Below are positions 1-64,000 of a stretch of DNA of 64,000 bases, in pieces. The stretch is from Streptomyces mobaraensis. Lineage in GTDB: Bacteria; Actinomycetota; Actinomycetes; Streptomycetales; Streptomycetaceae. The notes below the pieces were generated by a model, which was not told the origin of the DNA, did not search any database, and worked only from the letters and a program-made list of their open reading frames with translations. Made by a program: the position numbers and the translations under genes. The stretch covers positions 7,192,001 to 7,256,000 of the forward strand of contig NZ_CP083590.1 of the NCBI RefSeq assembly GCF_020099395.1, read 5' to 3'. Position 1 is the first letter of the stretch. Each line of letters begins with the position of its first letter.

Positions 1-1
1 C

Positions 2-232
2 CAGTCGTCGGTGTCGCTCGCCGACTACCAGAAGCTGGTCAAGGCCCGCTACGCCGACAAGCAGCCCGGCTCGGAGTACGACACCAAGGGCTTCTCCAGC
101 GGCTTCGGCACCGGCCGCCCGCACTCCTCGACGTCCTCGACCCCGCTGATCGTCGGCGGATCGGGCGCCGCCCTCGCCCTCGCCGGCGGCGCCGTCGGCC
201 TCCGCCGCCGCAAGCGCGCACGTCTCCGCTGA
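2..232 (+). CDS. 3' end of a C-terminally membrane-anchored protein (partial)
   Basis: Only the last 76 codons are present; the reading frame is open at the left edge. The visible tail is a hydrophilic stretch, a Ser/Thr/Gly-rich spacer (GRPHSSTSSTP), one hydrophobic segment (LIVGGSGAALALAGGAVGL) and a basic end (RRRKRARLR). This is the layout of a C-terminal membrane anchor of an exported protein. There is no LPxTG motif before the hydrophobic segment, so sortase attachment is not supported. The catalytic or binding domain lies outside the window and I do not recognise the family from the tail. Confidence 0.6.
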   Translation, partial: QSSVSLADYQKLVKARYADKQPGSEYDTKGFSSGFGTGRPHSSTSSTPLIVGGSGAALALAGGAVGLRRRKRARLR

Positions 233-379
233 CGAGCGCGGACGACCCGTACGTCCCCTCCAGGCTCCGCCCCGGTCTTCCGGCCCCCTCCACGCCCGGA
301 ACCGGGGCGGAGCCCTGCCCGGACGCGGCCCGGGGGTGCGGGAGGCGGACGGGTGCGGCGGGGCGTGCCCTCAGGGCGC

Positions 380-1678
380 TCAGGGCGTCGGCGCGACGTG
401 GTCCGTGAACCACTCGCACGCCAGCTCGGCCACCGTGTCCAGGGCGCCCGGCTCCTCGAACAGGTGGGTGGCGCCGTCCACGACCACCAGCCGGTTCTCG
501 CAGCGCAGCCGCGCCGCCGCCTGCCGGTTCAGATCCAGGACGGCCTGGTCCAGGCCGCCCACCAGGAACAGCGTCGGCGCCCGGACGGCCTCCAGGCGGT
601 CCATGGCCAGGTCCGGCCGGCCGCCCCGGGACACCACGGCCGCCGGGCCCTCCCGGCCCTCCTCGGCCGCCGCCCACAAGGCCGCCGCCGCACCGGTGCT
701 CGCGCCGAAGTAGCACAGCGGGACGGACTCACGGCGCATCCACTCCGTCACCTGCCCCAGCCGCCCGGCCAGCGGACCGATGTCGAAGACCTTCGCCCGG
801 TCCTCCGCCTCCTCCGGCGTCAGCAGGTCGAACAGCAGCGTCCCCAGACCCGCCCGGTTCAGCACCCCGGCCACGGCACGGTTGCGCGGACTGTGCCGGC
901 TGCTGCCGCTGCCGTGCGCGAACAGGACGACCGCCGGCGCGCCCGGCGGCATCGTCAGGTCGCCGTCCAGGGTGACCGTACGGTCGTCCACCGGCAGCTT
1001 CACCGGGGCCGGGCCGTGGATGTGCGCCCCGGTGTGGGGCGGCGCGGACGTGTCGTGCCGCAGCAGGGCCACGACCTCCTCGTCCTCCGTCTGCGAGAAG
1101 TCCCGGTACCACTCGCCCACCGCCGAGAACCCGGCCGGCGCGGACAGGTACACCAGCTCGTCCGCCTCGCCGCGCAGCGACTCCACCGCGTCCGGCGAGG
1201 TCACGGGTACGGCCAGGACCACCCGACGGGCACCCAGGGCCCGCGCCACCCGGCACGCCGCGACGGCCGTGGAACCGGTGGCGATCCCGTCGTCCACCAC
1301 CACCGCCGTCCGGCCCTCCAGCGGCACCCGCGGCCGCCCGCCGCGGAAACGGTCGGCCTGCTCCCGCAGGTGGCGCTCCTCGGCCCGCTGGACCTCCACC
1401 AGGTCGTCCTCGTCCACCCGCCCCATCCGCATGATGTCGTCGCGCACCACCCGCACGCCACCCTCGCCGAGCGCCCCGAAACCCAGCTCCCGGTGCGAGG
1501 GAACACCCAGCTTGCGCACCAGGATCACGTCCAGCGGCGCCCGCAGCGCCCGGGCCACCTGGTAGGCCACCGGCACACCGCCGCGCGGGAGGCCCAGCAC
1601 GACGGGATCGTCTCCGCGCAGGTGCTCCAGCCGCTCGGCCAGCCGCCGGCCCGCGTCCACTCGGTCGTCGAATCGCAT
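380..1678 (-). CDS. Phosphoribosyltransferase / dienelactone-hydrolase-like fusion protein
   Basis: The predicted 432-residue protein has two domains. Residues about 1-210 are a type I phosphoribosyltransferase fold with the PRPP-binding loop VVVDDGIATGSTA at about 126-139. Residues about 225-432 are an alpha/beta-hydrolase of the dienelactone hydrolase type, with GASTG carrying the likely nucleophile serine, an Asp in the GGLDQAV region and a late His (DGATHLF). The start ATG (MRFDDRVDAG) is chosen because family members begin this way; the frame is open further upstream but that part is unlike protein. Such fusions are known in actinobacteria, often near stress genes. The substrates of both halves are unknown. 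The gene stands alone, convergent with nothing and followed by a 145-bp gap. Confidence 0.85.
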   Translation of the reverse strand: MRFDDRVDAGRRLAERLEHLRGDDPVVLGLPRGGVPVAYQVARALRAPLDVILVRKLGVPSHRELGFGALGEGGVRVVRDDIMRMGRVDEDDLVEVQRAEERHLREQADRFRGGRPRVPLEGRTAVVVDDGIATGSTAVAACRVARALGARRVVLAVPVTSPDAVESLRGEADELVYLSAPAGFSAVGEWYRDFSQTEDEEVVALLRHDTSAPPHTGAHIHGPAPVKLPVDDRTVTLDGDLTMPPGAPAVVLFAHGSGSSRHSPRNRAVAGVLNRAGLGTLLFDLLTPEEAEDRAKVFDIGPLAGRLGQVTEWMRRESVPLCYFGASTGAAAALWAAAEEGREGPAAVVSRGGRPDLAMDRLEAVRAPTLFLVGGLDQAVLDLNRQAAARLRCENRLVVVDGATHLFEEPGALDTVAELACEWFTDHVAPTP

Positions 1679-1796
1679 CGTCCACCTCCGGCAGCCGGAC
1701 GCGCCCGGCCGGCGGGAAAGGGGTCTCCCCGGCGGGTAAGGGGTCTCCCTTCCACTATGCGACCCCCGCCTGTGCGCACCAACCCGGCCGGGGCGC

Positions 1797-2243
1797 TCAC
1801 CCGCCGTCCGCCAGCGCCGCCCGGACGCGCTCCGCGACCCCCGCCGCCTCCTCCTCCGACGCGTACCGCGTACGCGGCCAGAAGAAGCCTCGGAGCCCGT
1901 CCTTCCGGTTGCGCGGCACGACGTGCACATGGAAGTGCGGCACCGACTGGCTCACCTTGTTGTTCGCCGCGACGAACGAACCGGCCGCGCCCATCCCGCG
2001 CTCCACCGCCCCGGCGACCCGCCGCACCCGCGCGAAGAACGGCCCCACGTCCGCCTCCGGCACGTCGGTCAGGGTCACCACGTGCCGCCGGGGCACCACC
2101 AGTACGTGCCCGGGGAACAGCGGCCGGGCGTCCAGGAACGCCACCACCGCGTCATCCGCCAGCACGTGGTGGGCGGGCGCCTCACCCGTCACGATCGCGC
2201 AGAAGACGCAGGGCGATTTCGGTGTCGTCTGTTGTTCCCGCAT
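1797..2243 (-). CDS. HIT family nucleotide-binding hydrolase
   Basis: The 148-residue protein carries the histidine-triad motif HFHVHVVPR near residue 105, plus the N-terminal CVFCAIV Cys pair and the HVLVVPRRHV strand usual in Hint/HIT hydrolases. HIT enzymes hydrolyse nucleoside phosphoramidates or dinucleoside polyphosphates through a covalent nucleotidyl-histidine. The ATG of MREQQTTPKS is used because the conserved CxxC follows about ten residues later. The specific substrate cannot be told from the sequence. It is transcribed away from the NTPase cassette that follows. Confidence 0.85.
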   Translation of the reverse strand: MREQQTTPKSPCVFCAIVTGEAPAHHVLADDAVVAFLDARPLFPGHVLVVPRRHVVTLTDVPEADVGPFFARVRRVAGAVERGMGAAGSFVAANNKVSQSVPHFHVHVVPRNRKDGLRGFFWPRTRYASEEEAAGVAERVRAALADGG

Positions 2244-2596
2244 GGGTTCGAGTCTCCCTGGGGCCTCGGGACAGTGGGTTGACAGCGGAATCCGGAGGGC
2301 CGGACCGGTGGTCGACAGAGGTGACGTAGTAGGTATCCCGTCGGGTTGGCCTGCCTCGGTGCGCCGGTGTCTCCGTGCTGCCGGCCGTCCGCGTCGGCCT
2401 CCCGGAGGCATCGTCGAGCAGGCGCCGGAAGCCTGTGAGATCGGGGTGGCCCCTCGTGCTCTGCGAGCTGCCTGCCGCCAGAGGGCCTTTTCCGTCAGTG
2501 ATCGGTCATGTCTCGGCGGCTACTATCCGGCTGCCGCCGAGGCATCATGGGCGTGGATGCAGTCGTGCTCCGTCGTGGACAGCCGTGGGGGTAACG
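2244..2596. other. Intergenic region upstream of the NTPase cassette
   Basis: This 353-bp stretch separates the divergent HIT gene and NTPase cassette. I see no convincing coding frame. It contains a TTGACA hexamer at 2279-2284 and, closer to the cassette, a strong inverted repeat (2512-2541) described separately. The base composition is mixed and less GC-rich than most of the window. Confidence 0.5.
2512..2541. promoter_or_regulatory. Inverted repeat enclosing a TACTAT hexamer upstream of the cassette
   Basis: Perfect 9-bp arms CTCGGCGGC (2512-2520) and GCCGCCGAG (2533-2541) flank a 12-nt loop starting with TACTAT, which fits a -10 hexamer. The element ends 55 bp before the first cassette gene. 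It could be a repressor site over the promoter or an RNA hairpin in the leader; the sequence alone does not decide. Confidence 0.4.
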
Positions 2597-3064
2597 GTGA
2601 TCGCGGAATCATTGGCAGCGCTGGCAGGAGCGGGAGCGACAACACTCGTTTCGGCGATGACCACCGAACTCTGGCAGGGTACCCGGGAAGGCGTGGCCAG
2701 GCTTTTCCGACGGCACGCCCCGAACCGGGAGACCGGTGTGGTGGCGCTGTTGGACGAGGACGCCCGCACGGTGGGCGCTGTGGATGGCGAGGAGGCCGGT
2801 GAGGTCCGCAGGGAGCTGGTGCCGGTGTGGCGACGTCGGTTACTCGCCCTGCTGGTCGAGCATCCGGAGTCGATGGAGGAATTGCGCGAGCTGGTCGAGC
2901 GCACTGGTTCACGGCTGCCAGGTGGTCAGCAACCGTGGTCGCAGACGAATATCGCGCACGGCAGTGCCACTCAGTTCGCCGTTCAAGGGGGCAATATCGT
3001 CTATCACCAATCCGGCGGTGAGCATCCCGCGTCCGATGCTTTCCGAACGGGGGACGAGGCGTGA
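2597..3064 (+). CDS. Small protein of the NTPase/TPR cassette, unknown function
   Basis: The predicted 155-residue protein begins VIAESLAALAGAGATTLVSAM, a small-residue-rich helix, followed by a charged helical middle and a Gly/Asn/Gln-rich end (FAVQGGNIVYHQSGG). The GTG start at 2597 has a G-rich stretch five bases upstream; an in-frame GTG at 2585 is an alternative. The stop overlaps the start of the NTPase gene by four bases (GTGA), so the two are probably translationally coupled. Proteins of this pattern accompany STAND-like NTPases in streptomycetes as far as I know, but no function is established. It may be an adaptor joining the NTPase to an effector. Confidence 0.7.
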   Translation: MIAESLAALAGAGATTLVSAMTTELWQGTREGVARLFRRHAPNRETGVVALLDEDARTVGAVDGEEAGEVRRELVPVWRRRLLALLVEHPESMEELRELVERTGSRLPGGQQPWSQTNIAHGSATQFAVQGGNIVYHQSGGEHPASDAFRTGDEA

Positions 3065-6000
3065 CCTCGGCCGGCGACGGCCGGCAGATACCGGGTGAGG
3101 GGCACCAGGAGGTTCGAGCGGTCGGTGGTTTCGCGTACGGTGCTGTGGGCGCGGACATCCATGTATTCGGCGACGGTAGTCCTCTCTACCTGCTTCTCCG
3201 GCATCCGGAAATTGTCGCTCAGGGCTCCGACTGGCTGCGGGCGCAGCCGAGCCGGATGTTGGACGCCCGGCTTGAGGTAGTCGAATTCACCGGCAGAGAA
3301 GACGAATGGGCCCAACTGATCGCCTGGCGGGATTCCTCGGACCGGCTGGCGGTGCGCTGGTTGCACGGCGCCGGCGGGCAGGGCAAGACGCGGCTGGCGG
3401 CCCGGCTCGCCGCCGATGGCGAGGAATCCGGATGGCTCGTGGTCCATGCGGTACACGGAACCGACACCCATCCGCCGACTGAGGGCAGCCATGATCTGCG
3501 CGTGCGCGGTCACCGGGGAGTGCTTCTGCTCGCGGACTACGCCGACCGGTGGCCCCTAGGGCACTGGAACTGGCTTTTCCGAAACAGTCTGATGCGTCAA
3601 TCGGTACCGGTCCGGGTGCTGCTGTCGGCTCGGTCGGCACACGGTTGGCCGGCCTTGCGCGGGGTGCTGAACCGGCTGCGTCTGGGGGCGGAAACCTCGG
3701 ACCAGTTCCTCGCGCCACTGCTGGGAGAGCATGGATTCCGGGACCGGCTGTTCCGTGTTGCGCGCGACTGCTTCGCCCGCCACTATCCGGACCGGGCGCC
3801 GGGTGCCGCCGCGTGCTCGGTGGATCTGGCCCACCCGGACTTCGGTCTGACCCTTGCGGTACACATGGCCGCCCTGGTGGCGGTGGACGCCCGGGCATAT
3901 GGACGTACGCCGCCGACTGACATGCTCGGCCTCACCGGCTACCTGCTTGACCGGGAGCAGGAGAACTGGAGGCAACTGTACGAGAATCGCGCGTGCGGCC
4001 TGGATTTCCGTACACCGGACCAGGTACTGGGCCGTGCGGTGTTCACCGCGATCCTCGCCGGTCCGCTACGGCGTGAGCGTGCGGAAGAACTGCTGGAAGC
4101 GCTGATGTTCGAGAGACCGGGCCGAGTGCTCAGCGATCACGCCGTCTGCTACCCCTCCACGCGGTCCGAAAGCGCTGACGTTCTGGAACCCCTGCTGCCG
4201 GATCGGCTGGCTGAGGACTTCCTCGCGCTCACCGTGCCGGGAAGCCCCGTCTCGGGACACCCCACCGACCCGTGGTCGGTCACCGCGGCCCACACCGTTG
4301 TCGAAAGGCGCCGTGGTCAGCCCGTGCCTTGGACCGGGCGCGCTGTCTCCTTCCTCGCCGCGGTCACCGAACGCTGGCCGCACGTAGGCGAACGAGTGCT
4401 GTATCCGCTGCTTTTGCGGGAACCTTCGCTTGCCATAGCCGGGGGAAGTGCGGCGCTTTCCTCGCTGGCCAGGATCGAGGGCGCCGACCCGGGAGTTCTC
4501 GCGGCCGTCTACGAGTGCGTACGGCGCAGTCAAGCGGCCGAAGCCGCCGTAGGCGGCGGCGACCTCGGTGAGCGGATGGTGGCCGACCGACTGGCGGCCG
4601 TCGGTGACGAGGAGACTCGGGCCGCGCTGCTCCTCGAACTCGCCGAACGGCGTGGCGCGGCCGGCCGGTGGGAGGAAGGCAAGGACGCCGCCGAGGAATC
4701 CGTCGTCCTGCTCCGTCGGCTGGCTCATACTATGCCCGAGCACGAATATGCACTGACAGTGGCTCTTCACCAGTTGGGTGTCCAATTAACGACCACCCAT
4801 CGGTATGCTGACGCCCGTCGTGTGCTGGAGGAGGCATTGGCCCTTTGCCGCCCCAAGGCGGCTCTGGAACCCCAGTCGGCCACGCTCCTGCCCCACTTGC
4901 TGCATGTGCTGGCCCAGACGTTCTGGGCGACCGACGACATCGACCAGGCGTTGGCCCTGACACAAGAAGCCCGCCGGCTGTACGATGACCTGTTCCACCG
5001 TGATCCGTCGGGATGGGTGTGTAATCTGAGTTTGCAGTCGCGGTTGTTGAGCGACCAGGGGGCGTTGCTGGCTCGAATCGGCCGCCTGCAAGAGGCCCTG
5101 GAGCTGGCCGAGGGAGCGGTAGTCCTCGCTCGCTTGTTCCCGCTGCTGCAACCCGACGCAGTCCCTCAGAGCTTGGCCCGCGCACTCCTGACGGTGGGCA
5201 AGCTGCAATATGAGACCGGCCGGTTGGCGGACGCCGCGCAGCTTGTGGCGGAGGCTGTCCGTCTCTACCGGCAACTGGCCCGAGTGCACCCCGGCGGCTA
5301 TCGGCGGGAACTCACGAGTGCCGTGGCCACTTTGGCAGGGATGCTCGCGGAGGCTGGACGGCACGTCGAGGCGCGCATTGCCGCAGAGGAAGCGATCGCG
5401 CTCCGCGAGCAAGGGGAATCTCAGGGTGATCACTATGCCGCGGGTTGGGTAACGGCCCTGTACTTGGTGCGTCACTCGGAAGGCCCTGAAGAGAGGCTGC
5501 CCTGGGGCACCGAGCAGGAGATCGGCGAGGCGGCGGAGCGGCTCGTCCGAAGCGAGGAGTGGCCAGCGTTATGGGAGTTGACCTGTTCTGTTCCCATCCT
5601 GGATGCCATACAGCTGGTGCACCGGTTCCCCGGAGGGTGCTGGCAACCCCCGGACGCGACCGGGCGGGCGCTGATGCGACGACTGGCCTCGGTCGACCGG
5701 CGTTCGGTCGAAGCGTTCACCGAAATCTGCGCCCTGGCCGGGACTCGACAGCTTCCACTGGCCATGGATTCGACATGCCATCTCGCCTTCGCATTCGGAC
5801 GACCGTGGATGACGTGCACCGCCTATGGCGAAGACGGTCTGCGGATGGCGTCGGTGGACCTGACCACCGGGCGAAGGCAGCAGGTGTACCAGGGCGGGGC
5901 GTACCACGAAGCTGTCGTCTGCATGGGGGACGACGGCGTTGTGGCAGTGCGTCATGCGGAACGCAACGGCAGCGTCCCGGGTGAATTGGTGCGGTACGTC

Positions 6001-6837
6001 AACGGGACGGCACAGGTCATAGCCTCCGGGGCCGCCCTGTACGGCGCGGCGGGTGCGGCCACCGCCGACGGGTTCCTGATCGGATCGCGTTTGGTTCCCA
6101 CTGTGCTGGTGGGTACCAGCGACGGGCTGTACGAGGCCGATCTGTTCTCGATCGGCCTCTCCCGTGGCGACCGCTTGGCAGTCGACCCGACCGGTACTCG
6201 GGTCGCCTTCGCCCACGGCGATCGGTTCGTGGTCACGGATACCTTGATGCGGTCTGTTTACGCACAGGCTGTCGTCCGACCCCACCAGGGCGAGATCACC
6301 GGCCTGGTGATGCCGGCCCCCGACGAGGTGCTCACCACGGACGCTGACGGTCGGATGTGCCGCTGGCAGTCGGTCGGCGACGAGTGTCATCTGATCGCTT
6401 CTGCCGAGCAGGCGCCTGAGCTCATTGACCTCTTCACCCTGACGGGGTGGCGAATCGTCGGCGGGTGGGCTCTGAGGGAGGGCATGCCTTTCTTCCTCGA
6501 CAGCTCCACCTTGGTGCCAGTGGCCCCGCCCCGGCTCGTCAAGGACTTTCTCACCGAGTTGCAGGACATCACGGTGTCACCGGACAGACGGTATCTCGTC
6601 CACAGTAAAGGCGTGTATCCCAGCTCATCAGACGGTTGTCACCCCCAAGCCGTCATCACCGTTCACGACCTGGAGCACCCGACAGCCTGGCCGCACCGTC
6701 CGCTTGCATCGCTGACTGAGCGGGATCGGGCAGCGCTGGACGTTCTCGAAGCGCCTTCACCCGAATTGCGTGACTTACTCAACCTTATGCGTGCGGCGGC
6801 CGCCTATCGGTCCGAGCGAGCGAACACGACTGCGTGA
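3061..6837 (+). CDS. STAND-like P-loop NTPase with TPR repeats and beta-rich C-terminus
   Basis: The 1258-residue protein has a Walker A motif GAGGQGKT at residues 103-110, a Walker B-like LLLADYADR at about 154-163 and a following VLLSARSA strand with a possible sensor arginine. A large helical region follows; TPR-like helix pairs run from about 535 to 800 (for example RYADARRVLEEALALC). Residues about 880-1250 are rich in short beta strands and look like a degenerate propeller. The N-terminus (GFAYGAVGADIHVFGDG) resembles the end of the preceding small protein in composition. The GTG start overlaps the upstream stop. This architecture is typical of signal-transducing STAND ATPases used in programmed cell death, defence or regulation; the role here is unproven. 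The gene uses more A/T-ending codons than its flanks, which suggests acquisition. Confidence 0.8.
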   Translation: MTSAGDGRQIPGEGHQEVRAVGGFAYGAVGADIHVFGDGSPLYLLLRHPEIVAQGSDWLRAQPSRMLDARLEVVEFTGREDEWAQLIAWRDSSDRLAVRWLHGAGGQGKTRLAARLAADGEESGWLVVHAVHGTDTHPPTEGSHDLRVRGHRGVLLLADYADRWPLGHWNWLFRNSLMRQSVPVRVLLSARSAHGWPALRGVLNRLRLGAETSDQFLAPLLGEHGFRDRLFRVARDCFARHYPDRAPGAAACSVDLAHPDFGLTLAVHMAALVAVDARAYGRTPPTDMLGLTGYLLDREQENWRQLYENRACGLDFRTPDQVLGRAVFTAILAGPLRRERAEELLEALMFERPGRVLSDHAVCYPSTRSESADVLEPLLPDRLAEDFLALTVPGSPVSGHPTDPWSVTAAHTVVERRRGQPVPWTGRAVSFLAAVTERWPHVGERVLYPLLLREPSLAIAGGSAALSSLARIEGADPGVLAAVYECVRRSQAAEAAVGGGDLGERMVADRLAAVGDEETRAALLLELAERRGAAGRWEEGKDAAEESVVLLRRLAHTMPEHEYALTVALHQLGVQLTTTHRYADARRVLEEALALCRPKAALEPQSATLLPHLLHVLAQTFWATDDIDQALALTQEARRLYDDLFHRDPSGWVCNLSLQSRLLSDQGALLARIGRLQEALELAEGAVVLARLFPLLQPDAVPQSLARALLTVGKLQYETGRLADAAQLVAEAVRLYRQLARVHPGGYRRELTSAVATLAGMLAEAGRHVEARIAAEEAIALREQGESQGDHYAAGWVTALYLVRHSEGPEERLPWGTEQEIGEAAERLVRSEEWPALWELTCSVPILDAIQLVHRFPGGCWQPPDATGRALMRRLASVDRRSVEAFTEICALAGTRQLPLAMDSTCHLAFAFGRPWMTCTAYGEDGLRMASVDLTTGRRQQVYQGGAYHEAVVCMGDDGVVAVRHAERNGSVPGELVRYVNGTAQVIASGAALYGAAGAATADGFLIGSRLVPTVLVGTSDGLYEADLFSIGLSRGDRLAVDPTGTRVAFAHGDRFVVTDTLMRSVYAQAVVRPHQGEITGLVMPAPDEVLTTDADGRMCRWQSVGDECHLIASAEQAPELIDLFTLTGWRIVGGWALREGMPFFLDSSTLVPVAPPRLVKDFLTELQDITVSPDRRYLVHSKGVYPSSSDGCHPQAVITVHDLEHPTAWPHRPLASLTERDRAALDVLEAPSPELRDLLNLMRAAAAYRSERANTTA

Positions 6838-6848
6838 GGGAGGTTTCC

Positions 6849-7940
6849 GTGATCGATGAGGGAGATGAAGGTGTCGCCCTTGAACTGAGCGCCGAATTTT
6901 TTCAGCGTCTTCGAGGATCCGTTGCGGAGGCGGCCGGGCGGAAGGGACCCGACCATGTGGACGTGCTGAGCCTGCGTGCCAACCAGGTGATGTTCCATTT
7001 GATGGCCGCCTCCGCACTGCGGTCCCGGGGTGATGACGCCGAGGATCTGCTCGAGGCCGTCGTTCGCGAGTTGCAGGCCATTCTGGCCGGGTACGAGGCC
7101 GCGCTCGGTCCGGAAAGTGTGCAGACCTTGATGGTCTGTACCCAGTTGGCTGGTGCCTGCCATGCCGCCGCACGCAATGCCGAGGCCATCTCGTACTACG
7201 AGCGGGCGTTGACCGGCTACGAGCGCAAGCTGGGCCGGGATGCCACGGAGACTCTGACCACCCTGCATGACTTGGCCAAGGTCTGCCGTGCCGAGGGGCA
7301 GACCGAGCGGGCTGTCGCATTGCTGGAGGAGGCCGTGGCGGGTAGTAGACGATCCTTGGGCCCGGAGTGCGAGGAAAGCAGGGAACGCGCAATGCAGCTG
7401 TTCACCGCCTACCTCGACGCCCGCCGCTATCCGGAGGCCCTCGCCCTCGGTCGGCAATTGCTCGGCGAGCACGAGCGCTACTTCGGTGCCGATCATCTGC
7501 GGACTTTTGCTTTCATGTCGGACTTGGGTGTCGCCCACCATGAGGCGGGAGATCCTCAGCGGGCCCTTGAGTGGTACGAACGAGCGCTTGCCGGGATCGT
7601 CCCGTTTTGCGGGCCAGATCACTCAGTGGTGGTCGCGGTACGAAGGGACCTTGCCGTGGCCTACCTTGACGTGGCGCGGCCTGCCGACGCGATTGAGCCG
7701 CTGCTCGCCAACCTGGACACGTACCAGCGCCTCCAGCACCCTGATCATGCCGTCATCCATGACACGCGCCACCGTTTGGCCCGCGCCTACCGACAGGCTG
7801 GGCAGCACGCGGAGGCGGCAGCGGCTTTCGAGCGGCTGCTCACCGACTTCCTGCGTGTCAACGGCGTAGACCATCCAGCGGTTCCCGACCTGCGTGCGGA
7901 GGCCGAACGGGCCTGGTCCGATGCCGACGCAAGGCGGTGA
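6849..7940 (+). CDS. Tetratricopeptide repeat protein of the NTPase cassette
   Basis: The 363-residue protein is almost entirely repeated helix pairs of TPR type, with recurring A-x-x-x-Y-x-x-A-L patterns (AISYYERALTGYER, ALEWYERALAGIV). No enzymatic motif is visible and there is no signal peptide. I chose GTG 6849 because GGGAGG lies five bases upstream; the in-frame GTG at 6834 would overlap the NTPase stop by four bases. It follows the NTPase gene closely and shares its lower GC, so it probably belongs to the same transcript and offers a protein-interaction scaffold. Confidence 0.75.
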   Translation: MIDEGDEGVALELSAEFFQRLRGSVAEAAGRKGPDHVDVLSLRANQVMFHLMAASALRSRGDDAEDLLEAVVRELQAILAGYEAALGPESVQTLMVCTQLAGACHAAARNAEAISYYERALTGYERKLGRDATETLTTLHDLAKVCRAEGQTERAVALLEEAVAGSRRSLGPECEESRERAMQLFTAYLDARRYPEALALGRQLLGEHERYFGADHLRTFAFMSDLGVAHHEAGDPQRALEWYERALAGIVPFCGPDHSVVVAVRRDLAVAYLDVARPADAIEPLLANLDTYQRLQHPDHAVIHDTRHRLARAYRQAGQHAEAAAAFERLLTDFLRVNGVDHPAVPDLRAEAERAWSDADARR

Positions 7941-8191
7941 TCGGTCCCTTCGGCGGCCGGCGAACACCCCGATCACTTCCTTACGGCCCTGGCATCCAGG
8001 CGGTCGTACAACCAAGCGCAGGACATAGTCGACATCGCGTGGACCGTCGACTGGATGGAGAGCCCGTTCTTCCGATGCCTCCGCCGATGGGGCCGTATCG
8101 CTGAGCGGGAGGGGCTCATGAAACGCCCGCGAGGGGGCAAGCGCACCCCGTCAGGTGATCTTGAAAGCCGACGTGGGGGGAGCCGCCGACG

Positions 8192-8917
8192 ATGACGATG
8201 CCCGAACCCTCCGTCCCTCGGCGGGGCCGCACCGGACGCCGGACCGCCTTCGCCCTCGCGCTGCTCGCCATCGTCGTCTGCGGCGTCGGCCTGACGCTGC
8301 GGACCGCCGCCGCCCACGCCGGCGACCATCCGGCCGGGGCCCTGACCGCCCTGGTCGCCCTGGTCGCGCTCGGGGGCGCCGGGGCGGCGGGCCTGCGTGG
8401 CCGGTACCGGCCACGCGGTGCGTTCAGGGCGCCGGCGGAGGACCGCGGGGATCGGCCGGGACTCGTGGTGGAAGCCGTTCCGCCGGTGGACTACGCCGCC
8501 ATGGACGCCGCCGAGTTCGAGCAGGCGATCGCCGGACTGTGCGCACGCGACGGCTGCACGGACGTCCATGTGGTCGGCGGCGCGGGCGACCTCGGGGCCG
8601 ACGTCCTCGCCACCGCGCCCGACGGGCGGCGCCTCGTCGTGCAGTGCAAGCGGTACGGGCCCGACCACAAGGTCGGCTCCCAGGATCTGCAACGCTTCGG
8701 CGGGACCTGCTTCACCATCCACGGCGCCCACATCGCGGCCCTCGTCACCACCAGCGACTTCACCGGACCCGCGCTCGAGTACGCCGCCCGCAGCGGCATC
8801 CTCTGCCTCGACGCGCGGGCCCTCGCCGCGTGGAGCGACGGCGGGGCGCCGCCGCCGTGGCGGCAGGGGGAAGGGTTCGCGGAGTGGGACGGGCCGGTGG
8901 TCGGAGGGTGCTCGTGA
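8192..8917 (+). CDS. Membrane-tethered Mrr-like restriction endonuclease-fold protein
   Basis: The 241-residue protein starts with two hydrophobic segments (about residues 18-38 and 48-68), then a cytoplasmic nuclease-fold domain. The Mrr/PD-(D/E)xK signature is visible: GADVLATAPDGRRLVVQCKRY near residues 135-155, with the Asp and the Q-x-K pair, preceded by the helix with FEQAIAGLCARDGC. This family is annotated as restriction endonuclease in actinobacteria; some members target modified DNA, others may act in recombination. No methyltransferase gene is near, which fits a modification-dependent or housekeeping role rather than classical restriction. A second ATG lies two codons downstream. 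Confidence 0.8.
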   Translation: MTMPEPSVPRRGRTGRRTAFALALLAIVVCGVGLTLRTAAAHAGDHPAGALTALVALVALGGAGAAGLRGRYRPRGAFRAPAEDRGDRPGLVVEAVPPVDYAAMDAAEFEQAIAGLCARDGCTDVHVVGGAGDLGADVLATAPDGRRLVVQCKRYGPDHKVGSQDLQRFGGTCFTIHGAHIAALVTTSDFTGPALEYAARSGILCLDARALAAWSDGGAPPPWRQGEGFAEWDGPVVGGCS

Positions 8918-8932
8918 GTACGGGGTGCGGTC

Positions 8933-8953
8933 GTCCTCAAACGCCGGACGGGC
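8933..8953. repeat. Dispersed intergenic repeat, copy 1
   Basis: This 21-bp element (GTCCTCAAACGCC followed by GGACGGGC) is identical to the one at 54389-54409 and differs by two bases from the one at 11569-11589. Similar short elements are common between genes in Streptomyces. Here it lies 16 bp after the nuclease stop codon. Confidence 0.75.
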
Positions 8954-9006
8954 CGATGTGACCGCCCCGCGGTGATCCGTCACCCCGCACCGGGCAGGCA
9001 TCCCCC

Positions 9007-9822
9007 ATGCCCCTCCTCGTCGGAACCTCCGGCTGGCAGTACGCCGACTGGCGCGGCGGCCTCTACCCGGACGGACTGCCCCAGCGGCTGTGGCTGGAGG
9101 AGTACGTCCGCCACTTCGCCACCGTCGAGAACAACAACGCCTTCTACCGGCTGCCCTCCCCGGACACCTTCGCCGACTGGCGCGACCGCACGCCCGACGG
9201 GTTCGTGATGGCCGTCAAGGCCAGCCGTTTCCTCACCCACATCAAGCGGCTCCGCGACCCGGCCGAGCCCGTCGCCCGGCTGATGCGGCACGCGGCGGGC
9301 CTGGGTGACCGGCTCGGACCTGTCCTGCTCCAACTGCCGCCCACCCTGCGCGCCGACCTCACGACGCTGGACGCCGCCCTCGCCGAGTTCCCGTCCGGCG
9401 TCCGCGTGGCCGTCGAGCCCCGCCACCCCTCCTGGTGGACGGGCGAGGTACGGGCCGTCCTCGAACGCCGCGGCGCGGCCCTGTGCTGGGCCGACGCCGG
9501 GTCCCGGCCCGCCGGGCCGCTGTGGCGCACCGCCGGCTGGGGCTATCTGCGCTTCCACGGCGGCCGGGCCCGGCCCTGGCCGCGCTACGGCCGCCAGGCC
9601 CTCGCCACGTGGGCCGCACGGGTGGCGGACACCTGGCCCCGACAGGCCGACGTCTACGCCTACTTCAACAACGACCCGGGCGGAGCCGCCGTCGTCGACG
9701 CCGGGGTCTTCGCGCGCGCGGCCGTACGCGCCGGGCTGGACGTGGTGAGCGTCCCGCCCGCCCCGGCCGTCACCCCGCCCGCGCGACGATCCCCGCCAGC
9801 GCGCGTTCGGCGAGCGCCGTGA
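9007..9822 (+). CDS. DUF72 family protein (YecE-like TIM barrel)
   Basis: The 271-residue protein opens with LLVGTSGWQYADWRGGLYP, the hallmark start of DUF72/YecE proteins, followed by the conserved TVENNNAFYRLP, KASRFLTH and LLQLPPTLR stretches. The fold is a TIM barrel related to endonuclease IV-like enzymes, but no reaction is established. Its last 17 codons overlap the 3' end of the convergent GMC oxidoreductase gene by 53 bp; this proline/arginine-rich tail is probably not conserved. Confidence 0.85.
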   Translation: MPLLVGTSGWQYADWRGGLYPDGLPQRLWLEEYVRHFATVENNNAFYRLPSPDTFADWRDRTPDGFVMAVKASRFLTHIKRLRDPAEPVARLMRHAAGLGDRLGPVLLQLPPTLRADLTTLDAALAEFPSGVRVAVEPRHPSWWTGEVRAVLERRGAALCWADAGSRPAGPLWRTAGWGYLRFHGGRARPWPRYGRQALATWAARVADTWPRQADVYAYFNNDPGGAAVVDAGVFARAAVRAGLDVVSVPPAPAVTPPARRSPPARVRRAP

Positions 9823-11335
9823 CGGTCAGCGACGGGTTGGCGCCGCCCACCGTCCCCGGCAGCAGCGAGCCGTCGACGACGTACAGCCCCGGCACGCCCC
9901 GGACCCGCCCCTCCGGGTCCGTCACCCGGCCGATCGCGCACCCGCCCACCGGGTGCGCCGTGAAGGCCGGGACGCTCAGGGTCAGCGGCAGGGTGCCGGG
10001 GTTGGCGGCGATGACGCGCCGGTTGAACGCCTCGGCGGCGCGGGCCGCGGCCGCCGAACCGGCGCCCCAGCCCGTCAGCCGCACCCGGCCGGTCCGCGGG
10101 TCGGAGCGGAACGCGCCCCGGTGGTCGCCGTCCGCCGTCATGCTCAGGGTGACGACCGCCGGCAGCCCGTGGAACCCGGGCAGCACCCAGCTCTCCGCGC
10201 GCAGCGGCAGCCCGAGGCCGTCCGGGACGAACACGCCCGACGCGCACGGTGACCCCTGCGTCGCCCCGTGCTGGACGAGCGGCTGCGAACGGACGGTCAC
10301 CTGGTCGCCGTTGTCGCCGAAGCCCTCGCCGACGGCCGCCGGCAGATCGGGCAGGGTGCCCCGGTCGCGGGCGGCGACCAGCAGCCGGTTGGTGTTGAGC
10401 GTCCCGGCGGCCAGGAACAGCAGGTCGCAGGTGAACTCCTCGGTGCCCAGCACCGCCCCGCCGGGCGTCAGCCGGCGGACCTCCAGGCGGAAGCGGCCGT
10501 CCCGCCGCCGGCCCACCGAACGCACCTCGTGCAGCGGGCGCAGCTGGACGTGGCCCGTGGCCAGGGCGGCGGGCAGGTAGCTGCGCGTCAGGGACTTCTT
10601 CGCGCCGTTGCCGCAGCCGAAGTCCGATTCGCCTGCCGTCGCGGACAGCGGCACCCGGTGCGCCAGCTCCCCGCGCACCACCTCCCAGTCGAACGTCGAG
10701 TCGAGGCGTTCCGGTCGCCACCCCGCCCGCGTCACCTGCCGGTCCCACACCCGGGAGTGGAGGAACGGCCCGGACGCGTAGACGTCGCGGGGCATCGGCG
10801 AGGCGCCCAGCATCGCCCGCGCCCGGGGGAACCAGACGCGGGCGAACTCCTCGTAGCGCAGCCCGGACGGGTAGAGCCGCTCGAAGCAGCGGCGCGGCGG
10901 AGCCACCGTCACCCCCGTGTAGACCAGCGACCCGCCGCCGACGCCCGCCCCGCACCAGATGTCCAGCCCCGGCTCCTCCGCCACCTCCAGGATCCCCGGG
11001 CCCGGGCGCACCGGCACGGGCAGCAGCCCTGGGTAGCGGGCGGTGCGGCGGAACCAGAACATCGTGTCCGTCACCCCGCTGGCCGATCCGAACAGCGGGC
11101 GGGCCGGGGCGACCGGCCACTCCCGGCCGCGTTCCAGCACGACCGTGTCCACCCCCGCCTGCCCGAGGCGCAGCGCCGCGACCGCTCCGCCGAAGCCCGA
11201 ACCGACCACCAGGGCGCGGAAGTCCGTGCGGGTCGCCGCCGCGGTGGCGCGGCTTCCCAGCGTCGCCGCGCCCAGGGCTGCGAGGCCGGTCCTGGCCGCG
11301 AGGCTCAGGGCCTCGCGGCGGCTTCGTCCTGCCAT
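9770..11335 (-). CDS. Secreted GMC oxidoreductase, cholesterol-oxidase-like
   Basis: The 521-residue protein has a twin-arginine signal peptide (SRREALSLAARTGLAALGA) and an FAD-binding motif VVGSGFGGAVAALRLG near residues 37-52 followed by the acidic VVLERG. The stretch CGAGVGGGSLVYTG matches the glycine-rich motif of class I cholesterol oxidases. The C-terminus carries HPVGGCAIG, the GMC catalytic-histidine region, and a final N-P-x(n)-A segment. Family members oxidise steroid or other secondary alcohols with oxygen as acceptor. The ATG has a strong AGGAGG site. It lies 253 bp upstream of, and on the same strand as, the acyltransferase gene; steroid oxidation here is an inference. Confidence 0.8.
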   Translation of the reverse strand: MAGRSRREALSLAARTGLAALGAATLGSRATAAATRTDFRALVVGSGFGGAVAALRLGQAGVDTVVLERGREWPVAPARPLFGSASGVTDTMFWFRRTARYPGLLPVPVRPGPGILEVAEEPGLDIWCGAGVGGGSLVYTGVTVAPPRRCFERLYPSGLRYEEFARVWFPRARAMLGASPMPRDVYASGPFLHSRVWDRQVTRAGWRPERLDSTFDWEVVRGELAHRVPLSATAGESDFGCGNGAKKSLTRSYLPAALATGHVQLRPLHEVRSVGRRRDGRFRLEVRRLTPGGAVLGTEEFTCDLLFLAAGTLNTNRLLVAARDRGTLPDLPAAVGEGFGDNGDQVTVRSQPLVQHGATQGSPCASGVFVPDGLGLPLRAESWVLPGFHGLPAVVTLSMTADGDHRGAFRSDPRTGRVRLTGWGAGSAAAARAAEAFNRRVIAANPGTLPLTLSVPAFTAHPVGGCAIGRVTDPEGRVRGVPGLYVVDGSLLPGTVGGANPSLTVTALAERALAGIVARAG

Positions 11336-11487
11336 CCTTGCCTCCTGAAGGTGCGCGTGCTCCGCCCACACCATCGGCTGCGCCGCACCGGCCGTCGCGG
11401 GACGCGCCCGGTCGCATGCGCGGGGACGACCTGTCCGGCGGAGTGGCATCCCGCGCCTGGCGTCGGCCTATTGGGCGTGCCCCGGTC

Positions 11488-11590
11488 CCTCCCCCAGAGG
11501 GGGCACCCCCATCCACCGTTTCTTCCGGGGCGTTGCCCCGGACCCCGGCATCGCGGCTTCGCCGCGAGGTCCTCGAACACCGGACGGGCT
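11488..11590. repeat. Composite intergenic repeat, copy 2
   Basis: Three modules occur in sequence: the hairpin CCCCCAGAGGGGG (about 11491-11503), a CACCGTTTCTTCC element leading into a GGGGCG/GCCCC hairpin, and the 21-bp element at 11569-11589. The same modules occur at 54310-54410 in a different order. The repeat touches the TAG stop of the acyltransferase gene. It may act as a transcription terminator, since several of its modules fold on themselves. Confidence 0.7.
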
Positions 11591-12854
11591 ATACGGCCGC
11601 CCGTAGCTCCTCCAGTGCCACGCCCAGCAGCCCCGGCAGCCGCTCCGTGCCCGGCACGCCCGCGTCGAACAGGAACGACACGGACACCCGGGTCTTCTCC
11701 AGGACGAAGACGCAGCCGCCCGGGGAGGAGCCGAGCGGCGGGGACACCGGGATGAGGCCCGCGATGCCCGGGGCGGCGTCGTGGGCGTCCGCCGGGATGA
11801 CGGTGACGCCCAGCCGGGGCGGCGAGCAGTGGTGTACGGCGCGGTGGGCGAGCCAGGCCAGCGGTCCCGGGGCCCGCAGGAGGTAGCCGAAGAGCTCGCG
11901 GAACCGGTACAGCGTCATCGGTCCGGTGTCGCGGACGACGTCCGTCAGCCGGCGCGCGGGGGAGGGTTCGGCGCAGGGGAGGGTGAGCGGCATGACGCCC
12001 AGCGCGCTGCCCAGGGCCGCGCGGTCCCCGGGCGGCCGGAGGCTGACGGGCAGGTAGACGCGCAGGCCCCGACGCTGCCGTCGGCCGCCCGCGCCGCACC
12101 AGTGTCCGGGCGTCCACGCCCGGAGGGCGCCGGCCAGCGCGGCGAGCGCCACCTGGGCGGCGGAGGCGCCGGTGCGGCGGGTGACCTCGTCGAACGCCGA
12201 CCGGTCCAGAGTGGCGGTGTGCAGCGTCCGCCCGCCGGTGACGGCGGAGCCCGGCGGCAGCCAGTGCGCCGTGCGCCCGAACAGGTGCGGGAGGAACCGT
12301 GCGCAGGAGCGCACCGTCCGCGGCGACGGCGCCCGGGGCGCGGGCCGCGGCGCGGGCGCGGGCAGCCGGGCGCCGGACAGGGCGGCGCCCATGGCCTGCG
12401 CCATCGCCAGGCCGTCCTGGAAGAGGTGGGCCGCGCGGTACACCAGCAGGTACTCGTCCGGGTGGTGGCCCCGGACCAGCCGGACGCCCCACAGCGGCCG
12501 GCCCGCCGGCAGGGGCGCGGCGAGCGCGTCCAGCGCGCACCGGCCCAGAGGCTGCCCGGCGGGCACCTCGACCTCCTCGACGTGCAGCGAGACGTCCAGC
12601 GCGCCCGCCGGCTCGAACCGTGCCCGGCGGCCCGTACCGCCCACCCGGTACCCGAGCGCCGGCACCCGCGCGACCGCGTCCGCCACCAGCCGCTCCAACT
12701 CCTCGCGGCCGGGCGGCGGTCCCGTCATCCGCGCCGCGATGCCGACGTGGGTGCGGGCCGGGTCCGCCGCCGTCCGGGCCCGCAGGTACTGGTACCTGTC
12801 CGACGGGCCGAACGGGACGGGGGCGTGGCCGCGGTCCGTGGGAAGCACGAGCAT
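11589..12854 (-). CDS. Wax ester synthase / diacylglycerol acyltransferase family protein with altered active site
   Basis: The 421-residue protein follows the WS/DGAT layout: an N-terminal LLPTDRG-like start, a condensation-type fold and the domain 2 motifs VYLPVSLRPPGD and the Pro-rich ISPSP-like region near the end (IPVSPPLGSSPGG). The catalytic HHxxxDG motif is present as AHLFQDG (about residue 140), so the first His is Ala while the catalytic second His and the Asp-Gly are kept. Enzymes of this type acylate fatty alcohols or diacylglycerol in storage lipid formation. Loss of the first His may still allow activity, or may mark a different acyl acceptor. It lies upstream of the cholesterol-oxidase-like gene on the same strand, separated by 253 bp of repeats. 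Confidence 0.75.
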   Translation of the reverse strand: MLVLPTDRGHAPVPFGPSDRYQYLRARTAADPARTHVGIAARMTGPPPGREELERLVADAVARVPALGYRVGGTGRRARFEPAGALDVSLHVEEVEVPAGQPLGRCALDALAAPLPAGRPLWGVRLVRGHHPDEYLLVYRAAHLFQDGLAMAQAMGAALSGARLPAPAPRPAPRAPSPRTVRSCARFLPHLFGRTAHWLPPGSAVTGGRTLHTATLDRSAFDEVTRRTGASAAQVALAALAGALRAWTPGHWCGAGGRRQRRGLRVYLPVSLRPPGDRAALGSALGVMPLTLPCAEPSPARRLTDVVRDTGPMTLYRFRELFGYLLRAPGPLAWLAHRAVHHCSPPRLGVTVIPADAHDAAPGIAGLIPVSPPLGSSPGGCVFVLEKTRVSVSFLFDAGVPGTERLPGLLGVALEELRAAV

Positions 12855-12976
12855 TGCCGGGACCCTTCCTGCGCTGTGGCCGCTCGACGGGCGGGGGCAC
12901 CGTCCGTCAGAAAGCCACTATGGCGCCCGGCCAGGCCGCGGACCGGCAGGGACACAGCCGGCGGGGGGCCCGGCCG

Positions 12977-13315
12977 TCAGATGGTGACGCAGACGCCGTC
13001 CTCGATGGTCCGGCCGTCGCGCTCCAGCCCGCCGCAGACCAGCTTGGCGCCCTTCTGCTCCTTGCCCACGGTCCAGCGGTGGGAGGCGGCGTGCACCTTC
13101 GGCGAGTGGTAGTCGCCCCAGTAGGCGCGGAGGGTGCCGGGCAGGCCGTCCTTCGTCTCCACGGTGATGTCCTGCACGAACCGGTTGTGATGGGCCGTCA
13201 TCACACACAGGTACTTGCCACAGTGCCCGTCGACCCCCGCCTGCGCGGGCGCCGCCGCCACCAGGCCGAGGGCGAGGGCGGCGAGCACGGTCCCGGTCTT
13301 CTTCCTGATGCCCAA
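12977..13315 (-). CDS. Small secreted protein with four cysteines
   Basis: The likely product has 112 residues: a Sec signal peptide (KKTGTVLAALALGLVAAAPAQA) and an 80-residue mature part with four Cys (CGKYLC near its start, then two late Cys), suggesting two disulfides. The start is taken as TTG at 13315 with GGGGAAG just upstream; no in-frame ATG or GTG is nearer the signal peptide. No family is recognised. Short disulfide-bonded secreted proteins of this kind are common in streptomycetes and may be inhibitors or wall-associated. Confidence 0.65.
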   Translation of the reverse strand: MGIRKKTGTVLAALALGLVAAAPAQAGVDGHCGKYLCVMTAHHNRFVQDITVETKDGLPGTLRAYWGDYHSPKVHAASHRWTVGKEQKGAKLVCGGLERDGRTIEDGVCVTI

Positions 13316-13515
13316 TGTCTTCCCCGTCTCCGAGTGCCGCGCCCGGGTGGCGCGGTCGTCGGCGGCCAGTAGAGCGGCCGGCGGGCGGGGACGTGGGCCC
13401 TTCCCGGGGAAGGTCATCTGATCAGGGGAATTTCCGCGGGGCCGCCCGGACAGGGCAAGGTGGTGCCGTACACGGTACGGAAGCACAGCGGGAAAAGAAG
13501 GTAGGGGACGCCGCG

Positions 13516-14493
13516 ATGGTGTTCAGGAAGCTGCTCGGTTCGCTCGGCGTGGGCGGCCCCACGGTCGACACGGTCCTGGACGGCCCGGTGCCGCCCGGCG
13601 GCACCCTGACCGGTCACGTCCGGCTGCGCGGCGGCAAGGCGGACTTCGACGTCGAGCACGTCACGCTGGAGTTCGAGGCCAGCGTCGAGGCCGAGCGCGG
13701 CGACGAGGAGCACCACGGCACGGTCGTCTTCGACCGGCACACGGTCGCCGGCGGCTTCCGGCTCGCGGCCGGCGAGGAGCGCGACGTCCCGTTCGCGGTG
13801 CCGGTGCCGTGGGAGACGCCGGTGACCGAGCTGTACGGGCGGCCGCTGGGCACGGTCCTGGGCGTCCGCACCGAACTGGCCGTCGCGGGCGCGCGGGACA
13901 AGGGCGACCTCGACCCGCTGACCGTCCGCCCGCTGCCCGCGCAGGAGGCGGTCCTGGACGCGTTCGGCCGGCTCGGCTTCGGTCTGCGCTCCGCCGACCT
14001 GGAGCTCGGCCACATCCGTGGCAGCGGTCAGCGGCTGCCCTTCTACCAGGAGATCGAGTTCGCCCCGGCCCCGCAGTACGCGTACGCCGTCCACGAGATC
14101 GAGGTGACCTTCCTGGCCGCGCCCGACGGCATGGAGGTCGTGCTGGAGGCCGACAAGCGCGGCGGCTTCCTCTCCGGCGGGCACGACGTCGTCACCCGCT
14201 TCCACATCGGCCACGACACGGCGGGACGCGACTGGACGGCGGAGGTCGAGTCCTGGGTGCGGCGGCTGGTCGAGCACCACGGCGCCCGGCAGGCGCACCA
14301 GGAGGCGCACCACGGGATCCACCGCGAGGGCCGGCTCCACGACGGCGGCCACCGGTCCGGGCCCGGCATGGGCACCGTCGTCGCCGCCGGTGCGGCGGGC
14401 CTCGCGGCCGGTGTGGTCGGCGGGCTGGTGGCGGCCGAAGTCGTCGACGAGATCGGCGACTTCTTCGAGGACGAGGGCGGGGACGAGGACTAG
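13516..14493 (+). CDS. SpoOM (Spo0M) family sporulation-control protein
   Basis: The 325-residue protein begins MVFRKLLGSLGVGGPTVDTVLD and contains the arrestin-like beta-sandwich typical of Spo0M (PGGTLTGHVRLRGGKADFDVEHVTLE split over residues 25-55, EERDVPFAVPVPWETPVTE). A His-rich linker (about 255-285) leads to a Gly/Ala hydrophobic segment (VVAAGAAGLAAGVVGGLVAAE) and an acidic end. Spo0M homologues influence sporulation and cell morphology in Bacillus; the mechanism is unclear. The C-terminal extension is common in actinobacterial members. AGGGG lies eight bases before the ATG. Confidence 0.85.
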   Translation: MVFRKLLGSLGVGGPTVDTVLDGPVPPGGTLTGHVRLRGGKADFDVEHVTLEFEASVEAERGDEEHHGTVVFDRHTVAGGFRLAAGEERDVPFAVPVPWETPVTELYGRPLGTVLGVRTELAVAGARDKGDLDPLTVRPLPAQEAVLDAFGRLGFGLRSADLELGHIRGSGQRLPFYQEIEFAPAPQYAYAVHEIEVTFLAAPDGMEVVLEADKRGGFLSGGHDVVTRFHIGHDTAGRDWTAEVESWVRRLVEHHGARQAHQEAHHGIHREGRLHDGGHRSGPGMGTVVAAGAAGLAAGVVGGLVAAEVVDEIGDFFEDEGGDED

Positions 14494-14519
14494 GACGGCG
14501 CGGCGGCTCCCGTACCGCG

Positions 14520-14915
14520 TCAGCGCAGCAGGCCCGCCGCCCTGAGGTCGTCGAACAGCAGCCGGTCGACCGGCGGGACGAGCGGGCGGTCCGCGTACGA
14601 GAACCAGGCCACCTCCTCGATCTCCGCACTGGCCGTCAGCGTCCCGCCGTACTCGCCCGTGTAGCAGCTCATCCGGACCACCGTGCCGTCCGGCAGCTCC
14701 GGTACCGGCGCCTCGTAGGTGCCGACGTGGGTGACCGTCCCGGGGTCGAGGAGGACCGTCAGCTCCTCCTCGACCTCGCGCAGCAGGGTCTCCAGGTCGC
14801 TCTCCGCGCCCTCCCGCTTCCCGCCGGGCACATAGAACACGTCCTTCCCCTTCGGCCTCGCGCAGAGGACGCGTCCGTCCTCGACCCGCACCCAGGCCAC
14901 CGTGTCGATCAGCAC
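14520..14915 (-). CDS. Nudix hydrolase
   Basis: The 131-residue protein has the Nudix box GGKREGAESDLETLLREVEE extended by EL, matching Gx5Ex7REUxEE; the usual Gly after it is replaced. Nudix enzymes cleave nucleoside diphosphates linked to another moiety, with Mg bound by the REUxEE glutamates. The GTG start with GGAG eight bases upstream gives a normal N-terminus (VLIDTVAWVRVEDGRVL). Its substrate cannot be inferred. It is convergent with the SpoOM gene. Confidence 0.85.
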   Translation of the reverse strand: MLIDTVAWVRVEDGRVLCARPKGKDVFYVPGGKREGAESDLETLLREVEEELTVLLDPGTVTHVGTYEAPVPELPDGTVVRMSCYTGEYGGTLTASAEIEEVAWFSYADRPLVPPVDRLLFDDLRAAGLLR

Positions 14916-14970
14916 GGGTTCCGCTCCTTCTCCGGTCCTCCCTGGCGGCCGGCGTGCCGCGCGGAAGGAG

Positions 14971-15375
14971 TCATGCAACCACAGGGCCGGGATTGGGGGC
15001 GTACTGCGCCTCCCCGTGCCCCAGCGACCAGTCGGCCGACGCGTTCTCGGTGACGGTGACGAAGACGTTCCGCGGTTCGGTGCCGGCGTAGGCGTGCGCG
15101 AGTTCGGCGATGCGCCGGTACAGGGCCCGCTTCCGGTCGGGGGAGCGGCCCGCGCGCATCGTGATCGCGATGTACGCGATGCCCTCGTCCCGGTCCACGC
15201 CGAGGTAACCGCCGTAGCGGAGGGTGCCGGTGGTGCCGTCGTGATCGGTGAGGATCTGGAAGTGGTCGTCGGCCGGGATGCCGAGGGTCTCCTGGAGGGC
15301 TTCGTGGACGGCGCGCCCGAGCGCGTCCAGCCGGTCGCGGCCGGCTCCCAGGGTGTCGATGCGGACCAGGGGCAT
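14971..15375 (-). CDS. Tautomerase family protein (4-oxalocrotonate tautomerase / MIF type)
   Basis: The 134-residue protein starts Met-Pro-Leu-Val-Arg-Ile, so removal of Met leaves the catalytic Pro1 of the tautomerase superfamily. It is about twice the length of 4-OT subunits and resembles the longer actinobacterial members with a C-terminal FVTVTENASADWSLGHGE segment. The reaction is probably keto-enol tautomerisation or a related Pro-catalysed step; the substrate is unknown. An imperfect palindrome 40 bp upstream suggests control by a TetR-type repressor that is not encoded next to it. Confidence 0.8.
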   Translation of the reverse strand: MPLVRIDTLGAGRDRLDALGRAVHEALQETLGIPADDHFQILTDHDGTTGTLRYGGYLGVDRDEGIAYIAITMRAGRSPDRKRALYRRIAELAHAYAGTEPRNVFVTVTENASADWSLGHGEAQYAPNPGPVVA

Positions 15376-15414
15376 GGCGGGCTCCTCTTGCCGGGGACGT
15401 TCCTGCGCGTTGAG

Positions 15415-15434
15415 TGTACATACCAGTAGGTACA
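15415..15434. promoter_or_regulatory. TetR-type operator-like palindrome upstream of the tautomerase gene
   Basis: The sequence TGTACATACCAGTAGGTACA is an imperfect 20-bp palindrome (TGTACnTACnnGTAnGTACA). It lies 40 bp before the tautomerase start, where it would overlap a promoter. Its size and symmetry match operators of TetR-family regulators. No regulator gene is adjacent. Confidence 0.45.
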
Positions 15435-15450
15435 GAAGAGTGGCGGGGCG

Positions 15451-16020
15451 TCAGCGCGGACAGGCGGCCCCGGTGCCGTGCGGGCAGGGCAGGCGGGCGA
15501 GGGCCAGGTCGGCGACCTGCCGCGCGGGGTGGCCGACGGGGACGCGGACGCCGTGTTCGTCCGGTGCGAGGGGTTCCAGGTCGGCCAGTTGCGAACCCAG
15601 CATGCAGGCCGGCATGAAGTGGCCGGTGCGGTGGGCGAGCCGGTCGGCGATGACCTCCGCCGGGCCGTCCAGGTGGACGAAGAGGGCGCGCCGGGCCGTC
15701 CTGGCCAGGGCGTCCCGGTAGCGGCGTTTGAGCGCGGAGCAGGTGACGACCCCGCCTCCGGCGGCGTGGGCGGTCAGCCAGTCCGCGATGGCGGCGAGCC
15801 AGGGGGCGCGTTCGGTGTCGCCGAGCGGGATGCCGGCCGCCATCAGGGCTTTGTTGGACGCCGGGTGGAAGGCGTCCGCGTCGGCGAAGGGGGCGCCGAG
15901 GCGGTCCGCGACCAGCCGGCCGACCGTCGTCTTGCCCGCCCCGGAGACGCCCATGACCACGACGAGCGGCAGGGGGCGGGCGAAGGACGGACGGGAGGGA
16001 GAGGCAGGAGGGTGCGTCAT
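15451..16020 (-). CDS. gntK: Gluconokinase
   Basis: The 189-residue protein has a P-loop GVSGAGKTT near residues 24-32, followed by DADAFHPASNKALMAAGIPL, the gluconate-binding signature of GntK, and CSALKRRYRD. The enzyme phosphorylates D-gluconate to 6-phosphogluconate for the pentose phosphate pathway. It lacks the usual neighbours gntR and gntP, so it forms a single-gene unit here. It diverges from the pentapeptide-repeat gene across an unusually AT-rich 170-bp spacer. Confidence 0.9.
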   Translation of the reverse strand: MTHPPASPSRPSFARPLPLVVVMGVSGAGKTTVGRLVADRLGAPFADADAFHPASNKALMAAGIPLGDTERAPWLAAIADWLTAHAAGGGVVTCSALKRRYRDALARTARRALFVHLDGPAEVIADRLAHRTGHFMPACMLGSQLADLEPLAPDEHGVRVPVGHPARQVADLALARLPCPHGTGAACPR

Positions 16021-16049
16021 GGCGGGACGTTAGGTCGGTGGGATCGTTC

Positions 16050-16120
16050 CGCTTCGGCGCTATTCGTCTTTATACGTCTCTTTTTGCTTTTAAGCAGCTT
16101 TGTTTTCGGGTGGTTTCGGA
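16050..16120. promoter_or_regulatory. AT-rich divergent promoter spacer between gntK and the pentapeptide gene
   Basis: This is the most AT-rich stretch I noticed in the window, with runs such as CTTTTTGCTTTTAAGC and the hexamer TATAAA on the minus strand near 16070. It sits between two divergent genes. It could hold both promoters. A short palindrome GCTTTTAAGC lies at about 16086-16095. Confidence 0.4.
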
Positions 16121-16190
16121 AGGTGGGGGTGTGTATGCCCACGGTCCGCCACCGGGAACCGGCCCGCCCGGCCGCCGCGTCCCGCCCGGC

Positions 16191-17942
16191 ATGACACGCG
16201 CACCCCGGCCGCCGGTCTGGCCGCGCTGCGGACGCGGAGCCGGGCCGGACGACCCCGTCGGCTGCCGCGGGCGCGCGGTGCCGCGGCCCGGCGGCGGGCC
16301 CCGCGCCTGCCTCGCCCACCTGGACGGGCCCGGCCGGGCGGTGTACCTCGCCGGGCTGCGCCCCGGCGCCCGCGTCGACCACCGCGGCACCGCCTTCACC
16401 GACGACCTGCTCGACGCGCTCCTCGCCGCCCTGTACGACGAGGGTCCCGGCCGCGCCGTCGTCGGTCACGCGGCGTTCGAGGAGGCCCTCTTCCTCGCGG
16501 AGGCGCGCTTCACCGGGGCGGCGTTCCCCGACGGGGCCTGCTTCGACGGCGCCACGTTCCTCGGCCGCGCGGACTTCAACGACACCGCCTTCGGCGACGA
16601 GACGTCGTTCCGGAAGGTGTCGTTCCTTGACCACGCGTGGTTCCACGACGCGCGGTTCGCGGGGCACGCCGGGTTCGGGGAGGCGTGCTTCCGCCGCGAC
16701 GCGGGGTTCAGCCGGGCGCGGTTCCCGGCGGGCGCCGGCTTCGCCCGGGCCGCGTTCCAGGACAGCGCCCACTTCAGCGCGGCCCGCCTCGCCGGCGAAG
16801 TCTGCTTCCGTGAGGCCGACTTCCACGGCGACTGCTACTTCGGCGCGACCGTCTTCCACGCCGGCGCCACCTTCCGCGGCGCCACCTTCCGGACCGCCCC
16901 CGCCCTGGGGCCGCTGGCCTGCCGGGGCACCCTCGACCTCTCCTGGACGCGGTTCCTCGGCACCACCACCCTGGAGGCCGCCGCCGGGTCCGTCGACTGC
17001 CGCAAGTCCTCCTGGGCCTCCGGCGCCGCGCTGCGGCTGCGGTACGCCACGGTGGACCTCGTCGACGTCATCGCCGAACGGTCGTTGAGCGTCACCGCGC
17101 ACCCCCGGCCGTTCCTGTCCGGGGCGGCCGGCTGCCGGCCGTTCGAAGAGGTGGTCGCGTCCGGCGATCCGGGCGTCCGCGTCCGCTCGCTCAGTGGCTC
17201 CGACGCGGGCAACCTCGCCCTCAACGACCTCGACCTCTCCTCCTGCCTGTTCAGCGGCGCGCTCCACCTCGACCGGCTCGGCCTGGAGGGATGCTGCGTC
17301 TTCGCCCGCACCCCCGGCCTCCGCGTGCCCTTCCTGCCCGTCCGGCGGTGGGCCCCGCGCCAGGTCCTGGCCGAGGAGCACTACTGGCGCGCGGCCCGCG
17401 GCTCCCGCGGCTGGACGCCCGCCCCGGAGGGCGTCGAGGTCCGCCCGCCGGCGGCGCTCGCCTCCACCTACCGGCAACTGCGCACCTCGCTGGAGAACGG
17501 CAGGAACCACCCCGGCGCCGGCGACTTCCACTACGGCGAGATGGAGATGCGCCGCCACAGCGGCGAACGGACGGACGGCCGGCGCACCCTGCTCCTCCTC
17601 TACTGGGCGGTCTCCGGCTACGCGCTGCGCGTCGGCCGCACCCTGCTGTGGCTGCTGGCCGCGACCCTGGCCACCGTCGCGGCGGTGGCCCTGTGGGGCC
17701 TGCCGCCGGAGCCGCACCGGCCCGCACCGGCCGCGTCCCCGGCCCGGGCGCAACCGGAGCGGGGGACGGCCGGCGGCCGGCTGGAGACCTCCGTACGGAC
17801 GGTCCTGAGCGCCGTCGGCCTCCGCTCCGGCACCCCGGAACTCACCCTCGCCGGCACCTGCGCGGACGGGGCGTTCCGGCTGGTCGCGCCCGTCCTGCTG
17901 GGCGTCGCCGCGGTCGCCGTCCGCAACCGGGTGCGGCGGTGA
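16191..17942 (+). CDS. Pentapeptide-repeat membrane protein
   Basis: The 583-residue protein has an N-terminal Cys-containing segment (WPRCGRGAG...VGCRG...ACLAHL) and then about 20 pentapeptide-like A(D/N)F/ARF repeats between residues 90 and 250 (FLGRADFNDTAFGDETSF). Two hydrophobic segments follow near 475-505 and at the very C-terminus, so it is probably anchored in the membrane with the beta-helix on one side. Pentapeptide helices mimic DNA in some gyrase-protection proteins, but most bacterial members have no known role. ATG 16191 matches the usual start; a GTG at 16131 has a better ribosome site and is an alternative. Confidence 0.75.
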   Translation: MTRAPRPPVWPRCGRGAGPDDPVGCRGRAVPRPGGGPRACLAHLDGPGRAVYLAGLRPGARVDHRGTAFTDDLLDALLAALYDEGPGRAVVGHAAFEEALFLAEARFTGAAFPDGACFDGATFLGRADFNDTAFGDETSFRKVSFLDHAWFHDARFAGHAGFGEACFRRDAGFSRARFPAGAGFARAAFQDSAHFSAARLAGEVCFREADFHGDCYFGATVFHAGATFRGATFRTAPALGPLACRGTLDLSWTRFLGTTTLEAAAGSVDCRKSSWASGAALRLRYATVDLVDVIAERSLSVTAHPRPFLSGAAGCRPFEEVVASGDPGVRVRSLSGSDAGNLALNDLDLSSCLFSGALHLDRLGLEGCCVFARTPGLRVPFLPVRRWAPRQVLAEEHYWRAARGSRGWTPAPEGVEVRPPAALASTYRQLRTSLENGRNHPGAGDFHYGEMEMRRHSGERTDGRRTLLLLYWAVSGYALRVGRTLLWLLAATLATVAAVALWGLPPEPHRPAPAASPARAQPERGTAGGRLETSVRTVLSAVGLRSGTPELTLAGTCADGAFRLVAPVLLGVAAVAVRNRVRR

Positions 17943-18071
17943 ACGGCACCCGGGCGGGCGTCCGCCCCCGGCGGGGAGTTGACACCGCACGTGTCGTGCG
18001 CGGGGGCGGCGTCGTTGAGGGCGATGAACTCATTCCGGGCTCATCGCCCCTCATCGGGAAAAGGACCGCAG

Positions 18072-18383
18072 ATGCGTCTCTTCCGTCCGATCGTCGTCGT
18101 ACTCGCCGGGCTCGCGCTGGCCATGGCGGGACCCGTGGACGCGGCGGTGGCCGCGAAGGGCCCGTTCGGCTTCCTCGGTCCCAAGAACAAGCCGTTCTTC
18201 GTGGAGAACCCGCCGGACAACCGCTGTTTCACCATGAGCCAGGAAGCGCACGGCGCCCACAACGGGACGGACTCCCCGGCCACGATCTACAGCGGCAAGA
18301 AGTGCTCGGGCACGGCCGTGCGCGTGGCCCCGGGGCAGCGGCGCGACGCGGCGTTCTCCAGCGTCCGCTTCGGGGGACACTGA
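18072..18383 (+). CDS. Small secreted protein, unknown function
   Basis: The 103-residue product has a Sec signal peptide (RLFRPIVVVLAGLALAMAG) and a short mature part with two Cys (RCFTM and KKCSG), likely forming one disulfide. The pattern CF-x(n)-N-x-T-x(n)-C resembles small beta/gamma-crystallin-like or inhibitor-like secreted proteins of streptomycetes, but I cannot assign a family. AAGGA lies eight bases before the ATG. Confidence 0.65.
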   Translation: MRLFRPIVVVLAGLALAMAGPVDAAVAAKGPFGFLGPKNKPFFVENPPDNRCFTMSQEAHGAHNGTDSPATIYSGKKCSGTAVRVAPGQRRDAAFSSVRFGGH

Positions 18384-18397
18384 ACGCCGACGCCCCG

Positions 18398-18922
18398 TCA
18401 CATCGGCAGCGAGTGCAGCCGTACCGGCCCCGGGGGCCATGCGGCCCCCGCCCGCAGCCCGGTCCACAGGGTCCGCAGCGGCATGACGCGCGGGCCGTCG
18501 GGCTGCTCCACCTCCACCTCGTCCGCCACCGGATGCCAGCCGAGCCGCTCGTACAGGCCGACCCGGTCCGGCAGGCAGAAGAGCAGGCCGAAGGAGAAGC
18601 CCCGGGACCGGGCGTCGTCCATCGCGGCGGAGACGACCCGCCGTGCGAGGCCGCGGCCCCGCATCCCGGGCGCCACGGCGACCCCGCCGAGCCCCGCCAC
18701 GTCCATCCGGACGCCGCCGGCCGTCAACGGCAGGTCCACCAGCCCCGCGTGGGCCACCAGGCGGCCGTCCCAGCGGACGCCGAAGTGCTCGTCCTTGGGC
18801 CGCCAGGTCATCCCCACGGCTCCGACGCCGAACGGGTCGGGGGTGTCACCGAAGATCTCGGTGACGGAGTAGTCGGTGAGCCGGACGGTGACCGGTCCGG
18901 ACGGATCCGCGGAAGCGCTCAT
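18398..18922 (-). CDS. GNAT family N-acetyltransferase
   Basis: The 174-residue protein carries the acetyl-CoA loop VAPGMRGRGLARRVVSAAM (motif A, R/QxxGxG/A) and the following strand FGLLFCLPDRVGLYERLGW (motif B), as in AAC-type acetyltransferases. The acceptor is unknown. I use ATG 18922; a TTG six codons upstream is in frame. It is convergent with the preceding small secreted protein gene. Confidence 0.8.
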   Translation of the reverse strand: MSASADPSGPVTVRLTDYSVTEIFGDTPDPFGVGAVGMTWRPKDEHFGVRWDGRLVAHAGLVDLPLTAGGVRMDVAGLGGVAVAPGMRGRGLARRVVSAAMDDARSRGFSFGLLFCLPDRVGLYERLGWHPVADEVEVEQPDGPRVMPLRTLWTGLRAGAAWPPGPVRLHSLPM

Positions 18923-19000
18923 CCGGGCAACATCGCACAACTCCCGGCCGCCCGGCCGTGATCCGGGTCACTCCCGGGCCGCGCCGGCCGTGTCCACCCG

Positions 19001-20035
19001 TCACGCGCCCATGCAGTGCCGCCGCGCCCGCAGGAACTCCTCGGTCGCCAGGTCCGGCCGGCTCGGGTCGGCGGTGAACGACGCCCACGGCTGGACGGCG
19101 GTGTGGGCGCCCATGGCCGCGAACACCTCCGCCGCCTCCGCGTAGTGCCGGGCCGACCACATCGCGAAGGCCAGGTGCGACAGATCGGCCACGGACAGCG
19201 GCGCCGGCCCGCCGTGGCCCCGGGTGGCGAACCAGCCCCGGTACGCCCGCAGCGTCTCGGAACGGATCGGGTCCACCGACCACTGCGAGCGCAGCAGCGC
19301 GTCCGACCGGCCCTGGCCCCGCGGGTCGGCGGCCTGCCGCCGGTGCAGATCGGCGTAGGCGAACAGCGGCAGCGCCAGCAGCGCCGAGCCGGCCGGCGCC
19401 CACGACGCCACCCAGCGGGCGAAGTCGACCGCCGACACCGAGGCCGCCGCGCCCGTCGTGCACGCCTGGAAGAACTGCAGCATCCGGTGGAACGCCTCGC
19501 GGTTGCACTGGTCGCGCTCCCAGATCCGGGAGAGCAGCCCCCACGGGCCCGGCGGCAGCATGATCTCCCAGGGCTGGAGCTGGTGTTCGGGCCGCTCCTG
19601 GCGCTCGTCCAGCGAGGCCAGCGTCAGCAGGCAGATCCACGGCACCGGGTCGCCGGGCGCGGCCTCGACCGCCAGCCGGCACGCCTCCCGGGCCTGGTGC
19701 TCCAGGTGGACGGCCTCCGGGTGCCGCTGCCGGTGCGCGCGCTGTGCCCGCTGCACCACCACCCGGGCCCACATCACCCGGGCGTCCACGCTGTGGCCCT
19801 CCTCCGCCGCCCACGCCTCGACGATCGTCGAACCGGCGGCCACCGCGCCGAGGACCTGGGTGCGGGCCGTGCGCAGCGCCCAGTCGGCGCCGGTGCGCTC
19901 CAGCAGGTCCCGCATGGCCATCCAGCGGCCCGCCCACACCTCCTCGACCGCGATCCGCAGGGCGTCGTCGAGCCCGGCCGGATGGTGGACCGGGCGGAAA
20001 CCGCCGCCGGCGGGGGCCGTCGTCTCCCTGGCCAT
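19001..20035 (-). CDS. Helical-repeat protein of unknown function
   Basis: The 344-residue protein is predicted to be almost all alpha helical, with W- and A-rich helices (WAGRWMAMRDLLERTG, HYAEAAEVFAAMG) that suggest TPR-like repeats. There is no signal peptide, membrane segment or catalytic motif. Similar proteins occur throughout Streptomyces as hypothetical proteins. Its ATG directly follows the stop of an open frame of doubtful reality (TGATG). Confidence 0.7.
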   Translation of the reverse strand: MARETTAPAGGGFRPVHHPAGLDDALRIAVEEVWAGRWMAMRDLLERTGADWALRTARTQVLGAVAAGSTIVEAWAAEEGHSVDARVMWARVVVQRAQRAHRQRHPEAVHLEHQAREACRLAVEAAPGDPVPWICLLTLASLDERQERPEHQLQPWEIMLPPGPWGLLSRIWERDQCNREAFHRMLQFFQACTTGAAASVSAVDFARWVASWAPAGSALLALPLFAYADLHRRQAADPRGQGRSDALLRSQWSVDPIRSETLRAYRGWFATRGHGGPAPLSVADLSHLAFAMWSARHYAEAAEVFAAMGAHTAVQPWASFTADPSRPDLATEEFLRARRHCMGA

Positions 20036-20421
20036 CAGCCCACCCCGTCGTGCAGGGCCGGCCGGGTGGCGGGCGGGCGGTGGGCGGTGGTCCGGGCGCG
20101 GACGCGGGCGGAGCGGACGGCCGGCGGGCCGGCGGCGGGTGGGGGGAGGATCACAAGGAGGTCCTGGTGCTGGGGAACGGGGGACGGGTCGGCGGGCCGC
20201 TGTTCTCGGGTCCGAGGAGTCGGCGGGGCCGACGGGGGCAGACGGAGCGTGAGGCGGGTGCCGCGACAAGAGCCGTGGCGCACAAGGGAGTTCGCCCCGT
20301 CGCCCGGACGAGCCTAACCCCAGGTGGGCGGCTGGTCGACCGGGATCCTGAGGAAGATCGGATTCCGCCGGAAGCGGCGTCCGAAGCGGCGGGTGCGGTA
20401 TGCAACCAAGTGGGGATTTCG
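20036..20421. other. Intergenic region upstream of the L,D-transpeptidase gene
   Basis: This 386-bp stretch lies between the divergent helical-repeat gene and the L,D-transpeptidase gene. It is very G-rich at its left end (about 20060-20160). Open frames exist on both strands but read as low-complexity Arg/Pro/Gly sequence, so I call none. The promoters of both flanking genes must lie here. Confidence 0.45.
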
Positions 20422-20955
20422 ATGGTCTTACCGTTCATGACAATGAAACGCACCCCTCTGCGGACCCGGCTGGGCGTCGTCCTGGGCGCCGCCGGACTGG
20501 CCGTCCCCCTGGCCGTGACGGCCGGCGGGACCGCCGAGGCGGCCCCCGCCAAGGCCCCGGCCAAGGCGCCCGCCAAGGTCTCCTGCCCGACGGACAAGGG
20601 CCGCATCGCCTGTGTCGACCTCACCCGCCAGGTGAGCTGGATACAGGACGGCAAGAAGATCAAGTACGGCCCGGTCCACATACGCTCGGGCAGAAAGGGC
20701 TTCGCCACGCGCACCGGCCTCAAGAAGGTCTACTGGCGCGACAAGAACCACCGTTCGTCGCTGTACGACGTGAGCATGCCGTACAGCCAGTTCTTCGACG
20801 GGGGCCAGGCGTTCCACGCCATCGGCGGCAGCGTCTACTCGCCGCCCGGCTCCCACGGCTGCGTCAACATGCGGATGAAGGACGCCCAGGCGTACTGGAA
20901 CCTGCTGCACAAGGGCGACGACGTCTTCGTGTACGGCCGCAAGCCCGGCACCTGA
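20422..20955 (+). CDS. Secreted L,D-transpeptidase (YkuD domain)
   Basis: The predicted 177-residue protein has a Sec signal peptide (TRLGVVLGAAGLAVPLAVTAG), a short AKAPAKAP linker and a minimal YkuD domain. The catalytic motif HAIGGSV...SHGCVNM is intact, with the active cysteine near residue 155. These enzymes form 3-3 peptidoglycan cross-links or attach proteins to the wall. Three in-frame ATGs compete (20422, 20437, 20443); 20422 has a GGGG site at a good distance. A very strong hairpin terminator follows. Confidence 0.85.
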   Translation: MVLPFMTMKRTPLRTRLGVVLGAAGLAVPLAVTAGGTAEAAPAKAPAKAPAKVSCPTDKGRIACVDLTRQVSWIQDGKKIKYGPVHIRSGRKGFATRTGLKKVYWRDKNHRSSLYDVSMPYSQFFDGGQAFHAIGGSVYSPPGSHGCVNMRMKDAQAYWNLLHKGDDVFVYGRKPGT

Positions 20956-20962
20956 CCGGGCC

Positions 20963-21007
20963 GCGCGCCGGCGGGCCGGGCCTTCGAGGCCCGGCCCGCC
21001 GGCGCGC
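20963..21007 (+). terminator. Strong hairpin terminator after the L,D-transpeptidase gene
   Basis: Perfect 21-bp inverted arms (20963-20983 and 20987-21007) flank a TCG loop, starting eight bases after the stop codon. No T tract follows, as is usual for Streptomyces terminators. It separates the transpeptidase from the acyl-CoA synthetase gene. Confidence 0.85.
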
Positions 21008-21105
21008 TCCCCCCTGGGCCCGCCGGTGCCCTCGCCTCCGGTCCGCCGGTAGCGGACCGACCGGTGCGCGGGTACGCTGCCCGGAGCGCCGACCGGGGGG
21101 AACGG

Positions 21106-22713
21106 ATGCCCACACCGCTCGCACAACGCCCGCGCCTGCTGCACGAGTTGCCCGCCCACTGGGCGGCCCGCACGCCCGACGCCGAAGCGCTCGTCTGTGG
21201 CGGCCACCGCCTCACCTGGAGCGCCCTCCGCTCCCGCGCCGACCTGCTGCGCGGCGCCCTCCACGCCGCCGGCGCCGCCCGGGGGAGCCGGGTCGCCGTC
21301 GTCGGCCGGAACAGCCTCGCCTGTTTGGAGACCGTCCTCGCCGCCGCCGGCGCCGGCGCGGCCACCGCCATCCTCAACTGGCGCCTCGCCCCGCCCGAAC
21401 TCGCCCACGTCATCGCCGACTCGGGCGCCACGGTCCTGTTCGCCGACGCGGAGGCGCTGGACACCGTACGGGCGGCCCTCGGCGCGCTGGACGCCCCGCC
21501 CCGCCTCGTCGTCACCGGCGACGAAGCCGAACCGGGCGACGGCGCCGAACCGGGTGACGACGCCGAGACCTACGCCTCGCTGCTGGAACGCGCCGCACCG
21601 CTCGCCGCCCGCGACGACCTCGACCCCGACGACACCTGCGTCATCCTCTACACCTCCGGCACCACCGGAACCCCCAAGGGCGCCGAACTGACCCACCGGA
21701 GCATCCTGGAGCAGAGCGCCTCGCTGCTCGCCGTCCTCCCCATGGGCCCGGCCGACCGCAGCCTCGCCGTCCTCCCGTTCTTCCACGTCGGCGGCGTCTG
21801 CTACGCCGTCACCGCACTGCTCGCCGGGGCCGCCACCGTCGTCCTGCGCGAAGCCGGCCCCGAGACGATCTGCCGCGCCGTCGCCGACGGCGCCACCCAC
21901 CTGCTGCTGGTGCCGGCGCTGCTGCCCGGCATCCTGTCCGGCGGCCCGGACGCGGTCGCCGCCTTCGCCGGGCTGCGGTACTGCCTCTACGGCGCCTCGC
22001 CCATGCCGCTTCCGGTGCTGCGCCGGGCGCTGGCGCTGTTTCCCGAGGTCCGGTTCCTCCAGCTCTACGGCATGACCGAACTCTCCGGCGCCGCCACGGC
22101 CCTGGCCCCCGAGGCCCACCGCGACCCCGGCCGGGCCCACCGCCTCGTCTCCGCCGGCCGTCCGATGCCGGGCGTCGAGGGCCGCGTCGTCGATCCGGCC
22201 ACCCGCGCCGAACTGCCGCCGGGCCACCGGGGCGAACTGTGGATCCGGTCCCCCGGGCGGATGAAGGGCTACCTCGGCAACCCCGCCGCGACGGCGGAGA
22301 CCGTCACCGACGACGGCTGGCTGCGCACCGGGGACCTGGCCCGGATCGACGAGGACGGCTACGTCTTCGTCGAGGACCGGCTCAAGGACCTGATCATCAC
22401 CGGCGGCGAGAACGTCTGCCCCGCCGAGGTCGAACGGGTGCTGGCGGAGCACCCCGCCGTCGCCGAGGCGGCCGTGGTCGGGGTGCCCGACGAGAAGTGG
22501 GGCGAGGCGGTGCGGGCCGTCCTGGTGGCGGCCGACGGGATGCCGGTCGATCCGGCGGAGCTGAGGGCGTTCTGCCGCGAGCGGCTCGCCGGGTTCAAGT
22601 GCCCCACGTCGGTGGAGGTGGTGGCGGCCCTGCCCCGCAACGCCACCGGCAAGATCGACAAGAAGGCGCTGCGGGCCGCGGCCGCGCGGCCGGACGCCGC
22701 GTCCGTCGGCTGA
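21106..22713 (+). CDS. Acyl-CoA synthetase (class I adenylate-forming enzyme)
   Basis: The 535-residue protein has all the core motifs of ANL enzymes: YTSGTTGTPKGAE (A3, about residue 183), LYGMTELSGAA (A5), LRTGDLARIDEDGYVFVEDR (A7-A8, followed by LKDLIITGGENV) and the terminal lysine in TGKIDKKALR (A10). It would activate a carboxylic acid as acyl-AMP and transfer it to CoA; fatty or aromatic acids are possible. It has no carrier domain, so an NRPS adenylation role is less likely. A G-rich ribosome site precedes the ATG. The gene stands alone after the strong terminator. Confidence 0.85.
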   Translation: MPTPLAQRPRLLHELPAHWAARTPDAEALVCGGHRLTWSALRSRADLLRGALHAAGAARGSRVAVVGRNSLACLETVLAAAGAGAATAILNWRLAPPELAHVIADSGATVLFADAEALDTVRAALGALDAPPRLVVTGDEAEPGDGAEPGDDAETYASLLERAAPLAARDDLDPDDTCVILYTSGTTGTPKGAELTHRSILEQSASLLAVLPMGPADRSLAVLPFFHVGGVCYAVTALLAGAATVVLREAGPETICRAVADGATHLLLVPALLPGILSGGPDAVAAFAGLRYCLYGASPMPLPVLRRALALFPEVRFLQLYGMTELSGAATALAPEAHRDPGRAHRLVSAGRPMPGVEGRVVDPATRAELPPGHRGELWIRSPGRMKGYLGNPAATAETVTDDGWLRTGDLARIDEDGYVFVEDRLKDLIITGGENVCPAEVERVLAEHPAVAEAAVVGVPDEKWGEAVRAVLVAADGMPVDPAELRAFCRERLAGFKCPTSVEVVAALPRNATGKIDKKALRAAAARPDAASVG

Positions 22714-22732
22714 CGGCCACCGGCCTTTGGTC

Positions 22733-23209
22733 CTACGGCTGTTGCTCGTCCGCCGCCGTGCGGTCGGCCAGCCGTTCGTAGCGCTGCCGGGCGGCCTGCG
22801 GAGTGCCGAGCCCGAGCCCGAAGGCGATCTCGGGCCAGGTCATGCCGCGCCCCCGGGCCATCGCGAGGAGCCCGGCCTCCAGCTCGTCCATCTCCCCTCG
22901 CATCAGCGGTACAAGGCTGAGGGCGGCGGTGATGTCGGCGCGGTCCACCTCCGGTTCGCCCTCCTCCAGCCGCGCGATCCCGCTGAGCAGGAAGGACACC
23001 AGCCGGACGGCCTCGTGCGGGCCGATGACCGAGGGGTGGGCCTGCCGGCGGCGGCGCGCGTCCGTGTCCGCGTGCCGCTCGGCGATCCGGAACAGCGAGG
23101 CGTGGACGCGCAGCGCCCGCGCCCGGTCGGGGTCCGGGGGAGAGAAGGGGTCGGGGGTCTCGGGCGCGTCGTGTGTCGAGGGCATGAGCGGCAGCATGAC
23201 GTCGCGCAT
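22733..23209 (-). CDS. Putative DNA-binding protein with C-terminal helix-turn-helix
   Basis: The predicted 158-residue protein is helical and ends in a helix-turn-helix-like segment (GMTWPEIAFGLGLGTPQAAR, then QRYERL). The middle contains a negatively charged helix (LEEGEPEVDRADITAAL). No enzymatic domain is seen. Start choice is uncertain: ATGs at 23209, 23197 and 23185 are in frame and none has a clear ribosome site. A TTGACA at 23222-23217 on this strand would place a transcript start next to ATG 23185, which would make a leaderless mRNA. Confidence 0.6.
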   Translation of the reverse strand: MRDVMLPLMPSTHDAPETPDPFSPPDPDRARALRVHASLFRIAERHADTDARRRRQAHPSVIGPHEAVRLVSFLLSGIARLEEGEPEVDRADITAALSLVPLMRGEMDELEAGLLAMARGRGMTWPEIAFGLGLGTPQAARQRYERLADRTAADEQQP

Positions 23210-23239
23210 GACAGAGTGTCAAGGGAACGTTGTGAACAA
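23209..23239. promoter_or_regulatory. Two short palindromes at the HTH gene start
   Basis: TGACA-GAG-TGTCA lies at 23209-23221 and TTGT-GA-ACAA at 23230-23239, both centred near the presumed promoter of the HTH gene. Their position fits autoregulation by the encoded protein, but this is only inferred from location. Confidence 0.35.
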
Positions 23240-23291
23240 TCTGTTTGCTCGATGTCGTGTGCCGCGTCCCGCGACCGCCGCGGCCTCCGCC

Positions 23292-23924
23292 TCAGCCGTA
23301 GAGGTGCTCGGCGTACCGCGGCCCGTAGTAGGCCTCCAACTCCTCCATGGAGTCCTCGGGCCGTTCCAGGATCTTGGCGATGCGCGCCCGGGACGGCACC
23401 TCGTCCGGCCGCCAGGTCTCCGGCTTCCAGAGCTCGGAGCGGAGGAACGCCTTCGAGCAGTGGTAGAAGACCTCCTCGACCTCGACCAGCAGGGCGAGGA
23501 GCGGGCGGTGGCCCTTGACGGTCATGCGGTCGAGGAACGGCGCCTCGCGCACCAGCCGGGCCCGGCCGTTGACGCGCAGCGTGTCACCGCGGCCGGGCAC
23601 CAGGAAGACCAGGCCGACGTGGGGGTTGGAGAGGATGTTGTGGAAGCCGTCCGCCCGCCGGTTGCCGGGGCGTTCGGCGAGGGCGAGGGTGGTGTCGTCC
23701 AGGACGAGCGCCAGGCCGCCGGCCGGGTCGCCCTTGGGGGAGACGTCGCAGGTGCCGTCCGCGTCCGAGGTCGCCACCAGGCAGAACGGCGAGCGCTCCA
23801 GCCATCGCCGGTCCAACTCGCCCAGCCGGGTCCGGGTCTTGTCGCGGACGCGCGGGACGGGTTCCCCGAGGAGCTCCGTCAGTTCGCCGGGCTCGGTGAT
23901 CTCGACCAGGTCCGTCATGTCCAT
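23292..23924 (-). CDS. Pyridoxamine 5'-phosphate oxidase family FMN protein
   Basis: The 210-residue protein matches the MSMEG_1061-like flavoproteins: SPFCLVATSDADGTCDVSPK (split-barrel core, FMN-phosphate region) and the later GRARLVREAPFLDRM. The C-terminal FYHCSKAFLRSELW segment is typical of this subgroup. These proteins bind FMN or F420; the reaction is unknown here. It is a single-gene unit with the start MDMTDLVEI. Confidence 0.8.
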   Translation of the reverse strand: MDMTDLVEITEPGELTELLGEPVPRVRDKTRTRLGELDRRWLERSPFCLVATSDADGTCDVSPKGDPAGGLALVLDDTTLALAERPGNRRADGFHNILSNPHVGLVFLVPGRGDTLRVNGRARLVREAPFLDRMTVKGHRPLLALLVEVEEVFYHCSKAFLRSELWKPETWRPDEVPSRARIAKILERPEDSMEELEAYYGPRYAEHLYG

Positions 23925-24028
23925 GGTGGTTCCCCCCGCCGTGCGGTGTGCTCCGTGACGCTGTCGATCCTAGGCGCGCCGGCCGGTCCGGTCACCGGCC
24001 GGCCGGCGCGCCCGAAGGCCCGCGTGGC

Positions 24029-24658
24029 TCAGTGGCCGCGGGCGATCCACTCCTCCAGGTGCGGCGCCTCCGCGCCGATCGTCGTCGCGTCGCCGTGGCC
24101 CGTCCGGACGACTGTCGCGGCGTCGAGGGTCAGCAGCCGGTCGCGGATCGACGCGACGATGGTCGGGAAGTCGGAGAACGACCGCCCGGTGGCGCCGGGG
24201 CCGCCCTGGAACAGGGTGTCCCCGGTGAACACCGTGCCCAGCTCCGGGGCGTGGAGGCAGACCGCGCCCGGCGCGTGCCCCGGCGTGTGCAGCACGGTCA
24301 GCTCCGTGCCGGCCACCCGCAGCACCTGCCCGTCCGCCAGTTCGCCGTCCGGCGCGCGGTCCGGGTGGGTGCGGTCCCACAGGGGCCGGTCGGCGGGGTG
24401 CAGCAGGACCGGCGCGCCGGTGCGCTCGGCCAGCGCCGGGGCCGCGTTGACATGGTCGTCGTGGGCGTGGGTGCAGACGACGGCCAGCAGCCGGCGGTCG
24501 CCGAGCGCCCGGGCGATGGCGTCGGCGTCGTGCGCCGCGTCGATGACGATCGCCTCGTGGTCGTCGCCCACGATCCAGACGTTGTTGTCGACCTCCCACG
24601 CGCCCCCGTCGAGGGAGAACGTGCCGGAGGTGACGAGGTGGTCGATCCGGGCCGGCAT
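24029..24658 (-). CDS. Metallo-beta-lactamase-fold hydrolase, probable S-formylmycothiol hydrolase partner of MscR
   Basis: The 209-residue protein has the zinc motif THAHDDH near residue 67, the downstream LHTPGHAPG and TGDTLFQGG, and a final GHGD, as in glyoxalase II-like hydrolases. Its start overlaps the stop of the formaldehyde dehydrogenase gene by one base (TGATG), so the two are coupled. In actinobacteria this pairing is known, and the hydrolase is thought to release formate from S-formylmycothiol made by MscR. The frame is open far upstream inside mscR, but the real start is clear from homology. Confidence 0.85.
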   Translation of the reverse strand: MPARIDHLVTSGTFSLDGGAWEVDNNVWIVGDDHEAIVIDAAHDADAIARALGDRRLLAVVCTHAHDDHVNAAPALAERTGAPVLLHPADRPLWDRTHPDRAPDGELADGQVLRVAGTELTVLHTPGHAPGAVCLHAPELGTVFTGDTLFQGGPGATGRSFSDFPTIVASIRDRLLTLDAATVVRTGHGDATTIGAEAPHLEEWIARGH

Positions 24659-25743
24659 CAGAACACCACCACCGAGCGCAGCACGTCGCCCTGGTGCATC
24701 CGGTCGAAGGCCGCCTCGACGTCGTCCAGGCCGATGGTCTCGGTGACGAACGCCGCCAGGTCGAGCCGGCCCTGGAGGTGCAGGTCGACGAGCATCGGGA
24801 AGTCGCGGGACGGCAGGCAGTCGCCGTACCAGGACGACTTCAGGGCGCCGCCGCGGCCGAAGACGTCGAGCAGCGGCAGGTCGATCCGCATGTCCGGGGT
24901 CGGGACGCCCACCAGGACGACGGTGCCGGCCAGGTCGCGGGCGTAGAACGCCTGCTCGTACGTCTCCGGGCGGCCGACCGCCTCGATGACGACGTCGGCG
25001 CCGAAGCCGCCGGTCAGCTCGCGGATCGCCTCGACCGGGTCGGTGGAGCGCGAGTTCACCGTGTGGGTGGCGCCCATCCGGCGGGCCGTCTCCAGCTTGC
25101 GGTCGTCGATGTCGACGGCGATGATCCGGGCCGCGCCCGCGAGCCGCGAGCCGGCGATGGCCGCGTCGCCGACGCCGCCGCAGCCGATGACGGCCACCGA
25201 GTCGCCGCGGCCCACCCCGCCGGTGTTGATGGCGGCACCGATGCCCGCCATCACGCCGCAGCCGAGCAGCCCGGCGACGGCGGGGGAGACCTCGGGGTCG
25301 ACCTTGGTGCACTGGCCGGCGGCGACCAGCGTCTTCTCGGCGAACGCGCCGATGCCCAGGGCGGGCGACAGCTCGGTGCCGTCGGTCAGGGTCATCTTCT
25401 GCCGGGCGTTGTGCGTGGCGAAGCAGTACTGCGGGCGGCCGCGCAGACAGGCCCGGCACTGGCCGCAGACGGCACGCCAGTTGAGGACGACGAAGTCGCC
25501 GGGCGCCACCTCGGTCACGCCCTCGCCGACCGCCTCGACCACGCCGGCCGCCTCGTGGCCCAGCAGGAACGGGAAGTCGTCGTTGATTCCGCCCTGCTTG
25601 TAGTGCAGGTCGGTGTGGCAGACACCGCACGCCTGCACCTTCACGACGGCCTCGCCGGGCCCCGGGTCCGGCACCACGATGGTCTCGCCCCGCACCGGCT
25701 GGTTCTTCCCCGGCGCCACCACGCCCCGGACTTCCTGTGCCAC
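24658..25743 (-). CDS. mscR: S-(hydroxymethyl)mycothiol dehydrogenase
   Basis: The 361-residue protein is a zinc-dependent class III type alcohol dehydrogenase: [14 protein letters not shown] with the catalytic zinc Cys, [13 protein letters not shown] with the His-Glu pair, the structural zinc cluster [15 protein letters not shown], and the NAD loop [14 protein letters not shown]. Details such as [13 protein letters not shown] match mycothiol-dependent formaldehyde dehydrogenase, which oxidises the spontaneous formaldehyde-mycothiol adduct. GTG start ([12 protein letters not shown]). With the downstream hydrolase it forms a formaldehyde detoxification operon. Confidence 0.9.
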
Positions 25744-25819
25744 GGCACTGTCCCTTCCTTGATCATTACGTCTCGGACCACTCTCGCGCACCACGGCGCC
25801 CGGCGTCCAACGACGCGGC

Positions 25820-27049
25820 TCACGCCTCCCGGGGCGCGCTCGGGGCATCGGCCGCCGGCGCCGCGCCGGGCACGCGGGGCGCCCCCGGCGCGTCGGGCTC
25901 GCGCAGCGGGCGCAGCAGCAGCCAGCCGACGGCGGGCAGGGCGATCAGCGGCGCGAGCGCGACGCGCAGCGACGTGACGTCGGCGAGGGCGCCGATCAGC
26001 GGGCTCGCGACGCCGCCGACGCTGACCGCCAGGCCGAGGGTGACGCCGCTCGCGGTGCCCACGCGGTGCGGCAGGTAGTCCTGGCCGAGCGTGACGTGCA
26101 GGGAGAACGGGACGTACAGCGCGGCCGAGGTCAGGGCCACGAACAGGTAGAGCGCCGGGCCGGGGACGAGGACGACGCCCGCGACCGCCGGCACCGCCAG
26201 GGCGTACGACCAGCGGACGATCGTCGTCCGCCCGTACCGCCCGGCCAGCTTCCCGCCCGCCACCGTGCCCGCCGCGCCACCGGCGTACAGCACGAACAGG
26301 GCCGCCGTACCGGCCAGTTGCCCCCAGCCGGTGCGCTGGCGGATGTGCAGCGAGACGAACGCGCTCAGGCCGACGAAGACCACCGAACGGCACATGATGG
26401 CCCCGGTGAGCCGGCGGAACGACGCCCAGTCGTCCCGTCCGGCCGGGCGGGACGCGGCCTTCGGGCCCGCCGCGTCCCCCGGCGCGCGGACCATGCGCAG
26501 CGCCGCCGCGCACAGGGCCGCGCCCACGACGGCCGGGACCACCAGCAGCGGCGTCGCCCGCAGGCCGCCGGTGGCGACGACGGCGGAGACCAGCAGCGGC
26601 GCCGCGGCGAAGCCGAGATTGCCGCCGAGGGAGAACCAGCCCATCGCCACATGGCTGCCCCGGCTCGCCCGGCGCGCCACCCGGGCGGATTCGGGATGGT
26701 ACGCGGCCACGCCTATCCCGGACACGGCGACGGCGGCCAGGGTCAGCGCGTACGAGCCGCCGAGCCCGCTGAGGGCGACGCCCACCCCGGCCACCAGCGT
26801 GCTCACCGTCAGCAGCCACGGCAGGGCCCACCGGTCGGTGAGCGCCCCGAACAGCGGCTGCACCACCGACGACAGCAGCGAGGAGGCCAGGACGACGCCC
26901 GAGGCGGCGGCGTAGGTGTAGGCCCGTTCCGAGACGAAGAACGGGACCAGGGCGGCGACGGCCCCCTGGTAGACGTCCACGCAGGCGTGGCCCGAGGACA
27001 GCAGCGCGATCGGGCGGTCGCGGAAGGTGAAGGATCGGTTCTTCGGCAC
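25820..27049 (-). CDS. MFS transporter, fosmidomycin-resistance (Fsr) type
   Basis: The 409-residue protein has about twelve hydrophobic segments and begins with [20 protein letters not shown], the signature of the Fsr branch of the major facilitator superfamily. [14 protein letters not shown] and the loop between helices 2 and 3 (FGALTDRW) are also typical. Fsr exports fosmidomycin in E. coli, but substrate range in actinobacteria is unknown. GTG start ([11 protein letters not shown]). It diverges from the FAD monooxygenase gene across 192 bp with an inverted repeat at 27084-27112. Confidence 0.8.
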
Positions 27050-27083
27050 CCCCCGATCGTGACGGCTCCCTCGCGCGTCCCGC

Positions 27084-27112
27084 TTCCGATAATGTGCCAA
27101 CTCCTGTCGGAA
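27084..27112. promoter_or_regulatory. Inverted repeat in the Fsr / monooxygenase divergent spacer
   Basis: Arms TTCCGA (27084-27089) and TCGGAA (27107-27112) are separated by 17 bp, 35-63 bp upstream of the transporter start. TTGGCA on the minus strand lies between them. It is a candidate operator for the transporter gene. Confidence 0.3.
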
Positions 27113-27241
27113 ACCCGCCACCTCCCGCTCAGGGCCGGCTGACCGTCCGGAACCGAACCCGTGCGCGGCCCGTCGACCCGTGGGTAGGCTCGGCGTCCGG
27201 GCGGACCGCGGACCGGACCGCCGGGCGGGAGGGAGCGGACC

Positions 27242-28441
27242 ATGGCCGGAAGACGGCCCACCATCGCGGTCGTCGGCGGGGGCATCGGCGGACTGGCCAC
27301 CGCCGTCGCGCTGCGGCGGAGCGGACTCGACGCCGTCGTCCACGAACAGGCGCCGGAGCCGACGGTCACCGGCGCGGGCGTCGCCATCGGCGCCAACGGC
27401 CACCGCGTGCTGCGCTCCCTGGGCGTCGACCGGCGGCTCGCGGCGACGTCCGTCGCCCCGCTGCGCGTCGACTTCCGGCACTGGCGCACGGGCCGGACGG
27501 TAGCCGGGCTCGGGGTCGGCGACGGTTACGAGCGGCGGTTCGGCGCCCCCTTCTGGCACCTCGAACGCTCCGCCCTGCAGGACGCGCTGCTCGCCGCCGC
27601 CGACGGGATACCGGTGCGCTTCGGCGCCCGCTGCACCGGCGTGGAGCGGACCCCCGACGGCGCCGTCGTCCGCTTCGCCGACGGCTCGGCGGCCGAGGCG
27701 GACGCGGTGGTCGGCGCGGACGGCATCCACTCCGCCGTCCGCGGCGCCGTCTTCGGCCCCGACGAGGCGGTCTTCTCCGGCACCAGCGGCTACCGCGCCC
27801 TCGTCCCCCTCGACCGGCTGCCCGACCTGCCCGAACTCGCCGAGCCCGTCCTGTGGCTGTGGGTCGGCCCCGGCCGGCACGTGGTGGTCTACCCGGTCGC
27901 GGGCGGCCGTCTGCTCAATCTCCTGGCCGTCGTCCCGGACCCCGCGTGGACCGTCGAGTCCTGGGTCACGGAAGGCCGGACGGCCGACCTGCTGGCCGCG
28001 TTCGACGGCTGGCACCCGGCCCTCACCGGCCTGCTGGCCGCCGTCGACCGCCCGGGCCGCTGGGCGCTGTACGACCGCGAGCCCCGGCGCGTCTGGACGC
28101 GCGGCCGGGTGACCCTGCTCGGCGACGCCGCGCACCCCATGCTGCCGCACCACGGGCAGGGGGCGAACCAGGCGCTGGAGGACGCGGCCGTCCTCGCCGC
28201 CCTGCTCGCCGACGCGGCGCCGGCCGACGTCCCCGCCGCCCTGCGCCGCTACGAGCTGACGCGCCGCCCCAGAACCCGCGCCATCCAGGCCGGCTCCCGG
28301 CAGAACGCCACCTGCCTCCACCTCCCCGACGGCCCCCAGGCCGCGGCCCGCGACGCGGGCCTCGGCACGCTTCCGGACCGGCTGGCCTGGATCCACGGGC
28401 ACGATCCGGTGGGGGCGCTCGGGACGCCGGCGCGGGGGTGA
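27242..28441 (+). CDS. FAD-dependent monooxygenase (PHBH fold)
   Basis: The 399-residue protein has the three marker motifs of group A flavin hydroxylases: GGGIGGLATAVALRRSG near the start, the DG motif VVGADGIHSAVR near residue 160, and GDAAHPMLPHHGQGANQALE near residue 295. These enzymes hydroxylate aromatic or similar substrates using NAD(P)H and oxygen. Cofactor preference and substrate are not visible. It may act with the divergent MFS pump, for example in xenobiotic handling, but this rests only on adjacency. Confidence 0.85.
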   Translation: MAGRRPTIAVVGGGIGGLATAVALRRSGLDAVVHEQAPEPTVTGAGVAIGANGHRVLRSLGVDRRLAATSVAPLRVDFRHWRTGRTVAGLGVGDGYERRFGAPFWHLERSALQDALLAAADGIPVRFGARCTGVERTPDGAVVRFADGSAAEADAVVGADGIHSAVRGAVFGPDEAVFSGTSGYRALVPLDRLPDLPELAEPVLWLWVGPGRHVVVYPVAGGRLLNLLAVVPDPAWTVESWVTEGRTADLLAAFDGWHPALTGLLAAVDRPGRWALYDREPRRVWTRGRVTLLGDAAHPMLPHHGQGANQALEDAAVLAALLADAAPADVPAALRRYELTRRPRTRAIQAGSRQNATCLHLPDGPQAAARDAGLGTLPDRLAWIHGHDPVGALGTPARG

Positions 28442-28463
28442 GCGGGCGGCCGCCCGTCCGCTG

Positions 28464-28703
28464 TCAGCCGGCCGTGACCTCGAGGAAGTAGTCGTAGACG
28501 GCCGGGTCGAAGGCGAGACCGGCCGTCCGCTCCAGCACCGCCATGTGCCCGGCGTCCATGGGGTAGACGTCCACGAACCGCTCGACCGGGATCCCGAACA
28601 GCCCGGCCAGGAAAGCCGGGTCCGCGTCCGTCAGCTCCGTCTCGCCCGCGGGGAAGTCGGAGTCCTTCGGGTAGGCGGTGACGGTGTAATGCGTGGAACC
28701 GAT
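28464..28703 (-). CDS. Small DUF7683-like protein with no canonical start codon
   Basis: Reading the minus strand gives 79 protein-like codons ending in TGA: IGSTHYTVTAYPKDSDFPAG, an acidic helix (LTDADPAFLAGLFGIP), VDVYPMDAGHMAVLE and the end AFDPAVYDYFLEVTAG. The composition and the tail resemble short actinobacterial proteins I associate with DUF7683. The frame has no ATG, GTG or TTG upstream of the conserved part. An ATC at 28703 lies nine bases after GGAAAGG, so either ATC is used as a rare start or the gene lost its 5' end. It could be an immunity-type protein, but that is a guess. Confidence 0.45.
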   Translation of the reverse strand: MGSTHYTVTAYPKDSDFPAGETELTDADPAFLAGLFGIPVERFVDVYPMDAGHMAVLERTAGLAFDPAVYDYFLEVTAG

Positions 28704-28785
28704 GGTGCTCGACCTTTCCGATCGTCCGGTGCGCCGCGCCCGGGAGCGCGGCGCACCGCCTGATGTCTCACCAAGGAGATGACGG

Positions 28786-29211
28786 CTAAGCCTCGACCCA
28801 GCCGTGGTTGACGGCCAGGCGGACGAGGCGCTGGCGGACCAGGAGGATCTGCTCCGCCGTCATGGTGGGCGCCGCGCCGAGGAGGAGTTCGGTGACCTCG
28901 TCCGTGAACTCCTTGGCGGACAGCACGTCGCAGTCGCCGTCGTCGCCCGACGGGCCGGGCACGTAACCCTCCGCCGGGACCTCCGCCGGCCGGGCGGACG
29001 CCCGGTCCAGCAGGCGGACGTGGGACGCCTTGAGGCCCCGCTCGCCCTCCTCCACGGAGAACTCGACGAAAGCGCCGGGGACGATCAGGCGCTTGTCCGC
29101 CTGGACGTCGTTGACGTGGACGAACACATCCTCGCCGCCGGTGTCCGGGGCGACGAACCCATACCCCCGGAATTCGTCGAAGCGAATTATCTTACCCGTG
29201 ACCACAGACAT
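28786..29211 (-). CDS. Cold-shock-domain protein with C-terminal extension
   Basis: The 141-residue protein begins with a cold-shock domain (GKIIRFDEFRGYGFVAPD and DVFVHVNDV, the RNP1 and RNP2 motifs) over about 70 residues. The rest is an acidic, helical extension (SAKEFTDEVTELLLGAAPTM). Cold-shock domains bind single-stranded RNA or DNA; the extension distinguishes it from the short CspA type. ATG 29211 is used; a GTG two codons upstream is in frame. Confidence 0.85.
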   Translation of the reverse strand: MSVVTGKIIRFDEFRGYGFVAPDTGGEDVFVHVNDVQADKRLIVPGAFVEFSVEEGERGLKASHVRLLDRASARPAEVPAEGYVPGPSGDDGDCDVLSAKEFTDEVTELLLGAAPTMTAEQILLVRQRLVRLAVNHGWVEA

Positions 29212-29299
29212 TCCCACCTACCACCGCGTGCCAGCAACGGCCCTGTCGCGGGCCCGTCGGGACCTTATCCAGCCGCCGCCGCCCGGCACAATCCCCGGG

Positions 29300-30241
29300 T
29301 CAACACCCCGCCGCCCGGACGTCCACCAGCAGCTTTCCGGACGTCTCCCGGGCGGCGACGGCCTCGTGCGCGCCGGCGACGCCGTCCAGTGGGACGATCC
29401 GGTCGATGTGCGGGACGAGCCGGCCCTCGCCCGCGAGCGCGAGGACCCGGCCGGCCACCTCCGCGAACAGGCCGTCCGCTTCCAGGACTTGCCGCATCCA
29501 CAGCGTCACCACACCGAGCGAGCGCCGGGTGAGCGCGTCGACGGCGACGACGGCCGGTTCCTCGCGGTGGCCGATGGAGACGAGCCGGCCGAAGGGGGCC
29601 AGGGCGGCGAGCGCGGCCTCGACGCGCGGGCCGCCCAGCGAGTCCAGGTAGAGGTCGACGCCGTCCGGGAGCAGCGCCGGCAGCTCCTCGGGATCCCCGG
29701 CCGCGTGGTCCGCGCCGAGCCGGCGGACGAACTCCCGCTTGGCCGGCGACGAGGCCGTTCCCGCGACCACGGACGCCCCGAGGGCGCGGGCCAGTTGCAC
29801 CGCCAGGTGGCCGACCCCGCCGGCGGCGGAGGCGACCGCCACCCGTTCCCCCGCCCGCAGCCGGCCGGCCGTGACCAGGGCGGCGTACGCCGTGCAGCCC
29901 TGCTCGACCAGGGCGGCGCCCGCGCGGTCGTCGATGCCGTCGGGGAGTTCCACGGTGTACGCGTCCCGGGCGACGGCCACCTCCGCGTAGCCGCCCCCGT
30001 CGCGCAGCAGCGCGGCCACCCGCCGGCCGTCCCGCCGCCGGACCCCGACGACCTCCGCGCCGAGGACCGCCGGCAGCCGCGGCGGCTGGTAGACGCCCGC
30101 CCGTACCTCCAGGTCCCCGTAGTTGACGCCCGCCAGCACCACGTCGACGACGGACTCGCCCGGACCGGCGACCGGCTCCGGGAGCTCCGCCGTCTCCAGC
30201 ACCTCGGGGCCGCCGAACCGGCGTATCACCACAGCCCGCAT
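29300..30241 (-). CDS. NADPH:quinone-reductase-like enoyl reductase of the pseudopeptide operon (KtmF-like)
   Basis: The 313-residue protein is a zinc-free medium-chain dehydrogenase/reductase: AGVNYGDLEVRAGVY near residue 37 and the NADPH loop ASAAGGVGHLAVQLARALGA near 145. It ends the six-gene operon, five bases after the amidinotransferase stop. In the ketomemicin pathway a reductase of this family is reported to reduce the alkyl-fumaryl-CoA to the succinyl-CoA used for chain joining. That role is inferred from synteny; on its own the protein could be any quinone or enone reductase. Confidence 0.75.
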   Translation of the reverse strand: MRAVVIRRFGGPEVLETAELPEPVAGPGESVVDVVLAGVNYGDLEVRAGVYQPPRLPAVLGAEVVGVRRRDGRRVAALLRDGGGYAEVAVARDAYTVELPDGIDDRAGAALVEQGCTAYAALVTAGRLRAGERVAVASAAGGVGHLAVQLARALGASVVAGTASSPAKREFVRRLGADHAAGDPEELPALLPDGVDLYLDSLGGPRVEAALAALAPFGRLVSIGHREEPAVVAVDALTRRSLGVVTLWMRQVLEADGLFAEVAGRVLALAGEGRLVPHIDRIVPLDGVAGAHEAVAARETSGKLLVDVRAAGC

Positions 30242-30246
30242 GCCGC

Positions 30247-31413
30247 TCAGCCCTCCAGGTAGTCCTCGGGCGCGGAGCCCTCCCGGACCGTGTCGAGGGT
30301 GAAGCAGTGCAGGCCGCCGCCGAAGAGGCGGCGGTGGCGGTGGCGCACCGGCACCACGGTGAAGCGGTGCTTCTCCAGCGTGCGGATCAGCTCCGGGCAG
30401 GCGGAGTTGACGAGGACGGTGTCGGGGGCGACGGACAGCACGTTGAGGTCGATGTAGCGGCTGGTCAGGAGGAGATCGTCATCGTCGTAGACGGGGAACT
30501 GGTTGTCCTCCGGCTCCGGCGGGAAGATCATGTCCCAGGAGCGGAGCCGCTTGGGCAGCCGCTCGGCGATCTGCGGGGTGCGCACCAGCAGCAGCCCGGG
30601 GCGGAGCGCCAGCACGGTGCTGTCGATGTGGCTGTCGGACAGCGAGTCCAGCCGGTGCACCCGGAAACGCCCCTCCAGGTGGCGCTCCAGCCAGTCGCAG
30701 CCGAGGGCGTGGTTGGCGGTGGAGACGTTGACGAAGACGTCCCGGCCCAGCCGCAGGCACTGCGCGCCGTCGATCATCATCTCGTGCCCGACGTCGTACG
30801 GCGACGGCCGGGGATCGGTGATCGGCTCCATCAGCTCGCCGGGGGCGGTGTGTGCCGTGACGTAGGACAGGTCGAAGGAGGCGTCGGTCATCAGCGGCCG
30901 GGGCATGACCGTCCAGCGTGCGCCGCGCCGGAAGTAGTCGGCGAACACCGGCTTGAGGAGCTGCGTCTCGAAGTAGCGGGCGCGCACCTGCGGGGCCGTC
31001 TCGATGACCTCGTCGCCGAGGACGATGCTGTTGTCGCGGACGTTGAGGGCCGGGATGACGGCGGCCCGGAAGGTGGGCGTGCGGACCTCGATGTGCTCGG
31101 CGAGCGGCGCGGGCCGGTGCACGGTGACGCCGAGGGAGGTGAGGGTGTCGACCATCCCCTCGACGTCCTCCTGGAGCTCCTCGACGTAGCGCTGCTTGAT
31201 GGGGCTCTGCCGGGCCCCGGTGTCGGTGCCGTCCTCGCCGGACGCGTCCTCGCCCGGCGCCCGGTGGCGCGGGTAGTACATGCGGCTGTACGGCATCTCG
31301 TCGTGGAAGAACAGGTCGAAGGACAGCTCCCGCTCGTGGGAGGAGTAGTTCTCGGCCGAGCCGACGACCACTTCACGCAAGGGGGACCAGCTGTCGTAGC
31401 TGTTCAGGGACAT
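30247..31413 (-). CDS. Amidinotransferase of the pseudopeptide operon
   Basis: The 388-residue protein belongs to the arginine:glycine / inosamine-phosphate amidinotransferase family (StrB-like). It begins SLNSYDSWSPLREVVVGSAE as these do, has the SHIDSTV segment with the catalytic His, and GGLHCFTLD with the nucleophilic Cys near residue 370. The enzyme would move the amidino group of arginine to an amine. In this operon the likely product is an N-alpha-amidino amino acid that caps the pseudopeptide through the neighbouring peptide ligase; this follows from the pheganomycin and ketomemicin precedents. The gene starts 14 bp after the ligase stop. Confidence 0.85.
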   Translation of the reverse strand: MSLNSYDSWSPLREVVVGSAENYSSHERELSFDLFFHDEMPYSRMYYPRHRAPGEDASGEDGTDTGARQSPIKQRYVEELQEDVEGMVDTLTSLGVTVHRPAPLAEHIEVRTPTFRAAVIPALNVRDNSIVLGDEVIETAPQVRARYFETQLLKPVFADYFRRGARWTVMPRPLMTDASFDLSYVTAHTAPGELMEPITDPRPSPYDVGHEMMIDGAQCLRLGRDVFVNVSTANHALGCDWLERHLEGRFRVHRLDSLSDSHIDSTVLALRPGLLLVRTPQIAERLPKRLRSWDMIFPPEPEDNQFPVYDDDDLLLTSRYIDLNVLSVAPDTVLVNSACPELIRTLEKHRFTVVPVRHRHRRLFGGGLHCFTLDTVREGSAPEDYLEG

Positions 31414-31427
31414 GCGGCGGCCTTTCG

Positions 31428-32747
31428 TCAGGAGGCGGGGGCGGAGGCGGGCTCGGCGGCGAGCGCGGGGAGGGAGCGCCGCACGGCGTGGGCGGCGGGC
31501 CGGTCGGGGGCGATCACACAGGGGACCACCGTGCCGTCCACCGGGACGCGGTCGCCGACGAGGACGACGCCCGTGCGCGTCGCGGGATCGAAGGCGAGCC
31601 CGGCCCGCTCCAGCGCGTCGAGGGCCGCGCCGAAGGAGGGGACCCGCCAGGCGCCCTTCTCCAGGAACACCCGCCGGGACCGCAGGGGTTCGCCCACCAG
31701 CCGTGCCGCGAGCACGGAGTGCAGGTGCGACGAGCCGGTGAGCCGGCCGTTGGCCTCGGTGAACAGCAGCTCCCCCGCGGGGGTGACGATCGCGTCGGCG
31801 CTGAGCGTCCCCCGGTAGCCGAGGGCGTGGTACGCCTCGCACAGCCGCCGCCCGTCCCCGACCAGCCGGTCCAGCAGGTCCGGCGGCAGGGCGGCGGGCA
31901 CGGTCTCGCCGTCCAGCATCGGGTCCATCAGCATCTCGCCGTGGCCCGACAGCACGACCCCGGCGTCACCGATCTCGAACTCGGCGTACACGGGAACGGA
32001 CTCGGGGTGGTACCGCTCGACGACCACGGGGTGCCGCCCGCCGGACGACAGCCCGGACCAGTGCCGGGCCGTGTGCTCCCGGGCGGCGTCCGGCCCGGGG
32101 AGGACGACGGCGCGGTGCGCCCCCAGGGGACGGACGGCCGGATCGGTGGTGAGGACCTCGTTGCCGAGGCCGCCCGAGTGGAACGCCACCTTGAGGACGG
32201 CGGAGTGCCCGGCGGCGAGCAGCTCCGCGGCCGCGGCACCCGCCGCGTCCGGGGTGCCGGCCACCGCACCGGCGGCGACGGGCGTCCCGGTGCCCGCCGC
32301 CACCGCGCGGAAGGCGGCCTTGCTGTTGACCAGGGCGCTGCCGCCCTGGGCATGGAACGCCCAGCCGGGCAGCGCCCGTTCGGCGCCCAGCCGCCGGACG
32401 AGGTCCGTGACGCCGGTGTCGGCGTATACCGGCAGCACCCGGTCGACGGTCCGGCCGGCCAGGGCGGCGCGGACGGCCGCGACCGTCGCGTCCGGCAGGG
32501 TGCCGGTGGGCGGGAGGGCGGCGGTGACGACGGTGAGCGTGGCGCGGCGGGTGCCGGTGAGGCCGGTGACGTGGTCGGCGAAGGCGTCGTCGGGCGCCTC
32601 CGGGAGCAGCAGGACGTCGCCGTCCCGGGCCCACCACAGCAGCCGCTGGGCGCCCCGGGCCGCCCGCCGCCGCTCGTCCGGGGTGCTGCCGTCCGGGCCG
32701 CCGGCCATCTCGGCGGCCCGGTTGTTGCCGATCAGGAGCGCCGTCAT
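31428..32747 (-). CDS. PGM1-like ATP-grasp peptide ligase
   Basis: The 439-residue protein begins MTALLIGNNRAAEM, the pre-ATP-grasp domain start of PGM1-related ligases. ATP-grasp features follow: ALVNSKAAFRAV, SAVLKVAFHSGGLGNEV (ATP lysine and glycine loop), VVVERYHPES and the metal-binding LLFTEANGRLTGSSH. PGM1 joins a guanidino-acid cap to peptides in pheganomycin biosynthesis, and orthologues build other pseudopeptides. The four-base overlap with the MaoC-type gene (ATGA) shows it belongs to the operon. Its substrates here are inferred to be the amidino amino acid and the ketomethylene dipeptide. Confidence 0.85.
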   Translation of the reverse strand: MTALLIGNNRAAEMAGGPDGSTPDERRRAARGAQRLLWWARDGDVLLLPEAPDDAFADHVTGLTGTRRATLTVVTAALPPTGTLPDATVAAVRAALAGRTVDRVLPVYADTGVTDLVRRLGAERALPGWAFHAQGGSALVNSKAAFRAVAAGTGTPVAAGAVAGTPDAAGAAAAELLAAGHSAVLKVAFHSGGLGNEVLTTDPAVRPLGAHRAVVLPGPDAAREHTARHWSGLSSGGRHPVVVERYHPESVPVYAEFEIGDAGVVLSGHGEMLMDPMLDGETVPAALPPDLLDRLVGDGRRLCEAYHALGYRGTLSADAIVTPAGELLFTEANGRLTGSSHLHSVLAARLVGEPLRSRRVFLEKGAWRVPSFGAALDALERAGLAFDPATRTGVVLVGDRVPVDGTVVPCVIAPDRPAAHAVRRSLPALAAEPASAPAS

Positions 32748-33292
32748 CCGTTCCCCCGCCCCGCGGCGTCCGGACCGCCGGGCTCGGGGTCGCGGCAGGG
32801 CACCAGGAAGCTGCGCTCGAAGACGAGCACGACCTCGCCGGTGGACTTGGTGCCGGTGGTCCGGCAGGAGACGATGCCCTCGCCGGGGCGGCTGCGGGAG
32901 AGCCGTTTGCCGAGGATCTCGGTGCTGGCGTAGAGGGTGTCGCCGGTGAACACCGGGTTGGGCAGCCGGATGCGGTCCCAGCCCAGGTTGGCCAGGGCCT
33001 TGCCGCTGGTGCTGCGGGCCGTCATGCCGCCGACGATGCTCAGGGTGACCAGGCTGGAGACCAGCGGCCGGCCCCAGGGGGTGTCCGCGCAGAACGCGGC
33101 GTCGATGTGCAGGGGGGCGTCGTTCATCGACAGCGTGCTCATGAGGACGTTGTCCATCTCGGTGATGGTCCGGCCGGGCCGGTGCTCGATCACGTCGCCG
33201 ACGGTGAACTCCTCGTACAGGAAGCCCACCACTTCCCGGTAGTGCTGCGGTCCCAGCCGCTCGTAGCCGCTGGGCGGGGCGTCGTCCGCCAT
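32744..33292 (-). CDS. MaoC-type dehydratase of the pseudopeptide operon (KtmC-like)
   Basis: The 182-residue protein has the hot-dog fold pattern of MaoC-like hydratases: GRTITEMDNVLMSTLSMND with the D/N-H type catalytic region, and GRPLVSSLVTLSIVGGM. The related mesaconyl-CoA hydratases act on malyl-type CoA esters, which fits dehydration of an alkylmalyl-CoA to an alkylfumaryl-CoA in the ketomemicin route. It overlaps the ligase gene by four bases and follows the PLP-enzyme gene by 19 bp. Confidence 0.8.
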   Translation of the reverse strand: MADDAPPSGYERLGPQHYREVVGFLYEEFTVGDVIEHRPGRTITEMDNVLMSTLSMNDAPLHIDAAFCADTPWGRPLVSSLVTLSIVGGMTARSTSGKALANLGWDRIRLPNPVFTGDTLYASTEILGKRLSRSRPGEGIVSCRTTGTKSTGEVVLVFERSFLVPCRDPEPGGPDAAGRGNG

Positions 33293-33311
33293 GGATCCGT
33301 ACCGTCCGTTC

Positions 33312-34565
33312 TCAGTGCGTGGGGGAGGTGGGGGAGAGGTCCTTGATGTGGCCGATGAATTCGTCGAGCTTCTCCCGGGACAGATCGGCGCGGATCATGA
33401 TGCGCAGGCCCGCCTCGCCCTTGGGGACGATGGGGAAGAAGACCGCCGAGCAGTAGAAGCCGCGCTGGAACATGTCGGCGGAGAGCTTGACGGCCGCCTC
33501 CGGGTCGCCGACGGTGATGCGGCGCACGGGAAGGCCGTTTCCGGCGAAGGCGGTGGGGAAGGCGGCGTCGAAGTAGGCGATGTTCTCCTGGAGTCTGCGC
33601 TGGAGTTCCGCGAGTTCGGGGGAGCGGTGGATGGCGGCCGAGGCGAGGGAGGCCCCGACGACCGGGAAGGAGATGTTCTGCGACCAGCCGACCGGGCCGG
33701 CATGCCGGTGCAGGAACTCGAACTTCTCCCGGCTGCCCAGCATCGCGATGCCGCCGGCGGTGCCGAACGCCTTGCCCAGACTGGCGGTGATGACGGTCAG
33801 CTCGTTCATCTCCAGCTGCGAGCGGGCGAAACCCTCGCCGTGCTCGCCGAGGATGGAGAGCGAGTGCGAGTCGTCCAGATAGAGGAAGAGGCCGTACCGC
33901 TCCTGGAGCCGCCGCAGCCCGTCCAGGGCCGCCGCGCCGCCCATGGAGTAGGCGCCGTCGGCGACGTAGGCGACCCGCGGATACGTCCGGCAGATCTCCT
34001 CCAGCCGGTCGAGGTCGTTGTGGTCACAGGTGAGGACGAGGCTCTCGTCACCGCAGACGGGCTTCATGTACGACATGCAGAAGTGGCAGAACCGGTCGAA
34101 GACCATCACGCGCGGCTGTCCGTCGGACAGATGGCCCGAGGCGATCAGCGGCAGGATGCCGGCGGTGAGCGCGCTGCACGAGGCGCCGGGCAGGGCGTGG
34201 CAGCCGAAGAGGTCGCCGAGCTCCTCCTCCAGCCGGGCCAGCAGCCGGTGCCGGACCCGGGTGGTCGGCATCACCAGGGAGGTGGCGCCGGTCTCCCGGA
34301 GCGCCTCGATCGCGCCCTCCACCACGGCGGGGTGATGGTTGAGGCCCAGGTACGAGCAGGAGCACATGTTGACGAACTCGTGCCCGTCCGGGGTGACGAG
34401 CCGGTTGTTCGCGTCGGGGGAGTCGGCCACGACGCCGATCAGCCCGGCCTGCGCGGCACCCAGCCACGCCGGGTCGGCCGTACGGATCATAGTGGCGCTG
34501 TTGCGGTAGCGGTGCGGTCCGGTGATGTCCGTGAGGTTCGGGGGGTTTGACGGGGTGTCGTTCAC
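33312..34565 (-). CDS. AONS-like PLP-dependent C-C bond-forming enzyme (KtmB-like)
   Basis: The 417-residue protein is an alpha-oxoamine synthase (5-aminolevulinate / 8-amino-7-oxononanoate synthase / glycine C-acetyltransferase family). Visible motifs are CSCSYLGLNHHPAVVEGA, VAYVADGAYSMGG, LYLDDSHSLSILGEHGEG and the PLP lysine in ITASLGKAFGTAGG near residue 260. Such enzymes condense an amino acid with an acyl-CoA and lose CO2. In the ketomemicin pathway the homologue joins a succinyl-type CoA with arginine to form the ketomethylene link. The GTG start overlaps the upstream stop by four bases. Confidence 0.85.
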   Translation of the reverse strand: MNDTPSNPPNLTDITGPHRYRNSATMIRTADPAWLGAAQAGLIGVVADSPDANNRLVTPDGHEFVNMCSCSYLGLNHHPAVVEGAIEALRETGATSLVMPTTRVRHRLLARLEEELGDLFGCHALPGASCSALTAGILPLIASGHLSDGQPRVMVFDRFCHFCMSYMKPVCGDESLVLTCDHNDLDRLEEICRTYPRVAYVADGAYSMGGAAALDGLRRLQERYGLFLYLDDSHSLSILGEHGEGFARSQLEMNELTVITASLGKAFGTAGGIAMLGSREKFEFLHRHAGPVGWSQNISFPVVGASLASAAIHRSPELAELQRRLQENIAYFDAAFPTAFAGNGLPVRRITVGDPEAAVKLSADMFQRGFYCSAVFFPIVPKGEAGLRIMIRADLSREKLDEFIGHIKDLSPTSPTH

Positions 34566-35533
34566 TGTTCCCTCTCCTGCGTGGCGGTGGTGGCGCGCGG
34601 GGCGTCGGGGTACGGGTGGGGCGCGGCCGGGGTCTGGTGCAGCGGGGCCGCGGGTCTTGGGGGTGGCGCGGAGGGTCCTGACGGCCCCGGGAGTCCGTCG
34701 CCGAACTCCTCGACCAGCCGCTGCGACGCCTCGAAGAACGGGATGCCGACCATCACGCCGTCGACCACGGTGATGTCCCGGCCGTTCTCCCGCCCGGCGG
34801 CGACGATCCGGCGGGCGCGGCCGAGCGTGTCGTCGTCCGGCGAGAACGCCTCGTTGATCAACGGCACTTGGCGGGGGTGCACGGCGATCTTGCCGCTGAA
34901 GCCCATGTCCTTGGCGAGGGCCGCCTCGCAGCGCAGCGCGCCGTCGTCGCGCACCTCGAAGAAGGGCGCGTCCATCACCTCGACCCCGGCCGCCCGCGCG
35001 CTGTTGACCAGCACGCCGCGCGCGTAGGCCAGGGCGTCCCAGGTGAGCCGGGCGCCGGTGGCGAACGCGTAGTCGGCCGAACCGAAGACCAGGGCCCGCA
35101 GCCTGCGGGAGGACGCGGCGATGGCGGGCGCGTGCTGGAGGCCGCGCGGCGTCTCGACGACGGCGATGAACTCGGTGTCCGGGCACTCCGGGCCCAGCAC
35201 GTGCTCCACGATCTCGACGTCGCGGCGCGACTCCACCATGGGTATCAGGACGAGCGGCGGTTTGACCGCGTACTGGCGCAGGGCCAGCAGGTCGCGCAGG
35301 CCGTCCGGCCCGCTGATGGTGTTGATGCGCACCGCGCAGCGGGTGGCGGCGGCGGTGGGCAGGGTGAAGAAGCCTTCGGCCCGTCTGCGCGCCTCCTCCT
35401 TCCGCGCCGGCGGAACGGAGTCCTCCAGATCGACCATGGAGATGTCGGCCCCCGAGCGGTGGCCGGCGGTGTAGCGATGGACGGCGGTGGCGGGGGTGGA
35501 CAGCAGGGACCGGCAGTACCGCGAGTACTTCAT
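34562..35533 (-). CDS. HpcH/HpaI (citrate lyase beta-like) C-C enzyme starting the pseudopeptide operon (KtmA-like)
   Basis: The 323-residue protein belongs to the CitE / malyl-CoA lyase family: YCRSLLSTPATAVHRY, ISMVDLEDSVPPARKEEAR (metal-binding Glu/Asp), VRINTISGPDG, VVETPRGLQHAPAIA and GFSGKIAVHPRQV. In the ketomemicin route a member of this family condenses a 2-oxo acid such as phenylpyruvate with malonyl-CoA to give an alkylmalyl-CoA. A Pro-rich tail of about 45 residues (PPPRPAAPLHQTPAAPHPYP) extends beyond the usual end. GGAG precedes the ATG. It is the first gene of the operon. Confidence 0.85.
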   Translation of the reverse strand: MKYSRYCRSLLSTPATAVHRYTAGHRSGADISMVDLEDSVPPARKEEARRRAEGFFTLPTAAATRCAVRINTISGPDGLRDLLALRQYAVKPPLVLIPMVESRRDVEIVEHVLGPECPDTEFIAVVETPRGLQHAPAIAASSRRLRALVFGSADYAFATGARLTWDALAYARGVLVNSARAAGVEVMDAPFFEVRDDGALRCEAALAKDMGFSGKIAVHPRQVPLINEAFSPDDDTLGRARRIVAAGRENGRDITVVDGVMVGIPFFEASQRLVEEFGDGLPGPSGPSAPPPRPAAPLHQTPAAPHPYPDAPRATTATQEREQ

Positions 35534-35645
35534 GGGATCTCCGACGAGGGCCGGCGGAAGAGAGCAGGGCGCGGTGGCGTCGTGATCCGCCCCCGCGGTT
35601 CCATGCCTACCGCACCCGGGCTGTTCGAGACCGCTTCGCGTGCCG

Positions 35646-35676
35646 CGAACAAGCAACTCCGAACAACGCCGAACAA
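35646..35676 (+). repeat. Three direct CGAACAA repeats upstream of the pseudopeptide operon
   Basis: CGAACAA occurs at 35646-35652, 35660-35666 and 35670-35676. An inverted TGTTCG lies nearer the first gene of the operon at about 35622. The spacing (14 and 10 bp) is roughly helical for the last pair. This could be a binding array for an activator or repressor. Confidence 0.45.
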
Positions 35677-35684
35677 TCGGGATT

Positions 35685-35698
35685 GGTCATTCATGACC
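35685..35698. promoter_or_regulatory. Perfect palindrome in the pseudopeptide operon promoter region
   Basis: GGTCAT-TC-ATGACC is an inverted repeat with 6-bp arms and a 2-bp spacer, 152 bp upstream of the first operon gene. Together with the CGAACAA copies just beside it, it marks this region as a likely control site. Confidence 0.5.
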
Positions 35699-35846
35699 GA
35701 ACTGTCATTGTCGAATTGACGGAAATCATAGTGTTGTTGGCCATTGCCTGGCCGTTACCGTAGGGACCACCGCTATGTTCGGCTCGCTCGCGCCGCCGCC
35801 CCACCCCTAGCCCGGCGCCGTGCGGCACGGCTGGAAAGGCAGGGCA

Positions 35847-37448
35847 GTGGCACGCCGTGAACGGCCCCTGGACCCGGGCGACAGCCCCCTGCTGCGCTTC
35901 GCCGCGGACCTGCGCGCCCTGCGCGAACGGGCGGGCAGCCCCACCTACCGTCAACTCGCCCTCCGCGCCCACTCCTCGGCGGCCAGCCTCTCGGTCGCCG
36001 CGGGCGGCCGCAGGTTCCCGACCCTCGCCGTCACCAGCGCCTACGTCCGCGCCTGCGGCGGCGACGTGGGGGAGTGGGCGGACCGCTGGCACGCCGTGGC
36101 CTCCGCCCTCGCCCGCCGCCGGCCGCCGCCCTACGCCGGCCCCGCCGCGTACACGGCGGCCGACGGCGACCGCTTCTTCGGGCGGGAACGCCTGGTGGAG
36201 GAGGCGGTCGAGCGGTTACGCCGGGACCGGCTCGTCGTCGTCACCGGCGCCTCCGGGGCCGGGACCACCTCGCTCCTCCAGGCCGGCGTCGTCCACCGGC
36301 TCCTCACCGCCGGGGACCCGCCCGCCGTCGGCACGTTCGTCCCGGGGCCCGACCCCGTCGCCGAACTCGCCCGCTGCCTCGCGCGGCTCCCGGACCCCGA
36401 CTCCGTCCTCGTCGTCGACCAGGTGGAACGGCTCCAGGCACAGGGTCCGGCCCCGGCCGGACGCGGCCGTTCCGCCGGCCCGCCGGACCTGCCCGGCCTC
36501 CTGGACGTGCTGCGCGCCGCACCCTGCCGGCTGGTGCTGGGCCTGCGCACCGACCTCCACGACCGGTACGCCCGCCACCCCCTGCTCGTCCGCCCGCCGC
36601 TGACCGTGCCGCCGCCGGCCCCCGAGGACCTCACCCGCGTCGTCACCGAACCGGCCGCCGCGGCCGACTGCACGGTCGAGGACCGGCTGCTCGCCGTCCT
36701 CGTCGCGGGCGCCCACCGGCAGCCCGGCGGCCTCCCCCTGCTCTCCGCCGCCCTCCTCGCCACCTGGCGGCACCGCGACGGCAACCGGCTCACCCTCGCC
36801 GGCTTCCACGCCGCCGGCGGGTTCGAGGGCGCCGTCACCCGGGGCGCCGAGGCGGTCTGGGACGAACTCGCCGACGGCCCGCGGCAGCGCGCCCGCGACA
36901 TCCTGCTCCGCCTGACCGAGACCGGCGACGACGGGGCGCCGCACGCCCTCGACCGCCGCGAACTCGGCGACGACCCCGGCACGGCCGCCGTCCTCGAACG
37001 CCTCGCCGCCGCCCGGGTGCTCATCCTCGACCACGACCGGGCCGTCCTCGCCCACGACGCCGTCGCCCACGGCTGGCCCCGGCTCGCCGCCTGGACGGCC
37101 GAGGACCCGGACGCGCTGCGCCGCCGCCGGCGGCTCACCCGGGCGGCCCGCGCCTGGGAGGAGTCCGGCCGCGACCCGGCGGCGCTCTGGCGCGGCCGCC
37201 GGCTCGCCGAGGCCGAGGCGGAGTCCGCGCCCCCCGCACCCGGCCGCCCGGACGCGGCGTACCCGCCCGGCGACCCGGAGCGGGAGTTCCTCACCGCCTG
37301 CGCGACGGCCGAACGCGCCCGCCGCGTCCAGGACGCGGTCCGCGACGCCCGGCTGCGCGCCCAGCGCCGCCTGATCGCCTTCCTGGCCGGCCTCCTGATC
37401 TCGGTCTCGGCCCTGGCGGCGGCGACGGTTCCGCTCGCGGTGCGCTGA
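35847..37448 (+). CDS. HTH-STAND NTPase-like protein with altered Walker A, C-terminal membrane helix
   Basis: The 533-residue protein has an N-terminal XRE-like helix-turn-helix (TYRQLALRAHSSAASLSVA, about 33-51), the nSTAND1 domain start DRFFGRERLVEEAVERL, and a P-loop written GASGAGTTSLLQAGV, where the usual lysine of GxxGxGKS/T is threonine. The Walker B is VLVVDQVERL. Helical winged regions follow, then a C-terminal hydrophobic helix (IAFLAGLLISVSALAAATVP). Family members usually continue into WD40 repeats, which are missing here. ATP binding is doubtful. The GTG start follows AAAGG. It is divergent from the pseudopeptide operon and might sense or control something there, but this is not shown. 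Confidence 0.75.
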   Translation: MARRERPLDPGDSPLLRFAADLRALRERAGSPTYRQLALRAHSSAASLSVAAGGRRFPTLAVTSAYVRACGGDVGEWADRWHAVASALARRRPPPYAGPAAYTAADGDRFFGRERLVEEAVERLRRDRLVVVTGASGAGTTSLLQAGVVHRLLTAGDPPAVGTFVPGPDPVAELARCLARLPDPDSVLVVDQVERLQAQGPAPAGRGRSAGPPDLPGLLDVLRAAPCRLVLGLRTDLHDRYARHPLLVRPPLTVPPPAPEDLTRVVTEPAAAADCTVEDRLLAVLVAGAHRQPGGLPLLSAALLATWRHRDGNRLTLAGFHAAGGFEGAVTRGAEAVWDELADGPRQRARDILLRLTETGDDGAPHALDRRELGDDPGTAAVLERLAAARVLILDHDRAVLAHDAVAHGWPRLAAWTAEDPDALRRRRRLTRAARAWEESGRDPAALWRGRRLAEAEAESAPPAPGRPDAAYPPGDPEREFLTACATAERARRVQDAVRDARLRAQRRLIAFLAGLLISVSALAAATVPLAVR

Positions 37449-37886
37449 GGGGAGGTCACGGCGGGGCGGGCGGCGGCGCCTACGGTCGCGGTTGCCGACT
37501 GCCCCGCCGCCTACGGCCGTCGTCCGCCGTCGTCCGTCCACGGACCGCGGGCCCGGACGCCGTCCGCCGAACGGGCCCGCGCGTCGGCGGTGGCGGGTGT
37601 CGGCCCGTCGGCCGACCGTCGACGGTGGCCGGTCCCGGTGGCCGGTCTCGGGGGCCGCCGGACGGTCCGTCCCGTCCGGCGCGGGCGCGCCCGGCTTGCC
37701 CGTCGGTCGGCGTGCCGTCGCCCGGCCTGCCTGGTGGTGGCCCTGTTCGTCGCCCGGCCGGCCCAGGGCCGGCCCCCGCTTCCGCCGGTGAGCCGTCACC
37801 GCGCGGCCGCGGCAGGCCCCGCGACCACCCGGGTGGCGTGCCTCACCTCGGGGTCTGCCGCGCGAGTGATCGGGAAAGCGTCTACG
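37449..37886. other. Gap between the STAND-like gene and the FUSC-type gene
   Basis: This 438-bp stretch is GC-rich and contains imperfect GGTGGCCGGT and CCGTCGTCCG repetitions around 37510-37660. All open frames read as Arg/Pro/Gly-rich low-complexity sequence and lack good starts. I see no gene. It may be decayed sequence that once encoded the C-terminal repeats of the STAND protein, but no WD40-like remnant is recognisable. Confidence 0.4.
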
Positions 37887-39113
37887 GTGCGTGATCTTCC
37901 CGAACCCCTGACGACCCTGGTCCGACGCGGCAGAGAGCCCGCGGTCGCGCAGACGGTGCGGTCCACGGCCGCCGCCGTCATCGCGTACGCGGTGGCGCTG
38001 ACGCTCAGCAAGGAACCGGCGCCGCTCACCGCGCCGCTGACCGCCCTGCTCGTCGTCCAGGTGACCCTGTACTCCACCCTGACCACCGGCATCCGCCGGG
38101 TGAACTCCGTCGTCGCGGGCGTCCTGATCGCCATCGGCTTCAGCGTCCTGGTCGGCCTCACCTGGTGGAGCCTGGGACTGATCATCCTGGCGTCACTGGT
38201 CATCGGGCGCTTCGTCCACGTGGGGGAGTTCGTCCCCGAGGTGGCGATCAGTGCCATGCTCGTCCTCGGCGTCACCCGGGTGACGGAGACCGCCTGGGAC
38301 CGGGTCCTGGAGACCCTGATCGGAGCCGTCGTCGGGCTCCTCTTCAACGTGCTGCTCGTACCGCCCGTCTGGGTGGAGCCGGCCGGCGACGCCATCCAGG
38401 ACCTGGCGCGCCGGATAAGCGGACTCCTCCGCCACCTCGGCTCCGAGGTCGGCCGGCCCACCCCCGTCACGGAGGCCGCCGCCCGGCTGCACGAGGCGCG
38501 CCGGCTGGACCACGACGTCGCCGAGGTCGACGTCTCCCTCCGGCAGGCCGAGGACAGCCTCCGGCTCAACCCCCGGGTCAAGGAGGGCCTGCTCTCCCGG
38601 ATCGTGCTGCGCACCGGGCTGGACGCGCTGGAGATCTCCGCCGTCGTGGTCCGGGTGATGTGCCGCTCCCTGACCGACCTGGCGCGCGAGCGCACCGACG
38701 AACCCCTCTTCCCCGAAGAGGTCGCCGCCGCGCTCACCGACGTCATGCACCACCTCGCCCGCGCCCTCGAGAGCTTCGCCGTGCTGATCACCAGCCAGGT
38801 GAGCGCCAACGCCGAGGAGGCCGAGTCCCGGCTGGTCGAGGACCTGGCCATCGGCCGGGAGAGCCGCGACCGGGCCGCCCACCTGCTGCTGGACAAGGTC
38901 CGCGAACACCCCGGACAGTGGCAGCTGCACGGCTCGCTGCTCGCCGAGATCGACCGCATCCTCGACGAACTCGACGTCGAGAAGCGCACCGAGCGGCTGA
39001 CGGAGGAGCTGGACCGGCACTCCCGGGCGTCCCGGGAGCGCTGGCCGCTCCTCCACCGCCTCAGGCGGCGGGTGGTCCGCAGCCGGTTCGGCAGCCGGAG
39101 CACTCGCGCCTGA
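37887..39113 (+). CDS. FUSC / aromatic acid exporter family membrane protein
   Basis: The 408-residue protein has an N-terminal domain with about five to six hydrophobic segments (TAPLTALLVVQVTLYSTLTT, VLIAIGFSVLVGLTWWSLG) and a long helical cytoplasmic C-terminal part. This is the layout of the ArAE_1/FUSC family, whose members export aromatic acids. The GTG start (VRDLPEPLTTLVRRGREP) follows GGGAAAG; a GTG seven codons upstream is also in frame. The cargo is unknown. Confidence 0.75.
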   Translation: MRDLPEPLTTLVRRGREPAVAQTVRSTAAAVIAYAVALTLSKEPAPLTAPLTALLVVQVTLYSTLTTGIRRVNSVVAGVLIAIGFSVLVGLTWWSLGLIILASLVIGRFVHVGEFVPEVAISAMLVLGVTRVTETAWDRVLETLIGAVVGLLFNVLLVPPVWVEPAGDAIQDLARRISGLLRHLGSEVGRPTPVTEAAARLHEARRLDHDVAEVDVSLRQAEDSLRLNPRVKEGLLSRIVLRTGLDALEISAVVVRVMCRSLTDLARERTDEPLFPEEVAAALTDVMHHLARALESFAVLITSQVSANAEEAESRLVEDLAIGRESRDRAAHLLLDKVREHPGQWQLHGSLLAEIDRILDELDVEKRTERLTEELDRHSRASRERWPLLHRLRRRVVRSRFGSRSTRA

Positions 39114-39120
39114 CGGTCCC

Positions 39121-39147
39121 GGGGCGCCGCCCTTCCGGCGGCGCCCC
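39121..39147. terminator. Bidirectional hairpin terminator
   Basis: Perfect 11-bp arms GGGGCGCCGCC (39121-39131) and GGCGGCGCCCC (39137-39147) with a CTTCC loop lie between two convergent genes, followed by a C run. Confidence 0.8.
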
Positions 39148-39158
39148 CGACCCCCCCG

Positions 39159-40043
39159 TCAGCCCGCGGCCACCGGCTCCCGGTCCTGACGCCGGTCGTA
39201 CTCCCGGTCGTGGTGGCGGGAGATGTTCCTCTCCAGCAGCGCCAGGCAGTCCGCCACCCCCACGGACGCCGGCGTGAACGCGGGCAGCCGCCCGTCGTCC
39301 CGCTTCAGCCCGCTCAGCGCCTCGTCCATCGCGGTCTGCGCCGCGAACAGGCACGGGGTGCTGTAGATGGCGACGTCCACGCCCAGCTCCGACAGCTCGG
39401 GCAGCGACAGCCGGGGCGACTTGCCGCCCGCGATCTGGTTGAACAGCAGCGGCTTGTCGCCGATGACGTCCCGCACCTGGCGGATCCGGTCGACACTGCG
39501 CACTCCGTCGACCAGGATCACATCGCAGTCCGTCGCCGCCAACGCCTTGGCCCGGCGCAGGATCTCGGGCTCGTCCGTGGCGTCGGTGCGGGCCACGACG
39601 ACCATGTCGCGGCGCGCCTGGAGCACCATGTCGAGCTTCTCCAGGTACTCCTCCAGCGGCAGGATCAGCTTGCCGTCCACGTGCCCGCAGCGCCGCGGCC
39701 GCTTCTGGTCCTCCAGGATCACGCCGGACGCGCCGACCTGCTCCAGCGAGCGCACCACGTGGCAGGCCGTCTCGGGGTCGACGTAGCCGTCGTCGATGTC
39801 GACGAGCAGGTGCTGCGCGGGGAACGCCTGGCGCAGCCGCTGGACGAAGCCGACGAGGTCGGGCCAGGCGATGAAGCCGATGTCGGGCAGGCCGTAGTGG
39901 GACGCGGCGAAGCCGAAGCCGGAGACGAACATGCCGTCGTAGTGCCGGGCCGCCACGGAGGCGGAGAACATGTCGAAGACGCCGATGAGCGGGGTGGTGC
40001 CGGTGTCCGCGATCGCGGCGCGTAGCCGATTCGGGTGGTTCAC
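39159..40043 (-). CDS. Isocitrate lyase / PEP mutase superfamily C-C lyase
   Basis: The 294-residue protein has the superfamily fold markers LVDIDDGYVDPETACHVVRS (metal-binding DIDDGYG-type) and ILEDQKRPRRCGHVDGKLI. The active-site Cys loop RRCGH matches the KKCGH/KRCGH motif of isocitrate and methylisocitrate lyases, not the PEP-mutase loop. The protein should therefore cleave a 2-hydroxy acid between C2 and C3, for example a dimethylmalate- or methylisocitrate-like substrate. The GTG start has GGAGGG five bases upstream. No phosphonate genes are near, which fits a lyase rather than a mutase. Confidence 0.8.
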   Translation of the reverse strand: MNHPNRLRAAIADTGTTPLIGVFDMFSASVAARHYDGMFVSGFGFAASHYGLPDIGFIAWPDLVGFVQRLRQAFPAQHLLVDIDDGYVDPETACHVVRSLEQVGASGVILEDQKRPRRCGHVDGKLILPLEEYLEKLDMVLQARRDMVVVARTDATDEPEILRRAKALAATDCDVILVDGVRSVDRIRQVRDVIGDKPLLFNQIAGGKSPRLSLPELSELGVDVAIYSTPCLFAAQTAMDEALSGLKRDDGRLPAFTPASVGVADCLALLERNISRHHDREYDRRQDREPVAAG

Positions 40044-40370
40044 GGTACCCTCCGGGGTGAGTTGGGCAATGCGCGGGCCGACCGCTGCCGCCAAGCTCGT
40101 GACCGGCCGCGCGTTGCTGACCAGGACCCGGGTGTCCGCCGTGGAGAACGGCGTACCCCGGGTTCTGTGCTGTGTCCGGTGCTTGTGCTGTGTGCGCTCG
40201 GGGCCGGTCCGCCCGGTGCGGAGTGGCGCCCCTCACTTCCGGTCCGGAGGTTAGTCAAGTCTTGGTCATGGGGCAATCAGAGAAAGGCAAAGTCCCGGGC
40301 GGTGCGGTGCTTTTGCGCCGAAAGGCGCGCGCACCGCTCGGGACGGCCGGTTCCCCCGTCGTGCCGGACG
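40044..40370. other. Intergenic region between the lyase and DUF4232 genes
   Basis: Both flanking genes are on the minus strand, so this 327-bp stretch should hold the promoter of the lyase gene. TTGACT is present on the minus strand at about 40255-40250. A G/T-rich segment with GTGCTTGTGCTGTGTGCGC (about 40179-40197) is unusual in composition. No gene is seen. Confidence 0.45.
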
Positions 40371-40910
40371 TCAGCCGCGGACCGGCACCTTGTGCGCCAC
40401 CGCGGTGACGTGCAGCTCGCCGTTGTCCACCAGGTCGTCGAGCGGGATCGCCTGGTGCGTCCGCGCGGCGGGCGGCGTCACCAGCAGGTACGTGCCCTTG
40501 CGGGCCGCCGTGCCGGAGTGTGTCCAGGCCACGTTGGCCTGGGCGGCCTCACCGGACTTCAGGTATATGAGCTTGTTGCCCGGGTCGTCCGCGTACCAGG
40601 TGCTGCCCCACACCGTGCGCGACGGCAGATCCTTGCGCTGGGAGTCCGCCAGGCCCAGGCCCGGGTACCCGCGCAGCGCGCACGTCCGCTGGGTGGTGTT
40701 CTTCAACTCCAGTGTGCCGCCCGCGTGGTTCATCCCGCCGCCCAGCCGCTCGGCGAACGAGATCCGCAGGTCGGAGGTGCCGCACGTCGGGGTGGCCGAC
40801 GCGTTCTCCGGCCCGTCCTGGGCGGCGCCCGCCGTCCCGGACGCGGCGGCGAGCGCGATCCCCGCGGCGGCGGCGACGCTCACGAGGCGTGTGGCGGTGA
40901 GGCGTGTCAC
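40371..40910 (-). CDS. Secreted DUF4232 protein
   Basis: The 179-residue protein has a Sec signal peptide (TATRLVSVAAAAGIALAAAS) and a DUF4232 beta-sandwich: TCGTSDLRISF, LELKNTTQRTCALRGYPGL and the terminal LDDLVDNGELHVTAV. Two Cys probably form the conserved disulfide. The function of DUF4232 is unknown. GTG 40910 has GGAAAGGGA upstream; an ATG at 40958 is in frame and would add 16 residues before the signal peptide. Confidence 0.8.
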   Translation of the reverse strand: MTRLTATRLVSVAAAAGIALAAASGTAGAAQDGPENASATPTCGTSDLRISFAERLGGGMNHAGGTLELKNTTQRTCALRGYPGLGLADSQRKDLPSRTVWGSTWYADDPGNKLIYLKSGEAAQANVAWTHSGTAARKGTYLLVTPPAARTHQAIPLDDLVDNGELHVTAVAHKVPVRG

Positions 40911-41313
40911 GAGCAGTCCCTTTCCTTGAGTCTTCCCCTGAGTTTCACGTGCTGTCATGCTCGCTGCGCCTACCCGTCGCATGCGCCCTCGAACGCGCCG
41001 GAGCGTAGGGAACGCGCCACCCCGGCGGCCGGAATTCCCTTTTCTCTCCGTGGGTTTCCTCATCGTTCCCCCCTGCTTCCCCTCCCGGAAAGACCCGGTC
41101 ATGCCCGGTCGGGCGCCAGGTGGACAGGGCGTTCCGATTCTCTTGGCCCTCTCGGGGGCGGTCAATCGGCGAAATGGAGGGCGCAAGGAGGGAGTTCGGC
41201 CGGGCCGGACATCGGCCCGAAACCGCCGTCGGGCCTCTTGCCTGCCCCAGCGGGCACGTTAGGCTGCCCCGCCACACGTGGTTCAGGCCGGACGAGTTCT
41301 CGGGGGACTCCAG
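40911..41313. other. Divergent region between DUF4232 and M28 peptidase genes
   Basis: This 403-bp spacer shows no supportable gene. It contains the promoter-like element at 41238-41265 and a pyrimidine-rich segment at about 41035-41100. Confidence 0.45.
41238..41265 (+). promoter_or_regulatory. Probable promoter of the M28 peptidase gene
   Basis: TTGCCT (41238-41243) and TAGGCT (41260-41265) are separated by 16 bp. TAGgCT fits the Streptomyces housekeeping -10 consensus. It ends 48 bp before the ATG. Confidence 0.5.
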
Positions 41314-42924
41314 ATGCTCTTGCGACGGATGATGCGACGGACGGCTCGGCGCGCTCTCCAGGGGGCGCCTCCCTCGTTCTCCCCCGAACCGGCCGCCACC
41401 TGTCCCGCCGCCGGCCGCCCGGCGCGCGCCCGGTGGCGCGTGGCCCTGACCCGGGCGCCCTTCCGGACGGCGGCGCCGGCCTGCGCGCTGGCCTGCGCCG
41501 CGCTCCTGGTCGCCACGGCCGCCCCCGCCCCCGGAGCCACTCCCGCGCCGTCCGTGCGGGCGGACGCGGTCCGGGCGGACGCCGAGCGGCTGGCCGGCCG
41601 GCTGGCGTCGGAGGTCACCGCCGCCGGGGCCTGGCGCCACCTGGAGGCGTTCCAGCGCGCGGCCGACGACCACGACGGCGTCCGCGCCGCCGGCACCGCC
41701 GGGTACGACGCCTCGGCGCGGTACGTCACCCGGCGGCTGACCGAGGCCGGCTACCAGGTCCGCGTCCAGCGCTTCTCCTTCCCCGACAGCGTGCCCATGG
41801 CCCAGACCGCCCAGGTCACCGCGCCGGACCCGCGCACCCTGCACCCGCTGCTCGCCCGGTTCTCGCCCGCCACCCCGGACGGCGGATGGCGTGGACGCCT
41901 GGCCGTCCTGCCGGAGAAGGCGTACGGCTGCGACGCCGCCGACTACGCCGGGGACGTCCGCGGCCACGCCGTCCTCGCCCGCGTCGGCGGCTGCGACCTG
42001 GCCCGCAAGACCGAACTGGCCGCCGCGGCCGGTGCCGCCGCCCTGCTGGTGAACGTCGACCAGCAGCCGGCGGACATGAACATCCGCTCCACCGTCCGCC
42101 CGCCCGCCGTCGCCCGCGTCCCCACCGCCAACCTGTCGCGCGGCGAGGCCGAGCGGCTCGCCGCCGACGCCGCCCGCGGACCCGTCGACCTCTTCCTCGA
42201 CCTGCGCGGCCGGGCCGTCACCACCGACTCGTACAACCTCCTCGCCGACACCCCAGCCGGACGCTCCGACCGCACGGTCGTCCTGGGGTCGCACCTGGAC
42301 AGCGCCACCGAGGGCCCCGGCCTCAACGACAACGGCAGCAGCGCGGCCATGGTCCTGGAGACCGCCCTGCGGCTCGCCCCGCACCGTGACCAGGTCCGCA
42401 ACCGGGTGCGCTTCGCCTTCTGGGGCGCCGAGGAGGAGGGCATGGTCGGGTCCGGGTACTACGTCGGGCAGTTGAGCGACCGGGAGCGCCGGGAGACCGC
42501 GCTCGTCCTCAACTTCGAGACCATCGCCTCGCCCAACTACGCCCGTATGGTCTACCACGGCACCGGCGCCGTACCGCCCGGCACCGACACCGTCGAGAAG
42601 GTCTTCACCGACCGCTTCGCCCGGCGCGGACTGCCCACCGTCCCGCTGGAGTTCGACGGCCGGTCCGACTTCGCGCCGTTCATGGCCGCCGGCATCCCCG
42701 CCGGGGGCGGCTCCGCCGGCTACAACCACCTCAAGACCCCCGAATGGCAGCGGCTGTTCGGCGGCACCGCGGGCGAACTCACCGACCCCTGCTACCACCA
42801 GACCTGCGACACGCTCTCCCACCTCGACCGGACCATCCTCGGCCAGTTCGGCGACGCGATGGCCTGGGCGACCGCCCGCTTCGCCGTCGACGTCTCCGAC
42901 GTCGGCACCGCCCGCGGCCGGTGA
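41314..42924 (+). CDS. Secreted M28 family aminopeptidase
   Basis: The 536-residue protein has an exported N-terminus (hydrophobic APACALACAALLVATAAPAP near residue 60), a protease-associated domain insert (about 180-290) and the M28 zinc-site motifs: GSHLDSATEGPGLNDNGSSA with the first His and Asp, and WGAEEEGMVGS with the catalytic Glu pair. A late Asp (DFAPFMAAGIPAGG) and a final His (CDTLSHLD) complete the site. It resembles the S. griseus aminopeptidase but is longer. GGGGGA lies six bases before the ATG. Confidence 0.85.
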   Translation: MLLRRMMRRTARRALQGAPPSFSPEPAATCPAAGRPARARWRVALTRAPFRTAAPACALACAALLVATAAPAPGATPAPSVRADAVRADAERLAGRLASEVTAAGAWRHLEAFQRAADDHDGVRAAGTAGYDASARYVTRRLTEAGYQVRVQRFSFPDSVPMAQTAQVTAPDPRTLHPLLARFSPATPDGGWRGRLAVLPEKAYGCDAADYAGDVRGHAVLARVGGCDLARKTELAAAAGAAALLVNVDQQPADMNIRSTVRPPAVARVPTANLSRGEAERLAADAARGPVDLFLDLRGRAVTTDSYNLLADTPAGRSDRTVVLGSHLDSATEGPGLNDNGSSAAMVLETALRLAPHRDQVRNRVRFAFWGAEEEGMVGSGYYVGQLSDRERRETALVLNFETIASPNYARMVYHGTGAVPPGTDTVEKVFTDRFARRGLPTVPLEFDGRSDFAPFMAAGIPAGGGSAGYNHLKTPEWQRLFGGTAGELTDPCYHQTCDTLSHLDRTILGQFGDAMAWATARFAVDVSDVGTARGR

Positions 42925-42979
42925 GCCGCACGCCCCGGGCGCTTACGATGACGGGACCGCCCAGCGTGAGGAGCCGGCC

Positions 42980-44065
42980 ATGAGCACCGCCTTCCCCCTG
43001 ACCCGGACCACCTGTCCCGTCCCCGAGGCCGAGCGGGCCGCGCGGCTCGCGGCGCCGGGCTTCGGCCGGTACTTCACGGACCACATGGCCACCGCCACCT
43101 GGACGGCGGACGGCGGCTGGCACGACCGCGGCATCGGCCCGATCGCCCCGTTCACCCTGCACCCCAGCGCCGCCGTCCTGCACTACGCCCAGGAGATCTT
43201 CGAGGGGCTGAAGGCGTACCGGCACTCCGACGGCAGCGTCTGGCTGTTCCGCCCGGAGGCCAACGCCCGCCGCTTCCTCCGCTCCGCCCGGCGGCTGGCC
43301 CTGCCCGAACTGCCCGAGGAGGACTTCCTCGCGAGCATCGAGGAACTGGTCCGGGCCGACGCGGCCTGGGTCCCCGTCCCCACCGGCGAGGAGAGCCTCT
43401 ACCTGCGGCCCTTCATGTTCGCCTCCGAGGCGTTCCTCGGCGTACGGCCCGCCGCCGAGGCGCGCTACGCGGTGATCGCGAGCCCGGCCGGCCCGTACTT
43501 CCCCTCCGGCGTCACCGGCGTCACCCTCTGGATCAGCGGCCGCTACACCCGCGCCGCCCCGGGCGGCACCGGCGCCGCCAAGTGCGGCGGCAACTACGCC
43601 GGCGGCCTGGCCGCCCAGCTGGAGGCCCGGAACCACGGCTGCGACCAGGTGCTGTACCTGGACAGCGCGGGCCGGGGCACCCTGGAGGAATCCGGCACCA
43701 TGAACCTCTGCCTGATCACCTCCGACGACGAGCTCGTCACCCCGTCCCTCGGCACCATCCTGGAAGGCGTCACCCGCGACACCGTCCTCACCCTCGCCCC
43801 CGACCTCGGCCTCACCCCCGTCGAACGGACCGTCACCCTCGACGAACTCCGCACCTCCGCCGCCGACGGCCGCGTCACCGAGGTCTTCGCCGCCGGAACG
43901 GCCGCCGTCATCACCCCGGTCACCGGCTTCAAGAGCGACGCCCACACCTTCCCCATCGCCGACGGCACCCCCGGCAAGAAGACCCTGGCCCTCCGCGAGC
44001 GCGTCCTGGACATCCAGTTCGGCCGCGCGGAGGACGAGCACGGGTGGCTGCGACGGGTGCTCTGA
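42980..44065 (+). CDS. ilvE: Branched-chain amino acid aminotransferase
   Basis: The 361-residue protein is a fold-IV PLP enzyme: LHYAQEIFEGLKAYRH, FRPEANARRF, GGTGAAKCGGNYAGGL with the PLP lysine near residue 201, and EESGTMNLCLIT. It matches BCAT of actinobacteria and makes the last step of Val, Leu and Ile synthesis. It follows the M28 gene by 55 bp on the same strand but has its own GAGGAG site. Confidence 0.9.
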   Translation: MSTAFPLTRTTCPVPEAERAARLAAPGFGRYFTDHMATATWTADGGWHDRGIGPIAPFTLHPSAAVLHYAQEIFEGLKAYRHSDGSVWLFRPEANARRFLRSARRLALPELPEEDFLASIEELVRADAAWVPVPTGEESLYLRPFMFASEAFLGVRPAAEARYAVIASPAGPYFPSGVTGVTLWISGRYTRAAPGGTGAAKCGGNYAGGLAAQLEARNHGCDQVLYLDSAGRGTLEESGTMNLCLITSDDELVTPSLGTILEGVTRDTVLTLAPDLGLTPVERTVTLDELRTSAADGRVTEVFAAGTAAVITPVTGFKSDAHTFPIADGTPGKKTLALRERVLDIQFGRAEDEHGWLRRVL

Positions 44066-44116
44066 CGGTGGGTGTTCCGACGGCGGGTGCTCCGACGGCC
44101 CTCCGACGGCCGGGGT

Positions 44117-44155
44117 CGGGCGGGCGGCAGCCGCCACGGCGGCGGTGCCCGCCCG
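44117..44155. terminator. Hairpin terminator after ilvE
   Basis: Outer arms CGGGCGGGC (44117-44125) and GCCCGCCCG (44147-44155) enclose an inner GCCGCC/GGCGGC pairing. It lies between convergent genes. Confidence 0.7.
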
Positions 44156-44172
44156 GCCTCCGGAGTGCCCGG

Positions 44173-44718
44173 TCAGCGTCGAGGGCTGCTGAGCCCGTCG
44201 CTCCGGTGCGCCCACAGGGTGGCCTGCGGGTCCACGTAGGGAGCCGCCCCGGCGGCCCGGTCCTGATCGTGCCCGCACCGGAGGGAGACCGTCGCGGGGC
44301 CCGCGCTGGAGAAGGCGCCGTGGACGCTGACCGTGGCCACGTACACCCCCGTGCCGGCGCTCCCGGCGGAGGGGCTGCCGACCATGGTGGACGCCCCGCC
44401 GACGGGGGTATCGCCCGAGTACAGCGTGCACCGGGTGTAGTCGCTGGGCCCCCAGCCCACCAGCGTCGCGTTGCCGGACAGCACCCAGGAACCGGCGGGC
44501 ACCGAGTCCGACACCACCGTCGTGGCCACCCCGCCCTTGGTGCTGAGCTGCACCGCGGACGAGTTCTGTCTCAGCACGTCCTGCCCGGTCGCGAGCCTCG
44601 GCTCGGCCACGGGCGCCGCGGACGTACCGGCCGACGCCGACGCGGCCGTGAGAACACCGCCCGCCACCAGGACACCGGCGCCCAGCAGCGCCATCGACCG
44701 GGACGACTTCGTCATCAT
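44173..44718 (-). CDS. Secreted protein of unknown function downstream of the kinase
   Basis: The 181-residue protein begins MMTKSSRSMALLGAGVLVAG, a Sec signal peptide, and the mature part is Ser/Thr/Gly-rich with beta-strand periodicity and two Cys (RCTLYSG, LRCGH). No family is recognised. GAGGAAG precedes the double ATG. Because of the frameshift at the end of the upstream kinase, this gene is in frame with the kinase and no stop separates them in the sequence as given. Confidence 0.7.
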   Translation of the reverse strand: MMTKSSRSMALLGAGVLVAGGVLTAASASAGTSAAPVAEPRLATGQDVLRQNSSAVQLSTKGGVATTVVSDSVPAGSWVLSGNATLVGWGPSDYTRCTLYSGDTPVGGASTMVGSPSAGSAGTGVYVATVSVHGAFSSAGPATVSLRCGHDQDRAAGAAPYVDPQATLWAHRSDGLSSPRR

Positions 44719-44867
44719 CTGGCTTCCTCTCTCGGGTGGTGCCGGTGGAAACCCTCGCGACAGAGGATGGTGCTCCGGAAGCCGGTGGGACAGAGAGTGT
44801 TCGGCCGACTGCGAGGCCGGAACTATCCGGTGCTCCCTCCGCCCGTCCGCACGGGCCGTACCACCCG

Positions 44868-46386
44868 TCAGACCGCGCCCCCCACCCGCGGCACGGGCAG
44901 CCGTCCCACCGCCCGCGCCCCCCCGTTCGGCGTCCGCGAAGTGCAGCGTCCCCCCGTGCAGAAGGGCGATCTCACGGGAGATGGCCAGGCCGAGGCCGGC
45001 GCCGCCGGCGGAGCGGGTACGGGCGTCCTCCAGGCGGCCGAAGCGTTCGAAGACGTGCTCGCGCGCGGGGACCGGGATGCCGGGTCCGTCGTCGGAGACC
45101 TCGACGACGACGGCCCCGGAGGAGTCCGGACGCACCGTGATCCCGACGGCGGTATCGGCGTAACGGCAGGCGTTGTCCAGGAGGTTGCGGAGCAGCCGTT
45201 CCAACTGGACGGCGCTGCCGCGCACGGTGACGGGTTCCTCCGCGGCGGAACAGCGGATCCGCAACGGCCGCTCCCGGCGCCGGTGGCGGTACTCCTCGGC
45301 AAGATCGTGGGCGAGGCCGGCCAGGTCGACGACCGCCTCGCCGGGCGGCACGCCCCCGTCCAGCCGGGCCAGCAGCAACAGGTCCTCGCTCAGCAGCTGC
45401 AACCGGACGACGTCGTCGAGCGCGCTGCGCACGGCGGCGGGCCAGTCGGCCTCCTCGGGGTGGGCCAGGGCGGCTTCGAGGGAGGTCCGCAAAGCCGTGA
45501 GGGGGCTGCGGAGTTCGTGCGAGGCGTCGGCGACGAACCGCCGCTGGAGCTCGGCCGCGTTCTCCAGCCGGTCCAGGATCGCGTTGGTGGTCAGCGCCAA
45601 CCGGGTGATCTCGTCACCCGACGCGGGCACCGGCACCCGCCGGTCCAGGGAACGGGCCGTGATGTCCTCCAGCTCCCGGCGGATCGCCTCGACCGGGCGC
45701 AGCGCCCGCCCGGCCGTCGCCCAGGCGGCGACGGCGAGCAGCGCGGCGGCGACCGGCGGCCAGACGAACATGCCCCAGCCGAGGGTCGACTCGTACCCGG
45801 CGACGTTCTCCCCCATGTGGGACTCCCACCACAGGCCGCACGGCAGGACGAGCGCCGCCCCGCCGCCGGCCGCGAGCGCCAGCCGGCCCCGCACGGACAA
45901 CGACCGCCAGGAGGGCTCCGCCGCCGTCCAGGCCGCGGTGGCGACGACCAGCGCGATGACGGGAGCGGCGAACAACGGTCCCCACAGGGCGGCGTACCGG
46001 CCGGTTCCGAGCGGGTCACCGTGGTTGTGGTGGCGGAGCCAGCCGGTGTGCGCGTTCAGCTGCCAGGCCGTGAGGGCCCCCGCGGCGACGGCGGCGCGGA
46101 GCCGCGGCCCGCGGCGCGGACCGCCGGCGGCCCAGGTCGCGGCGGCGACCAGAAGCGTTCCCGCAGGAATCCCGAACACCCGGATCCTGGTGATCACCGG
46201 ACCCACACGGTCCGCCGGCGGGTACGCCGGAGAGTACCCGCCATGCCCCGCGGCGACGGCGTCCGCGTGGCGCAGCAGGGCGACGAACAGCAGCAGCACG
46301 CCGGCCGCCGTCAGCGCGGCCACCGCCGCGGCACGCGTCCGGGGCCGTCCCACCGCCCGCCGCACGAGCGCGAGGGCCGCGGTCAC
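44868..46386 (-). CDS. Sensor histidine kinase with a one-base frameshift near the 3' end
   Basis: The protein has four to five N-terminal hydrophobic segments, a HAMP-like region (ALRPVEAIRRELEDITARSL), the HisKA phospho-site DASHELRSPLTALR, and HATPase motifs LLRNLLDNACRYA, SDDGPGIP, VFERFGRLED and AGLGLAISRE. The expected end, RAVGRLPVPRVGGAV then TGA at 44870-44868, lies one frame away: a run of seven C at 44918-44924 must be one base shorter to reach it. As given, the frame runs through without a stop into the downstream secreted protein. The frameshift removes only the last 16 or so residues, so the kinase core is intact. GTG 46386 overlaps the regulator stop by four bases. Confidence 0.8.
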
Positions 46387-47051
46387 CGGGCGCTCACCCG
46401 GTAACCGCCCCCGCGTACCGTCCCGATGGTCGCGCGGTCGAACGGCGCGTCCACCTTCCGGCGCAGCGCGCTGACGTACACCTCGACGATGTTGAGGTCG
46501 CCGTCGTACTCGGCCGACCACACCTGCTCGGCCACGTCCGTCTTGGACACGACCTCACCGGGCCGCCGCATCAGGCACTCCAGGACGGCGAACTCCTTCG
46601 CCGTCAGCCGGATCGCTGTCTCCCCGCGCCGGCAGGACCGGTCCGCCGGATCGAGCCAGAGGTCGCCGACGTTGAGGACCGCCCGGCCGCCGCCGCCCCG
46701 CCGCAGCAGGGCGCGCAGCCGCGCCTCCAGCACCACGTACGAGAACGGTTTGGCGAGGAAGTCGTCGGCGCCCGTGTCGAGGGCCTCGGCCTCGTCGTAC
46801 TCGCCGTTCTTCGCCGTCAGCATCAGGACCGGCGTGGCGACGCCCTCCGCCCGCAACCGGGCGCACACCCGGTAGCCGTTGAGCCCGGGCAGCATGATGT
46901 CGAGGACGATCGCCCGGTACGCGTGCTCCCGCGCCAAGTGCAGCCCGGTGAGCCCGTCGTGGGCCACGTCCACGGCGTAACCGGCGGCGGACAGCCCCCT
47001 CTGCAGGGAGGCGGCCAGCCGTTCCTCGTCCTCGATCACCAACAAGCGCAT
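46383..47051 (-). CDS. OmpR/PhoB-type response regulator
   Basis: The 222-residue protein has a receiver domain (VIEDEERLA acidic pair, phospho-Asp in IVLDIMLPG, conserved Lys in LAKPFSY) and a winged-helix output domain (LTAKEFAVLECLMRRPGEVV, ending TVRGGGYRVSA). It is transcribed with the kinase, overlapping it by four bases. The CTTCAGC repeats just upstream are its likely autoregulatory site. The signal is unknown; the adjacent glycosyltransferase and secreted protein are candidate targets. Confidence 0.9.
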   Translation of the reverse strand: MRLLVIEDEERLAASLQRGLSAAGYAVDVAHDGLTGLHLAREHAYRAIVLDIMLPGLNGYRVCARLRAEGVATPVLMLTAKNGEYDEAEALDTGADDFLAKPFSYVVLEARLRALLRRGGGGRAVLNVGDLWLDPADRSCRRGETAIRLTAKEFAVLECLMRRPGEVVSKTDVAEQVWSAEYDGDLNIVEVYVSALRRKVDAPFDRATIGTVRGGGYRVSAR

Positions 47052-47082
47052 CGGGCCAGTATCCCGGCCCCCTCGCGGCCGC

Positions 47083-47120
47083 CTGAAGAAGCCTTCAGCT
47101 TTCTTCAGCGTCCCTTCAGC
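47083..47120. promoter_or_regulatory. CTTCAGC direct-repeat array between regulator and glycosyltransferase genes
   Basis: CTTCAGC occurs at 47093-47099, 47103-47109 and 47114-47120, that is every 10-11 bp, with an inverted CTGAAG at 47083-47088. Direct repeats with this spacing are the usual binding pattern of OmpR/PhoB-type dimers. The array sits 32-69 bp from the regulator start and 53-90 bp from the divergent glycosyltransferase start. Confidence 0.6.
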
Positions 47121-47172
47121 GGTGCCGGGAGAGCATCCGGGTGCCCTCGCCCGCCGCTCACCGAAGGTCGTC

Positions 47173-48867
47173 ATGCAGACCGTCGTGCCCCCGCCGACCG
47201 TCGTCTCCGCCCCGCATCCCCGGTGGCGGACCGTCCCGCCCGCCCTCCGGCGGCCGGCGCTGGTGGTCGCGGTGCTCGCCACCGGTACCGCCGTCGCGCA
47301 GCAGGTCCTGTTCGCGTGCGGGGGCGGTGGCCTGGTGCCCGGACGGCAGCCGTGGCCCTTCCTGCTCCTCGCCGTCCCCGCCTGGCTGGTGGCCCGGCCG
47401 TGGGCGGAACGCCCGGTGCCCGGGGCCGTCCTGCGGGGGACGGACGTCCTGCGGCGGATGCCCGCGTGGGCCGGGGTCCTCGCCGTCCTCGCCGCGGCCG
47501 GCGCCGTCTGGGCCGTCCTCCAGGACCACGAACCCCTGATCGGGCACGAGGAGGCGGTGTACGCGAACAAGGCCCGTTCCTGGCGGGACGGAACGCCCGC
47601 CGCGGGCTGGGGGGAGTACCGGCCGCCGGGCCTGCCCGCCCTGGGCCGGCTCGCGCTCGCCGTCCACGACGACGTAGGCGCCCTGCGGGCGGTCGCGCTC
47701 GTCCTGGCGCTGTTCACCCTGACCGTCGTCTGGTGGGCCGCCGCCCGCTGGACCGGCCCCCGGCAGGCGGTCCTGGTGATGCTCCTGATGCTGGGTGGAC
47801 TGGGGTTTCTGCGCCGGGTGCCGGAGTTCCTCAACGACATAGGGGCGACCGGCCTGTTGCTGCTCGTCGTCGTCCTCCTCGTCCGCGCACAGGAGGCTCC
47901 GGGACCGTTGTCGCTGCCGGCCGCCGCCGGGGTCGCGCTGGCCGCCTTCCACCTCCGTTACGGCGTGGTGGGGAGCCTGGCCGGCGTGGCCCTCGCCGCC
48001 GTCCTCGCGTACGGTCCGCGTGCCTGGCTGGCCCAAGGGCGCCGGCTGGCCGTCGCCGGCGGCGTCCTGCTCGCCGGCCTCGTCCCGCACCTCGTCCACG
48101 CCGTGCACACGACGGGGTCGCCGCTGGGCCTGATCGTCGACGCGACGGACCGGGCCAACCGCTCCTACCCGGGCGACGGGCTCGTCTACTACCTGGCCGT
48201 CTTCCCGTACCGGCTGGCCGGCGACCTCGGGGCGGTGGTGATGACGGCCGGCCTCTGCTGCGCGGCCGCGGCCGTCCGGAGGCTGCGCGGCCGACGGGCG
48301 GGAGGAGAGGACCGGCGCCACGCCTTCCTGGGGCTAACGGCCGTCCTCGTCCCCGTCGTCCTCGGCACGGCCACGGACGGCGAACCGCGGTTCGTGTACC
48401 TGCCGGTGGTCCTGCTCATCCTGCTGGGCGTCCGGCACCTCGCCGGCCGGGCCGGCCGGTACGCGCGCCCGCTGCTCGCCGCCGTCGCCGTGCTCGCGGC
48501 CGTGACCGTGCCGGCCACCGCCCAGTACGTGGCGCGCGTCGCGATGCCGAAGCCGATGGCGCAGCACGCGTCCACGGTGCCCGTCGCCCGCGAACTGGCG
48601 GACGGGCGGCGGCCCTGTCTGATCGTCACCGCTTACGAGCCCGAGACGGGCTGGTACTCCGGCTGCGACGCCGTCACCTTCGACCAGTACCGGGCCCGAC
48701 CACGGCCGCCGGCCCGGGTCCGCACCAGCTTCGTCCTCTACGAGCGGGGGCGGCTCCAGCCCGGACGCGCGCGGCTCGCGGAGCTGATCGGGGGCCGTGA
48801 CGTCACCGTCCGGGTGACGGCGGCACGGGGGGCGCTGGGGCGGGCGACGGTCATCACGCCGCGGTGA
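47173..48867 (+). CDS. GT-C type membrane glycosyltransferase (PMT/ArnT-like)
   Basis: The 564-residue protein has about ten to twelve hydrophobic segments. The first extracellular loop carries HEEAVYANKARSWRDG followed by GEYRPPGLPALG, the acidic metal-binding pair and aromatic-PPG pattern of PMT_2/ArnT-type enzymes that use polyprenyl-phosphate sugars. A C-terminal soluble part of about 100 residues follows. It probably glycosylates a lipid, polymer or protein outside the membrane. GAAGG lies six bases before the ATG. It shares its upstream region with the two-component genes. Confidence 0.75.
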   Translation: MQTVVPPPTVVSAPHPRWRTVPPALRRPALVVAVLATGTAVAQQVLFACGGGGLVPGRQPWPFLLLAVPAWLVARPWAERPVPGAVLRGTDVLRRMPAWAGVLAVLAAAGAVWAVLQDHEPLIGHEEAVYANKARSWRDGTPAAGWGEYRPPGLPALGRLALAVHDDVGALRAVALVLALFTLTVVWWAAARWTGPRQAVLVMLLMLGGLGFLRRVPEFLNDIGATGLLLLVVVLLVRAQEAPGPLSLPAAAGVALAAFHLRYGVVGSLAGVALAAVLAYGPRAWLAQGRRLAVAGGVLLAGLVPHLVHAVHTTGSPLGLIVDATDRANRSYPGDGLVYYLAVFPYRLAGDLGAVVMTAGLCCAAAAVRRLRGRRAGGEDRRHAFLGLTAVLVPVVLGTATDGEPRFVYLPVVLLILLGVRHLAGRAGRYARPLLAAVAVLAAVTVPATAQYVARVAMPKPMAQHASTVPVARELADGRRPCLIVTAYEPETGWYSGCDAVTFDQYRARPRPPARVRTSFVLYERGRLQPGRARLAELIGGRDVTVRVTAARGALGRATVITPR

Positions 48868-48895
48868 GCCGTCCCCGCGGCACCGGTTCGTCAGG

Positions 48896-49408
48896 TCACC
48901 GGTCGCGGAAGGTCTGTACTCCCGCGCGGCAGCCGCGGGTCCAGGCGTCCGGGTAGGCGGTGCCGGCCTTGTGGGCGCGTTTCTCGCAGCCGCCCCAGAC
49001 GACCTCGCGGACGGCCGAGCCCTTGCCGCCGGCCTCCAGGACGTCCTGGCCGGTGTCGAAGCCGTCGTCGTAGGCGGACTCGGAGGTCTCCTCCTCCTCG
49101 TCGTCCTCCTCCTCGTCCTCCGCGCCGTCGCCGTCCGGGTCCGCCGCCTCGTCGTCCTCGGCGTCGTCGTACGCCTCGTCCCCGGCGGCCCCGCCGTCTT
49201 CGTCCTCGTACGCGCCGTCGTCACCAGGCGTCGGGTCGCCCGCCGTGCCCGGGCGGCGGTGGTCGTCGCGGGGGCCGGGGTCGGTGCCGCAGGATGTCAG
49301 GAGGAGGGAGCAGGCGGCCGCCGACACGAGGAGAACGGGCAGGGCCCGGCGGGGGCGCCGGGCGGGAGGGGCCGGGGGGTGGGCGTCGGGGACCGTCTGC
49401 TGTGCCAT
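48896..49408 (-). CDS. Acidic lipoprotein of unknown function
   Basis: The 170-residue product has a lipobox LLLTSCGT at about residue 35-42 after a hydrophobic stretch, so it is anchored by lipidation. The middle is a very acidic, unstructured run of Asp and Glu (about residues 62-112). A C-terminal part with two Cys (GGCEKRAHK, RGCRAGV) may be a small folded domain that recurs in actinobacterial lipoproteins. No function is known. Confidence 0.7.
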   Translation of the reverse strand: MAQQTVPDAHPPAPPARRPRRALPVLLVSAAACSLLLTSCGTDPGPRDDHRRPGTAGDPTPGDDGAYEDEDGGAAGDEAYDDAEDDEAADPDGDGAEDEEEDDEEEETSESAYDDGFDTGQDVLEAGGKGSAVREVVWGGCEKRAHKAGTAYPDAWTRGCRAGVQTFRDR

Positions 49409-49443
49409 ACGACCGTACGGTACGGGGTCCGGGGCCCCGGTGC

Positions 49444-49836
49444 TCAGCCGCCCGTGGCCGGCGTCAGGACGAGGCGGACCTCCAGCTCGTGCTCGCCCGG
49501 CACGGTGCCGTGCTCCTCCACCCCGAAGGCCCCGGCCAGCTCGTCGTGCACCTGGCGCACCGGCTGCGCGGCGCCGAACAGGTCGACGGTGACGGGGGCG
49601 TCGAGCGGTACGGGAGCGGGGCCGGTGCGCGGGCGGCGGGCCCGGGTGTCGACCACCGTGCACCAGACGACGGGCTTGCCCGGTGCCGTCCCCCGGCCCT
49701 CGCTCCGTTCGGCGATGACGGTGCCGGGTGAGGTGGGGAAGGCGGCGTCCAGGGCGGCGATGACCGCGTCGGCGGTCTCCCGGCCGCAGCCGGTCAGATG
49801 GACGCTGACGTGATCCGCGCTGTCCGGGTTGGTCAC
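49444..49836 (-). CDS. Conserved hypothetical protein
   Basis: The 130-residue protein (start VTNPDSADHVSVHLTGCG) has alternating beta strands and helices and looks cytosolic. AAAGGAG lies eight bases before the GTG. I do not recognise a family. It is divergent from the FtsH-type gene. Confidence 0.65.
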   Translation of the reverse strand: MTNPDSADHVSVHLTGCGRETADAVIAALDAAFPTSPGTVIAERSEGRGTAPGKPVVWCTVVDTRARRPRTGPAPVPLDAPVTVDLFGAAQPVRQVHDELAGAFGVEEHGTVPGEHELEVRLVLTPATGG

Positions 49837-50142
49837 CGGGAGCTCCTTTGCGTCGTGCCGTCGTCGGCCGCTGCCGCCGGACCGTCCCCCGGCTCGACCG
49901 TACGGGCCGGCCGGGCGGGCGGCACCCGGGGCGGGTCCGTCCGTGGCGGACCATTCGCGGCGTCCGGCCGCGTACCCGCTGAGCAGGGGCGCATGCCCCG
50001 AGTGGCCCAGTGCGACCCCGTTCGGCTCTGCCGGGTGGGGCCCTGATCCCCGATCCTGGACGAAGGGGATGACCAGGAGGATTGGGTCGACTGGGACAAC
50101 GGGGGCGGCGCCACCGCGCCGCCCCGCGAGGGAGAGCGGTCC
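49837..50142. other. Divergent spacer before the FtsH-type gene
   Basis: This 306-bp region holds the promoters of the two divergent genes. I see no clear gene, repeat or operator beyond short GC palindromes around 49955-49990. Confidence 0.4.
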
Positions 50143-52050
<1,908 letters not shown>

Positions 52051-52087
52051 CCGGCGTGGCCGGGGGGCCGCCCGGGCTGCCCGCCGC

Positions 52088-52375
52088 TCAGAGCTCCCAG
52101 CCGTACATCGGCGACCGCCGCGGCTCCGGCCCCGCCCCGCGCGTCGCCACGTCCCGCTCCGCCGTGCCGATCAGCCGGTCCCCGAGCTCGCGCAGGGCAC
52201 GGCCCGCGGCGAACTCGTCACCGATCACCGGGACGTCCTGGTCGCCCGGCGCGCACCGGGCGACGCCCTGGCCCGTGACGGTGGTGGCGCCGGTGTCGAG
52301 GACCGCGCGGGCCTTCGTGGTGCCGCCGTCCTCGGTGAGGTCCAGCCGGATCCTCCACTCGGTCGTGTGCTCCAT
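52088..52375 (-). CDS. DUF1876 family protein
   Basis: The 95-residue protein matches DUF1876: WRIRLDLTEDGGTTKARAVL, TGQGVARCAPGDQDVPVIGD and the helix ALRELGDRLIG. This small fold is common in actinobacteria, often close to stress genes, and has no known function. It is convergent with the FtsH-type gene. Confidence 0.85.
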   Translation of the reverse strand: MEHTTEWRIRLDLTEDGGTTKARAVLDTGATTVTGQGVARCAPGDQDVPVIGDEFAAGRALRELGDRLIGTAERDVATRGAGPEPRRSPMYGWEL

Positions 52376-52700
52376 GGCTCACTCCTCGCTCGGGTGTCCC
52401 CGCCTCCATTCTGCCGCCGCCGGCGCCCGGGTGACCGTCCACGACCGGTCCGGGTGCGGAGCGTGGCTATTCGCGTACGCTCCGCAGTCGACCGCTGTGC
52501 GGAGCGGACCGTTCCATGGCGGGCCGTGACCCTTCCCTGAGGCGCGTCGTTCGGGTGGAACGCCGTGGATCCGGGGCGTCAACTGCGCAGGGTGGACAAG
52601 CCCGTTGTGCGTGTGATGTCGCGTTGCCGTGGTGAACGGCGGTGGCCGGGCGGTAGACCAGTGTCGTCACCCCGGACAACGGCCGTCGCCAGGAGGTTCC
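52376..52700. other. Intergenic region with repeated TGCGGAGCG before the adenosine deaminase gene
   Basis: This 325-bp stretch has no gene. TGCGGAGCG occurs at 52455-52463 and 52498-52506, and inverted as CGCTCCGCA at 52478-52486, the last two forming a 9-bp-arm hairpin with an 11-nt loop. A GTGATGTCGCGTTGCC segment closer to the gene is less GC-rich. Confidence 0.5.
52478..52506. promoter_or_regulatory. Inverted repeat with 9-bp arms upstream of the adenosine deaminase gene
   Basis: CGCTCCGCA (52478-52486) and TGCGGAGCG (52498-52506) pair perfectly. A third copy lies at 52455-52463. This may be an operator with an accessory half-site or a terminator for a transcript entering from the left. 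Confidence 0.4.
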
Positions 52701-54290
52701 GTGAGCCCACGACGTACGCTGCTGCGCGGCACCCTGGCCGCGGTCCTCTGCGCCGCCGTCCTGCCCGCCTGGGGCACCCCCGGCCGCGACCGGCGGAACC
52801 CCGCGCCCACCGGCGCGGAGGCCGCCACCGCCGCCTACATGGAAGCCGTCCGCACCGACCGGCGGGCCCTCCGCGCCTTCCTCCACGCCCTGCCCAAAGG
52901 CGCCGACCTGCACAACCACCTCGGCGGCGCCGCCAGCACCGAGCTGCTCGTCGACCTCGCCGCGCGGGACGGTTTGTGCATCGAGAAGGAACGGCTGCGC
53001 GCCGTACCGCCGCCCTGCCCGGCCGGCGGCAGACCGGCCGCCGACGTCCACGCCGACCGGGCCTTCCACCGGCACCTCGTCCGTGCCTGGTCCATGCAGG
53101 ACTTCCGGCCCGGCCGCGAGTCCGGGCACGACCACTTCTTCGCCACCTTCGAGAAGTTCGAGCCGGTGGAGATCGGGCACATGGGCCGGCTGCTGAGCGA
53201 GGTCGCCGACCGGGCCGCCGCACAGCACCAGTTCTACCTGGAGACCATGGTCACCCACGCCACCGCCGGGGTGGCCGCGCTCGCCGCGCGGGCCGGCTTC
53301 GACCCGGACCTCGGCCGGCTGCGCGGCCGGCTGCTCGCCGGGGACGGGCTCGGCCGGCTGGCCGCCCGGGCCCGGGCCGCCATGGACCGGGCCGCCGCCG
53401 AATTCCGCGCCGCCTCCCGCTGCGGGACACGGCGGCCCCGCCCCGGCTGCGGGCTGGAGATCCGCTTCATCACCCAGGTCGACCGCTCCGCCACCCCCGA
53501 GCAGGTCTTCACCGAGCTGCTCCTCGGCTTCGAACTCGCCCGCACCGACCGGCGGTTCGTCTCCGTCAACCTGGTCTCACCCGAGGACGGCGCCGTCGCC
53601 CTGCGGGACTACGGGCTGCACATGCGCATGCTGCACCGGCTGCACGCCTGGTACCCGCGCGTTCCCGTCACCCTGCACGCCGGCGAGCTGGCGCCCGGGC
53701 TGGTCGGGCCGGAGGACCTGCGGTCGCACATCCGCCAGGCCGTGCTGACCGGGCACGCCCGGCGGATCGGGCACGGGGTGGACGTCGGGTGGGAGGACGC
53801 CTCCCGCGAGCTGCTGGCGGTGATGGCGGAGCGGCGGGTCCTGGTGGAGATCCCGCTGGTCAGCAATGCCCAGATCCTGGGGGTGGCGGGGCGTCGGCAT
53901 CCTTTCGAGCTGTACCGGGAGCATGGGGTGCCGGTCGCTCTCGCGACGGACGACGCGGGGGTGGAGCGGAGCGACATCACGACCGAGTACGAGCGGGCGG
54001 TCACCGTGCACCGGCTGGGGTACCGGGCGCTCAAAGATCTTGCGCGGACGTCGCTGGAGTACGGGTTCCTGCCCGGGCGGAGCCTGTGGCGGGACCGGGG
54101 CGGCTTCGTGCCCGCGGCGCCCTGTGCCCGGGACCGGGCGGGGGCGGGGCGGCCTCGGGCGGCCTGTGCGGCGCTGCTGGGGGGTAGTCCGAAGGCGGCG
54201 GTGGAGTGGAAGCAGGAGGCGGCCTTCGGCCGCTTTGAGGAGCGGTTCGGGCGGGCCCGGTCTGTGCCTGCGGCGCCGTCGGTGGGGTGA
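52701..54290 (+). CDS. Secreted adenosine deaminase family protein
   Basis: The 529-residue protein has a signal peptide (SPRRTLLRGTLAAVLCAAVL) and the amidohydrolase zinc site of adenosine deaminases: DLHNHLGGAAS near residue 65, VTLHAGE with the third His, RIGHGVDV, and ATDDAGVERSDIT with the Asp. The N-terminal helical part resembles secreted ADGF-type deaminases. It would convert extracellular adenosine to inosine. The GTG start has a perfect AGGAGG site. Confidence 0.85.
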   Translation: MSPRRTLLRGTLAAVLCAAVLPAWGTPGRDRRNPAPTGAEAATAAYMEAVRTDRRALRAFLHALPKGADLHNHLGGAASTELLVDLAARDGLCIEKERLRAVPPPCPAGGRPAADVHADRAFHRHLVRAWSMQDFRPGRESGHDHFFATFEKFEPVEIGHMGRLLSEVADRAAAQHQFYLETMVTHATAGVAALAARAGFDPDLGRLRGRLLAGDGLGRLAARARAAMDRAAAEFRAASRCGTRRPRPGCGLEIRFITQVDRSATPEQVFTELLLGFELARTDRRFVSVNLVSPEDGAVALRDYGLHMRMLHRLHAWYPRVPVTLHAGELAPGLVGPEDLRSHIRQAVLTGHARRIGHGVDVGWEDASRELLAVMAERRVLVEIPLVSNAQILGVAGRRHPFELYREHGVPVALATDDAGVERSDITTEYERAVTVHRLGYRALKDLARTSLEYGFLPGRSLWRDRGGFVPAAPCARDRAGAGRPRAACAALLGGSPKAAVEWKQEAAFGRFEERFGRARSVPAAPSVG

Positions 54291-54309
54291 GGGTGCCCCA
54301 GCCCCGCCC

Positions 54310-54410
54310 TCTCACCGTTTCCTGCGGGGGCTGCGCCCCCCGCACCCCCTCAAGCGCGCTGCGCGCTCCCCCAGAGGGGGTGCCCCCAGTCCTCAAACGC
54401 CGGACGGGCT
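54310..54410. repeat. Composite intergenic repeat, copy 3
   Basis: Modules seen at 11488-11590 recur here in another order: CACCGTTTCCTGC with a GGGGGC/GCCCCC hairpin, a GCGCGCTGCGCGC palindrome, CCCCCAGAGGGGG and the 21-bp element at 54389-54409. The last element overlaps the 3' end of the CapA gene and supplies its final codons and stop. Confidence 0.7.
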
Positions 54411-55388
54411 GGTTGGCTCCCGCCAGTCCGTCGTCAGTCTTCCGTCCTTCCCGACGGCCACCGCCGTGCCCAGGTCCGCCGACGCGCGGGAGAAGCGGTG
54501 TTGGATCCAGGCGCGGGCGTGTTCCGCGGCGAGTTCCGTGTGACCGTAGCCGAGTTGGAGGGGGACGGCCTCCAGGCGGGTCGGGGTGGTGCCGTCGAAG
54601 GTGACGAGGAAGAGGAGGCCGAGGTCGTTGCGGAGGACGGGGTCCACGGCGTAGTCGTCGACGAAGTCGCCCATGTCGTACAGGGTCCGCCGGCCGGCGC
54701 CGTGGAAGACGTGGGCCGAGTGGCCGGCGACGAGCGCGGCGCCCGCCGTGTGCAGCCGGGTGGCGGCCTCGCGGACGTAGCCGGGCGGGGCGGAGGTCAT
54801 GTTGGGGCCCCAGTGCGGGGTGACGAGCACCGCGTCGGCCTGCCCCGCGGCGTCCGCCACCGCGTCGTGCAGCCAGCCGGGCAGGCCGTGGTGGAGGTCG
54901 GCCCAGGCGACGCCGGGGCGGTCCGGGGCGGCGGCGAAGTCCTCCGGGTGGTCCGTGGCGCCGAGTACCGCGAGCCGCAGGCCGCGTGCCTCCAGCAGGG
55001 CGGCCGCCCGGGCCCCGGCCGCGTCGGCACCGGCACCGACCACCGCGATCCCGGCCTCGCCCAGCAGGTCCAGCGTGTCCGCGAGCGCGTCGGCGCCGTA
55101 GTCGAGGGCGTGGTTGTTGGCCAGGTTCACGCAGTCCACGCCGAGGCGGGCGAGGACCCGCGCGGCCACCGGCGGCGCCCGGAAGAAGAAGGGTTTGCCG
55201 GGGGCCGGCCACGGCTCGCCGCGCGCGGACACGCAGCACTCCAGGTTGAGGACGAAGAGGTCGGCCCCGGCCAGGGCCTCCCGCACTCCGGGGGAGACCA
55301 GGGTGTCCGGCGCGGGCGCCGCCGCCAGCCGCTCGGCGGCGCCGCGTCCCAGCATGGTGTCCCCGGCCAGGGCCACGGTCACGGTCAC
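54393..55388 (-). CDS. CapA family (poly-gamma-glutamate biosynthesis-like) protein
   Basis: The 331-residue protein matches the metallophosphatase-like CapA fold: VALAGDTMLGRG near the start, LFVLNLECCVS, VNLANNHALDYGADALADT and VTPHWGPNM. No signal peptide or membrane helix is seen, unlike CapA of polymer synthesis complexes, so a cytosolic phosphoesterase role is also possible. GGGAGG precedes the GTG. The last residues (TSPSGV) are encoded inside a dispersed repeat, so the true C-terminus may have been altered by it. Confidence 0.8.
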   Translation of the reverse strand: MTVTVALAGDTMLGRGAAERLAAAPAPDTLVSPGVREALAGADLFVLNLECCVSARGEPWPAPGKPFFFRAPPVAARVLARLGVDCVNLANNHALDYGADALADTLDLLGEAGIAVVGAGADAAGARAAALLEARGLRLAVLGATDHPEDFAAAPDRPGVAWADLHHGLPGWLHDAVADAAGQADAVLVTPHWGPNMTSAPPGYVREAATRLHTAGAALVAGHSAHVFHGAGRRTLYDMGDFVDDYAVDPVLRNDLGLLFLVTFDGTTPTRLEAVPLQLGYGHTELAAEHARAWIQHRFSRASADLGTAVAVGKDGRLTTDWREPTSPSGV

Positions 55389-55459
55389 CGGCGCTACCTC
55401 CCGCCTGCCGCTCCCTTCAGTCTCGGCCGTGGCCCGGCGGCCACGCAAGCGGCGGGGGA

Positions 55460-56122
55460 TCAGCGCCGGAGCACCTTGCGGGCCAGCGCGTTCCCCAGCA
55501 GCTGCGCGATCTGCACGAGCACGATCAGCACCGCCACCGCCACGACCATCACCGAGGTGTCGAACCGCAGATAGCCGTAGGACATGGCCAGATGGCCCAC
55601 CCCGCCGCCGCCCACCGTCCCGGCCACCGCCGAGAAGTCGATCAGTGCGACGAGCATGAACGTGAAGCCGAGGACGAGCGGTCCGAGGGCCTCGGGCACC
55701 AGCACGGTGAGGAGGATCCGCAGTGGGCCCGCGCCCATCGACCGGGCGGCCTCGATCACCCCGGACTCGACGGACAGCAGGTTCGTCTCGACGATCCGGG
55801 CGACGCCGAAGGTGGCCACGACGACCATCGGGAAGACCGCCGCGTCCGTCCCGATCATCGTGCCCACCACCTCGCGGGTCACGGGGGAGAGCGCGACGAT
55901 GGCGATGACGAACGGCACCGGCCGGACGACGTTCACCAGCGTGCTGAGCACGGCGAAGACCAGCCGGTTCGGCAGCACCCCGCCCTTGCGCGTGGCGTAG
56001 AGGGTGAGGCCGACGGCCATGCCGAGCACCGCCGACAGCGCCAGGGTGACCAGCACCATGTAGACCGTCTCGCCGGTCGCGTCGACCACCTTGGGCCAGA
56101 ACGTGCTCCAGTCAGCCCGCAT
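55460..56122 (-). CDS. metI: Methionine ABC transporter permease
   Basis: The 220-residue protein has five hydrophobic segments and the permease EAA-type loop (EAARSMGAGPLRILLTVLVP), and matches MetI (VPFVIAIVALSPVTREVVGT). It forms the channel of the D/L-methionine importer with MetN and MetQ. Its start lies inside the end of metN (11-bp overlap). Confidence 0.9.
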   Translation of the reverse strand: MRADWSTFWPKVVDATGETVYMVLVTLALSAVLGMAVGLTLYATRKGGVLPNRLVFAVLSTLVNVVRPVPFVIAIVALSPVTREVVGTMIGTDAAVFPMVVVATFGVARIVETNLLSVESGVIEAARSMGAGPLRILLTVLVPEALGPLVLGFTFMLVALIDFSAVAGTVGGGGVGHLAMSYGYLRFDTSVMVVAVAVLIVLVQIAQLLGNALARKVLRR

Positions 56123-57140
56123 GAGCGCCCACCTCCGTCGTGGTCCGGACGGCGTCCAGCGCCGCCACGAACGCGTCCACGTCCCCTTCCTCGCCGCGCA
56201 GTTCGAGCGTCACGCTGCCGAGCGCGGCGTCGCGCACCTCGCCGACGCCCGCGTGGGCGATCGTGAAGTCCACCCGGTGCTCGCGCAGCAGCCGCGACAG
56301 GTGCGCCGCGCCCGGCGCGTCCCGCGTCACCGGGACGGTGACCAGCCGCCCGGCGTGCCGGCCGCGCAGCCGTTCCAGTGCCTCGCCCTCGGGCGGGTCC
56401 CCGAGCGCGGAGCGGACGAACACCTTGGTGACGGGGTGCCGCGGCCGGGCGAACACCTCGTACACCTCGCCGCTCTCCACCACCCGGCCCTCCGACATCA
56501 CGGCCACCTGGTCGCACAGGAAGCGGACCACGTCCATCTCATGCGTGATCAGGACGATGGTGATGCCCAGCTCGGCGTTGACGCGCCGCAGCAGTTCCAG
56601 CACCTCCCGGGTGGTCTGCGGGTCCAGGGCCGAGGTCGCCTCGTCGCACAGCAGCACCTTCGGCGACGTGGCCAGGGCCCGGGCGACGCCGACGCGCTGC
56701 CGCTGGCCGCCCGACAGCTGCTCCGGCCAGTGCCGGGCGCGGTCCTCCAGGCCGACGAAGCGCAGCACCTCCAGGGCCCGCCGGCGCGCCTCGGCGCGCG
56801 GGGTGCCGGCCAGCCGCAGCGGGTAGGCGACGTTGCCGAGGACCGTGCGCGAACGGAACAGGTTGACGTGCTGGAAGACCATCCCGATGGAGCGCCGGAC
56901 GGCCCGCCGCCCCCGCTCGTCGAGCTCCGTGAGGTCCCGGCCGCCGACCAGCACCCGTCCCGCGGTGGGGACTTCGAGGTGGTTGACGAGCCGCAGCAGG
57001 GTGCTCTTCCCGGCGCCGCTGTGCCCGACGACGCCCAGGACGGTGCCCTCGGCGACCGTCAGGGACACCCCGTCGACCGCGGTGAACTCGGTGCCGTGCT
57101 TGCCGGGGTAGGTCTTGCGGACGTCCCGCAGTTCGATCAC
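56112..57140 (-). CDS. metN: Methionine ABC transporter ATP-binding protein
   Basis: The 342-residue protein has Walker A GHSGAGKST, the signature LSGGQRQRVG, Walker B VLLCDEATSALD and a switch His (LITHEMD). The C-terminal NIL domain (residues about 265-340), which binds methionine and inhibits the pump, is present. GTG start (VIELRDVRKTYPG). It directly follows metQ with a six-base gap. Confidence 0.9.
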   Translation of the reverse strand: MIELRDVRKTYPGKHGTEFTAVDGVSLTVAEGTVLGVVGHSGAGKSTLLRLVNHLEVPTAGRVLVGGRDLTELDERGRRAVRRSIGMVFQHVNLFRSRTVLGNVAYPLRLAGTPRAEARRRALEVLRFVGLEDRARHWPEQLSGGQRQRVGVARALATSPKVLLCDEATSALDPQTTREVLELLRRVNAELGITIVLITHEMDVVRFLCDQVAVMSEGRVVESGEVYEVFARPRHPVTKVFVRSALGDPPEGEALERLRGRHAGRLVTVPVTRDAPGAAHLSRLLREHRVDFTIAHAGVGEVRDAALGSVTLELRGEEGDVDAFVAALDAVRTTTEVGAHAG

Positions 57141-57145
57141 GGCCG

Positions 57146-58015
57146 TCAGCTTCCCTGCTTGGTGAGGCGGTCGAGCTCCTTCTCCAGCGCGGCGGGCGGG
57201 ATGTCCACCATGTAGCGCGCGCCCTTGCCGGACTTCCGCACGGCCGCCTGGACCTTGTTCGACCGGTAGAGCCGGACGACCTCGCGCAGCGTCGCGTCGT
57301 CCTTGTCCTTCGCCCGGGCCGCGATGACGTTGACGTACGGGCGGGTGGCGGCGCTCTCCGGGTCGTCCCGGAAGACGGCCTGCGCGATGCGGTAACCGGC
57401 CTGCTCGGCGACGCCGGCGTTGATGACGGAGGCCGCGGTGTCCTTGAGGGCGCGCGGCGTCTGCTGGGCGTCGACCGGGGTGAGTTCGAGGTGCCTGGGG
57501 TTGTCGGTGACGTCGTCCGGAGTGCCGTAGATGCCGGCCTTCTCCTTGAGACCGATCAGCTTGGCCTCGCGGAGCACGAGCAGCGCCCGGCCCTGGTTCG
57601 ACGGGTCGTTGGGGATCGCGATCCGGGCGCCGTCCGGGATGTCGTCCACCGACTTGTGCTTGAGCGAGTACAGGCCCATGGGCGCGACGGAGGTGGAGGC
57701 GAGCGGCACGATGTCGGTGCCGTTCTGCTGGTTGAACTTGCCGAGGAACGCCAGGTGCTGGAAGGCGTTGAGCTCGATGTCGCCGTCCGCCAGGGCGCGG
57801 TTGGGCAGTTGGTAGTCGTCGAAGTTGACGATCTTGACGTCGATGCCCTCCTTCTTGGCCTCCTCGGCGAGGACGTCCCACTCCGGGTCGGACCCGTTCA
57901 CCCCGATCCGCACCTGTCCGTCGGCGGACGAGCCGGACATCCCGCAGGCCGACAGCAGGGCGGCGAGGGCGGCTGCGGCGGACGTCGCCGCGGCGCGGCG
58001 GAGTACGTGTTTCAT
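57146..58015 (-). CDS. metQ: Methionine-binding lipoprotein
   Basis: The 289-residue protein has a lipobox LLSACGM at residues 20-26 and the NlpA/MetQ fold: RIGVNGSDPEWDVLAEEAKK, DDYQLPNRALADGDIELNAF and IAIPNDPSNQGRALLVL. It delivers methionine to MetNI at the cell surface. It is the first gene of the metQNI operon and follows a structured leader. Confidence 0.9.
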   Translation of the reverse strand: MKHVLRRAAATSAAAALAALLSACGMSGSSADGQVRIGVNGSDPEWDVLAEEAKKEGIDVKIVNFDDYQLPNRALADGDIELNAFQHLAFLGKFNQQNGTDIVPLASTSVAPMGLYSLKHKSVDDIPDGARIAIPNDPSNQGRALLVLREAKLIGLKEKAGIYGTPDDVTDNPRHLELTPVDAQQTPRALKDTAASVINAGVAEQAGYRIAQAVFRDDPESAATRPYVNVIAARAKDKDDATLREVVRLYRSNKVQAAVRKSGKGARYMVDIPPAALEKELDRLTKQGS

Positions 58016-58022
58016 GAGGGCT

Positions 58023-58107
58023 CATTCCGGGTGGTGCCGATACAGGGCCGGTGCGGAAGACGATCACCGGCGGGTTGCTGGAGATCGTAGGAGCGAAACC
58101 CGGAATG
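58023..58107 (-). promoter_or_regulatory. Possible structured mRNA leader of metQNI
   Basis: CATTCCGGG (58023-58031) and CCCGGAATG (58099-58107) form perfect 9-bp complementary arms enclosing 67 nt upstream of metQ. The arm nearer the gene contains the GGAA that would serve as its ribosome site. The pairing could hide it. The leader does not match the S-box or SAM-IV consensus that I can recall. Confidence 0.4.
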
Positions 58108-58119
58108 GCCTGGTGATGA

Positions 58120-58139
58120 AAGGAAGGGTTCACTTCCTT
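58120..58139. promoter_or_regulatory. Operator-like inverted repeat upstream of metQ
   Basis: AAGGAAG (58120-58126) and CTTCCTT (58133-58139) flank GGTTCA. The site lies about 110 bp before metQ, where the promoter is expected, and 36 bp after the end of the ligase gene on the far side. Confidence 0.4.
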
Positions 58140-58174
58140 GCAATGAAACAAAGGGCGGCGGGGCGGGTTGGCCC

Positions 58175-59263
58175 TCAGGATGCCGTGCGCTCCACCGCCT
58201 CCTTGACGACCGCCGGCAGCTCGCCCGTACGGGCCATGGCCGCGCGCTGGAGGTCCGCGCCGCCGCCCCGGGCGAACAGCCGCGCCACCGACTCCTCCAC
58301 CAGGGCCAGGTCGCCGGAGTCCGCGAGCGCGTCGCGGACGTGGTCCACCAGTGCGCGCACCACCGTCTCCGCCGGGGCCGGGGTCCACTCCAGCGGGTGC
58401 ACCAGCCCGTCCGTGACCCCGGACTTCGCCGCCCGCCACGACGCCAGCCGCAGCAGCCCCACGGACACCGGCTCCGGCGGCCGCCCGGCCCGCCAGTCAC
58501 GGGCCGCCGTGTCCACCAGCCCCCGGGCCAGCGCCGCCACCAGCACCGTGTCGTCCGGGTCCAGACAGACGTCGGACACCCGGATCTCCACGGTGGGGTA
58601 GTTCCGGGACAGCCGCGCGTCGAAATAGATCATGCCTTTGTCGAGCAGCGTCCGTGTGTCGAGCAACTGCCGTACGTGGGTGTGGTACCGCTCCGGGCCG
58701 CCGAACACCTCCACCGGCCCGGCCGACGGCCAGCGGCCCCACACCTGGCTCCGGTAGCTGCTGTAACCGCTGTCGTGGCCCTGCCAGAAGGGGGAGTTGG
58801 CGCTGAGCGCGAGCAGCGGGGCCAGCCAGGGGCGGATCCGGTCCAGGACCGCCACCCCCTCCTCGTCCGACGCGACGCTCACATGCACATGGCACCCGCA
58901 GGTGAGCTGCTCCTGTGCCGTGAGCCCGAACTCCTCGGCCACCTGCCGGTAGCGCCGGCCCGCGCTCAGCGACGGGGCCACCGGCAGCGGCGAGGTGGCC
59001 AGGGCCGCCACCGCGGCGCCGACGGCCCCCGCCCGCTCGATCGCCGTGGCACGCCGCCGCCGAACCTCAGCCGCCAGGTCCGTCATGTCCGCCGTCGGCC
59101 GGGTGGCCGTCTCCAGCTGCTCCCGCTGAAGCTCCTTCTCCAGCTCCGGATCGTCCCCCCGGGCCAGGTCCTCCAGTGCCAGCACCGTCCCGGCCACGGC
59201 CCGCGGTTCCCCGCTGCCCGGATCCACCAGGAGGAGCTCCTCTTCCACTCCGACGCTACGCAT
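58175..59263 (-). CDS. YbdK-type carboxylate-amine ligase (glutamate-cysteine ligase family 2)
   Basis: The 362-residue protein matches the YbdK/GCS2 family: VGVEEELLLVDPGSGEP at the start, CGCHVHVSVASDE, NSPFWQGHDSGYSSYR and YFDARLSRNYPTVEIRVSD. Weak gamma-glutamylcysteine synthetase activity is known for YbdK, but the real substrate is unclear; actinomycetes use mycothiol instead of glutathione. It is upstream of metQ on the same strand, with 160 bp between. Confidence 0.85.
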   Translation of the reverse strand: MRSVGVEEELLLVDPGSGEPRAVAGTVLALEDLARGDDPELEKELQREQLETATRPTADMTDLAAEVRRRRATAIERAGAVGAAVAALATSPLPVAPSLSAGRRYRQVAEEFGLTAQEQLTCGCHVHVSVASDEEGVAVLDRIRPWLAPLLALSANSPFWQGHDSGYSSYRSQVWGRWPSAGPVEVFGGPERYHTHVRQLLDTRTLLDKGMIYFDARLSRNYPTVEIRVSDVCLDPDDTVLVAALARGLVDTAARDWRAGRPPEPVSVGLLRLASWRAAKSGVTDGLVHPLEWTPAPAETVVRALVDHVRDALADSGDLALVEESVARLFARGGGADLQRAAMARTGELPAVVKEAVERTAS

Positions 59264-59355
59264 GCCGCCATCCGCCCCTTCCCAGGGTTCCGCCAGTCGT
59301 TCGCAGCCCGTATACCCAGGTCGGGCGGGGTTGCGCCGACCAAACGGAACCGTTC

Positions 59356-60153
59356 TCAGCCGGGCGGGTCCGGTGCGCGGCGGATCCGCACGACGTCATG
59401 GGCGTGGCCGATGACGTACGTGCCGTCCGGCCGGGCGAAGTGCTCCCGCACGTAGGCGGCGAGACCGGCCCGGGAGGGAAGCGGGTCCAGGTCCCCCAGT
59501 CCGGGCACATTGATCATGAACTCGGCGGTGTCCAGGGCCGCGCGCGGATCGGCCGTCCGGTACGCGTTGTCCACCGTTTCCACGGACCAGTCGGCTACCC
59601 GCCCGGCCTGCCGCTCCACCAGCCGCCGGGCGGCGGTCCGCACGTCGAACCGGGCCCCGGTGAAGTGCCGCACCATGCGCATGCACGCGTTGTCCGGATT
59701 CTGCAGCAGGACGAGAAGCGTGCCGCCGGGCGCCGTCCAGTCGAAGACCCGGTCGAGGGCGCCGGCCCACTCCTCCCCGGGCAGGTAGTACAGCACGTGC
59801 GAGAGGAGGACCAGATCCGCCCGGACGCCGGGCTCGGCCCGGTCGACGGGCTCCGCCACCACGGTGGCACCCGGACACGCCCGGCGCAGAGCCTCCCGCA
59901 TCGCCGCGCTGGGCTCGACGGCGACCGTCCGCCCGAAGTACGGCGCCAGGCGGGCGGTGGTCCGCCCCTCGCCGGCGCCGACGTCCAGGAACACCCGGCG
60001 CCGACCGAGCCCCTCGACGAGGTCGACCAGGCGCGCCTCGATGTCCTCCTTCTCGTCCGTCCCTGCCAGGAAGAGCTCGAACGCCCGCCGGTAGGCGGCG
60101 CTTTCGACCTCCAGCACCCGCACCGGCCCGGACCCCGCGAACGGCACGGACAT
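59356..60153 (-). CDS. Class I SAM-dependent methyltransferase
   Basis: The 265-residue protein has motif I FLDVGAGEGRTTARL near residue 60, the acidic VAVEPSAAM, motif II-like LVLLSHVLYYLPGEEW and motif III GGTLLVLLQN. The pattern resembles histamine N-methyltransferase-like enzymes. The methyl acceptor is unknown. ATG 60153 has GGTGG upstream; an ATG 13 codons earlier is in frame. Confidence 0.8.
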   Translation of the reverse strand: MSVPFAGSGPVRVLEVESAAYRRAFELFLAGTDEKEDIEARLVDLVEGLGRRRVFLDVGAGEGRTTARLAPYFGRTVAVEPSAAMREALRRACPGATVVAEPVDRAEPGVRADLVLLSHVLYYLPGEEWAGALDRVFDWTAPGGTLLVLLQNPDNACMRMVRHFTGARFDVRTAARRLVERQAGRVADWSVETVDNAYRTADPRAALDTAEFMINVPGLGDLDPLPSRAGLAAYVREHFARPDGTYVIGHAHDVVRIRRAPDPPG

Positions 60154-60282
60154 CGGCACCACCCCTTTCCCTGTCCCGTCCCCCCCGGCCATGGCACCGC
60201 GTTCCGCGGCCCGCGCCGCGCAGGCACGTTCCTGCCCGCGTGTCGCGTGCCGTACGCGCGTACGGAACCGGTCCGGCGCCCC

Positions 60283-61380
60283 TCAGTCCGCCGTGGGATC
60301 CGGACCCGACGCCACCAGCGCGGCCACCGCCTCCGGCGCGTGGCCCGCCGCCCGCAGGGGCGCACGCACGTCCCGGCCGAGATCGTCCGGCACCCGGCCG
60401 GCGAGGGCCGAACAGGGGCCGGCGAGCTCCACCTCGCCCAGCGCCGCCGGCAGCAGGACCGTCCGGGCCCGGCCCACGGTCAGCGTGCCGCCGGGGTAGC
60501 GCAGTTCGGCCGGTCCGTCGAGGACGGTGACGACGAGGGCGCCGGTGAAGGAGTGCCGCAGCGCCTCCCCGGCGGGAACCGTCCAGCGTTCGAGCGCGAA
60601 GTACGGCCCCGCCGTCAGCAGCGTCCGCGTCCCGCCCCGGGCCGGCAGGGCCAGGCCGGGCAGGCACCGGGGCCGCGGCGCGGGATCCCACTGCTCCAGC
60701 AGCCGCTCGACGTTGGCGTGCCACTCGTCGTCGGAGAGCGGCGAGCCGTCCTCCATCCGGTGCCGCATGGCGTGCTGCTGGACGTCCGAGGTCTGCTCGA
60801 TCTCGTAGACGAGCGTGCCCGGCCCGAAGCTGTGCACGGTGCCGCCCGGCACGTACACCGTCTCCCCGGCGCGGACGGGGATCCGGCGCAGCACCGCGTC
60901 GAAGTCCTGCCGCAGCAGTGCCCGGCGCAGCGTCTCCCGGCCGACGCCCTCCCGGGTGCCGGCGTACGCGGTGGCGCCCGGGGCGGCGTGCAGGATGTGC
61001 CACGCCTCCGTCTTGCCGTTCGGCTGGTTCTCCAGCCGCCGGGCGGTGCGGTCGTCGGCGTGCAGGTGGACGGGGAGCGCGCCGTGGGCGTCGATGAACT
61101 TCGTGAGGAGCGGGAAGTGCGGGCCGCGCCGGCCCGGCCCGGCGAGCTCGTCCGGGTGCCCGAGGAACAGCTCGCGCAGCGTCCGCCCGGTCAGCGGTCC
61201 GCCGGTCACCCGGGCGATGTCCCCGTCCACATCGCTGACCTCCCAGGTCTCCGCGACCCGGCCCGCGGGCAGCCCGGCGCGGCCCAGCCGGTCCGCGATG
61301 GCCCGGCCGCCGAAGACGTGCTGCCGCACGGGCGTCGTCAGCTCCAGCGGGTACCAGGGGACGCCGGGCGCCGCGCTCAC
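60283..61380 (-). CDS. Mannose-6-phosphate isomerase-like cupin protein
   Basis: The 365-residue protein resembles class I phosphomannose isomerases: [20 protein letters not shown] with the zinc ligands, [13 protein letters not shown], and [14 protein letters not shown]. The C-terminal cupin half is complete. It would interconvert mannose 6-phosphate and fructose 6-phosphate. The GTG start overlaps the stop of the SDR gene by four bases (GTGA), although the SDR is an unusual partner. Confidence 0.8.
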
Positions 61381-62216
61381 AGGATGGGCTTCCCGCCGGT
61401 CACCGCGACGCGGGCGCCGGAGATGTAGCTGCCCTCGTCGGAGGCGAGCAGGACGTAGACGGGCGCCACCTCGGCCGGCTGGCCGGGGCGGCCCAGCGGC
61501 GTCTGCTCGCCGAAGTGCTCCACCTGCTCGGGCGGCATGGTGGAGGGGATCAGCGGCGTCCAGATCGGGCCCGGGGCCACGCTGTTGACGCGGATGCCGC
61601 GCTCGCCGACGAGCTGGGCGAGGGCGGCGCAGAAGTTGGCGACGCCCGCCTTCGTGACGTCGTACGGCAGGAGCGTCGGCACGGGCATGTCGGAGTTCAC
61701 CGAGCTGCTGCCGATGATCGAGGCTCCGGGGCCCATGTGCGGCAGGGCGGCCTTGCAGAGGTGGAACATGGCGCTCAGGTTGGTGGCGAGGGTGCGGTCC
61801 CACTCCTCGTCCGTGACCTCCTCCAGCGTCCCGTGGGTCATCTGGAACGCGGCGTTGGAGACCAGCACGTCGATCCGGCCGAACTCCTCGACGGCCTTGG
61901 CGATGACCGCCCGGCAGTGCTCCGGCCGGGCGAGGTCACCCGGGACCAGCACGGCCCGGCGCCCGGCCTCCTCCACCCGGCGGGCGGTGTCCCGGGCGTC
62001 CTCGTGCTCGTCCAGGTAGGAGATCAGGACGTCGGCGCCCTCCCGGGCGTAGGCGATGGCCACGGCCTTGCCGATGCCGCTGTCCCCGCCGGTGACCACC
62101 GCCGCCTTGCCCTTCAGCCGGCCCGACCCCCGGTAGCTCTCCTCGCCGTGGTCGGCCCGGGGCCGCAGCTCCTTCTCGACGCCGGGGACCTCCTGCTGCT
62201 GTGCCGGCCGGGTCAT
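61377..62216 (-). CDS. Short-chain dehydrogenase/reductase with N-terminal extension
   Basis: The 279-residue protein has an N-terminal extension of about 35 residues, the NAD(P) motif [24 protein letters not shown], and the catalytic YDVTKAG (YxxxK). The end [11 protein letters not shown] is standard. This is the YhxC/YhdF-like SDR group linked to general stress in Bacillus. A GAGGAGG site precedes the ATG. It is co-transcribed with the isomerase gene. Confidence 0.85.
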
Positions 62217-62264
62217 GGTGCCTCCTCGCTCCGCGCTCGGCCCTCGGGGAGGGCGCGCGGGGAT

Positions 62265-62315
62265 GTCTGGGATCTTCCCTGGGGACCTTTCCTGGGGGTC
62301 TTCCCTGGGATCTTC
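62265..62315 (+). repeat. Imperfect short tandem repeats
   Basis: Units resembling ATCTTCCCTGGGG recur about every 13-15 bp (for example GATCTTCCCTGGGG, ACCTTTCCTGGGGG, TCTTCCCTGGG, ATCTTCTCGG). The array lies 50-100 bp upstream of the SDR start on the other strand. Confidence 0.5.
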
Positions 62316-62747
62316 TCGGTACCGGCTCCGCGTACCCGGCCGGGCGGCCCGGATGCGCACCGTGGGTCGCCACCCCGCCGACGGCCGGCGCCGGCGCCCA
62401 GCCTCGCCGATCCGCCGCGGCGGCGGGGAGAGGCGGGCCGCCGGTGCCGGGCGGTGCGGCCGGATGGCGCACGGCCGTGTGGGAGAGCACTGGTGAGGGC
62501 AGCCTCGCGCGGACCGCCGGCGGCCGGGGCGCCTCGTGGGCGTGTGCGGACCCGGGCGGGAACGGAGCCGCCGTACCGCTGTGCGGGGAGCCGGGCGCGG
62601 GCCGGCGCTCGTGGGGTTGTCCGCCCGGCAGGGCGTGGGGACGTGCGCGGACCCGGATACGCCCGCGCGAGCGACCGGCCCCGCCGCACCGGGCGTCAAC
62701 GGCCCCCCGGCCGGGCAGACCGCCTCGACGGGACCGTCGCCCCGTGC

Positions 62748-62768
62748 GGGCGAACGAGTGATTCGCCC
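62748..62768. promoter_or_regulatory. Inverted repeat before the HAD-GH65 operon
   Basis: GGGCGAA (62748-62754) and TTCGCCC (62762-62768) are perfect 7-bp arms around CGAGTGA, 45 bp before the first gene. This is a candidate operator, for example for a sugar-responsive LacI- or TetR-type regulator encoded elsewhere. Confidence 0.45.
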
Positions 62769-62813
62769 CCTCCGTGGGCAGGCGGTGCCGCGACCAGGGA
62801 AAGGGGAAACACC

Positions 62814-63569
62814 GTGACCGCTCTCGGCCTGCCCGCCACCGTCCGCGCCTGCCTGTTCGACCTGGACGGTGTCCTCACCCGGACGGCGACCGTCCACGCT
62901 GCGGCCTGGAAGGAGATGTTCGACGCCTTCCTCGCCCAGCGCGACGGGCCGGACTTCCGGCCGTTCGACAAGGTCGCCGACTACGACGCGTACGTCGACG
63001 GCATGCCCAGGGCCGACGGCGTCCGGACCTTCCTGGCCTCGCGCGACATCACCCTCCCCGAGGGGAGCGACGACGACCCGCCGGACCGGGAGACCGTGCA
63101 CGGTCTCGGCAACCGCAAGAACGCCCTGGTCCTGGCGAAGATCAAGAAGGAGGGCGTCCAGCCCTACCCGGGCTCGGTGCGGTACGTCGAGGCCGTCCGG
63201 GCGGCCGGGCTGCGCCGGGCCGTCGTCTCGTCCAGCGCCAACTGCCGCGACGTCCTCGTCGCGGCGGGCATCGAGGACCTGTTTGAGGTGCGGATCGACG
63301 GCCTGGTCGCCACCGAACGGCACCTGCCGGGCAAACCGCATCCCGACACCTTCCTCGCCGCCGCCGAGGCGCTCGGCGTGGCCCCGGCCGAGGCCGCGGT
63401 CTTCGAGGACGCCCTGGCCGGCATGGAGGCCGGGCGCTCCGGGAAGTTCGGCCACGTCGTGGGCGTCAACCGGGCGGACCAGGCCGACGCGCTGCGCCAA
63501 CACGGCGCGGACGTCGTCGTGGACGACCTTTCGGACCTTCTTTCGGATCATCTGGGGGAGACAGCGTGA
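62814..63569 (+). CDS. Beta-phosphoglucomutase (HAD superfamily)
   Basis: The 251-residue protein has the HAD motif [20 protein letters not shown] with the nucleophile Asp and the general acid two residues on, [12 protein letters not shown], and GKPHPDTFL with [11 protein letters not shown]. This is the beta-phosphoglucomutase pattern, converting beta-glucose 1-phosphate to glucose 6-phosphate. The GTG follows AAAGGGG. It overlaps the next gene by four bases (GTGA), so the product of the phosphorylase would pass directly to it. Confidence 0.85.
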
Positions 63570-64000
63570 TCACTCATCCGGCCTTTCTCGTCGAGCCCTG
63601 GTGCCTCCGCGAGACCGAGCTCAACCTGGGGGTGCTCTCGCAGAGCGAGTCGGTCTTCGCGCTGTCCAACGGCCACATCGGCTGGCGCGGCAACCTGGAC
63701 GAGGGCGAGCCGCACGGGCTGCCGGGCAGCTACCTCAACGGCGTCTTCGAGTTCCGCCCGCTGCCCTACGCCGAGGCCGGCTACGGCTATCCGGAATCCG
63801 GCCAGACGGTCATCAACGTCACCAACGGCAAGGTGATCCGGCTGCTCGTCGACGACGAGCCGTTCGACCTCCGCTACGGCCGGCTGCACCGGCACGAACG
63901 GGTGCTGGACTTCCGCACCGGCCTGCTGCACCGCACCGCCGAGTGGACGTCGCCCAGCGGCCGGAGCGTCCGCGTCCGCTCCACCCGGCTGGTCTCCTTC
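63566..64000 (+). CDS. GH65 disaccharide phosphorylase, 5' part (runs off the window)
   Basis: The first 145 residues are present and the frame is open at the right edge. The start [20 protein letters not shown], the stretch [20 protein letters not shown] and [12 protein letters not shown] are typical of family 65 maltose/trehalose/kojibiose phosphorylases. These release beta-glucose 1-phosphate, which the upstream mutase uses. The exact disaccharide is not visible in this part. Coupled to the mutase by a four-base overlap. Confidence 0.85.

What the first reader, a model, noticed from the sequence alone, without database searches (positions are those of the whole stretch)
29300..35533. Six-gene operon matching a ketomemicin-type ketomethylene pseudotripeptide pathway
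Six minus-strand genes, in transcription order, encode a CitE-like C-C enzyme, an AONS-like PLP enzyme, a MaoC dehydratase, a PGM1-like ATP-grasp ligase, a StrB-like amidinotransferase and an MDR enoyl reductase. Gaps are tiny, with four-base overlaps at the first/second and third/fourth junctions. The same set is described for ketomemicins, where condensation, dehydration, reduction and PLP-dependent joining build a C-C ketomethylene bond in place of a peptide bond. The product here may differ in side chains. The Pro-rich tail of the first enzyme is an unusual addition.
Basis: partly seen in the sequence, partly recalled or inferred. Interest (0 to 1): 0.85.

Follow-up and report, generated by a model that had tools for sequence, protein, structure and literature searches.

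The report
Ketomemicin-type cluster with likely own switch
A Streptomyces genome carries a complete ketomemicin-type set of six enzyme genes, expected to make a small peptide-like compound in which one peptide bond is replaced by a carbon-carbon link, and beside it lie a regulator gene and a repeated DNA site that look like the set's own on/off switch.

Summary
Six intact minus-strand genes (29300-35533) encode aldolase, PLP acyltransferase, MaoC dehydratase, PGM1-type ligase, amidinotransferase and MDR reductase: the published ktmA-F set. A, B, C, D and F match the expressed cluster of Micromonospora sp. ATCC 39149 (64, 72, 76, 47, 55%); the ligase lies in a ktm-only clade (99/99). A ketomemicin-analogue prediction is in print for strain I05A-00742, whose operon is 77-95% identical, so this is a new member of a known kind. 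Two points go further. KtmE of ktm clusters falls into two far-apart lineages. And a divergent seventh gene (35820-37448, +) encodes an HTH_31-nSTAND1 protein without the WD40 part of its relatives; orthologues stand beside ktmA in 16 of 16 Streptomycetaceae loci with A-D, in 0 of 10 Micromonosporaceae ktm loci, and form one clade (100/100, 13 tested). The shared intergenic region carries TGTTC-N20/21-GAACA-N7..9-GAACA, once in this genome; upstream of A in 14 of 16 loci, and, in 8 loci with a separate D unit, upstream of D in 8 of 8. I read this as a dedicated regulator and operator. Product and binding are untested.

The parts
34562..35533 (-). ktmA-like HpcH/HpaI (CitE-like) aldolase, 323 aa, with lineage-variable Pro-rich C-terminal tail
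   Evidence: Pfam HpcH_HpaI 105 bits; NCBIfam RipC 215 bits, below its cut-off of 375; 64% to ATCC 39149, 62% to S. tropica-type locus; tail alignment
33312..34565 (-). ktmB-like PLP-dependent alpha-oxoamine synthase, GTG start overlapping A by 4 nt
   Evidence: BioF/Kbl models; 72% to ATCC 39149; lysine of SLGK and DDSHS conserved in 17 of 17 rows
32744..33292 (-). ktmC-like MaoC dehydratase
   Evidence: MaoC 67.8 bits, RipB 184 bits, below its cut-off of 340; 76% to ATCC 39149
31428..32747 (-). ktmD-like PGM1-type ATP-grasp peptide ligase, overlaps C by 4 nt
   Evidence: PreAtp-grasp and PGM1_C; PDB 3wvq PGM1 2.4e-90; ktm clade 99/99
30247..31413 (-). ktmE-like amidinotransferase
   Evidence: AGAT and StrB-type solved relatives; Cys, His and Asp of the three motifs conserved in 17 of 17 rows; tree
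29300..30241 (-). ktmF-like MDR enoyl reductase
   Evidence: ADH_zinc_N, PIG3-family model below its cut-off; 55% to ATCC 39149
35820..37448 (+). Divergent HTH_31-nSTAND1 protein without WD40 part, probable dedicated regulator; likelier start GTG at 35847
   Evidence: nSTAND1 280.8 bits, HTH_31 28.6 bits against cut-off 27; 13-member clade 100/100; C-terminal hydrophobic stretch; starts
35622..35675 (+). Operator-like element: TGTTC at 35622, GAACA at 35647, 35661 and 35671

Best explanation
The operon makes a ketomemicin-type guanidino pseudotripeptide. Inferred chemistry: A joins an aromatic 2-oxo acid (phenylpyruvate or a relative) to acetyl-CoA; C dehydrates the adduct; F reduces it to a benzylsuccinyl-CoA-type thioester; B condenses this with an amino acid, losing CO2, to give the ketomethylene pseudodipeptide; E transfers an amidino group to another amino acid; D joins that guanidino acid to the pseudodipeptide. 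The divergent HTH-nSTAND1 protein probably switches the operon through the GAACA-repeat element upstream of ktmA. Shown here: gene content, orthology, conserved motifs, linkage of the regulator and conservation of the element. Inferred: every chemical step, the product, and binding of the element by the regulator.
For: Set and order; families; identities to ATCC 39149 and to the S. tropica-type locus; D clade 99/99; motifs conserved; purifying selection; published ktmA-F definition; antiSMASH report of a ketomemicin-analogue cluster in I05A-00742, presumably the operon in L004. In NCBIfam A and C score best with RipC and RipB of itaconate degradation, a citramalyl-CoA-type interconversion of which the proposed route would be the benzyl analogue run forwards.
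Against: No product data. E is 36% identical to the ATCC 39149 KtmE and of another lineage, so the guanidino-bearing residue cannot be predicted. B by itself also sits among loci that lack D. The original ketomemicin papers were not held, and S. mobaraensis could not be compared.
Confidence: 0.87

Rival explanations
1. The operon makes a related but different pseudopeptide, for example with another C-terminal unit or an aryl-glycine-like guanidino cap, because E and D have other substrates than in known ketomemicin producers.
For: E groups with a broad amidinotransferase family that includes a Streptomyces roseoverticillatus protein at 71% (that such a strain makes resorcinomycin is recalled) and not with the ATCC 39149 KtmE. 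D is only 46-47% identical to ATCC 39149 and the S. tropica-type locus.
Against: A, B and C are 62-76% identical to those loci, and D is in the ktm clade.
Confidence: 0.3
2. The cluster is decayed or silent and makes nothing.
For: Many ktm clusters in Salinispora are silent or partial (PMC11943689: compounds in 25 of 79 strains with the full set).
Against: All six frames are open, motifs are conserved and dN/dS is low.
Confidence: 0.08
3. The GAACA element is a site for some other regulator, and the nSTAND1 gene is merely a hitchhiking neighbour.
For: Nothing has been shown to bind the site. GAAC resembles half of an actinobacterial LexA box (recalled). Twenty-nine of 49 strict matches in 365 genomes lie outside ktm loci, against 5 for the reversed control pattern.
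Against: No GAAC-N4-GTTC in 13 of 13 intergenic regions; the strict element lies in the ktm locus of 13 of 13 genomes known to hold a full set, while 24 of the 352 other genomes have a match anywhere; element and regulator are both absent from 10 of 10 Micromonosporaceae ktm loci and 7 of 7 A-B-C-only loci.
Confidence: 0.2

Closest known systems
Ketomemicin (ktm) clusters of Micromonospora sp. ATCC 39149, Salinispora, Streptomyces mobaraensis
   Same: Same six enzyme classes; A, B, C, D and F match ATCC 39149 and an S. tropica-type locus
   Different: Order A-B-C-D-E-F against D-F-A-B-C-E (ATCC 39149) and divergent E with D-F-A-B-C (S. tropica type); E of another lineage than in ATCC 39149; adjacent HTH-nSTAND1 gene and element absent from 10 of 10 Micromonosporaceae loci. 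S. mobaraensis not compared
Streptomyces sp. I05A-00742 ketomemicin-analogue cluster (PMC7317104)
   Same: Same operon, proteins 77-95% identical, same regulator and element; prediction in print, presumably of this operon
   Different: Sequence divergence only, in what was compared
Streptomyces HTH-nSTAND1-WD40 proteins
   Same: Same HTH and nSTAND1 regions
   Different: The 13 ktm-linked proteins measured are 517-634 aa; the 4 scanned have no propeller family; they form their own clade
PGM1 of pheganomycin biosynthesis
   Same: Same ligase family
   Different: The window's ligase is in a ktm-only clade; PGM1 itself was not in that tree, and no precursor peptide gene was looked for

Membership tests
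Ketomemicin (ktm) cluster | Six genes: aldolase, PLP acyltransferase, dehydratase, ATP-grasp ligase, amidinotransferase, dehydrogenase | tested here: met
   definition from PMC11943689
Ketomemicin (ktm) cluster | Enzymes A, B, C, D, F orthologous to an expressed cluster | tested here: met
   Against ATCC 39149: 64, 72, 76, 47, 55%; D clade 99/99
Ketomemicin (ktm) cluster | KtmE orthologous to that of an expressed cluster | tested here: inconclusive
   36% to ATCC 39149, other lineage; 58% to the S. tropica-type locus, whose row is a long branch in the tree; S. mobaraensis not available
Ketomemicin (ktm) cluster | Presumed catalytic motifs as in the other ktm loci | tested here: met
   17 rows; which residues are catalytic is recalled
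Ketomemicin (ktm) cluster | Makes a guanidino ketomethylene pseudotripeptide | not testable with these tools
   needs expression and mass spectrometry
HTH-nSTAND1-WD40 proteins | N-terminal HTH_31 | tested here: met
   window fragment 28.6 bits, cut-off 27; not reported for the whole protein at 0.01
HTH-nSTAND1-WD40 proteins | nSTAND1 NTPase | tested here: met
   280.8 bits, cut-off 27.1
HTH-nSTAND1-WD40 proteins | C-terminal WD40 propeller | tested here: not met
   No propeller family in 4 of 4 ktm-linked proteins scanned, propeller families in 3 of 3 long relatives scanned
Transcription factor with its own operator | Protein binds the element | not testable with these tools
   conservation only

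The most novel reading that the evidence does not exclude
Ketomemicin clusters of Streptomycetaceae are run by a private switch: an HTH-nSTAND1 protein without WD40 sensor and with a hydrophobic tail, which binds TGTTC-N20/21-GAACA-N7..9-GAACA upstream of the ktmA unit and, where it is separate, of the ktmD unit. It would be a STAND regulator reduced to DNA-binding and NTPase parts, with a predicted operator and an almost one-cluster regulon, and a handle for waking these clusters.
Probability: 0.75. Interest if true: 0.6.

Novelty: new member of a known kind. Interest (0 to 1): 0.45.

Why it matters
The cluster adds a compact, intact example of an NRPS-free route to ketomethylene pseudopeptides, a structure also used in designed protease inhibitors (PMC11943689). 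The regulator and element matter more: ktm clusters are often silent (25 of 79 full-set Salinispora strains made compound), and a defined regulator-operator pair would make regulation directly testable in Streptomycetaceae. It also gives a signature for finding further clusters. The two lineages of KtmE point to exchange of the capping step between otherwise orthologous pathways.

Tried and rejected
Pro-rich tail as a functional addition: not supported, it varies or is absent among relatives. B phylogeny as a ktm marker: not sufficient, since Actinokineospora A-B-C loci fall among ktm rows (ktm needs 2 changes; quick tree). LexA as owner of the element: no GAAC-N4-GTTC in 13 of 13 regions. Sigma-70 promoter and terminator scans of 28600-37900: 0 and 0 found, which says little in Streptomyces. 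Structure model of the regulator: pLDDT 68.5, pTM 0.63, HTH stretch partly under 50; Foldseek gives AAA+/STAND ATPases at query TM of about 0.2-0.35 in the 50 rows shown, so the model supports the ATPase class only. Text searches for the regulator: 'Streptomyces' + 'nSTAND1' 0 papers, a five-term STAND/WD40 search 0 papers, 'regulator' in PMC11943689 only as 'regulatory control'; these cover open-licence PMC only.

Results against my reading: the strict element is missing upstream of A in L054 (no match to the strict or the loose pattern) and in L159 (first two half-sites only), so 14 of 16. Twenty-nine of 49 strict matches in 365 genomes lie outside ktm loci, against 5 for the reversed control pattern, so the motif is not exclusive to ktm. 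Two long nSTAND1 relatives (L193, L194) of 15 examined carry a TGTTC/GAACA pair with the same 26-base step upstream, which may mean that the HTH family, not only this clade, reads such pairs. Sequence identity between the window's regulator and ktm-linked ones of other genera (43-52% by the method used) is hardly higher than to unlinked relatives (up to 47% over most of the length), so linkage rests on the tree and on position. Short open frames outside ktm loci: 506 aa (G001, not looked into), 503 and 681 aa (G790, G073; both loci run into a contig end). L107 has a broken ktm set (A and B in two pieces, F partial, D and E not found) and is counted among the 10 Micromonosporaceae loci.

Rows not read: of 28 places in 27 genomes I fetched 20 (the rest B 43-46%, and the window's own); of 16 genomes I fetched 12 (the rest are L006 itself and three at B 45-46%); of 23 genomes I read 13 with full sets (window and L004 included) and the A-B-C-type loci of G935, G956 and G066, not G787, G969, G1036, G739, G764, G872 and G878 (B 50-51%), nor the second place in G919.
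Full report
OBSERVATION. The window lies at G000:C1:7192001-7256000 of a 7.67-Mb genome. Family scans identify HpcH/HpaI aldolase, alpha-oxoamine synthase, MaoC dehydratase, PGM1-type ATP-grasp ligase, amidinotransferase and MDR reductase.

IDENTITY. PMC11943689 (parts 1 and 2 of 4 read, plus passages) defines ktmA-F with the same six functions and reports 28 non-Salinispora Actinomycetota with the set, in four synteny versions. A genome scan with B found 22 loci. In L006, Micromonospora sp. ATCC 39149, whose cluster was expressed by others, all six are present with A 64, B 72, C 76, D 47, E 36 and F 55% identity, in the order D-F-A-B-C-E. The window's own order recurs in L053, L003 (S. huiliensis), L004 (Streptomyces sp. 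I05A-00742) and L154-L156 of a sister genus. For I05A-00742 an antiSMASH-predicted ketomemicin-analogue cluster is in print (PMC7317104, whole text); the paper gives no place, but L004 is the one such operon I know of in that genome. So the cluster is a new member of a known kind.

PHYLOGENY. D: 21 ktm proteins form one clade, 99/99, against 25 other PGM1-like proteins; some of the latter are long branches. B: ktm proteins are not a clean clade, because A-B-C-only loci (Actinokineospora) fall among them (quick tree). E: the tree of 52 rows puts ktm amidinotransferases in two far-apart lineages, one with Micromonospora- and Kitasatospora-type loci (13 rows), one with the window, L053, L003, L004, L154-L156 and L104 (8 rows); inside the second, database proteins intermingle, and L104 is a long branch whose exact place is unsure. 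Since D of L104 stands next to D of ATCC 39149 (97/99) while E does not, E has probably been exchanged at least once.

INTEGRITY. The presumed catalytic residues (recalled) are the same in all 17 rows compared, with changes beside them. One point is odd: MaoC-type hydratases usually have D-x4-H (recalled), while all 17 KtmC rows read N-x4-H, so this is shared with the expressed cluster and not a defect of the window. dN/dS is 0.08-0.33 against L053 and L003, 0.14-0.50 against L004 and 0.30-0.57 against L156.

CHEMISTRY (inferred). A and C resemble RipC and RipB of itaconate degradation, both below the models' cut-offs. This fits a benzyl version of the citramalyl-CoA interconversion run forwards: aromatic 2-oxo acid plus acetyl-CoA, then dehydration, then reduction by F, to a benzylsuccinyl-CoA-type thioester; B then adds an amino acid with loss of CO2 to give the ketomethylene unit. 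The original assignments (Ogasawara et al. 2016, Kawata et al. 2017) are recalled or seen only as cited by other papers; neither was held.

A SEVENTH GENE. DNA conservation runs past ktmA into a divergent gene even in the sister genus. The gene, 35820-37448 (+), encodes HTH_31 (28.6 bits for the N-terminal piece, cut-off 27) and nSTAND1 (280.8 bits). The DNA match to L154-L156 begins at 35847 in two of three, a GTG with GGAAAGG shortly before it, the likelier start. Of 30 loci searched, 12 have a relative of the protein, all divergent from and next to ktmA; the 18 without are 10 Micromonosporaceae ktm loci and 8 A-B-C-only entries, two of which (L007 and L153) are the same place. Three further Kitasatospora-type loci, L198-L200, also have it. 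With the window this makes 16 of 16 Streptomycetaceae loci with A-D (L054 holds only the start of D). The 13 proteins measured are 517-634 aa long and have a hydrophobic stretch at the end (Kyte-Doolittle maximum 1.7-3.0). Relatives in 61 genomes have open frames of about 830-2290 aa, apart from one of 506, and 3 of 3 scanned carry WD40-type propellers, against 0 of 4 ktm-linked proteins. The 13 ktm-linked proteins are one clade (100/100) against 16 relatives. Three genomes with A-B-C-only loci (G956, G935, G258) have no match at 1e-30.

AN OPERATOR-LIKE ELEMENT. In 13 ktmA-regulator intergenic regions GAACA/TGTTC occurs 51 times against a shuffle mean of 6.5 and a maximum of 15 in 500 shuffles; GAACAA is the most over-represented 6-mer. 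For comparison, 300 bases upstream of A, D and E in the 10 Micromonosporaceae loci hold 8 in 8400 bases. The half-sites keep fixed steps in 22 sites aligned: TGTTC, then GAACA 25 or 26 bases on, then GAACA 12-14 bases on, with a further GAACA 10 bases on in some. In the window they start at 35622, 35647, 35661 and 35671, that is 89-138 bases upstream of ktmA. A looser form of the pattern matches once in the 7.67-Mb genome, here. In the 8 Kitasatospora-type loci ktm is split into A-B-C and D-F units: the strict element stands upstream of D in 8 of 8 and of A in 7 of 8 (in L159 only the first two half-sites match), and nowhere else in those stretches. Over all 16 loci it is upstream of A in 14. 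It is absent from 10 of 10 Micromonosporaceae loci and 7 of 7 A-B-C-only loci. In a search of 365 Streptomycetaceae genomes, 13 of 13 genomes in which I had found full ktm sets match in the ktm locus (20 matches); 24 of the other 352 have a match somewhere; in all, 29 of 49 matches lie outside ktm loci, and the reversed control pattern matches 5 times. In the 13 ktm genomes 2 matches lie elsewhere (G816, G850). I did not check each of the 352 for ktm genes, so some may carry unseen sets.

READING. Fixed spacing, position upstream of the A unit and of the separate D unit, near-absence elsewhere in ktm genomes, and joint presence and absence with the regulator make a dedicated operator the simplest account. 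Whether it activates or represses is open. The WD40 part, which I take to be the sensor in the long relatives, is missing, so the signal, if any, must act through the NTPase, the tail or partners. Binding is not shown.

VERDICT. The finding stands, as a new member of a known family, with a probable private regulator that I found no mention of. That last statement rests only; of the 11 papers I opened 6: one whole, one in half plus passages, four by passages.

Noticed in passing
L056-L061, L067-L071, L108, L109, L010: A, B and C relatives (A 31-42%, B 45-51%, C 50-61%) occur near each other with no D, E or F match in the stretch read, in other neighbourhoods (in L061 near a 2-isopropylmalate-synthase-like gene, an OCD-family gene, an amidase and an MFS transporter), suggesting other ketomethylene or aminoketone products.
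   Followed up: partly
L007/L153, L152, L055, L008, L009, L105, L106: Seven distinct loci with close A-B-C (B 58-66%) but no D; L007/L153 has an E relative about 8 kb away, and L008, L009 and L106 have F. They lack the regulator and the element.
   Followed up: partly
window 32744-33292 and 16 orthologues: KtmC reads N-x4-H where MaoC hydratases usually have D-x4-H (recalled), in 17 of 17 rows; it may bear on how this dehydratase works.
   Followed up: no
L193, L194: Two of 15 HTH-nSTAND1 relatives examined carry a TGTTC/GAACA pair with a 26-base step upstream of their own gene, a step also seen at ktm; the HTH family as a whole may read such pairs.
   Followed up: no
L107: A Micromonosporaceae genome with a broken ktm set: A and B each in two pieces, F partial, D and E not found.
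   Followed up: no
P0283, P0306, P0311, P0312 (protein ids): B relatives at 63% identity carry names from Myxococcus and Archangium, outside Actinomycetota.
   Followed up: no
G000:C1:6812634-6813854 (L097): A second PGM1-like ligase in the window's own genome, 37% identical, outside the ktm clade and a long branch.
   Followed up: no
window 41278-42924 and 37590-39113: A PA-M28 peptidase gene and a FUSC/aromatic acid exporter-like gene near the cluster; the DNA is conserved in L053 and L004 but is not part of the block shared with the sister genus.
   Followed up: no
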